A stretch of DNA of 33,804 nt, taken from the NCBI GenBank assembly GCA_900316715.1, contig ONEC01000010.1, positions 1 to 33,804 on the forward strand, written 5' to 3'. This DNA comes from an uncultured Eubacteriales bacterium (lineage in GTDB: Bacteria > Bacillota > Clostridia > Lachnospirales > Lachnospiraceae). The notes beneath the pieces were generated by a model. The model saw only the letters and a program-made list of their open reading frames with translations, searched no databases and was not told where the DNA came from. A program made the translations under genes and the position numbers. Shown here in pieces: positions 1 to 33,804 of the stretch; positions within the stretch are counted from its first letter, which is position 1; every line of letters begins with the position of its first letter.

Positions 1-24
1 TATATAGAAGGAAACGATGCACAA

Positions 25-1359
25 ATGAAAAACATGACAGAAGGAAATCCTGCGAAGCTTATAATCCTTTTCACCATTCCTCTTATCTGCGGAAATATAT
101 TACAACAACTGTATAACATCGGTGACGGTAAGATTGTCAGCGAGTATATCGACGAATTCGCTTTTGCCGCTGTAGGTATGACCGCAGTTGTATCTAATAC
201 ATTGAACGGTCTGATAAGCGGATTCACTCAGGGATTCGGAATACTTGCAGCCAACAGTTTCGGAGCAAATGACGAAAAAAGACTGAGGCGTTCGGTTGCG
301 GGAAGCGTGATTCTTACACTTCTTCTGATAATAGTTCTAACGACTCTCGGAATGCTCTTTATCAAACCGATCCTCATAGCCCTTAATACACCTGAAGAGA
401 TACTCCCTCAGGCACTTGGCTATGTACGGATAATAATCGGCGGAATATTCTTTACCGCTGCTTATAATCTCATGGCAAATGTACTCCGAGCCGTGGGAGA
501 CAGTAAAACTCCTCTCTACTTTCTGATATTGTCGGTTATACTGAATCTCGGACTTGACTATATATTTGTAAGAATTCTGAATTTGGGAATAAACGGTGCC
601 GCATACGCAACCGTTATCTCACAGATCATCTGCTCGATATCATGTCTCGTTTATACATTTAAAAGATACCGACATATAATCCCCCTCAGAGAAGACTGGA
701 AAGCTTCCGCAGACAAGTTGGCAGAACTTTTCACCACAGGTCTTTCCATGGGACTTATGGGATGCATCGTAAACATCGGAACGATTATCCTTCAGGGCGC
801 CATAAACAATCTCGGCCCCGAGATCATGGCAGCCCACGTAGCAGGAAGAAGAGTTCTCGATCTGATGATGATCATGATATTTACTTTTGGATTTTCCATG
901 ACAACTTATGTAAGTCAAAATGTAGGAGCCGGAAAAATAGATCGAGTACGTCAGGGCGTAAAGAGTGCAACCGTTATAGTCACGGTCATATCACTTTCCC
1001 TCGTACTGATATGTCTTATAATATCGAGGCCTGTGGTAACCTGGATCTCCAGTACCGATAACATGAAGATCATCGATAACGGAGTCATGTACTGCAGAAC
1101 AGGAGTTTTCTTCTTTGTAGTTCTTGGACCTCTCTTTATACTGAGATGTACTCTGCAGGGACTGGGACACAAGATAATACCTCTTTATTCATCGGTTATG
1201 GAGCTTACAATAAAAGTACTGTCCGCTTCCATTCTTGTACCAGCCATCGGATATTTCGGTGTCGCCCTTACAGAACCTATAAGCTGGATACTTATGACTA
1301 CAATGCTTTTCTTCATGTACATTCATTATATAAAGAAAGATATTCCTCTGGGACAATAA
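25..1359 (+). CDS. MATE-family multidrug/metabolite efflux transporter
   Basis: The protein is 444 aa and highly hydrophobic, with about twelve predicted membrane segments in two halves, the usual size and layout of MATE exporters (NorM/DinF/MepA type). These are inner-membrane antiporters that expel cationic drugs or metabolites using Na+ or H+. The N-terminus (MTEGNPAKLIILFTIPLICG) and the following LQQLYNIGD stretch match the conserved first helices of the Clostridia subgroup. The ATG at 25 is preceded by AGAAGGAAA at a normal distance. The gene is monocistronic in this window, runs toward tsf, and ends 12 bases before a terminator hairpin. The substrate cannot be told from sequence. Family assignment is secure. 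Confidence 0.95.
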   Translation: MKNMTEGNPAKLIILFTIPLICGNILQQLYNIGDGKIVSEYIDEFAFAAVGMTAVVSNTLNGLISGFTQGFGILAANSFGANDEKRLRRSVAGSVILTLLLIIVLTTLGMLFIKPILIALNTPEEILPQALGYVRIIIGGIFFTAAYNLMANVLRAVGDSKTPLYFLILSVILNLGLDYIFVRILNLGINGAAYATVISQIICSISCLVYTFKRYRHIIPLREDWKASADKLAELFTTGLSMGLMGCIVNIGTIILQGAINNLGPEIMAAHVAGRRVLDLMMIMIFTFGFSMTTYVSQNVGAGKIDRVRQGVKSATVIVTVISLSLVLICLIISRPVVTWISSTDNMKIIDNGVMYCRTGVFFFVVLGPLFILRCTLQGLGHKIIPLYSSVMELTIKVLSASILVPAIGYFGVALTEPISWILMTTMLFFMYIHYIKKDIPLGQ

Positions 1360-1370
1360 ACAGCAATCAA

Positions 1371-1403
1371 AAAGCCGGTACACATCAGATATGTACCGGC
1401 TTT
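1371..1403. terminator. Bidirectional rho-independent terminator between the MATE gene and tsf
   Basis: A perfect 12-bp inverted repeat (AAAGCCGGTACA / TGTACCGGCTTT) has a 9-base loop. Read on the minus strand it is followed by TTTTTGATT, and on the plus strand by TTTAATTCT, so it can end both the rpsB-tsf transcript and the MATE transcript. Confidence 0.9.
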
Positions 1404-1440
1404 AATTCTCTTAAGCCTAAGCTATATTAAATATGGAATC

Positions 1441-2541
1441 TTACTGTCCCATCTGCTTTGCAACTTCTGCTGCAAAGTCTTCGTTCTTCTTCTCAAGGCC
1501 TTCACCTGTCTCAAAACGGATGAACTTATTGATCTCGAATGTGCATCCATTCTCCTTAGCAACCTTCTCAACATACTGCTTAACTGATTCCTTATCCTCA
1601 GCCTTAACGTATGTCTGATCCATAAGGCAGATCTCCTTGAAGTGCTTCTTTAAACGTCCATCTACAAGACCAGCGAAGATCTTGTTCTCAACGTACTCAG
1701 CCTTCTTAGCCATAGCTTCTGAAGCAAGAACAGCCTTAGCTTCATCTGAAAGGAAGTTGAAGAGGAACTTGTTGTTCTTCTCAGCTTCGTAAGCAGCGAT
1801 GTCTTCGTCATTCCAAAGCTTCTCTGAAACTGCCTTGTTAAGGAGCTCATTAAGGATTGGCTTTGGAAGTGAAGCTGTATCGTTAAGTGAGCTGTCAACG
1901 ATTGTATCCTTCTCCTTAGCCATGAAATCAGCTGTCATATCCTCGTCCTTAACGAACTGTGGATTCATAGCTGCAATCTGCATAGCTACATTCTTCATAG
2001 CTTCCTTGATGTTATCGTTAGGTGCATCACACTTTGCATCAACAAGAACACCAATCTTACCACCCATATGGATGTAAGAAACAACAACATCACCTGTAAC
2101 CTTCTCAAATCTTCTGATTGTAAGGTTCTCACCGATCTTAGCAACCATAGCTGCATGCTGATCAGCAACTGTAGCTTCTGGGTTAACGTCAGACTTAGCT
2201 GCGTTGAACTCATCCATGTTAGCATAGTTGTTGTTGTTGATCTGTGTAGCAAGAGCCTTTACATAGTCTGTAAATGTCTCGTTCTTTGCTACGAAGTCTG
2301 TCTCTGAGTTAACTTCTATAATTGTAGCTGTCTTATCATCATCTGAGATAACTGTTGCAACAATACCCTCAGCTGCGATTCTACCAGCCTTCTTTACTGC
2401 TGTTGCAAGTCCCTTCTTTCTAAGGAACTCTACAGCTGCATCGAAATCTCCGTCTGTCTCTGTAAGAGCCTTCTTACAGTCCATCATTCCGGCACCTGTC
2501 ATCTCTCTAAGTGTCTTTACGTCTGCTGCTGAAATAGCCAT
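1441..2541 (-). CDS. tsf: Translation elongation factor Ts
   Basis: EF-Ts is the cytosolic guanine-nucleotide exchange factor that recycles EF-Tu-GDP. The N-terminal UBA-like domain (residues 1-45, ADVKTLREMTGAGMMDCKKA) is textbook, and the EF-Tu contact motif TDFVAKN is at residues 81-87. At 366 aa it is longer than the E. coli and Bacillus proteins (about 280-295 aa); the extra length lies in the core and C-terminal part. The start is supported by AAAGGAGG upstream of the ATG. It follows rpsB by 45 bases, the near-universal rpsB-tsf order, and the transcript ends at the hairpin at 1371-1403. Confidence 0.98.
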   Translation of the reverse strand: MAISAADVKTLREMTGAGMMDCKKALTETDGDFDAAVEFLRKKGLATAVKKAGRIAAEGIVATVISDDDKTATIIEVNSETDFVAKNETFTDYVKALATQINNNNYANMDEFNAAKSDVNPEATVADQHAAMVAKIGENLTIRRFEKVTGDVVVSYIHMGGKIGVLVDAKCDAPNDNIKEAMKNVAMQIAAMNPQFVKDEDMTADFMAKEKDTIVDSSLNDTASLPKPILNELLNKAVSEKLWNDEDIAAYEAEKNNKFLFNFLSDEAKAVLASEAMAKKAEYVENKIFAGLVDGRLKKHFKEICLMDQTYVKAEDKESVKQYVEKVAKENGCTFEINKFIRFETGEGLEKKNEDFAAEVAKQMGQ

Positions 2542-2586
2542 CTTAAAAATCCTCCTTTATAATCTCACTAATAAACTGTTTTCGAA

Positions 2587-3336
2587 TTACTCAGCATCAG
2601 CTGTCTCTACAGCTTCCTCTGCTGCGTCCTCTGCATCTGCCTCTACAGCATCTGCACCCTGGTTAGCCTCGATAACAGCATCTGCAAGCTTAGATACGAT
2701 AAGCTTTACTGCACGGATAGCGTCATCGTTACCTGGGATAACATAATCAAGCTCTTCTGGATCACAGTTTGTATCAGCGATTCCCATAAGAGGAATTCCA
2801 AGTGCCTCAGCTTCCTGAACACAAATTCTTTCCTTGTGAGGATCTACTACGAAGATCATGTCAGGGATTCTCTTCATCTCCTTGATACCGCCAAGGTTCT
2901 TCTGAAGCTTCTCCATCTCCTTCTTGATCATTACAACTTCCTTCTTAGGAAGGAGATCAAATGTACCATCCTCTTCCATCTTCTCATACTTCTTAAGTGT
3001 CTCAATTCTTGACTGGATAGTCTTGAAGTTTGTAAGCATACCACCAAGCCATCTGTTGTTTACATAGTACATACCACAACGATCAGCCTCTGTCTGAACA
3101 GAATCCTGAGCCTGTTTCTTTGTACCAACGAAAAGAATTGTACCACCGTTAGCAACACAATCAAATACAGCCTTGTAAGCCTCATCCATCTTACCTACAG
3201 TCTTCTGAAGGTCAATGATATGGATACCATTTCTCTCTGTGTAGATGTACTCATCCATCTTAGGGTTCCATCTTCTTGTCTGGTGACCGAAGTGAACACC
3301 TGCCTCAAGTAACTGCTTCATTGAAATAACGCTCAT
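2587..3336 (-). CDS. rpsB: 30S ribosomal protein S2
   Basis: Small-subunit protein S2, required for late 30S assembly and for S1 or mRNA binding near the platform. The conserved block [15 protein letters not shown] is at residues 13-27, followed by the typical IHIIDLQKT and FVGTKKQA segments. At 249 aa it has the usual length plus an acidic Ala/Glu/Asp C-terminal tail (about 25 residues), common in Clostridia. The start is set by AGGAGG, 8 bases before the ATG. It is the first gene of rpsB-tsf and has a structured 5' leader (3372-3449) that may mediate autogenous control. Confidence 0.98.
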
Positions 3337-3371
3337 TTTACTTACCTCCTGGTTTTTTAAATGTCTTCTGT

Positions 3372-3449
3372 CGGTATATATTATTTGGTTGAACTGGTCA
3401 ACCGGTCGCGAAACTGTGGGCGTTAATCACAGCACCTGCGTATATACCG
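3372..3449 (-). promoter_or_regulatory. Structured 5' leader of rpsB (candidate S2 autoregulatory element)
   Basis: A perfect 9-bp closing stem (CGGTATATA at 3441-3449 and TATATACCG at 3372-3380 on the minus strand) encloses two hairpins: CTGTG/CACAG (3414-3432) and GGTTGA/TCAACC with a CCAGT loop (3387-3403). It ends about 35 bases before the rpsB start codon. Autogenous repression of rpsB-tsf by S2 is established in E. coli; that this fold does the same here is inference. The upstream promoter is not clear by eye. Confidence 0.5.
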
Positions 3450-3530
3450 CATGATTATTAAAATTACGGATCATGGCATGCCGAATACACGGCCGCTACC
3501 GCATCAAGCACGATAATAACATAAAGAAAA

Positions 3531-3566
3531 CCCGTATGCAAGCCCTTTTTCAAACTTACATACGGG
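3531..3566 (-). terminator. Rho-independent terminator after the MltG-like gene
   Basis: The inverted repeat CCCGTATG(C)AAG / CTT(A)CATACGGG gives a 12-bp stem with one mismatch, followed on the minus strand by TTTTCTTTA. It lies 30 bases past the stop of the gene at 3597-4142 and separates that transcript from rpsB. Confidence 0.8.
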
Positions 3567-3596
3567 ATTATATCATCTTTTCAGAATCAGCTGCGA

Positions 3597-4142
3597 TTAC
3601 TCACCTTCTGTTGTAAGAACCTTTGCAACTTCTTCCTGAGTCATACCCTTCTTAAATGTGAAGTCTCCGACTCTGACCTGTGCATCGTAACCATTTACAC
3701 AAAGGAAGCTGTCAAACTCCTCAGCGTTAGCAACTATACCGTTCTCCTGAAGAAGTGCTGCAACATCTTCTGAACCCATACCTGACTTAACAGATATCTT
3801 TATCTCTTCAGCAGCAGGAGCCTCTGTAGATGCTTCCTCTGTTGTAGCTTCTGTTGTAGCCTCAGTTGTGGCTTCTGTTGTAGCCTCAGTTGTTGCCTCT
3901 GTGGTCGCCTCTGTTGTAGCTTCTGTTGTAGCCTCAGTGGTTGCCTCTGTTGTAGCTTCTGTCTTAGCTTCAGTAGCCGCTTCCGTCTTAGCCTCAGTAG
4001 CTGCTTCTGTCGTAGCTTCAGTAGTAGCTTCAGCTCTGGTGCCGGATCCGGAATTATCAGCGGTCTTAAATGCAGCAAACATAACAAGTACGCCTATTAT
4101 GATGCCGATTCCTATTCCTCTTAACATATATTTTTTATTCAT
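3597..4142 (-). CDS. Membrane-anchored MltG/YceG-like N-domain protein with Thr-Glu-Ala repeat linker
   Basis: The protein is 181 aa in three parts. Residues about 6-25 form one membrane helix (GIGIGIIIGVLVMFAAF) with a short cytoplasmic N-terminus. Residues about 37-108 are a low-complexity linker of ATTEA/AATEA repeats. The C-terminal 70 residues resemble the small LysM-like subdomain of the endolytic transglycosylase MltG (a V-xx-GM-xxx-VA-LL-x-NGIV pattern, then VGDFTFKKGMTQEEVAKVL). The MltG catalytic domain is absent, so it is unlikely to cut glycan itself. It probably displays a small domain outside the membrane on a flexible stalk. It follows the acidic membrane protein by 3 bases, suggesting co-translation in the codY transcript. 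Function is unknown. Confidence 0.85.
   Translation of the reverse strand: MNKKYMLRGIGIGIIIGVLVMFAAFKTADNSGSGTRAEATTEATTEAATEAKTEAATEAKTEATTEATTEATTEATTEATTEATTEATTEATTEATTEATTEEASTEAPAAEEIKISVKSGMGSEDVAALLQENGIVANAEEFDSFLCVNGYDAQVRVGDFTFKKGMTQEEVAKVLTTEGE
3838..4032 (-). repeat. Degenerate 12-bp coding tandem repeat (Thr/Ala-Thr-Glu-Ala)
   Basis: About sixteen 12-base units encode ATTE/AATE/AKTE variants in the linker of the MltG-like protein. The left half (higher coordinates) has more Lys and Ala variants, while the right half is nearly uniform ATTE, which suggests recent slippage expansion. Copy number is likely to vary between strains. Confidence 0.85.
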
Positions 4143-4145
4143 AGA

Positions 4146-5603
4146 TTAATAATCTCCCTGATGACTATCTATAACGTACTTAACTTCACTTACTCCAACA
4201 TTCATAACCTTTGATATCTCAATGATGCTGAAGCCTGCGTTGTACATCTCCATGATATTTCCGACTGTATCACCATCTGTAATCTCAATACCCTCTCTGT
4301 CAAGGATATCATCAAGGTTCTCAGCCTCTGTCAGATCATCTTCATCTTCATAATCTTCATCATCAAGATCATCTAAGTCCTCATCATAATAAGGAGAATC
4401 TTCTTCTATCGGCTGAAGAGTTTCAACATTCTCTTCTGCCTCTTCTTTAATCTCTTCTGCAAATTCCTCTACTGTTTCAGAAGCAACAGTCTCAACCTCT
4501 TCCATCTCTTCATCAGCTTCGTCTTCGTTGTCAGCTTCGTCTTCAGTCTCGTCAGCCTCTGCCTCAGCTTCTTCAGCTTCTGCCTCTTCCTCTGCTTCTT
4601 CTTCAGTTTCTTCTGAATCATCTACATCCACTTCAGGACCTTCATACTCATCTTCATCGTCGAAGTCGTCATATAGATCATCTTCATCAGCCTCATCAGA
4701 TTTTGCTTCTTTTATCTTTGTCAGGACATCTGTTATCTCGTTGCCTTCATTGTCATCGTCATCTGCCTCTTCTTCAGCATCTTCCTCTGACTCTTCCTCT
4801 TTAGCTTCTTCAGGAGCTTCTTCAGCTTCTGCTTCTTCAGGAGCTTCTTCTTCGTCGTCAGCTTCTGTCTCTTCTTCAGCTTCCTCTTCAGCCTCTTCTG
4901 CTTCTTCAGCAGTTTCTTCCTCATCAGCTTCTTCAACTTCAGCGTCTTCAGGCTCTTCAACTGCTTCTTCAGTGTCCCTCTTTAATTCTTCTGTTTCGTC
5001 AACGACATCGTCGTCTTCCTCAGCTTCCTCAGCTGCTGCAGGGATAACTCTTGTTCCTGCATCCACTGCATTTTCAAGATTGGCAAGCTTATCATCAACA
5101 CGGCTCTCTGTCTCGCTGAGTCTTGTCTCAATCTCTGTAAGCTCAGTCTTCATCTTCTCAAGACCGGTCTTATATTCATCTACAAGGTTAAGGGATATCT
5201 TAACATCCTTTTCCTTCTCAGAAACCTTTCCAAGAAGCTCTGCTGCTTCATTCTTTGTTCCCTCGAGTGATTCAGCGATCTCTACGTAGTAATCCTTAAC
5301 GCTGTCCTTTACATTTCCTGCGAGTTCTTCAGTAAGCTGATTACCTCTTCTTGTAACTTCATCGTTAACAGTACTTTCAACCTTACCCTTAACGATTTCC
5401 TTGATCTTCTTCTTGCTGTATTCATTAACATACTGATCAGTAAGTTTTTTGAGATGTTTTTTATCTGCCTCTGTAAGTTCCTCACGAAGTCCCGGAGTTG
5501 TCTTCTCCTCAGCATCCTCCGCATTATCTCCCGGAGTTATTATAAAGCTGATAGCAATAACTATCACCGCTATGATAAGAAGAACAATCGTTGTTGTAGT
5601 CAT
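4146..5603 (-). CDS. Membrane-anchored, extremely acidic coiled-coil protein with C-terminal DUF6115-like HTH
   Basis: The predicted protein is about 485 aa. An N-terminal helix (TTIVLLIIAVIVIAISFII) anchors it. A coiled-coil segment (about residues 30-190) precedes some 220 residues that are mostly Glu, Asp and Ala. The last 55 residues contain MYNAGFSIIEISKVMNVGVSEVKYVID, a helix-turn-helix-like module resembling DUF6115. A GTG at 5624 is in frame, but I chose the ATG at 5603 because AAAGGTGAGG sits at proper spacing from it; the GTG would overlap the codY stop. It is translated just after codY and just before the MltG-like gene. Function is unknown. The acidic tract is codon-repetitive (GAAGAA), which also produces long meaningless antisense frames. 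Confidence 0.85.
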   Translation of the reverse strand: MTTTTIVLLIIAVIVIAISFIITPGDNAEDAEEKTTPGLREELTEADKKHLKKLTDQYVNEYSKKKIKEIVKGKVESTVNDEVTRRGNQLTEELAGNVKDSVKDYYVEIAESLEGTKNEAAELLGKVSEKEKDVKISLNLVDEYKTGLEKMKTELTEIETRLSETESRVDDKLANLENAVDAGTRVIPAAAEEAEEDDDVVDETEELKRDTEEAVEEPEDAEVEEADEEETAEEAEEAEEEAEEETEADDEEEAPEEAEAEEAPEEAKEEESEEDAEEEADDDDNEGNEITDVLTKIKEAKSDEADEDDLYDDFDDEDEYEGPEVDVDDSEETEEEAEEEAEAEEAEAEADETEDEADNEDEADEEMEEVETVASETVEEFAEEIKEEAEENVETLQPIEEDSPYYDEDLDDLDDEDYEDEDDLTEAENLDDILDREGIEITDGDTVGNIMEMYNAGFSIIEISKVMNVGVSEVKYVIDSHQGDY

Positions 5604-5620
5604 AACCCTAACCTCACCTT

Positions 5621-6382
5621 TCACATTTCAAATTCATATACCGCATCATTAACAACGGTCACATAAGTACCCTTCATACCTTTTGACTGTACCGTCAGAA
5701 CACCTGCGCCTTCAAGTTTCTGCATGGCGTTTACAATGGTGGATCTGGTAATGTCATTCTCAGAAGCTATCCGGCTGGCAACTATTATGCCTTCCTTCTG
5801 ACCTCCGAGGGATTTAAGTACATACCCCACAGCCCGTCGTTCTGAATAAGAAAGCGAGTCGAGGGCAGCCATCAGATTCTCTGAACGTCTCTTCTCTTCT
5901 TCCTTCTCATCATAGATGGAACGCATCATTTCCAGCTCGATAACCGTATTGGCATATTCAGACAGGATAATGTCATCCACGCTGAAGTCCTGTTTGCGTC
6001 TGTAAATGAATGTCGTACCCATTCTGCTTCCCGCAAAATAAATAGGCATTATAATGGAAGTATATTTCTCATCCTGAACGGTCTCAAAACCAAGAGTAAG
6101 AAGATTTCCGTTCTCCTTTGTTGAAAGGATTGCAAGGAATCTCTCATTCAGTTCCGGATCTATCATCTTACCAACACTTCCGGTAATCATCTCATTTAAT
6201 GAAGATTTTTTATCATCCTCATATATTCCAAGCAGTTTACCTCGTGCGCTGATAACCATTACATTTGCACTGAGCAGTCCTCCGAGAAGCTTACAAATAT
6301 CGTTAAAAAGAACTACATCTGATTTGTTCTCATGAAGGAGCCTTCCGATTTTACGGGTCTTGTCCAGTAATTTTATACTCAA
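5621..6382 (-). CDS. codY: GTP- and branched-chain-amino-acid-sensing global repressor CodY
   Basis: CodY represses biosynthetic and nutrient-scavenging genes when GTP and Ile/Leu/Val are plentiful. The N-terminus LLDKTRKIGRLLHEN and the ligand-binding GAF domain match the family. The C-terminal winged helix is very well conserved (ASRIASENDITRSTIVNAM, then KLEGAGVLTVQSKGMKGTY). The start is most likely the TTG at 6382: GGAGG lies 7 bases upstream, and starting there gives 253 aa, close to the usual about 259. An in-frame upstream start would add 16 residues unlike the family. It has its own promoter-like sequence downstream of topA. Ile/Val genes ilvB and ilvD are encoded 15 kb away; I saw no clear CodY box near them. 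Confidence 0.97.
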   Translation of the reverse strand: MSIKLLDKTRKIGRLLHENKSDVVLFNDICKLLGGLLSANVMVISARGKLLGIYEDDKKSSLNEMITGSVGKMIDPELNERFLAILSTKENGNLLTLGFETVQDEKYTSIIMPIYFAGSRMGTTFIYRRKQDFSVDDIILSEYANTVIELEMMRSIYDEKEEEKRRSENLMAALDSLSYSERRAVGYVLKSLGGQKEGIIVASRIASENDITRSTIVNAMQKLEGAGVLTVQSKGMKGTYVTVVNDAVYEFEM

Positions 6383-6418
6383 GCCATCACCTCCAGATAG
6401 AAAATCTACAGTAGTTCT

Positions 6419-6447
6419 AATATAACACAAATGATCGTTTCAAACAA
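6419..6447 (-). promoter_or_regulatory. Candidate codY promoter
   Basis: On the minus strand there is TTGTTT (6442-6447), a 17-base spacer, then TATATT (6419-6424) preceded by TGT, an extended -10. It lies in the 93-base topA-codY gap. A perfect TTGACA occurs further upstream (6454-6459), but at the wrong spacing for this -10. Confidence 0.5.
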
Positions 6448-6475
6448 CAGAATTGTCAAACAAATCATATTATTG

Positions 6476-8533
6476 TCACGAGTTTTCAATCTGCTCCTTA
6501 TATCCGCATGCAGGGTCAGAGCATACCAGCTTCTTACCCTTAATTATAAGGAGTTTATGACACTTCGGACATTTCTTATCAACAGGGCGTGCCCATGACA
6601 TATATTCACAGTCAGGGAAGCCGCTGCAGCCATAATAGGTTCTGCCCTTCTTGGAGGTCTTCTTAACCAGATCCTTACCACAGTCAGGACACTTAACCCC
6701 GATCTTCTCAAAGTAAGGCATGGTATTACGGCACTCAGGGAAGTTCGGACATGCCAGGAACTTTCCGTAAGAACCATATTTGATGACCATATTCGATCCG
6801 CATTTTTCACATATCTCATCAGTCTTCTCATCAGCGATCTTAACCTTTGACAGAGAATTCTCTGCGTCCCTGATCTCTGCCTCAAGATCCGGATAGAAAT
6901 TTCTGACAACAACCTTCCAGTCAACTATTCCATCACCGATGCTGTCGAGGAGCGACTCCATGTTAGCGGTAAATTCTATATTAACTATTTCCGGAAATGC
7001 AGTCACCATAATAGTGTTTACGGCACTTCCGAGCTCTGTGATATACAGATTCTTCTGTTCCTTAGTTACATATCTTCTGTTAAGAAGTGTACTGATAGTT
7101 GGTGCATAGGTAGATGGACGGCCGATACCGTTCTCTTCCATGGCACGTACCAGGCTTGCCTCAGTATAGTGAGCAGGCGGCTCTGTAAAATGCTGCTTTG
7201 GCTCTGCATCCTTCAGCTGAAGCTTATCGCCCTGATCGATACCGCTGAAGTTGAATACATTTGTATCATCATTCTCTTCTTCGGTATTATATACATTTAA
7301 AAATCCAGGGAAAGCAAGGCTGCTTGTTGAAGCTCTCATCTTTGCATCACCTGCTGTTACAGTCACTGCAAATGTATCATATACTGCAGGCTGCATTCTG
7401 CTGGCAAGAAATCTTTCATATATAAGCTTATAGAGCTTATACTGATCGTTGCTTACTATTCCCTTTAAGGATGCAGGTGTTCTTGTAACATCTGTAGGTC
7501 TGATAGCCTCATGTGCATCCTGGATGTTCTGCTTCTTCTCTGCAGTCTTTCCTTCTTCAGCAAGGAATTCCTTACCGTAATGTTCTTCAATATATTCTCT
7601 TGCTGCAGCATCTGCCTCAGCCGAGATTCTTGTGGAATCTGTTCTGAGATATGTAATAAGACCTACAGTCCCCTGACCCTTTATCTCAACACCTTCGTAA
7701 AGCTGCTGAGCAATTCTCATGGTCTTTGATGTAGGGAAGTTGATCTTACCTGCTGCTGTCTGCTGAAGGGTACTTGTTGTAAACGGAACAGGTCCCTTCT
7801 TTGTTCTCTTTGAATTCTTTACCTCAGATACAACACAGTCAGATGCCTTGATAGCCTTAACTATCTCAGCCGCTTCCTCAGCACTCTTTATCTCACCCTG
7901 ATATCTGAAAGCTACCGGTTTTGCCTGTCCAGGTACTGTAAGAAGTACATCGATGGTCCAGTACTCTTCCGGAATGAATCTGTCTATTTCTGCTTCTCTG
8001 TCGGAGATCATCTTCAGTGTAACTGACTGAACACGTCCGGCAGACAGTCCGCGCTTACCGATCTTATCCCAGAGCAGAGGACTTATCTCATAACCCACAA
8101 GTCTGTCTACGACACGACGTGCCTGCTGAGCATCAACAAGCTTCATATCTACAGCTCTTGCATTCTTAAGAGATTCCTTAACTGCCTTCTGAGTAATCTC
8201 GTTAAATGTAATTCTCTTATATTTCTTCTCATCAAGCTTCAGAGTTACTGAAAGATGATAAGATATTGCTTCTCCCTCACGGTCCGGGTCAGTTGCGAGA
8301 TACACAAAGTCAGACTTCTTAACAGCCTTTCTGAGTGCGCTGACAAGCTCTCCCTTTCCTCTGATGGTTATATAATGAGGCTCGAAATCGTTGTCCTTAT
8401 CGATTCCCATGCTGCTCTTTGGAAGATCTCTTACATGTCCTTCAGATGCAATAACCTCATAGTTTCGCCCCAGGAATTTTTTAATAGTCTTCGCCTTAGT
8501 CGGAGACTCTACTATTACTAAATTCTTTGCCAC
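6476..8533 (-). CDS. topA: DNA topoisomerase I (type IA)
   Basis: Relaxes negative supercoils by single-strand passage. The TOPRIM domain shows ESPTKAKT with the catalytic Glu at residue 9 and the metal-binding TDPDREGEA at 81-89. The active-site tyrosine is Tyr295 in GLITYLRTDSTR. Three C-terminal zinc-ribbon repeats follow, with Cys pairs CEKC, CPDC and CPKC each matched by a distal Cys. At 685 aa it is normal for the family. The start is GTG at 8533 with GGAGGG 8 bases upstream. dprA-topA-codY order is common in Firmicutes. The 233-base spacer to dprA is filled by a structured repeat. Confidence 0.98.
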   Translation of the reverse strand: MAKNLVIVESPTKAKTIKKFLGRNYEVIASEGHVRDLPKSSMGIDKDNDFEPHYITIRGKGELVSALRKAVKKSDFVYLATDPDREGEAISYHLSVTLKLDEKKYKRITFNEITQKAVKESLKNARAVDMKLVDAQQARRVVDRLVGYEISPLLWDKIGKRGLSAGRVQSVTLKMISDREAEIDRFIPEEYWTIDVLLTVPGQAKPVAFRYQGEIKSAEEAAEIVKAIKASDCVVSEVKNSKRTKKGPVPFTTSTLQQTAAGKINFPTSKTMRIAQQLYEGVEIKGQGTVGLITYLRTDSTRISAEADAAAREYIEEHYGKEFLAEEGKTAEKKQNIQDAHEAIRPTDVTRTPASLKGIVSNDQYKLYKLIYERFLASRMQPAVYDTFAVTVTAGDAKMRASTSSLAFPGFLNVYNTEEENDDTNVFNFSGIDQGDKLQLKDAEPKQHFTEPPAHYTEASLVRAMEENGIGRPSTYAPTISTLLNRRYVTKEQKNLYITELGSAVNTIMVTAFPEIVNIEFTANMESLLDSIGDGIVDWKVVVRNFYPDLEAEIRDAENSLSKVKIADEKTDEICEKCGSNMVIKYGSYGKFLACPNFPECRNTMPYFEKIGVKCPDCGKDLVKKTSKKGRTYYGCSGFPDCEYMSWARPVDKKCPKCHKLLIIKGKKLVCSDPACGYKEQIENS

Positions 8534-8573
8534 TTAATTTTCCCTCCGGTTTAAACGCCTTCTGTTTCAGAAG

Positions 8574-8730
8574 TTGCCACAAACTTATTCATAATGTCGG
8601 TGCTTCGCACCTAACCGTCTCTTTCAGAGACGCATTATTTCATAATTTTGTGGCAATCCTGCTTTGCAGGATCCTCACAAACAGAAAACACCTCTTAGAA
8701 TGCAAGCATTCCCGAGCTGTTTCCTGTTTG
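8574..8730. repeat. Mosaic structured repeat, copy 1 (dprA-topA spacer)
   Basis: An outer perfect 10-bp stem TTGCCACAAA (8574-8583) / TTTGTGGCAA (8647-8656) encloses two hairpins: GGTGC-TTC-GCACC (8599-8611) and GTCTCT-TTC-AGAGAC (8617-8631). Next comes ATCCTGC-TTT-GCAGGAT (8656-8672), then a hairpin complex closed by CAAACAG/CTGTTTG around the core CTTAGAATGCAAGCATTC (8694-8711). It shares two cores with copy 2 at 19098-19190: TTATTCATAATGYCGGTGCT and CTTAGAATGCAAGCATTC. There are no good coding frames across it. Whether it is a DNA mobile relic or part of the mRNA between dprA and topA cannot be decided here. Confidence 0.75.
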
Positions 8731-8766
8731 CAAGTCCTTCTAAAACAATTATCCTTGACTTTTATA

Positions 8767-9879
8767 TCACAAATCATTTTTATAAGCAAGCGCAATCTGA
8801 TAAAAGCCGGGCACGGGTTCTGCGACTATGCCACGCTGTTTCATGGAGCTAAGTGCTGAAATAACGGCCGTTACAGTCTCTCCGGTTTCCCTTATAAGAT
8901 CATCAATAAATTTTGGCATCACACTCATATTGTTTAAAATTTTTCTCTCAATCTCTGTGATCTCCGGGTCCGGTTTCTTACGTTTTATCTTAACTTCAGT
9001 TCCCGCTTTATAGTCATTCAGTATATCCTCTGGTCCTGTTACACAAACTGCCCCGCTCCTGATAAGTCCGTTAGTTCCCTCACTGAGAGGGTCCCCTATT
9101 CTTCCCGGAACAGCATAGATGCTTCTGCCCTGTTCCAAGGCCGCATCTGCCGTTATCAGTGTTCCGCTCCTCTTCCGCGCTTCCACCACCAGCACAGCAT
9201 CTGACAGCCCGCTGATTATCCTGTTCCTTGCCGGAAAGTTTATCCCGATAGGTGAAACCTCCGGCCCATACTCCGAAACTATAACACCGTCCGCGATAAG
9301 TTTTTCGTATATAGGGAAATTATCTCTCGGATAGCAGAAGTTAAGACCGCTCCCCAGCACCGCCGCTGTCCTGCCATTTATCTTTTGAGCTCCCGTATGT
9401 GCCCTTGCATCTATGCCGGCAGCCATGCCGCTTACAATTACAGCTCCATTTGAAGCGAGAGTCTCTGAGAAAGCTTCAGCCACTGCACTTCCATAACCCG
9501 TTGGTTTCCTGGCACCTATCACCGCTATGCAGAGAGCTTCTTTCAGAATAGATAAGTCGCCTTTATAGAAAAGCGTAAGGGGACAGTCATAGATATCCAG
9601 AAGTCTTTCGGGGTAATCATCATCAATAGGAGTAACGAAGTTAATCTCATTTTTCCTGAGACTATCTTCATACTCCTCAAACCAGCCATCGTATTTCGAA
9701 TCAAGTATCTCATCCGCCGCTGCCCTCTTCAGTGCACCGGATTCCACAAGAGCCGCACAGGTTCCGGCATCCATTTCATTATATACAGCCTCTGGACTGC
9801 CGAGCTGCCGCAGAAGCTTTGTCTTATCCGTAGTTCCCATCTGCCTCAGATGATTAAGCCAAAGATAATACTTTCTCAT
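8767..9879 (-). CDS. dprA: DNA-processing protein DprA (Smf)
   Basis: DprA binds incoming single-stranded DNA and loads RecA during natural transformation. The extended Rossmann fold is recognised from CIAVIGARKPTGYG (about residue 117), the hallmark GMAAGIDARAHTGA, and the LGSGLNFCYP segment followed by YEKLI. The N-terminal about 65 residues are a helical SAM-like region, and the C-terminal about 60 residues form a winged helix (EIERKILNNMSVMPKFIDDL). At 370 aa it is a normal full-length member. The ATG overlaps the comM stop (ATGA), with GGGAGG inside the end of comM, so the two are translationally coupled. The pairing with comM suggests competence or DNA-uptake capacity. Confidence 0.97.
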   Translation of the reverse strand: MRKYYLWLNHLRQMGTTDKTKLLRQLGSPEAVYNEMDAGTCAALVESGALKRAAADEILDSKYDGWFEEYEDSLRKNEINFVTPIDDDYPERLLDIYDCPLTLFYKGDLSILKEALCIAVIGARKPTGYGSAVAEAFSETLASNGAVIVSGMAAGIDARAHTGAQKINGRTAAVLGSGLNFCYPRDNFPIYEKLIADGVIVSEYGPEVSPIGINFPARNRIISGLSDAVLVVEARKRSGTLITADAALEQGRSIYAVPGRIGDPLSEGTNGLIRSGAVCVTGPEDILNDYKAGTEVKIKRKKPDPEITEIERKILNNMSVMPKFIDDLIRETGETVTAVISALSSMKQRGIVAEPVPGFYQIALAYKNDL

Positions 9880-11444
9880 ACTACATCCTCCCTTCCGTCA
9901 TTTCTGAAAAAGAGAGCTTCTCTTATATCATCCTCCGTTATCTTCTCTCTGTCGTTCAGGTCAGCGATAGTCCTGACAAGTCTCAGCAGCCTGAAGTATC
10001 CTCTGGCAGAAATATCCGTAGAATCATAAGCCATCTTAAGCAGCCTGTCACAGGATAGTGAGAGGTCGATATATTTCTCTATACCGCTCTGGGGAAGTTC
10101 TGAATTAAAGCTCCAGCTTTCACGCCTATATCTGTGGCTCTGCCTCTCCCTTGCCATCTCCACCTTCTCCCTCAGCACCGATGACGGAGTACTCTTCTCC
10201 TTGCTGAACATGTCTTCGAAAGAAAGAGGAGCCACCTCCAGCCTGATATCAATTCTATCCATGATAGGATGACTTATCCTGTTCTGATAAGCGGTTATTT
10301 CATGATAAGTGCATCGGCACCGTGCTCTGTCAGGATAGAACCCGCAGGGACAGTTATTCCTTGCCGCAACAAGCATGAATCTTGCAGGAAATGTATAGGA
10401 CGCCCTTACTCTCGACACCGTAACTGACTTATCTTCCATGGGCTGTCTCAGCGCTTCTATAGCAGATCTTTTAAAATGAGGGAATTCATCCAGAAAAAGA
10501 ACACCTCCTGATGCCAGAGTAATCTCTCCCGGTTTGGGTTTCTCACCTCCCCCTATAAGTGCATTTTCAGATACAGAATAATGCGGCGAACGGTATGGCC
10601 TTTTCTCTATAAGAGACGTTCCTCCTTTAAGCATTCCGGCCACGCTGTATATCTTTGTCAGTTCCAGTTTTTCCTGATAATCCATCTTAGGAAGAATTCC
10701 GGGAAGTGCCTTTGCCATCATGGATTTACCTGATCCGGCCGCACCGGTCATTAGAATATTGTGGAAGCCCGCTGCCGCTATCACCATTCCGCGCTTTGCA
10801 CTCTCCTGACCACGAATATCCGCGAAATCCACATATTCTTCGGTTTCATCTGTTTTCTTCTTACTTCTGCTTCTTCTCTCAGTGGAGCCTGATCCGCCAA
10901 ATACTATGTCTGTCATCTTCCCGCCGTTTTCCATGTGGAACAGCATTTCAACCAGTTCCTTAAGACTATCAGCCGGAACCACCTCTATACCTTTTATGAA
11001 ACGTGCTTCTGCAGTATTCTCTGACGGAACCACCACTGTCTTAATACCTCTTGTGGATGCAAAATGAACAACAGGAAGAACCCCCGGTACCGGAAGGATA
11101 CTGCCGTCCAGGCCAAGCTCACCAAGAAATACAATGCTATTAAATTTTTCACTATATGGGATTACCTGCATGGCGATAAGAACCGCGACAGCTATGGACA
11201 GGTCGAAGCCTGTGCCGTCTTTTCTGATATCTGCAGGTGAAAGATTCACGGTAATCCTCTGGGCAGGCAGGATAAACCCTGTATTCCTGAGTGCAGAACG
11301 CACCCGGTCTCTGGCCTCCTTAACAGACGCCGCAAGATAGCCCACCAGATCAAAGGATGGAAGGCCGTTACTGATATCCGCCTCAACCGATATGAGCATA
11401 CCATCTATACCCACCGGGATTCCGCTGTATACCTTACTATACAT
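9876..11444 (-). CDS. comM: YifB/ComM-family Mg-chelatase-like AAA+ ATPase
   Basis: ComM is a hexameric helicase that promotes branch migration during transformation. The N-terminal Lon-like (S16) domain (about residues 1-160: GLPSFDLVGY, then VNLSPADIRKDGTGFDL) precedes the Mg-chelatase AAA+ domain with Walker A GAAGSGKS, Walker B LFLDEFPHF and the zinc-finger-like CPCGFYPDRARCRC. A C-terminal ChlI-like helical region ends the 522-aa protein. The ATG at 11444 fits the family N-terminus but has no visible Shine-Dalgarno sequence; TATAAA lies 8 bases upstream of the start codon. It is the first gene of comM-dprA, and begins only 36 bases after an upstream terminator. Confidence 0.96.
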   Translation of the reverse strand: MYSKVYSGIPVGIDGMLISVEADISNGLPSFDLVGYLAASVKEARDRVRSALRNTGFILPAQRITVNLSPADIRKDGTGFDLSIAVAVLIAMQVIPYSEKFNSIVFLGELGLDGSILPVPGVLPVVHFASTRGIKTVVVPSENTAEARFIKGIEVVPADSLKELVEMLFHMENGGKMTDIVFGGSGSTERRSRSKKKTDETEEYVDFADIRGQESAKRGMVIAAAGFHNILMTGAAGSGKSMMAKALPGILPKMDYQEKLELTKIYSVAGMLKGGTSLIEKRPYRSPHYSVSENALIGGGEKPKPGEITLASGGVLFLDEFPHFKRSAIEALRQPMEDKSVTVSRVRASYTFPARFMLVAARNNCPCGFYPDRARCRCTYHEITAYQNRISHPIMDRIDIRLEVAPLSFEDMFSKEKSTPSSVLREKVEMARERQSHRYRRESWSFNSELPQSGIEKYIDLSLSCDRLLKMAYDSTDISARGYFRLLRLVRTIADLNDREKITEDDIREALFFRNDGREDVV

Positions 11445-11480
11445 ATTTAGATTTATAAAGTGGAATGTATGAATATAATA

Positions 11481-11523
11481 AACGGGAAGGCAGATTATTT
11501 CAAGTGTAATCTGTCTCCCCGTT
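11481..11523 (-). terminator. Terminator after the CobW gene pair
   Basis: The inverted repeat AACGGGRAGRCAGATTA forms a 17-bp stem with one G-T pair and one mismatch, with a 9-base loop (11498-11506), followed on the minus strand by TATTATATTC. It lies 17 bases after the stop of the CobW-YcgQ gene. Confidence 0.8.
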
Positions 11524-11539
11524 GAAATTCGAAAAACTA

Positions 11540-12499
11540 TTAATCAAAGGTTATATATGGTCTCTCTGAAGGTGATGTAAGTGATACCTTCTCAGCATAG
11601 AGTACCGGGCCGTAACCCTCGAATTCTTCATAGTACTCTTTCTTAAGTACGCCTTCTACAATAACGAAGTCTCTGTCCTTAAGATTAGATGCACCGTTAT
11701 AAACAACCTTCATTCCATAGAATTCTATATCAGCTTCACAGCAGGTCATGATAAATCTTCCTGTTACAAACTGGTTTTTTCCATAATTAGAAGGTCTGTG
11801 CACCATAGCCTTGAAATGCACTCTCTTGCCATCATACTTGTCAGGATTATTAGTTGAATCAAGATAGAGGATTCCGAAGTCGTCCTCTTCGATTTCGATC
11901 GGATCCGCATCCAGATTGTATGGTATATAGGCTTCATCTTCAAACTGGAGCGGCTGACCATCCTTCTTCTCAAAGATAACCTGAGCGCGGCGGTTTACCG
12001 CACGGATAGCTCTCTTATAATCACTGGCCTTTGTATCCTCCTCGCAGCGGTTGAAGATGATCATGTCTGCATTTCTTATCTGATCCATGATGATCTTACG
12101 CATGTTTGCCATATACATATCGTAGGTTGTTGTATCCACAAAGGAGATAACCTGTACGACTGTCCAGCCGTTAGGAACCTTGATGTTAAATATTCTATCC
12201 AGTTCCCACATACCATTATATTCTATTACGACATTTTCAGGCTTATACTTCTTGCTGAGCTCCATCAGATGCTCTTCTGTCAGATTCTCCTCTGATATCT
12301 CTTCAAGAAAGATATTTCTCTTCTTCAGCTGAGCCTGGTCAAACTCCTCTTCTCCATCTTCACACATAAGAAGAAGTGTTGGAGCACCTTCTGTAAATCC
12401 CTGGTTTATAAGTATGTCCTTTGCAAATGTAGTCTTACCGCTTCCGAGAAATCCCATGAATACATATACTGGAATTTCCTTTATATTTGTTCCCGGCAC
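11540..12499 (-). CDS. CobW-family GTPase fused to a C-terminal YcgQ (DUF1980)-like domain
   Basis: The protein is 319 aa. The N-terminal G domain has the P-loop GFLGSGKTT (residues 16-24) and a CobW-like fold, but lacks the CxCC metal motif of its neighbour. From about residue 205 the sequence changes to FGILYLDSTNNPDKYDGKRV, then NQFVTGRFIMTCCEADIEFYG and a SERPYITFD end. This is the pattern of the C-terminal domain of YcgQ, the partner of the YcgR permease in zinc-linked loci of Bacillus. A GTPase metal chaperone fused to this domain suggests a zinc (or other transition metal) handling role, which is inference. The start is GTG with AGGAGG 8 bases upstream. It lies 34 bases after the His-rich CobW gene and is presumably co-transcribed with it. 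Confidence 0.85.
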   Translation of the reverse strand: MPGTNIKEIPVYVFMGFLGSGKTTFAKDILINQGFTEGAPTLLLMCEDGEEEFDQAQLKKRNIFLEEISEENLTEEHLMELSKKYKPENVVIEYNGMWELDRIFNIKVPNGWTVVQVISFVDTTTYDMYMANMRKIIMDQIRNADMIIFNRCEEDTKASDYKRAIRAVNRRAQVIFEKKDGQPLQFEDEAYIPYNLDADPIEIEEDDFGILYLDSTNNPDKYDGKRVHFKAMVHRPSNYGKNQFVTGRFIMTCCEADIEFYGMKVVYNGASNLKDRDFVIVEGVLKKEYYEEFEGYGPVLYAEKVSLTSPSERPYITFD

Positions 12500-12533
12500 C
12501 GTGATATCCTCCTGCCTTAGTTAATCGTTAAAC

Positions 12534-13697
12534 TTAAAGTCCGAAAAGCTCGGCTATCTTATCTTCCTTCAGCTTGCTGCCGATAACGCAGAGCTTTCCT
12601 GTATAATCTGCTGAGCCCTCGCGGATCTCATACTCACCAGGTACAAGGTCGAACTCAAGCCAGTTATTGTCCTTATCAGGGATGATTCCCTTAGCTCTGA
12701 GGATGATACCGAACTCGTTATCTTCTTCAACTGAAAGCTTCTTAAGGATCTCCTCAAGCTCTTCACGTGAATACTTATGAGCTGTCTCTCTTCCCCAGCT
12801 TGTGAATACTTCGTCAGCATCATGTCCGTGATGATGATGTCCGCAGCTGCATACTCCGTTCTCATCATAATGATGCTCATGATGGTGATGCTCGTGATCA
12901 TGCTCATCATGGTCGTGATCATCATCGTCATGATCGTGATGGTGATGGCAGCACTCATGTTCGTCGTGATCATCATCGTCATGGTCGTGATGGTGATGGC
13001 AGCACTCATCATGATCGTCATCGTCATGATGATGGTGGTGATGCTCATGCTCCTCTTCCTCAGCATCATACTTAAAGTTCTTCATAATGTCTTCGATATT
13101 AGATGAATGCTCGATAGCATCCAAGATAACTGTTCCTGAGATATCATCCCATGGAGTTGTTATGATACGTGCCTCAGCATTATGCTCCTTGATCATATCA
13201 ACAGCTGTAACAAGCTTATCCTCTGCAGCTGACTGAGTACGGCTAAGAACTACAGTTCCACAAGCCTCGATCTGATTCAGGAAGAACTCACCAAAGTTCT
13301 TTATGTACATCTTAGCTTTAGTAACATCAACAACTGTTGTTGCACTGTTAAGCTCTATATCTACCTGCTCTGCAGCCTTCTGAACAGCCTTAATAACATC
13401 AGAGAGCTTTCCAACTCCTGATGGCTCGATGATAATTCTGTCAGGTGCGTAGTCTTTAACAACCTGCTGAAGTGCTTCACCAAAATCACCAACAAGAGAA
13501 CAGCAGATACATCCGGAGTTCATCTCATTTATCTGTACTCCTGCATCCTTAAGGAATCCACCATCGATTCCTATCTCACCAAACTCGTTCTCGATAAGTA
13601 CGAGTTTCTCGCCCTTAAAAGCTTCCTCAATAAGCTTCTTGATAAGAGTCGTCTTTCCGGCTCCAAGAAATCCTGATATGATATCAATCTTAGCCAC
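12534..13697 (-). CDS. CobW/ZNG1-type GTP-dependent metallochaperone with long His/Asp-rich stretch
   Basis: The protein is 387 aa. The P-loop GFLGAGKTT and the metal-relay motif GCICCSL (CxCC) identify the COG0523 family, cytosolic GTPases that insert zinc or related metals. An insert between the G domain and the C-terminal CobW_C domain contains some 40 His plus many Asp and Cys residues (HHHHHHDDDDHDECCHHHH-type blocks), a metal-storage or sensing segment. The C-terminal domain runs from about AKGIIPDK to the end. I chose GTG at 13697: GGAGG sits 8 bases upstream, and the residue after it begins AKIDIISGF. The ATG 15 bases further upstream overlaps the ribosome binding site, and an even longer frame lacks a site. 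Confidence 0.93.
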   Translation of the reverse strand: MAKIDIISGFLGAGKTTLIKKLIEEAFKGEKLVLIENEFGEIGIDGGFLKDAGVQINEMNSGCICCSLVGDFGEALQQVVKDYAPDRIIIEPSGVGKLSDVIKAVQKAAEQVDIELNSATTVVDVTKAKMYIKNFGEFFLNQIEACGTVVLSRTQSAAEDKLVTAVDMIKEHNAEARIITTPWDDISGTVILDAIEHSSNIEDIMKNFKYDAEEEEHEHHHHHHDDDDHDECCHHHHDHDDDDHDEHECCHHHHDHDDDDHDHDEHDHEHHHHEHHYDENGVCSCGHHHHGHDADEVFTSWGRETAHKYSREELEEILKKLSVEEDNEFGIILRAKGIIPDKDNNWLEFDLVPGEYEIREGSADYTGKLCVIGSKLKEDKIAELFGL

Positions 13698-13725
13698 TTT
13701 TCTTTCCTCCATTCCAGTTTCAAAG

Positions 13726-13794
13726 CACTGTCCATGCAGTGTAAACAAATTACTAGAGAGCGTCGGTAATGTAACAGCCACCCCCTACGCTCTC
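13726..13794 (-). promoter_or_regulatory. Untranslated leader with two hairpins ahead of the CobW pair
   Basis: The 133-base gap between glgB and the CobW start holds a perfect 8-bp stem GAGAGCGT/ACGCTCTC (13756-13763 with 13787-13794) around a 23-base G-rich loop, and a 5-bp hairpin CACTG/CAGTG (13726-13741). No T-run follows the first stem, so it may be either a weak glgB terminator or a regulatory leader. No Zur box was recognised. Confidence 0.4.
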
Positions 13795-13830
13795 AATAAA
13801 ATCTAATACATCAGCCGATCTTATGACCGG

Positions 13831-16041
13831 TTATTTTGTCTTTACCTTTTTAAATACACTCATTGAAAGTCCAGGTACGGTGATTGAAATATAATTGCTT
13901 CTTCCATCTACCTTTCCTGCTTTTGAAATCTTAGCTGTCTTGTTGTTTCTTCCATCTCCGCCATACTTTGCAGCGTCACTTGAGAAGACTTCCTTCCACT
14001 TTCCTGCAGAAGGGACAGCCAGCTTATAATTCTTAGCATCAACAGGTGTGAAGTTAAGAACCACAAGAAGTGTATCCTTTTCATTACTTCCTCTTCTTTC
14101 GAAGGAAAGTATAGAGTGGTTGGCATCATTTGCATTTATCCATGCAAAGCCTTCCGGATCACTGTCCAGCTCATACAGAGCAGGCTGTGATGTGTAAAGC
14201 TTATTCAGGTCCTTCACATACTCATGAAGATATCTGTGAGCATCAAACTCAAAGAGTGACCAGTCAAGCTCGGAAGATTCATTCCACTCCTTCATCTGGG
14301 CGAATTCCTGACCCATGAAGAGAAGCTTTCTTCCCGGATGAGTCATCATAAAGCCGTATGCCGCTCTGAGATTTGAGAACTTATCCTCATAGCCTCCCGG
14401 CATCTTCTCTATCATAGACCCCTTCTCATGAACCACCTCATCGTGTGAGAGAACAAGTATGAACTTCTCACTGTAAGCATATACCATACTGAAGGTAAGT
14501 TCCTGATGATGATACTTCCTGTAAAGCGGATCCTGTCTCATGTATCCAAGGAAATCATTCATCCAGCCCATATTCCATTTATAATCGAATCCAAGTCCGC
14601 CCTCGTCAACTGCATGAGTCATCATCGGCCAGGCCGTTGACTCTTCTGCAATCATCATTACATCAGGGTAGAGCTCATTCATCTTGGTGCTGAGTTCCTT
14701 AATAAATTCAATGGCTTCAAGATTCTCGTTGCCTCCGAACTTGTTAGGTACCCATTCACCAGGTCCACGTCCGTAATCAAGATAAAGCATGGAAGCTACT
14801 GCATCCATACGGATACCATCGATGTGGTATTTATCAGCCCAGTAAAGAGCGTTGGCCACAAGGAAGTTCCTTACCTCATTACGTCCATAGTTAAATATAT
14901 AGGTTCCCCAGTGTGGATGCTCTCCACGTCTAGGGTCTTCATTCTCATAAAGTGCTGTTCCGTCAAATCTTCCAAGTCCATGCTCATCCTTAGGGAAATG
15001 CGCTGGCACCCAGTCAATTATGACTCCCAGTCCCTTTCTATGCATGTAATCTACAAAATACATAAAATCCTGAGGACTTCCGTATCTTGAAGTTGGTGCA
15101 TAGTATCCGGTTACCTGATAACCCCATGAAGGATCATAAGGATGTTCCATAACCGGCATAAGCTCAACGTGGGTATAACCCATGGAAAGCATATAATCTG
15201 AAAGCTTCTCAGCTATCTCACGATAGTTGAAGAATTCTCTTCCATCAACAGGTCTCTTCCATGAACCCAGATGAACTTCATATACATTCATCGGCTTCTC
15301 AAGCTTTTTATTCTTACCTCTTTCAGCCATAAAGCTGTCATCGGTCCAGTCAAACTTAAGATCAGTAACAACAGATGCATTGGCCGGACGAACCTCTGAT
15401 GAATAGCCGTATGGGTCAGCCTTCATAAAGACATTTCCCTTCTTTGAAGCTACTTCATACTTATATATCTCGCCTTCGAAGTCACCAGGGATAAAAAGCT
15501 CAAATATTCCAGAATAATCAAGCTTTCTCATCTGGTATCTTCTGCCGTCCCAGTTACAGAAGTTACCTACAACTGAAACACGCTCTGCGTTTGGTGCCCA
15601 TACTGCGAAAAGTGTACCATCTACACCATCCACATTCATTGGGTGAGCACCCAGCTTCTTATATATCTCATAGTGCATGCCTTCGTTATAAAGGCTTATA
15701 TCTATTGGATCGATAACCGGTTCAAAGATATAAGGATCTACGAAAGTTTCCTCTTTTCCATCCTCATACTTAACCTTGACCTTGTAATCAAAGCTCTTCT
15801 TGTCTTTAATCTTAATGCTGTAGAAGCCCTTTACTCTGTCTGAAACCAGCGCGTACTCCTTGCCTGTCTCAACATCAGCTATCTTAACAACCTTGGCATC
15901 CGGAATGAATACATTTACATATACATCATCCAGGCATTCATGCATACCAAGAATGTGGTGAGGATTGTCGTGCTTAGCTGTAATAAGCGCTTCAACCTCC
16001 ATCCAGTTTATTGCAAATACGTTACGTCTAGGTTTCATCAT
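13831..16041 (-). CDS. glgB: 1,4-alpha-glucan branching enzyme (GH13)
   Basis: Makes alpha-1,6 branches in glycogen. Two N-terminal CBM48-like modules (about residues 25-110 and 140-230, the second with FAVWAPNAERVSVVGNFCNW) precede the GH13 barrel. Catalytic residues are Asp413 (GIRMDAVASMLYLDY), Glu466 (MMIAEEST) and Asp534 (LSHDEVVHEKGSM). The all-beta C-terminal domain ends near SMSVFKKV. At 736 aa it is typical of the two-CBM type. The start has GAGGA upstream, and the gene begins 5 bases after the DUF1015 stop, so it is likely in an operon with that gene. No other glycogen gene is in the window. Confidence 0.98.
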   Translation of the reverse strand: MMKPRRNVFAINWMEVEALITAKHDNPHHILGMHECLDDVYVNVFIPDAKVVKIADVETGKEYALVSDRVKGFYSIKIKDKKSFDYKVKVKYEDGKEETFVDPYIFEPVIDPIDISLYNEGMHYEIYKKLGAHPMNVDGVDGTLFAVWAPNAERVSVVGNFCNWDGRRYQMRKLDYSGIFELFIPGDFEGEIYKYEVASKKGNVFMKADPYGYSSEVRPANASVVTDLKFDWTDDSFMAERGKNKKLEKPMNVYEVHLGSWKRPVDGREFFNYREIAEKLSDYMLSMGYTHVELMPVMEHPYDPSWGYQVTGYYAPTSRYGSPQDFMYFVDYMHRKGLGVIIDWVPAHFPKDEHGLGRFDGTALYENEDPRRGEHPHWGTYIFNYGRNEVRNFLVANALYWADKYHIDGIRMDAVASMLYLDYGRGPGEWVPNKFGGNENLEAIEFIKELSTKMNELYPDVMMIAEESTAWPMMTHAVDEGGLGFDYKWNMGWMNDFLGYMRQDPLYRKYHHQELTFSMVYAYSEKFILVLSHDEVVHEKGSMIEKMPGGYEDKFSNLRAAYGFMMTHPGRKLLFMGQEFAQMKEWNESSELDWSLFEFDAHRYLHEYVKDLNKLYTSQPALYELDSDPEGFAWINANDANHSILSFERRGSNEKDTLLVVLNFTPVDAKNYKLAVPSAGKWKEVFSSDAAKYGGDGRNNKTAKISKAGKVDGRSNYISITVPGLSMSVFKKVKTK

Positions 16042-16046
16042 AAGAT

Positions 16047-17288
16047 TTAGTCCTCATCAAGTCTGTGAATAAATATGCCACTTCTGAGCTTTGGTTCAAA
16101 CCAGGTAGATTTCGGTGGCATCAGACGTCCTGCGTCAGCCACATCGAAAAGTTCTCCGATAGAAGTCGGATACATGGAGAACGCAACCTTCATATCAGTG
16201 TTTACTCTTCTCTCAAGCTCTCCGAGACCTCTTATTCCTCCGACAAATGCAATTCTGCTGTCGGTTCTTGGATCTTCTATTCCAAGAATAGGATTCAGTA
16301 CATAATTCTGAAGAAGTGATACATCGAGTCCTTCTACAGGATCGCTGCTCTTTAATTCATCGTGAATCTTCAGTACATACCAGTTGTCTTCGATGAACAT
16401 TCCAACAGTACCTTTTTCTTCAGGCTGATAAGCTGCATCTGTCTTCTCAATGTCATATATTTCAGAAAGCTTCTCAAAGAACTCATCCTTTGACATTCCC
16501 TTAAGATCCTTTACAACTCTGTTGTATGGAAGTATCTTAAGTTCGCTTTCAGGGAAAAGAACTGAAAGGAAGAAATTAAACTCTTCTTCTCCTGTATATC
16601 CAGGGTTCTCTTCTCTCTTTCTGAGACCTACCTTTACAGCAGATGCTGCTCTGTGATGACCATCTGCAATATAGATTCTGTTCTCATCTGCAAACTCACT
16701 TCTGATAACTTCTATATCAGCACTCTCTGTGATAACCCATACATTATGAGTAACACCGTCATCTGAGGTAAAGCCATATGTCTTTGGAGTTTCCTTAACT
16801 CTTCCGACTACTTCATTTATCTTATCTCTGTCTCTGTAAGCCAGGAAAATAGGACCTGTCTGAGCATCACATGTATAAATGTGATTGATTCTGTCCTGCT
16901 CCTTGGCTGCCAGTGTATTTTCATGTTTCTTGATGATATTGTTCTGATAATCATCTATAGATGCTGCAGCAACGATACCTGTCTGTGATCTTCCATCCAT
17001 GATAAGCTCATAAATGTAATATACAGGACTTTCATCATGAATATATGTACCATCGCTGAAAGCACCATGAAGCAGCTCACGGGCTTTGCCGTAAGCTGCT
17101 TCTGAATACATATCAAAATCATCATCAAAATTGGTTTCAGGTCGGTCGATTCTAAGGAATGACTTAGGCTCTTTAGCTACTTCTTCCTTAGCTTCTTTTC
17201 TGTTATAAACATCGTAGGGAAGCGCTGCTACCCTAGCAACTACGCTCTCGTCAGGACGATATCCTGCGAACGGACGAACGACTGCCAT
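16047..17288 (-). CDS. DUF1015 (COG4198) family protein, ParB/SerK-like
   Basis: The protein is 413 aa. The N-terminus VRPFAGYRPDESVVARVAALPYDVYN is diagnostic of DUF1015, and the central motif YIADGHHRAASA resembles the DGHHR signature of the ParB/sulfiredoxin fold. The same fold supports the ADP-dependent serine kinase SerK of Thermococcus. In Clostridia the family is often found beside serA/serC; here serA and serC are 2-5 kb upstream on the same strand. A role in phosphoserine or serine metabolism is therefore a reasonable inference, not a demonstrated one. The gene starts 2 bases after the P-loop kinase stop and is 5 bases ahead of glgB, so coupling with both is likely. Confidence 0.9.
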   Translation of the reverse strand: MAVVRPFAGYRPDESVVARVAALPYDVYNRKEAKEEVAKEPKSFLRIDRPETNFDDDFDMYSEAAYGKARELLHGAFSDGTYIHDESPVYYIYELIMDGRSQTGIVAAASIDDYQNNIIKKHENTLAAKEQDRINHIYTCDAQTGPIFLAYRDRDKINEVVGRVKETPKTYGFTSDDGVTHNVWVITESADIEVIRSEFADENRIYIADGHHRAASAVKVGLRKREENPGYTGEEEFNFFLSVLFPESELKILPYNRVVKDLKGMSKDEFFEKLSEIYDIEKTDAAYQPEEKGTVGMFIEDNWYVLKIHDELKSSDPVEGLDVSLLQNYVLNPILGIEDPRTDSRIAFVGGIRGLGELERRVNTDMKVAFSMYPTSIGELFDVADAGRLMPPKSTWFEPKLRSGIFIHRLDED

Positions 17289-17290
17289 CT

Positions 17291-17878
17291 TTATACCTCT
17301 GTAATCTTTCCACGTATATGGTTCATAGCCTTACCGATTGACTTCTCGAATTCATCTTCTGAAGAATTCTCGAATACAAACATTTCAGGAACATCAACAG
17401 GTGCTGTATAATCCTGAGTTGCTACATACTCATCCCAGTGCTCAATCTTCCATGTATCTCTTTCAGAATTACGAGATACCATTCTCTGATGAACAACTTC
17501 AATATCAGTGTGAATCCAGATAAGAACAAGCTCTGCGCCCTGCTTAGCAAGCTTGGTACGAAGATCAGCAAGCCATTTCTGATCACGGATCTCCTTCTTA
17601 AATGGTGCGTTAAGAATAACTGTATCATTGTAATTCAGAGCATCCAGTCCTACTTCCATGATAGCATCATACTCTGCATCACGGATCCATTCATGAAAGA
17701 AATCTGAAGATCTGTCGAATGGTTCTCCTGCAACTTCAAAGATCTTTCTTGAAAGAACGATCAGATCATCCTTATCAAGATAAACACAGTTATTAAGTGC
17801 CTTTGCCAGATTCTTTGCAACAAAGGTCTTTCCACATGCGGGTGGAGAAGTAATAAGTATTAACTTCTTCTTGTCCAT
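17291..17878 (-). CDS. Small P-loop kinase-like NTPase
   Basis: The protein is 195 aa with an N-terminal Walker A variant SPPACGKT in which the usual first Gly is Ser, followed by KNLAKALNNCVYLDKDDL, as in shikimate-kinase or zeta-toxin-like nucleoside/metabolite kinases. A LID-like Arg-rich segment (HQRMVSRNSERDTW) occurs near residue 130-145. No further domain or membrane segment is seen. It starts with AGGAGG 6 bases before the ATG and sits 2 bases ahead of the DUF1015 gene. The substrate is unknown; a small metabolite or nucleotide phosphorylation is the family expectation. A full search would be needed to place it more exactly. Confidence 0.8.
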   Translation of the reverse strand: MDKKKLILITSPPACGKTFVAKNLAKALNNCVYLDKDDLIVLSRKIFEVAGEPFDRSSDFFHEWIRDAEYDAIMEVGLDALNYNDTVILNAPFKKEIRDQKWLADLRTKLAKQGAELVLIWIHTDIEVVHQRMVSRNSERDTWKIEHWDEYVATQDYTAPVDVPEMFVFENSSEDEFEKSIGKAMNHIRGKITEV

Positions 17879-17903
17879 GACTTCCTCCTAAATATCCCCG
17901 GTA

Positions 17904-17931
17904 ATTATAGATTTATAAATACTTTTTTCAC
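17904..17931 (-). promoter_or_regulatory. Candidate promoter for the kinase-DUF1015-glgB operon
   Basis: On the minus strand GTGAAA (17926-17931), a 16-base spacer and a perfect TATAAT (17904-17909) lie in the 80-base gap after asd, about 25 bases before the kinase start codon. The -35 is weak, and no terminator follows asd, so read-through from asd is also possible. Confidence 0.4.
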
Positions 17932-17958
17932 ATATATAATCTCGCTCTATTCAGTCCC

Positions 17959-19053
17959 TCACTGATTCTTTGGAGCGATATATCCCTTAGCCTTGAGAAG
18001 CTCTGCACAAAGTACAGCACCACCTGCTGCACCACGAACTGTATTATGAGAAAGGCCTACGAACTTATAATCAAAGAGTGAATCCTCTTCAAGACGGCCC
18101 ATAGAAATACCCATTCCGTTTTCAAAGTCTACATCAAGCTTAACCTGAGGTCTGTTTTCCTCTGTCATGTATCTGATGAACTGCTTTGGTGCACTTGGAA
18201 GCTCAAGACGCTGTGGCTCTCCGCTGAAGCTCTCCCACTTCTCAATAATCTGTTCTTTTGTTGGCTTCTTACCAAACTTTACGAATACAGAAGCTGTATG
18301 TCCGTTAAGAACAGGTACTCTTATACAATGAGCTGTGATCTTAGGACCATCCTCAGCCTTCTTGATAACGCCGTCTTCAACCTTGCCCCAAACCTTAAGA
18401 GGCTCCTGCTCTGACTTCTCTTCCTCACCACCGATGAAAGGAATAACGTTCTCGATCATCTCAGGCCAATCCTTAAATGTCTTACCTGCACCTGAAATAG
18501 CCTGGTATGTTGAAACAACAACTTCCTTTGGCTCAAACTCCTTAAGAGCATAAAGTGCCGGTGCATAAGACTGGATAGAACAGTTAGGCTTAACTGCGAT
18601 AAATCCTCTTGTTGTACCAAGTCTCTTCTTCTGTGACTCGATTACTTCGAAATGCTCAGGGTTGATTTCAGGAACAACCATAGGAACATCCGGTGTCCAG
18701 CGATGTGCGCTGTTATTTGAAACTACAGGAGTCTCTGTCTTAGCATAAGCCTCCTCAATAGCCTTGATTTCATCTTTAGACATATCAACTGCGCTGAATA
18801 CGAAGTCAACTGTAGAAGCAACTTCTTCTACTTCGTTAACGTTCTTAAGTACCAGCTTCTTTACTGCTTCAGGAATAGGTGTTGTCATCTTCCATCTTCC
18901 TTCTACAGCTTCTTCATATGTTTTGCCTGCGCTTCTTGGTGAAGCAGCAACTGTTACAACCTCGAACCAAGGATGGTTCTCGAGCAGGGAGATAAATCTC
19001 TGTCCGACCATACCCGTAGCACCGAGTATACCAACTCTTAATTTATCACTCAT
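17959..19053 (-). CDS. asd: Aspartate-semialdehyde dehydrogenase (archaeal/fungal-like type)
   Basis: Reduces aspartyl phosphate to aspartate semialdehyde with NADPH, the branch point to Lys, Thr, Met, Ile and diaminopimelate. The NADP-binding GATGMVGQRF (10-19), the phosphate-binding SRxxGK-like segment (ASPRSAGKTYEEA), SNNSAHRW and the nucleophile in KPNCSIQ are all present, as is GHTASVFVKF. The 364-aa length and these motifs match the archaeal/yeast subfamily rather than the E. coli type, which is usual in Clostridia. It lies downstream of serA with a repeat-filled 161-base spacer, so whether they share a transcript is unclear. Confidence 0.97.
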   Translation of the reverse strand: MSDKLRVGILGATGMVGQRFISLLENHPWFEVVTVAASPRSAGKTYEEAVEGRWKMTTPIPEAVKKLVLKNVNEVEEVASTVDFVFSAVDMSKDEIKAIEEAYAKTETPVVSNNSAHRWTPDVPMVVPEINPEHFEVIESQKKRLGTTRGFIAVKPNCSIQSYAPALYALKEFEPKEVVVSTYQAISGAGKTFKDWPEMIENVIPFIGGEEEKSEQEPLKVWGKVEDGVIKKAEDGPKITAHCIRVPVLNGHTASVFVKFGKKPTKEQIIEKWESFSGEPQRLELPSAPKQFIRYMTEENRPQVKLDVDFENGMGISMGRLEEDSLFDYKFVGLSHNTVRGAAGGAVLCAELLKAKGYIAPKNQ

Positions 19054-19097
19054 AATCTTTTCCTCTTTCTATTTCTTATCAGACGACCGCATGAAAA

Positions 19098-19190
19098 TTA
19101 TTCATAATGCCGGTGCTCACGCAGGGTTTTGTGAAAATCCAAATACCATCTTAGAATGCAAGCATTCACGATGGTATTCGTCTTTCACAA
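19098..19190. repeat. Mosaic structured repeat, copy 2 (serA-asd spacer)
   Basis: Contains TTATTCATAATGCCGGTGCT (19098-19117) and the core CTTAGAATGCAAGCATTC (19150-19167), both shared with copy 1 at 8574-8730. The second core is closed by a perfect 9-bp stem AATACCATC/GATGGTATT (19142-19150 with 19170-19178), itself inside TTGTGAAA/TTTCACAA (19129-19136 with 19183-19190). In copy 1 the corresponding stem bases differ but still pair. The extra hairpins of copy 1 are missing here; cores are 32 bases apart rather than 89. Confidence 0.75.
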
Positions 19191-19214
19191 TCGCCTGAAC
19201 AATTGCATTCTATA

Positions 19215-20378
19215 TTACTTTACCACTCTTACTCTTACAACACCTTCGATAGCCTTAAGTGCGTCTACGATACCATCTGTAGCAGGTGCGTCTGCATCAA
19301 TGATAGTATAAGCGAAATCGCCCTTTGACTTAGAAACCATCTCTGGAACATTGATGCCTTCCTTAGCGAAGATTCCTGTGAACTGTGTAAGCATGTTAGG
19401 AATGTTCTTGTGGCATACTGTAATTCTTGATGCTGTCTGGCATACACCAGCTTCACATCTAGGATAGTTAACTGAGTTAACTACATTTCCGTTCTCGATG
19501 AAATCTCTGATTTCTTTAACTGCCATAACTGCACAGTTATCTTCTGACTCCTCTGTTGAAGCTCCAAGATGAGGTGTGCAGATAACGCCTGCCTTACCAG
19601 CTACCTTTGGATTAGCGAAGTCTGTTACATAACGATGGATCTTACCGCTCTCAATACCTGCAAGAACAGCATCCTCATCACAGAGAATATCTCTTGCGAA
19701 GTTAAGGATAACAACTCCATCCTTCATCTGGCTGATAGCTTCTGCTCCGATCATACCCTTTGTAGAGTCAAGAAGTGGAACATGGATTGTGATGAAGTCG
19801 CAGTTAGCATAAATATCATTTACATTTGTGATGTGCTTGATAGATCTTGAAAGGCTCCAAGCTGCATCGATTGAAACATATGGATCATATCCATATACTT
19901 CCATACCAAGATGTGTAGCTGCGTTAGCAACCTTAGCACCGATAGCACCAAGTCCGATAACACCAAGCTTCTTTCCAGCAATCTCAGTACCAGCGAAGTT
20001 CTTCTTTTCCTTCTCAGCTGTCTTAGCTATATCAGCATCAGCCTTGTTGTCAAGAACCCAGTTAGAACCACCGATGATATCACGTGAAGCAAGGAGCATA
20101 CCTGCAAGAACAAGCTCCTTAACACCGTTTGAGTTAGCACCCGGTGTGTTGAATACTACAACACCTTCCTCAGCATACTTCTCAATAGGAATGTTGTTAA
20201 CACCAGCACCTGCACGAGCTACAGCAAGAAGCTTGTCTGACGGCTCGATCTCATGCATAGAAGCACTTCTTACGAGCACTGCATCTGCATCATTAACGTC
20301 ATCTGTGAACTGGTAAGCATCTGTGAAACCATCTGTACCGATCTTTGCAATCGGATTAAGGCATTTTACGTTATACAT
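19215..20378 (-). CDS. serA: D-3-phosphoglycerate dehydrogenase
   Basis: First step of serine synthesis: oxidises 3-phosphoglycerate to 3-phosphohydroxypyruvate with NAD+. The NAD-binding GLGAIGAKVANAATHLGMEVYGYDPY is near residue 145-170. The catalytic Arg (FARDILCDEDAV), Glu and His (TPHLGASTEESEDNC) of the D-2-hydroxyacid dehydrogenase family are present. The C-terminal 70 residues form an ACT domain (ITVCHKNIPNMLTQFTGIFA), suggesting serine feedback. At 387 aa it is the short form without the intervening ASB domain. It starts with GAGG upstream of the ATG and follows serC by 72 bases, a space containing a G+C-rich hairpin. Confidence 0.96.
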   Translation of the reverse strand: MYNVKCLNPIAKIGTDGFTDAYQFTDDVNDADAVLVRSASMHEIEPSDKLLAVARAGAGVNNIPIEKYAEEGVVVFNTPGANSNGVKELVLAGMLLASRDIIGGSNWVLDNKADADIAKTAEKEKKNFAGTEIAGKKLGVIGLGAIGAKVANAATHLGMEVYGYDPYVSIDAAWSLSRSIKHITNVNDIYANCDFITIHVPLLDSTKGMIGAEAISQMKDGVVILNFARDILCDEDAVLAGIESGKIHRYVTDFANPKVAGKAGVICTPHLGASTEESEDNCAVMAVKEIRDFIENGNVVNSVNYPRCEAGVCQTASRITVCHKNIPNMLTQFTGIFAKEGINVPEMVSKSKGDFAYTIIDADAPATDGIVDALKAIEGVVRVRVVK

Positions 20379-20397
20379 ATATATTTACCTCGTCTGT

Positions 20398-20434
20398 ATT
20401 ATAGTCTATATTCCGGCGGGCCGGGCCCACCGGA
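20398..20434 (-). promoter_or_regulatory. Hairpin plus TATAAT between serC and serA
   Basis: A 9-bp G+C stem (TCCGGTGGG / CCCGCCGGA with CCCGG loop, 20412-20434) is followed on the minus strand by AATATAGAC and a perfect TATAAT (20398-20403), 20 bases before the serA start. There is no T-run, so it is a poor terminator, and the stem occupies the place of a -35 box. It could be an mRNA processing or attenuation site. Confidence 0.35.
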
Positions 20435-20450
20435 TAATTAATGATTCTGA

Positions 20451-21533
20451 TTAAGCGTTCTTAGCTTCGAAGTCCTTCATGAACTCAACGAGCTTCTCAA
20501 CACCTTCGATTGGCATAGCGTTGTAGATAGAAGCACGCATACCACCAACTGAACGGTGACCCTTAAGGTTAACGAAACCAGCCTCTGTAGCTTCCTTAAC
20601 GAACTTAGCATCAAGCTCATCGTTACCTGTTACGAAAGGAACGTTCATAAGAGAACGATCTTCCTTAACAACTGTTCCCTTGAACATCTTTGACTCATCA
20701 AGGAAATCGTAAAGGATCTTAGCCTTCTTCTCGTTATGCTCCTGCATAGCCTTAAGACCACCCATATCCTTAACCCACTTAAATACGAGGCCGCAGATAT
20801 AGATTCCGTAGCATGGAGGAGTATTGTAAAGAGACTCAGCATCAGCCTGTGTCTTGTACTTGAGCATTGTAGGAACGAAATCAGGAAGGTCGTCACGAAT
20901 GAGGTCTTCTCTGATGATAACTACTACAACACCTGCAGGTCCAACGTTCTTCTGAACACCAAAGTAGATGAGACCGTAGTCTTCTACATTTACAGGCTGT
21001 GAGAGAATGTCTGATGACATATCAGCTACAAGGATCTTACCCTTTGTGTTAGGAAGCTTCTTGTATGTTGTTCCGTAAATTGTATTGTTATGGCAGATAT
21101 ATACATAGTCTGCATCATCACTGATTGGAAGATCTGAGCAGTCCGGGATATATGAGAATGTCTTATCCTCTGATGAAGCGATGGCGTTAGCCTTTCCGTA
21201 CTTCTTAGCTTCCTGATAAGCCTTCTTAGCCCACTGTCCTGTGATGATGTAATCAGCAACACCGTTCTTCATAAGGTTCATAGGGATAGCTGCGAACTGC
21301 TGTGAAGCACCACCCTGAAGGAAGAGTACCTTGTAGTTATCAGGAATCTTCATGAGATCACGAAGGTCCTTCTCTGCCTCCTTAATGATTGCGTCGTATG
21401 TCTTTGAGCGGTGGCTCATTTCCATAACTGACTGACCGCTTCCCTTGTAATCAAGCATTTCGTCTGCTGCCTGTCTGAGAACTACCTCAGGAAGGATTGA
21501 TGGTCCTGCTGAAAAATTGTAAACTCTTGCCAT
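20451..21533 (-). CDS. serC: Phosphoserine aminotransferase
   Basis: PLP-dependent transamination of 3-phosphohydroxypyruvate with glutamate to O-phosphoserine. The N-terminus VYNFSAGPSILPEVVLRQAA and MEMSHRSKTYDAII are diagnostic. The cofactor lysine is in GLIYFGVQKNVGPAG, and GHRSVGGMRASIYNA near the C-terminus is the conserved substrate-binding end. At 360 aa it is full length. The start has GGAGG upstream of the ATG. It is 48 bases downstream of ilvB and followed by serA, so serine genes sit at the end of a possible ilvDB-serCA transcript. No serB is in the window. Confidence 0.98.
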   Translation of the reverse strand: MARVYNFSAGPSILPEVVLRQAADEMLDYKGSGQSVMEMSHRSKTYDAIIKEAEKDLRDLMKIPDNYKVLFLQGGASQQFAAIPMNLMKNGVADYIITGQWAKKAYQEAKKYGKANAIASSEDKTFSYIPDCSDLPISDDADYVYICHNNTIYGTTYKKLPNTKGKILVADMSSDILSQPVNVEDYGLIYFGVQKNVGPAGVVVVIIREDLIRDDLPDFVPTMLKYKTQADAESLYNTPPCYGIYICGLVFKWVKDMGGLKAMQEHNEKKAKILYDFLDESKMFKGTVVKEDRSLMNVPFVTGNDELDAKFVKEATEAGFVNLKGHRSVGGMRASIYNAMPIEGVEKLVEFMKDFEAKNA

Positions 21534-21581
21534 TTTCTTAGTTCCTCCATATTTTTATGTGAAATATATTTATTAACGTTA

Positions 21582-23261
21582 TTATTTATTGAGTGCTTCC
21601 TCTGAATCGAAGCATGTCTCGATAGCGGCACCCGGTGCAACCATAGGCCATACCTTATCATCCGCCTCTATCTGGCAGTCGATGACATAAGGTCCTTTAC
21701 CCTTTATAGCTTCCTTAAGTGCCTTTGTGAACTCTTCTACGGTAGATACTCTGAACGCCTTGGCCCCAAGTCCTTCAGAAACCTTAACAAAGTCCACTCC
21801 ATCAGAAAGAACAGTGTTAGAATATCTCTTTCCATAGAAAAGAGTCTGCCACTGCCTAACCATACCAAGTACATGGTTATTGATAACTACTTCAATAACG
21901 TGTACATTCTCCCTCGCAGCTGTCGCAAGCTCATTCATGTTCATTCTGAAGCATCCGTCACCTGCAATATTTATAACCGTCTTGGTAGGTGCTCCAACCT
22001 TTGCTCCGATCGCAGCTCCAAGTCCGTACCCCATTGTTCCGAGACCGCCGGAGGTGAGAAGCTGTCTAGGCTTCTTATACTTATAATACTGTGCAGCCCA
22101 CATCTGGTGCTGGCCTACATCGGTAGTAAGTATAGCATTCCCCTTTGTCTCCTCATAGATTTTACTCACAACTGCAGGTCCTGTCAAATGTTTCATATCA
22201 TAATTTAAAGGATTCTCTGTCATGAGTTTCTTGATTTCCTTCATCCATGAGGTCTTTTTGGAAACTGTGACGCCTGCGTTAATTCTCTTAAGTGCTTCTG
22301 CAGCATCTCCTATAACACTGGCATCAACATCTATGTTCTTGCCAATCTCTGAAGCATCTATATCTATATGAAGAATCTTAGCTGATTTAGCGAACTTCGC
22401 TGCATTTCCGATCACTCTGTCAGAGAATCTTGCACCGATAACTATAAGAAGGTCGGCCATGTTAACTCCGAAGTTTGAAACCTTGGTTCCGTGCATACCG
22501 ATCATACCGGTATAGTGAGAATCAGTTCCATCGAAAGCGCCCTTACCCATGAGTGTATCACATACAGGTGCATCGATCTTCTTAACCAGTTCAGCAACTT
22601 CCTTTGAAGCGCCTGAAAGTGTTACACCACCACCTACTAAGATGTAAGGCTTCTTTGATGCATTGATCATCTCTACTGCCTTTTCTACATCTGAATCCTT
22701 GATGGTTTCTGTAACCTTCTTTATAACTTCAGGCTTCTTATACTTATAATCAGCCTTGCTCGCTGTAACATCCTTTGTTATATCAACAAGTACAGGTCCC
22801 GGTCTTCCGGACTTAGCTATCTTAAATGCACGGCGAAGTGTATCTGCCAGCTCATGTACATTTTTTACGATGAAGCTGTGCTTTGTGACAGGCATAACCA
22901 CACCGGAGATATCAATCTCCTGGAAGCTGTCCTTTCCAAGCATTGCCACACCGACATTGGCTGTGATAGCAACCATAGGAATGGAATCCATGTATGCTGT
23001 TGCGATACCTGTGACGAGATTTGTTGCTCCCGGACCACTTGTTGCGAAGCATACTCCGACCTTTCCTGTTGCTCTGGCATAGCCGTCAGCTGCATGGCTT
23101 GCACCCTGCTCGTGAGATGTAAGAACGTGTCTTATCTCATCCGAATGCTTATAGAGTTCATCATAGATATTGAGGATTGCTCCTCCCGGGTATCCGAATA
23201 CTGTATCTACGCCCTGCTCTTTAAGGCATTCGATAACAATTTCTGAACCTGTTAACTGCAT
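21582..23261 (-). CDS. ilvB: Acetolactate synthase large (catalytic) subunit
   Basis: ThDP-dependent condensation of pyruvate with pyruvate or 2-ketobutyrate, first committed step to Val/Leu and Ile. GVDTVFGYPGGAILNIYDEL with the following SHEQGASHAADGYARATG carries the catalytic Glu, and the ThDP/Mg motif GDGCFRMNMNELATAARENV is near the C-terminal third. At 559 aa it is normal. The start is ATG at 23261 with AAAGGAGAA before it; the frame stays open 52 codons upstream, but those run through the intergenic region and into ilvD and do not resemble the family. It is 28 bases after ilvD. No ilvN small subunit is adjacent, so feedback regulation must come from elsewhere or be absent. Confidence 0.98.
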   Translation of the reverse strand: MQLTGSEIVIECLKEQGVDTVFGYPGGAILNIYDELYKHSDEIRHVLTSHEQGASHAADGYARATGKVGVCFATSGPGATNLVTGIATAYMDSIPMVAITANVGVAMLGKDSFQEIDISGVVMPVTKHSFIVKNVHELADTLRRAFKIAKSGRPGPVLVDITKDVTASKADYKYKKPEVIKKVTETIKDSDVEKAVEMINASKKPYILVGGGVTLSGASKEVAELVKKIDAPVCDTLMGKGAFDGTDSHYTGMIGMHGTKVSNFGVNMADLLIVIGARFSDRVIGNAAKFAKSAKILHIDIDASEIGKNIDVDASVIGDAAEALKRINAGVTVSKKTSWMKEIKKLMTENPLNYDMKHLTGPAVVSKIYEETKGNAILTTDVGQHQMWAAQYYKYKKPRQLLTSGGLGTMGYGLGAAIGAKVGAPTKTVINIAGDGCFRMNMNELATAARENVHVIEVVINNHVLGMVRQWQTLFYGKRYSNTVLSDGVDFVKVSEGLGAKAFRVSTVEEFTKALKEAIKGKGPYVIDCQIEADDKVWPMVAPGAAIETCFDSEEALNK

Positions 23262-23289
23262 AATTCTTCTCCTTTTATTTTCCGATATC

Positions 23290-24963
23290 TTAGTTAGCCT
23301 TAGGAATCTCAAGAATTGCTCCGCGGTTACCGCTTGTAACCATTGAAGCATAACGTGCAAGATATCCGGTCTTAACCTTTGGCTCACGTGGAGTCCATGC
23401 TGCACGTCTCTTCTCAAGTTCTTCGTCTGAGACTCTAAGATTTATCGAATAATTATTTATATCAATCTCGATTATATCGCCTTCTTCAACAAGTGCGATA
23501 GGTCCGCCTACAGCAGCTTCAGGGCTTACATGTCCGATAGAAGCTCCACGGCTCGCTCCTGAGAAACGTCCGTCTGTAATAAGAGCAACTGTTGATCCAA
23601 GTCCCATACCTGCGATAGCAGATGTAGGATTAAGCATCTCTCTCATACCAGGGCCGCCCTTAGGTCCTTCATATCTGATGACAACAACATCACCATCTAC
23701 GATCTTTCCACCAAGGATAGCTGCGATTGCATCCTCTTCTGACTCGAAGACTCTTGCAGGTCCTTCATGCTTAAGCATCTCAGGTACAACTGCTGAACGC
23801 TTAACAACAGAACCATCCGGTGCAAGGTTACCCTTAAGTACTGCAAGTCCGCCTGTCTTTGAATATGGATTATCAGTTGGACGTATAACTTCAGGATTTC
23901 TATTAACTGAATTCTTAACTGCCTCACCGATTGTCTTACCTGTAACTGTCATACAGTCCTCATTGATAAGGCCAATATCGCAGAGCTCCTTAACAACTGC
24001 GTATACACCGCCTGCCTCGTTAAGGTCTTCCATATATGTAGGACCTGCAGGAGCAAGGTGACACAGGTTAGGCGTCTTCTCACTGATCGGATTAGCAAAT
24101 GAAATATCAAAATCAAAACCGATTTCATGTGCGATTGCAGGAAGATGAAGCATGGAGTTTGTTGAACATCCAAGTGCCATATCTACTGTAAGCGCATTGA
24201 GGATAGCATCCTTTGTGATGATATCACGTGGACGGATATTCTTACGCAGCATATCCATTACTGCGTAACCTGCCTTCTTAGCAAGTCTAAGTCTCTCGGA
24301 ATAAACTGCAGGAATTGTTCCATTTCCAGGAAGTCCCATACCAAGAACCTCTGTCAGGCAGTTCATGGAGTTTGCTGTGTACATACCTGAACATGAACCA
24401 CATGTAGGACATACCTTTTCCTCAAACTCGAGTACTTCTGCATCATCAATCTTGCCGGCTGTACGCTCTCCTACTGCCTCGAACATAGATGAAAGACTTC
24501 TCTTTCTTCCATGAATATGACCCGCAAGCATAGGTCCACCTGATACAAAAACAGTTGGTACATTTACTCTTGCTGCAGCCATAAGAAGTCCAGGTACGTT
24601 CTTGTCGCAGTTAGGGATCATGACAAGTGCGTCGAACTGATGAGCTATAGCCATAGCTTCAGTTGAATCAGCAATAAGATCTCTTGTGACAAGGCTGTAC
24701 TTCATACCAATGTGTCCCATAGCAATACCATCGCACACAGCGATTGCAGGGAACATAACAGGAGTTCCTCCTGCTTCAGCAACACCAAGCTTTACAGCCT
24801 CAGCAATCTTATCAAGATTCATATGTCCCGGAACGATTTCATTATAAGAGCAGACGATTCCGACCATAGGTTTTTTTATCTCTTCTGCAGTGTAACCAAG
24901 TGCGTTCAGGAGTGAACGTGCCGGTGCCTGCTGCAGACCGCATTTCATGTTATCACTTGTCAT
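23290..24963 (-). CDS. ilvD: Dihydroxy-acid dehydratase
   Basis: Fe-S enzyme dehydrating dihydroxyisovalerate and dihydroxy-methylvalerate to the keto acids of Val and Ile. Cluster cysteines are seen in [11 protein letters not shown] and [19 protein letters not shown], and the C-terminal [20 protein letters not shown] is the conserved active-site region. At 557 aa it is full length. AAAGGAGA precedes the ATG. It lies 36 bases after a small membrane-protein gene with no terminator between, and no promoter or CodY box was clear in the gap, so it may be read from the promoter at 26448-26476 or from an unseen internal one. Confidence 0.98.
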
Positions 24964-24999
24964 GATTATAAATCTCCTTTATATATCAATTTGAAATAT

Positions 25000-25467
25000 C
25001 TAGTTAAACTTTGAGCCGATGGTATAGATGATACTCCATAAATAGTATACGGCAGCGGCTACATTCATCACCATGCCCACAATTCCCAGCAATACTGACA
25101 TAGGCTTCTTTACCTTCAGGCCACCCTTAATTGCATCAAATGAGCAGTAGAGTCCGCCAAGCAGGAAAGCTACAAATCCAACGCTGAGGATTCTGATCCT
25201 GAAAGAACCGCATACAATCGCAAGGATTATATTTACGACACCTATCCCGACAGCAGCTTTCCAATCCTGAGCCGGATCATCCTTCTTTTCCGGTTCTGCA
25301 CTCTGAACAGGAATACCGTTCACTGCAGTTGTATTATTTTGAGTATACTGCATATTCGGATTCACCTGTACATTTGGATTATTCTGAGCATACTGATCAT
25401 ACTGTACATTCGGATTATACTGTGAATCCGGGCTGTACGAATTATTTGTATTATTCTGCGTATCCAT
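25000..25467 (-). CDS. Small membrane protein with Asn/Gln/Tyr-rich N-terminus
   Basis: The protein is 155 aa. Residues 1-45 are low-complexity with repeats of NPNVQYDQYAQNN type; residues about 68-150 hold two to three hydrophobic helices (VGIGVVNIILAIVCGS, ILSVGFVAFLLGGLYCSF and SVLLGIVGMVMNVAAAVYYLW). The layout (disordered polar N-terminus, then DUF4190-like helices) is common among Clostridia proteins of unknown function. GGAGAG precedes the ATG. It is 34 bases downstream of the zinc-ribbon membrane protein, of similar design, and 36 bases ahead of ilvD. No function can be assigned. Confidence 0.85.
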   Translation of the reverse strand: MDTQNNTNNSYSPDSQYNPNVQYDQYAQNNPNVQVNPNMQYTQNNTTAVNGIPVQSAEPEKKDDPAQDWKAAVGIGVVNIILAIVCGSFRIRILSVGFVAFLLGGLYCSFDAIKGGLKVKKPMSVLLGIVGMVMNVAAAVYYLWSIIYTIGSKFN

Positions 25468-25501
25468 CTTTATATTCTCTCCGTATTATGTGTTATTTAT
25501 C

Positions 25502-26332
25502 TTAGTTTACAAAGAGATGCTTTCTATTCTTGAAGTAAATGATATTTACGATGATAAGAACGAAAGATGTAATAAGCTGTGCGATAATTGATGGTGAAAG
25601 GATATCACCGATACCGGCACCATACTTAGAAATTATACTTGATACTGTAATAATATATGCGATAGTTGCAAGTAAAACAACTGAAAGATAACCAACATAG
25701 AACACAGGACCATTTGTCTTGAATCCCGAAAGCTGGAAACGAACAAAAATAGCAGCACCAGCTAAAAGAAGGAAAATGATACCAAATGTAACATCACAGC
25801 CCTTAAGACCATCAATCATAGAATAGATAAGATCTCTCAGATCCTGTCCATCCTGTACATATATGGAACCTGTACAAAGGCGGATACCGTTAACCGCACC
25901 AACAAGTGCTGACAGGAAAAGCTGTACCCAGATAATGAACTTGAACCAGTTCATACCAATCTGTCTTCCATCAGGTGAAATTGTATATGATGGCACTGAA
26001 CCGCTCTGTGCCGGAGCCGGTGCCGGATATCCGTTCATCTGAGTTCCCTGTGGCATATATGGGTTCTGCTGTGGCTGGCCGTAACCCTGCTGTGGCTGAC
26101 CATATGCATTCTGCTGTGGCTGTGCGTAGCCCTGTGGCTGGCCATATGCGTTCTGCTGTGGCTGTGCGTAGCCCTGTGGCTGGCCATATGCGTTCTGCTG
26201 TGGCTGTGCATAGCCCTGCTGATCACCATACTGCATACCCTGATAGTTTCCCTGTGCCTGAATTGGCTGTCCACAGGTAGTACAGAATGTGTTACCGTCT
26301 TCAACAAATGAATTACAATTTGGACAAATCAT
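25502..26332 (-). CDS. Zinc-ribbon membrane protein with Gln/Pro/Tyr-rich tandem repeats
   Basis: The predicted protein is 276 aa. An N-terminal zinc ribbon (Cys3, Cys6, Cys17, Cys20) is followed by about 110 residues of [11 protein letters not shown]-type repeats and four membrane helices (starting near [48 protein letters not shown] and [15 protein letters not shown]). I chose the ATG at 26332: GGGGAGG lies 8 bases upstream and it begins directly with the zinc ribbon; the longer frame adds 48 residues of non-conserved promoter-region sequence. It has its own promoter-like sequence at 26448-26476 and heads the run into ilvD. Proteins of this architecture are widespread in Firmicutes, with unknown roles. 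Confidence 0.88.
26090..26215 (-). repeat. Three 42-bp tandem repeats inside the zinc-ribbon gene
   Basis: Three nearly identical 42-base units (26090-26131, 26132-26173, 26174-26215) encode [14 protein letters not shown] each. A diverged fourth unit ([10 protein letters not shown]) follows. Few base differences suggest recent duplication, so copy number may differ among strains. Confidence 0.9.
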
Positions 26333-26447
26333 TTTATATACCTCCCCTACATATTCTTCACAAAATGATTTTTCTGAGTCATTGTCATGCCCATAATTCT
26401 TTCTTCCAAATAAGAAAACTTTAACGTTGATTGTAACACAAAATCCT

Positions 26448-26476
26448 ATGTAATGTATATAAATTTTTCTTGTCAA
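26448..26476 (-). promoter_or_regulatory. Promoter for the zinc-ribbon membrane protein gene
   Basis: On the minus strand a perfect TTGACA (26471-26476), 17-base spacer, then TTACAT (26448-26453). It lies about 115 bases upstream of the chosen start at 26332 and is back-to-back with the diguanylate cyclase promoter. Confidence 0.6.
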
Positions 26477-26511
26477 AAATCAATTTTATATGTTTAAAAT
26501 GTCGTAATAGA

Positions 26512-26520
26512 TGATATAAT
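26512..26520 (+). promoter_or_regulatory. Extended -10 promoter for the diguanylate cyclase gene
   Basis: TGATATAAT is a perfect -10 (26515-26520) with the extended TG, about 40 bases upstream of the start codon. The -35 (TGTTTA at 26491-26496) is weak, which is expected with an extended -10. It is divergent from the promoter at 26448-26476. Confidence 0.6.
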
Positions 26521-26560
26521 ATTAATGTGGTGTTTTTTAACTTATATGGGGTAAGTGCAT

Positions 26561-28495
26561 ATGACTAGACGAACTGTAGCTGTATACACAGCGAATATGT
26601 ATCGTGATATGGTCAAGGAGACTCAGTATGGTCTCATACAGGCCGCTAAAAGAGAGGGAGTAAAACTCCTTTTTTTCACTGCGTTCAGCGATAACTTCAG
26701 TACCTTTACCAAGTATACTGAATTTACGAACTACGATGTCGGAGACTTCGCAATATACTATCTTCCGGATCTGAACGAGTATGATGGTCTTATTACCATG
26801 GATACATATCTCCCGGATTACTATCTTGATTTCCTGGATGAGATAAAGCGAAACAGTCCTATTCCGGTTATTACACTTGGAAATGACTGCGAATATACTC
26901 ATAACGTTGTCAATGACCAGGAGAAATCCCTTGAGAACTTAATCGATCATCTTATCGAAGTCCACGGCTGTAAGGAACTTGTCCATGTTGCCGGCCGACT
27001 TGATCTTGAGTTTGCCCAGGTAAGACTCAGAGTCTTTGAGGAAACTCTTAAGAAGCATGGTCTTCCATTCGAAAAGAGAAATGTAGCCCAGGGCAATCTC
27101 TGGTACGACTGCGGCGAAAGGGTTGTTGACCAGCTGGAACGCGACTATGCCGACGAACCGGACCGGATGCTTCCGGATGCGATAGTATGTGCTAATGACT
27201 ACTCTGCCATTGGTGTTCTTCAGGAACTGGAGAAACGTGGTTACAATATACCTGAAGATGTAATAGTTACCGGATATGATAACATTCCTGAGGCAATGTT
27301 TACCGATCCTACTATCACAACTTCCGAGCAGCCTTTTGAACAGGTAGGAAAAGATGGAATAAATACCCTTGTTAAGCTATGGAAGGGAAAAAAGATACCT
27401 CGCACCAAGGCCGATCCCGGTGTACTGAAATGCAATCAGTCCTGCGGATGCGAACCAAAGCACGTATATAAGAAAGATACACTTAAGGAGCAGTATTCAG
27501 AGACTATATCAAGGCTGGATGATCTCGCTCTTTCCAATACCAATCTTATGCTCTCTGCTCTTGCTTCAAAGACCTATGAAGATTTCTTAAAGAGCATAGA
27601 GGATAACTGCCTTATCGATACAGGTTTCCATGATGCAGTCCTCTGTCTTATGACTGACTGGGATAAACACCTTATCGTAAGAAGGCCGGAAGACTTTAAC
27701 GCTATTCAGTTTGAAGTAACCTGTGGAATGTATAACGGCCGTCCGATCAAGAGAGGCCTTCTCCCTAAGGGACAGCTTCTTCCGGATGAAATGATGAACA
27801 ACCCGGAACCATACCACATAATTCCAATACATAACTTCGAATTCTTTATGGGATATTTCATCATATCTCCTGACCTGGAGAATCTCAGTCAAGCAAATAT
27901 GAAGACCTGGTTCCTGAATATCAGTATTCTTCTTGAAAACTGGCATACAAGACAGGAGCTGAACATCACTCTGGAGAGAATGCGTAACCTTTACAGTACT
28001 GATGTTCTTACAGGACTTTATAACCGCCGTGGTTTTGGAATGTTCTTTGAGGATTATTACAACGAATGTAAAGAGAATCACACCAACCTGGCAGTATTCC
28101 TTATAGATATGGATAACATGAAGACTGTCAACGATACCCTCGGACATGATGAAGGTGATTACTGCTTATGTACCATCGCCCATGCCATGAAGGAAGCCGC
28201 TGTTAGCGACGATATATGTATCAGATCCGGTGGTGATGAGTTCGTAGTACTTGGAAAGGACTACGATGAGGATAAGATTGCTAAGTTCATCACAGATCTG
28301 AGACATGCTATTGCACTTAAGAGACGTAAAGATGGAAAAGCTTATGATATTTCAGTCAGCGTAGGATGCTATATGCAGATACCGACAGACGATGGTATGA
28401 CCCCGGCAGAAGCAGGCGAGGCATTCCTGAGGTACGCCGACACAGCGATGTACAAGGAGAAGAAGGAGCATAAAATGGCTCTGCAGGATAAATAG
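26561..28495 (+). CDS. Cytosolic diguanylate cyclase with LacI/PBP1-type ligand-binding domain
   Basis: The protein is about 644 aa. Residues 1-300 form a type-1 periplasmic-binding-protein fold like the effector domain of LacI regulators (TRRTVAVYTANMYRDM start, VCANDYSAIGVLQELEKRG, VTGYDNIPEA, TTSEQPFEQVGKDG), but no DNA-binding domain, signal peptide or membrane helix is seen. A middle GAF-like region (about 330-460) and a helix lead to a GGDEF domain: TDVLTGLYNRRGF, then RSGGDEF around 556-561. The motif is intact, predicting c-di-GMP synthesis. The RxxD inhibitory site has Val in place of Arg. ATG at 26561 is preferred over an in-frame GTG 6 bases upstream, because GGGG is then well spaced. 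The ligand is probably a sugar or nucleoside, as in LacI relatives; this is inference. Confidence 0.93.
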   Translation: MTRRTVAVYTANMYRDMVKETQYGLIQAAKREGVKLLFFTAFSDNFSTFTKYTEFTNYDVGDFAIYYLPDLNEYDGLITMDTYLPDYYLDFLDEIKRNSPIPVITLGNDCEYTHNVVNDQEKSLENLIDHLIEVHGCKELVHVAGRLDLEFAQVRLRVFEETLKKHGLPFEKRNVAQGNLWYDCGERVVDQLERDYADEPDRMLPDAIVCANDYSAIGVLQELEKRGYNIPEDVIVTGYDNIPEAMFTDPTITTSEQPFEQVGKDGINTLVKLWKGKKIPRTKADPGVLKCNQSCGCEPKHVYKKDTLKEQYSETISRLDDLALSNTNLMLSALASKTYEDFLKSIEDNCLIDTGFHDAVLCLMTDWDKHLIVRRPEDFNAIQFEVTCGMYNGRPIKRGLLPKGQLLPDEMMNNPEPYHIIPIHNFEFFMGYFIISPDLENLSQANMKTWFLNISILLENWHTRQELNITLERMRNLYSTDVLTGLYNRRGFGMFFEDYYNECKENHTNLAVFLIDMDNMKTVNDTLGHDEGDYCLCTIAHAMKEAAVSDDICIRSGGDEFVVLGKDYDEDKIAKFITDLRHAIALKRRKDGKAYDISVSVGCYMQIPTDDGMTPAEAGEAFLRYADTAMYKEKKEHKMALQDK

Positions 28496-28528
28496 CTGAT
28501 AGTCAGCTGATAGTTATATAAGACGGAC

Positions 28529-28607
28529 GCCCGAGCATCTGGATGATGCGCTTCAACCGCCCATTATAGGGCTCTGAAGCACACACCACTCTGCTCGGGC
28601 TGTTTAT
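28529..28607 (+). ncRNA. Three-stem structured RNA element, copy A, 3' of the diguanylate cyclase gene
   Basis: P1 is a perfect 9-bp stem GCCCGAGCA/TGCTCGGGC (28529-28537, 28592-28600). P2 is GCTTCA/TGAAGC (28550-28555, 28575-28580), extendable past one mismatch. P3 is GCCC/GGGC (28559-28562, 28569-28572) with ATTATA loop. Single-stranded blocks CATCTGGATG, TC between P3 and P2, ACACCA and the tail TGTT are shared with copy B. It starts 34 bases after the gene's stop codon. The tail TGTTTATATATAG might allow weak termination. No known RNA family was recognised. Confidence 0.7.
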
Positions 28608-28628
28608 ATATAGTCTAATATATTTTAA

Positions 28629-28705
28629 TCAACAGCTCAGACAGGCTGGTGCGTGCATCAGAGGCGGTTTTCGCCGGGTGATGCACGACATCCAGATGTC
28701 TGAGC
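28629..28705 (-). ncRNA. Three-stem structured RNA element, copy B, 3' of rlmH
   Basis: Same fold as copy A, read on the minus strand. P1 GCTCAGACA/TGTCTGAGC (28697-28705, 28635-28643), P2 CGTGCATCA/TGATGCACG (28679-28687, 28652-28660), and P3 GGCG/CGCC (28672-28675 and 28663-28666 as plus-strand coordinates). Loops CATCTGGATG, CCC, TC, GCACCA and tail TGTTGAT align without gaps to copy A except in the P3 loop, while many stem pairs differ by compensatory changes. It begins 8 bases after the rlmH stop. The tail is AT-rich but has no T-run. Confidence 0.7.
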
Positions 28706-28713
28706 GTACGTAT

Positions 28714-29214
28714 TTACTTATGGTAGGGCTCGCCGGATATGATGCGGTAGCTGCGGTAGATCTGCTCCAGCAGGATGACTCTCATCAACTGATGCGGGAA
28801 CGTCATCTTCGAGAAGCTGAGGTGATAATCTGCTCTTCCGATCACTTCGTCTGCCAGGCCGAGGGAACCGCCTATTACAAATTGGATATGGCTCACTCCG
28901 CTTACACCGAGGCTGTCAATCTTCTTTGACAGTTCTACGGAGTCTATCTCCTTACCGTTGATTTCCAGAGTTATGACATATGTCTTTCCATCGGAACCCT
29001 TTCCTGTGCCGCCGAGATATTTAAGGATCTTCTCTCCTTCTTTACGCTTTATCTCGGCCTCTTCTATGGCACTGGCCTTATCCGGAGTCTTCTCATCCTG
29101 AACCTCTATTACGTTCAGATTACAGTACTTGGACAGTCGCTTCTTGTATTCGTCCAGCGCATCACGGTAGAACTTCTCTTTTATCTTTCCAACGCAGATT
29201 ATATCTATCTTCAA
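28714..29214 (-). CDS. rlmH: 23S rRNA (pseudouridine1915-N3)-methyltransferase RlmH
   Basis: A small SPOUT methyltransferase (knotted fold) that methylates pseudouridine 1915 of 23S rRNA on the assembled 70S ribosome. KIDIICVGKIKEKFYRDALDEY at the N-terminus, the SAM-binding FVIGGSLGLADEVI, LSFSKMTFPHQLMRVILLEQ and the end GEPYHK are all diagnostic. It is 166 aa, slightly longer than E. coli (155). The start is TTG at 29214 with AAAGGAG well placed; no ATG fits. It is separated from the PurF-like gene by a strong terminator, so it needs its own promoter or read-through. It is followed by the structured element at 28629-28705. Confidence 0.97.
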   Translation of the reverse strand: MKIDIICVGKIKEKFYRDALDEYKKRLSKYCNLNVIEVQDEKTPDKASAIEEAEIKRKEGEKILKYLGGTGKGSDGKTYVITLEINGKEIDSVELSKKIDSLGVSGVSHIQFVIGGSLGLADEVIGRADYHLSFSKMTFPHQLMRVILLEQIYRSYRIISGEPYHK

Positions 29215-29277
29215 GTTTTGTCTCCTTTTCCTTCATCTCTATCGATTACATTTTTATCAGGAGCAGCTCCTACGTAT

Positions 29278-29313
29278 AAAAACGCCACGCAGGAGATGTT
29301 CTCCCACATGGCG
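29278..29313 (-). terminator. Strong rho-independent terminator after the PurF-like gene
   Basis: A 13-bp stem with three G-T pairs (CGCCAYGYRGGAG against its complement, 29283-29295 and 29301-29313), 5-base loop, then TTTTTATA on the minus strand. It begins 9 bases past the stop codon. Confidence 0.9.
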
Positions 29314-29321
29314 CATTATCC

Positions 29322-30740
29322 TTATTCTCTACCGTCCCAGCAGTATGTGCAGAGCTTGTCTCTGTCGAGTCCTGAAGCCTCGATCATATCGTCAAGTCTG
29401 TTGAAGCTGAGTGATGTGAAGTTAAGCTTCTGTCTGATCTTCTCAAGCATCAGATGATAACGATCAGAATCAGGATTTGCATAATCATCAAGAACAGTTC
29501 TTTCTACCTGCTCTCCCTCTTCCTCAGCGATAACACGACGTGTTATAAGTTCCATCTCTGAGTTTGAACGTGAGAAGTTGATATACTTACATCCAAAGAG
29601 AAGTGGTGGACATGCAGGTCTGATATGAACTTCCTTTGCACCGCTCTCATACAGGAACTCAGTAGTCTCACGAAGCTGTGTACCTCTTACGATAGAATCA
29701 TCGATTATGAGAAGCTTCTTGTTATCTATAAGTTCATGAACAGGAATAAGCTTCATCTTAGCGATGAGATTTCTCTTGTTCTGATGTGTTGGCATAAATG
29801 AACGTGGCCATGTCGGTGTATACTTGATGAATGGCCTTGAGAAAGGAACCTCACACTCATTTGCATAACCGATAGCATGTGCTGTACCTGAATCAGGAAC
29901 ACCGGCAACAACGTCGATATCCTGCTTTGTAAGACCGTCACGCTGAGCCATCTTAGCTCCACAGCGATAACGCATTTCCTCTACAGATACTCCTTCATAA
30001 TGTGATGAAGGATAACCATAGTAGATCCAGAGGAATGTACAGATACGCATCTTCTCGCCCGGCTTCTCAAGAGTCACAACGCCTTCCGGTGTCATAACAC
30101 AGATTTCTCCAGGTCCCATTTCTCTGAAATCTCTGTAGCCAAGATTAAGGTATGCATGGCTCTCGAAGGTTGCACAGTAACCCTCTTCCTTCTTTCCGAT
30201 GATGATCGGAGTTCTTCCGTACTTATCTCTTGCAAGATAGATGCAGTCCGGTGTAAGGATGAGGATAGTCATGGATCCTTCTATTCTCTCCTGGGCATAC
30301 TTGATACCCTCAATGATATTGTCCTTCTGATTGATGATAGCTGCTGTGAGCTCAGTCTTGTTGATGTCGCCGTCTGTCATTTCAAAGAAATGTGATGCGC
30401 CGTTCTTGAAGATCTCAGCAACAAGGTCATCGGAATTGTTAATCTTTCCGACTGTTACAATCGCATATGTTCCGTGATGTGAACGAACGAGAAGTGGCTG
30501 TGGATCGTAATCTGATATACTTCCGATACCAAGATTACCCTTCATCTCGTGAACATCACTCATAAACTTAGTTCTGAAAGGGGAATGTTCGATACTATGA
30601 ATGGCTCTGTCAAAACCATTCTCCTTTCCGTGTACTGCAAGACCTCCACGTCTCGTTCCGAGATGTGAATGATAGTCTGTTCCATAGAAAAGATCAAATA
30701 CACAATCTTCTTTAAGTGCTGTAGCAAAAAATCCGCCCAT
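29322..30740 (-). CDS. PurF-like amidophosphoribosyltransferase with a degenerate glutaminase site
   Basis: The protein is 472 aa with the PurF layout. The PRPP loop is intact (IDDSIVRGT, 346-354), and four Cys align with the Fe-S ligands of the Bacillus enzyme (Cys234, Cys384, Cys464, Cys467 in CTYCW). The N-terminal Ntn domain is recognisable (TRRGGLAV, GNLGIG) but its chemistry looks lost: residue 2 is Gly where PurF has the Cys nucleophile, the GHxRY motif reads GIGSISDY, and the NGN oxyanion motif reads TVGKINN. Cys13 is the only nearby Cys, but the spacing to the RRG motif does not fit. It may be ammonia-dependent or a PRPP-sensing paralogue. The start is well supported (GGGAGA). Promoter and terminator flank it, so it appears monocistronic. 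Confidence 0.88.
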   Translation of the reverse strand: MGGFFATALKEDCVFDLFYGTDYHSHLGTRRGGLAVHGKENGFDRAIHSIEHSPFRTKFMSDVHEMKGNLGIGSISDYDPQPLLVRSHHGTYAIVTVGKINNSDDLVAEIFKNGASHFFEMTDGDINKTELTAAIINQKDNIIEGIKYAQERIEGSMTILILTPDCIYLARDKYGRTPIIIGKKEEGYCATFESHAYLNLGYRDFREMGPGEICVMTPEGVVTLEKPGEKMRICTFLWIYYGYPSSHYEGVSVEEMRYRCGAKMAQRDGLTKQDIDVVAGVPDSGTAHAIGYANECEVPFSRPFIKYTPTWPRSFMPTHQNKRNLIAKMKLIPVHELIDNKKLLIIDDSIVRGTQLRETTEFLYESGAKEVHIRPACPPLLFGCKYINFSRSNSEMELITRRVIAEEEGEQVERTVLDDYANPDSDRYHLMLEKIRQKLNFTSLSFNRLDDMIEASGLDRDKLCTYCWDGRE

Positions 30741-30766
30741 TTTAAATCTCCCTTGATGTATTCCCC

Positions 30767-30796
30767 ATTATATTTTTCAAAAATCCTTCTTCGTAA
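30767..30796 (-). promoter_or_regulatory. Candidate promoter of the PurF-like gene
   Basis: On the minus strand TTACGA (30791-30796), an 18-base spacer and a perfect TATAAT (30767-30772), about 27 bases ahead of the start codon in the 84-base gap after the flavodiiron gene. Confidence 0.5.
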
Positions 30797-30824
30797 CCCC
30801 TAAAATGCACCGCTTACCGCGCCA

Positions 30825-32006
30825 TTATCTGGCTGCAGCAACCACTGCCATTGCAAGCTCTTCAAGCTTAGAAACATCCGCTTCTTTCATGCTGCTCTTA
30901 ATGGTTACGACCGGATCAATGATCGTAATATTCTTCATAGGTTCTACCAGAGACTTCATAGTTCTTGCAGCTGTAGGTCCCCAGGAACCATTCTCTACAA
31001 ATGCAACAGCTCTGTTCTGATATGTCTTATAAGAGAGGTGTGTAAGGAAATCATGCATAGGAAGGAATACTCCTCCGTCATAACTTGATGCACAGAGAAC
31101 CATTCTGTCATATCTAAATGCATCCTCTACGCACTCAGCCATATCCTCTCTGCAAAGATCACTGATAGCAACCTTTTCACCCATAGCTGTAAGAATCTCT
31201 GCGAGACGCTTTGCAGCTACTGCTGTGTTACCATGGATAGAAGCATAAGCGATAAATACTCCCTTATCCTCCGGCTGATAACTGCTCCATGTATTATAAG
31301 TATTGATGTAATACTCTAAATCTGAATCAAGTACAGGTCCGTGAAGCGGACATATCTTCTCTATATCAAGGCTTGCTGCCTTCTTGAGAAGGTTCTGTAC
31401 AGGCATTCCATACTTTCCAACGATTCCGAAGTAATAACGTCTTGCTTCGCAAGCCCAACCTTCTTCATTCTCATCTTCCTTACAGATCGCACCGAACTTA
31501 CCGAAAGCATCTGCTGAGAAGAATACCTTCTCACTTGACTCATAAGTCATCATAACTTCCGGCCAGTGGATCATAGGTGTAAGGATAAACTGAAGTGTGT
31601 GTGATCCAAGAGAAAGTGTATCTCCCTCCTTCACAACAACAGTCTTATCTTCAGGAAGATCTATATCCATAAACTGAGGAATCATGGCAAATGTCTTTGC
31701 GTTACTTACGATCTTTGCATCAGGATATGCCTTAACTGTAGCAGCAAGGCTTCCCGAATGATCCGGCTCAAGATGCTGAACAACAATATAATCCAGGCTT
31801 CTTCCATTAAGTTCTTCCTTAAGGTTCTTAAGGAACTCCTCTGTCTTGTGGGAATCAACTGTATCCATAACAGCTGTCTTCTCATCTAAGATAAGATATG
31901 AATTATATGCCATTCCTTCCGGAACTATATACTGACTCTCAAAAAGATCGAGCTCAAGATCATCTACACCGATGTAACGTATTGCATCTGAAACCTTATT
32001 TACCAT
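30825..32006 (-). CDS. Flavodiiron protein (FprA family A-type flavoprotein)
   Basis: Cytosolic O2 (or NO) reductase protecting strict anaerobes. The metallo-beta-lactamase-like half carries all diiron ligands: His78, Glu80, Asp82 and His83 in VQHLEPDHSG, His147, Asp166 and His222 in CPLHGP. The C-terminal flavodoxin domain begins near residue 250 with the FMN loop YASIHGNTAVAAK. There is no C-terminal rubredoxin module, so electrons come from a separate donor. The chosen ATG at 32006 has GGAGGGGG just upstream; an in-frame TTG four codons earlier overlaps that site. At 393 aa it is the standard class A size. Substrate (O2 versus NO) cannot be told from sequence. Confidence 0.97.
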   Translation of the reverse strand: MVNKVSDAIRYIGVDDLELDLFESQYIVPEGMAYNSYLILDEKTAVMDTVDSHKTEEFLKNLKEELNGRSLDYIVVQHLEPDHSGSLAATVKAYPDAKIVSNAKTFAMIPQFMDIDLPEDKTVVVKEGDTLSLGSHTLQFILTPMIHWPEVMMTYESSEKVFFSADAFGKFGAICKEDENEEGWACEARRYYFGIVGKYGMPVQNLLKKAASLDIEKICPLHGPVLDSDLEYYINTYNTWSSYQPEDKGVFIAYASIHGNTAVAAKRLAEILTAMGEKVAISDLCREDMAECVEDAFRYDRMVLCASSYDGGVFLPMHDFLTHLSYKTYQNRAVAFVENGSWGPTAARTMKSLVEPMKNITIIDPVVTIKSSMKEADVSKLEELAMAVVAAAR

Positions 32007-32164
32007 TTCCCCCTCCAAATTCTGTAATTATCATGTGTTAATATTTCAGTCTGCTTCCGAAAAAAAGCCATACGTCTTTTTTACCATAATTCAGCTTTAA
32101 ACTCAACTGTTTATTTCGACCAATTTTATCACATTTTTATCTAACATTTCTACATTGAAGCAAT

Positions 32165-32374
32165 TTACTTTATATCTGTAACTTCATAATCCTTGTCTGT
32201 TACGGCCTTTGTCAGCACCTCATCACTGATATCAGCACTTAGAGTAACAACTGCTGTTCCTGCCTCATGGCTAACTTCAGCTGCATCCACACCTGAAAGT
32301 GCCTCAAGCGCCTTCTTAACAGTTGCCTCACAATGTCCGCACATCATACCTGTAATATAAATTGTCTTTGTCAT
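32165..32374 (-). CDS. Possible internal start giving a free CopZ-like copper chaperone
   Basis: Within the copA frame, ATG at 32374 begins MTKTIYITGMMCGHCEATV, a complete HMA domain of about 69 aa, the size and layout of CopZ. A perfect AAGGAG (32384-32389) lies 9 bases upstream, in the linker, where coding constraint is weak. The same frame thus could make a full ATPase with a tethered domain and a free chaperone. E. coli copA yields a separate metal-binding chaperone by frameshifting, so one gene serving both roles has precedent; internal initiation here is inference. Confidence 0.45.
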   Translation of the reverse strand: MTKTIYITGMMCGHCEATVKKALEALSGVDAAEVSHEAGTAVVTLSADISDEVLTKAVTDKDYEVTDIK

Positions 32375-33804
32375 CGTTTCTGTCTCCTTATCATCAATTT
32401 TATCATTTTCTGCAGCCTTATGTTCTGCAGCTTCATAATCTTCAGCCGGTTCAGACTTTTCAGCCGCTGCCCTCTCTTCATCGGCACTGCCCTTACCCAG
32501 TTTCACAAGATTCAGCCTGAGTGCATTCATACATACACAGAAGCTGGACAGGCTCATGGCCGCTGCTCCGAACATTGGCTTCATAGCAAAACCATAAAGT
32601 CCGATAGCCATCGGTATGCATATTACATTATAAATGAATGCCCAGAACAGATTCTCATGTATATTTCTAATGGTTGCTCTGCTGAGACGTATACCTCTGG
32701 CTACATCCATGAGGCTGTTCTTCATCAGAACCACATCAGCAGCATCCACAGCCACATCAGCTCCGGCTCCGATTGCCACGCCTATATCTGCTTTAGTGAG
32801 GGCTGGTGCATCATTTATGCCATCCCCCACCATCATAACCTTGCCGGTCTTCATAAGTTCAGAGACTGCACTCTCCTTTCCATCCGGAAGGACTCCTGCA
32901 ATTACCTCGTCTACTCCGGCGATCTTACCGACTGCCTCAGCCGTTCTCTTATTATCGCCCGTCAGCATAACGACCTTAAGCCCCAGGGATTTCAGCTCAC
33001 TTATGGCTTCAGCACTGTCTTCCTTGATCATATCTGCTACAGCTATGATCCCCAGCAGCTTATCACCCATCGCAAAGAGCAGCGGTGTTTTACCCTCTTC
33101 TGAGAGCTTATTTACCTCTGCCTTATGAACATCAGATATCTTAGCCACCTCACTTATATAAGCGAAGCTTCCCCCCTGCAGAACTCCCGCATCACACTCT
33201 GCTTTAAGGCCGTTTCCCGGCAGTGCTTCAAAACCTTGAAGCTCTATTAGTCCGCCATTTATATCTCTTCCAGTCTCCCCTTCGTTCCAGTATTCAACCA
33301 CCGCCTTCGCCAGCGGATGTTCCGAATATTTTTCAAGGGAAGCTGCATATCTGAGAAGTTCCTTCTCTGTCACACCACCTGTTGCGATCACATCTGTAAC
33401 CTTCGGCTCACCCTTTGTGATAGTGCCCGTCTTATCGAGAATTACTGTTTTAATCCTTCCGGTCTGCTCCAGCGACTCAGCCGTCTTATATAGTATTCCT
33501 CTCTTTGCGCCGACACCGCTTCCGACCATTATTGCCACCGGAGTGGCAAGTCCCAGCGCACACGGACAGCTGATTACAAGAACTGAGATTGCTCTTGCAA
33601 TAGAAAATGCAGTGTCCCGTCCGGCTATCATCCATCCAATAAATGTAATAACAGCGATTCCTATAACTACAGGAACAAATATTCCCGATACCTTATCTGC
33701 AATCCTTGCCAGAGGCGCCTTAGTTGCCGACGCATCGCTTACCATCTGAATTATCTTAGAGAGGGTTGTATCTTCTCCAACTCTCATAGCCCTGCATTCT
33801 ATAT
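32165..33804 (-). CDS. copA: Copper-translocating P1B-type ATPase, 5' end cut by the window, with C-terminal HMA domain
   Basis: The frame is open to the window edge (IECRAMRVGEDTTLSKII), so the N-terminal part (membrane helices 1-4, most of the A-domain) is missing only because of the window. Present are the metal-channel CPCALGLATP, phosphorylation site DKTGTITKG, HPLA of the nucleotide domain, and MVGDGINDAPALTKAD, then the last two membrane helices. After an acidic Ala/Glu linker comes a heavy-metal-associated domain with the Cu-binding GMMCGHC. An HMA domain at the C-terminus rather than the N-terminus is unusual. An internal ribosome site before this domain is described separately. CPC plus HMA predicts Cu(I) export. 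Confidence 0.95.
   Translation of the reverse strand, partial: IECRAMRVGEDTTLSKIIQMVSDASATKAPLARIADKVSGIFVPVVIGIAVITFIGWMIAGRDTAFSIARAISVLVISCPCALGLATPVAIMVGSGVGAKRGILYKTAESLEQTGRIKTVILDKTGTITKGEPKVTDVIATGGVTEKELLRYAASLEKYSEHPLAKAVVEYWNEGETGRDINGGLIELQGFEALPGNGLKAECDAGVLQGGSFAYISEVAKISDVHKAEVNKLSEEGKTPLLFAMGDKLLGIIAVADMIKEDSAEAISELKSLGLKVVMLTGDNKRTAEAVGKIAGVDEVIAGVLPDGKESAVSELMKTGKVMMVGDGINDAPALTKADIGVAIGAGADVAVDAADVVLMKNSLMDVARGIRLSRATIRNIHENLFWAFIYNVICIPMAIGLYGFAMKPMFGAAAMSLSSFCVCMNALRLNLVKLGKGSADEERAAAEKSEPAEDYEAAEHKAAENDKIDDKETETMTKTIYITGMMCGHCEATVKKALEALSGVDAAEVSHEAGTAVVTLSADISDEVLTKAVTDKDYEVTDIK

Follow-up and report, generated by a model that had tools for sequence, protein, structure and literature searches.

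Integron attC core sites carry the R-box motifs RYYYAAC ... GTTRRRY, and the ERIC and RU repeats are palindromic. ERIC and RU-type sequences are around 100 bp long, intergenic and non-autonomous, and they are likened to MITEs (PMC2759123, PMC2229807). REPs, as treated by Di Nocera et al. (2013, PMC3733652), are 20-40 bp long, with stems of 5-13 bp and a GTAG or CGTC tag, GT pairing is often observed in them, and many REP dimers join unlike partners; the main text of that paper has 0 occurrences of Firmicutes or of words in Clostridi-.

How does a pair of hairpins between two convergent genes of an uncultured Eubacteriales bacterium (Lachnospiraceae) compare with these? The window, meaning the whole 33,804-nt stretch of DNA that was analysed (contig ONEC01000010.1, positions 1 to 33,804), contains a gene encoding a LacI-type sensor domain and a GGDEF diguanylate cyclase (26555..28495, + strand; PF00990 6.5e-33, PF13377 1.6e-24), which converges with rlmH, encoding a SPOUT methyltransferase (28714..29214, - strand; PF02590 8.1e-57). 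By eye, the gap between them holds only a pair of elements of ~85 nt each, with shared loops and stems that differ by paired changes. We consider it likely that both belong to a family of scattered, imperfectly palindromic DNA repeats that behave like REP/BIME sequences, exceed them in length, have a conserved bulged core and have expanded within one small clade of Lachnospiraceae. Copy 1 (28520..28605, + strand, 96 bits, positions 1-86 of model R1) starts 24 nt past the stop of the GGDEF gene, copy 2 (28630..28714, - strand, 95.6 bits) lies directly after the rlmH stop with a one-base overlap, and an AT-rich spacer of no assigned strand (28606..28629) separates their 3' ends. On the + strand, copy 1 runs from the tag ACGGACG (28523..28529), whose last G belongs to the outer pair of P1, through the P1 5' arm GCCCGAG (28529..28535, from sequence and fold), the 5' side of the bulged core, CATCTGGATG (28536..28545), and the P2 5' arm GCTTCA (28550..28555) to an ACC internal loop and the apical hairpin GCCC-ATTATA-GGGC (28556..28572, likewise from sequence and fold), with the P3 arms at 28559..28562 and 28569..28572. 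The TC internal loop, the P2 3' arm TGAAGC (28575..28580) and CACCA then occupy 28573..28588, and the P1 3' arm CTCGGGC lies at 28594..28600. Copy 2, on the - strand, has its P1 arms GCTCAGA at 28699..28705 and TCTGAGC at 28635..28641, and its CATCTGGATG at 28689..28698.

The arms and loops named in the earlier note are all present within 28529..28705, and the two copies align end to end, as it said. It had described a three-stem element, but the arms form a single long, imperfect hairpin interrupted by bulges and internal loops rather than three separate stems, and although the position was right, the conserved unit also takes in the 5' tag ACGNACG and so begins a few bases earlier. That neither copy has a T-run was partly right, with copy 1 followed by TGTTTATATATA (7 T in 12) and copy 2 by TGTTGATTAAAA (5 in 12). 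Folding energies are -41.8 kcal/mol for copy 1 and -44.2 kcal/mol for copy 2, compared with dinucleotide-shuffle means of -21.6 and -20.8 (z-scores -6.87 and -7.17), and none of 200 dinucleotide shuffles was as good for either copy. Elsewhere in the window, on the - strand and by eye, are a predicted membrane protein that begins like a zinc ribbon and contains tandem repeats (25502-26476) and a P-type metal ATPase whose C-terminus resembles a heavy-metal-binding domain (32165-33787).

Further copies had been expected in the window's own and related genomes, and they were found. An exact motif occurs at 10 places in the own genome (G000), against 0 for the reversed control, and model R1, built from these ten copies, matches 54 places there at E<=1e-3. 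Scores fall below 40 bits for five of the 54, among them those at C106 and C145, which share little beyond the apical motif. A 55th copy, at C122:15585 (E 0.0074), is interrupted: at G000:C122:15585-15771 (L034) the second stem of a full element is broken by an unrelated stretch of ~110 nt, which holds several small perfect hairpins and is probably another repeat. Model R2, built from the 54 copies and run over the 61 genus genomes, gave 54 matches in G000, 18 in the close relative G263, 3 in G221 (2 places, one of them matched on both strands), 2 in G200, 1 in G206 and 1 weak match in G231, and no match in 55 of the 61. When 200 family genomes were searched with strict filters and 22 candidates were scored in each, only the own genome matched and the other 199 did not. 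Among named genomes the exact apical pattern was found only in CAMOCO010000035 and UBA2864, in a search that may exclude the own genome. The short motif TCACCCG...CTCTGA is present in 25 of the 61 genus genomes, the own included, and outside the own genome most of its matches are, by eye, without matching apical arms. In viral contigs a second pattern gave no match and the exact apical motif gave one (L126), which we attribute to chance, as a large open frame of a phage contig encloses it and its match to the model is weak (10.6 bits).

The earlier note could match the element to no known family, and Rfam likewise gave no match, for the window at the gathering score and for five loci at E<=1; no paper on such a repeat in Lachnospiraceae was found among open-licence PMC papers, of which a survey of stem-loop families (PMC2267715) may be relevant. 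At one locus (L038 2831-3082, - strand) a T-box leader was matched at 72.9 bits against a gathering score of 93, with its 5' end cut. Two other hairpins with an identical 25-nt apical motif, TCACCCGTCCAATAAAGTCCTCTGA, occur at G000:C106:29257-29330, at C145:13528-13613 and in G263 (L116, L114); the surrounding stem shows a paired change, and the C106 hairpin has a T-run like a true terminator. Tandem half-element units of ~42 nt are seen by eye in G263:C10 (L112, about 2030-2200). The G231:C145 contig (L046) is 99.3% identical to G000:C106 across 1,572 bases and probably derives from the species of the window; it may be a contaminant.

The copies share a common plan, ~80-86 bp long, which the model renders as 86 positions with 26 pairs and internal loops. 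Its 5' half reads ACGNACG, P1, variable pairs, GATG, CG.GC, a stem, mCC and a small hairpin, and the 3' half continues with TC, a stem, A, CG, CAC, pairs, P1' and a rather T-rich edge. In the core, GATG stands opposite CAC, and the second stem ends in an mCC/TC internal loop (CA-mCC-G ... C-TC-TG). The outer stem P1 is very variable and nearly always paired, with a mean entropy per column of 1.33 bits, and the unpaired core (0.49) is only slightly less variable than the core stems (0.64). Some unpaired bases are near-invariant (A29 in 52/54, C43 and C44 in 54/54, T63 in 53/53 and C64 in 51/53), positions 32 and 42, also unpaired, vary freely, and among copies of the CATCTGG subfamily the unpaired core shows no lower variability than the stems of the core (pairwise difference 0.195 vs 0.174). 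By eye, subfamilies differ by paired swaps beside GATG: CTGGATG/CACCAG, CATGATG/CACATG, CCGGATG/CACCGG and CAGGATG/CACCTG. The tag is an exact ACGNACG in 30 of the 55 copies.

Where do the copies lie? Simple ORF calling provided both neighbours for 52 of the 55, of which 24 are in convergent gaps, 17 are co-directional and sense, 11 are co-directional and antisense, and none is in a divergent gap. The expectation that copies lie 3' of genes in sense orientation thus holds for 41 of 52, 38 of these 41 beginning <=50 nt from the end of the same-strand gene, but 11 of 52 are antisense to both neighbours. The 55 copies form 42 loci, of which 13 are close pairs; every pair is arranged + then -, with the 3' ends facing, and 11 of the 13, by eye, join clearly unlike P1 stems.

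Comparison between relatives finds copies lost, gained and nested. At a GNAT - lipoprotein - HgdC-like locus common to G000, G263 and G221, all that remains of one old copy in G000 is a 5' arm next to a newer copy, and the same is true of its partner in G263; one copy is in all three genomes, truncated in G263, and another is missing from G221 (all by eye). At C20 a newer copy is seated inside the arms of a G263-type element, splitting it in G000, and the G263 site corresponding to C67 has a hairpin that shares the tag and P1 but has no core. Tagged outer arms enclose an inner copy at C31 (twice), C127:57801, C143:3629 and, by eye, C20. Of 15 G263 element stretches compared, 10 match element loci of G000. 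A further 14 G263 loci were picked from ~31 G000 loci for which no G263 element had been seen, so that absence was expected; C31 ran off its contig, and the 13 readable sites have no full copy and none of the 18 G263 matches, several of the operon-type gaps among them having nothing at all. Near-identical single copies follow the same esterase gene in G200 and G206 (L107 3484-3569, L109 3660-3746) in opposite orientation, either by a flip in place or by two insertions. No clean empty site with a target duplication was seen among the compared relatives, and no insertion event was captured. Mobility is nonetheless strongly indicated by these sequence comparisons.

Two copies appear to have been conserved where they stand. 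Between G000 and G221, the copy at the lipoprotein 3' end shows differences at 7 of 74 sites: one pair has changed from A-T to G-C, five unpaired sites differ, and no pair is broken; its flanks no longer align, and the coding DNA of the locus is 74-82% identical. The C28 copy, between FtsK and FTHFS genes, differs from its G263 counterpart at 1 of 77 sites, a one-sided change (T-A in G263, C-A in G000). These near-unchanged copies indicate that some are kept by function or by correction; they count against the reading as a mobile repeat and leave room for a possible function at the level of RNA or of both strands.

The earlier note took covariation around fixed loops as the mark of a selected RNA. 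The covariation itself was borne out: in a 63-row set, 9 rows of which are weak or palindromic re-readings, the score is 0.627, compared with 0.162 in shuffles and <=0.077 in slid pairings, 24 of 26 pairs show changes on both sides, and 393 of 1,606 cells are double changes. A measure of further pair types was unexceptional, being matched by 253 of 500 shuffles in one test and 28 of 500 in the other. The reading as selected RNA fared worse. The 54-row alignment has 1,386 paired cells, which are not independent, the copies being related, and alignments A4 and A5 were fitted to the model. Of these cells, 1,342 are Watson-Crick, 4 are G-T, 13 are A-C and 27 are other mismatches. Free folds of 55 copies have G-U in 29 of 1,520 pairs (1.9%), compared with 21 of 242 (8.7%) in 21 script-found ordinary terminators at the same loci. 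Selection on one RNA strand is not favoured, because G-U would then be far commoner than A-C, and the near-absence of G-U means that the paired changes were made in one step, or went through a quickly removed intermediate, or that both RNA strands were constrained. The low G-U thus argues against single-RNA-strand selection and for a hairpin maintained at the DNA level, or on both strands; it is also expected if the RNA of both strands had to fold, which counts against a DNA-only reading. A published mechanism, template switching during replication (PMC8794818), can make paired changes in one step, and it may have acted on the arms of the element.

A structured 3'-UTR RNA selected on the sense strand, whether a stability element, an sRNA or a protein-binding RNA, would accommodate the strong covariation with its fixed loops, the fold z-scores near -7, the 41 of 52 copies behind a same-strand gene and the in-place conservation at two orthologous sites. 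We nevertheless regard it as unlikely: G-U pairs are very rare and no commoner than A-C, both neighbouring genes run antisense to 11 of 52 copies, near-identical copies take opposite orientations after the same gene, copies turn over between relatives, and Rfam has no match. A role as single-strand RNA is not supported.

Could the element instead be a lineage-specific, non-mobile shape of bidirectional intrinsic terminator, selected at gene ends? In the GGDEF-rlmH gap, G200 and G206 have A-tract/hairpin/T-tract terminators instead of the element (by eye and by fold), the G263 gaps at C146, C166 and C135 have other hairpins (by eye), and a need on both strands would account for the low G-U. The mean number of T in the 12 bases after P1' is higher at convergent sites (6.5, 23 copies) than for co-directional sense (5.0, 17 copies) or antisense copies (5.0, 11 copies), with p 0.013 and 0.017, respectively, the copies being related. 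Such a shape leaves unexplained the bulged core shared by 54 scattered copies and their nesting, few T follow the copies in short operon-like gaps (C28, C65, C143:16115, C173), and at C31 and C117 an ordinary terminator is kept beside the element (by eye). As an account of the family it is less likely again than a structured RNA, although use as a bidirectional 3'-end hairpin is probable at some sites.

A classical REP/REPIN mobilised by a Y1 tyrosine transposase (RAYT) is very unlikely, even though the element is like the REP dimers described in PMC3733652 in its location, its facing pairs and their unlike partners. The Y1_Tnp family PF01797 has no match in G000, G263 or G221 (completeness 98.6, 94 and 73%) and is present in 36 of the 61 genus genomes, including copy-poor G200, G206 and G231. 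Size and tag are unlike those of GTAG/CGTC REPs: GTAG/CTAC is near an end in 5 of 55 copies, and the complement of ACGNACG holds CGTC only if N is G (17/55), and not as a tetranucleotide beside the stem. We therefore reject this reading on transposase, size and tag. Of ~80 flanking genes, 30 were scanned by Pfam and included no transposase, recombinase, integrase or reverse transcriptase, 28 being ordinary cellular genes (transport, metabolism, regulation, translation) and two having no Pfam match, so that a gene-linked explanation gains no support from these 30. A 629-aa gene between two pairs on C130 was considered as the mobiliser and rejected, being by eye a lipoprotein with repeats that has the same neighbours in three species. 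Recombination sites like integron attC, folded as a single strand with extrahelical bases, match the long imperfect hairpin, conserved bulges and post-gene position, but R-box motifs are found at neither end of any of the 55 copies and the loci are scattered among ordinary cellular genes in the 30 scanned, and this exceedingly improbable alternative is rejected on the missing R boxes.

The best reading of the family is thus a new, long, bulged REP/BIME-like palindrome, and among the roles offered in the earlier note a palindromic mobile repeat fits best, a terminator role being plausible for some sites only. In such a repeat the complementarity of the arms would be maintained in the DNA itself, through selection for a DNA hairpin and/or through one-step templated correction from arm to arm in replication, and the invariant bulged bases may be read by a putative mobilising protein. 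That copies settle near stop codons would be due to their being least harmful there, and some of them could replace ordinary terminators, halting transcription in both directions. More tentatively, and with appreciable doubt, the element could be viewed as a DNA hairpin that transposes, a putative non-Y1 enzyme recognising its bulged core in folded single-stranded DNA. The hairpin would insert preferentially at the tips of existing post-gene hairpins (its own older copies, perhaps terminators), and its arms would coevolve by one-step templated correction, giving RNA-like covariation without an RNA role. A fold whose stems change in pairs around fixed loops usually counts as strong evidence for a selected RNA. 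In this family the pattern is accompanied by almost no G-U pairing and by copies that are scattered and nest in one another, and covariation alone would mislabel a probable DNA repeat as RNA. The closely related species, with their shared loci, offer material on how palindromic repeats spread where a Y1 transposase is not found, and the same family is useful for asking why repeats land past stop codons and how two arms change together.

Among known systems, bidirectional intrinsic terminators are similar in having an A-rich edge, a GC-rich stem and a T-rich edge between convergent genes, but the element differs in the few T after many copies, the shared apical core and multi-copy descent. The hairpins maintained by template switching, as reported by Monttinen and Loytynoja (2022, PMC8794818), offer a one-step way of making paired changes without G-U intermediates; that account concerns RNA genes and no repeat family, and its extension to the element is our proposal. 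ERIC and RU sequences, compared by description only (PMC2759123, PMC2229807), are alike in size, intergenic position and non-autonomy, but are enterobacterial. The element is also reminiscent of the CGTC- and GTAG-tagged REPs which, in the account of PMC3733652, are dispersed palindromes near gene 3' ends, mostly in convergent or co-directional gaps, that often form inverted dimers of unlike partners, the CGTC REPs also occurring without a dedicated transposase. Unlike these REPs, it is 80-86 nt long with 26 pairs, a shared bulged core, the tag ACGNACG, almost no GT pairs and a Lachnospiraceae host.
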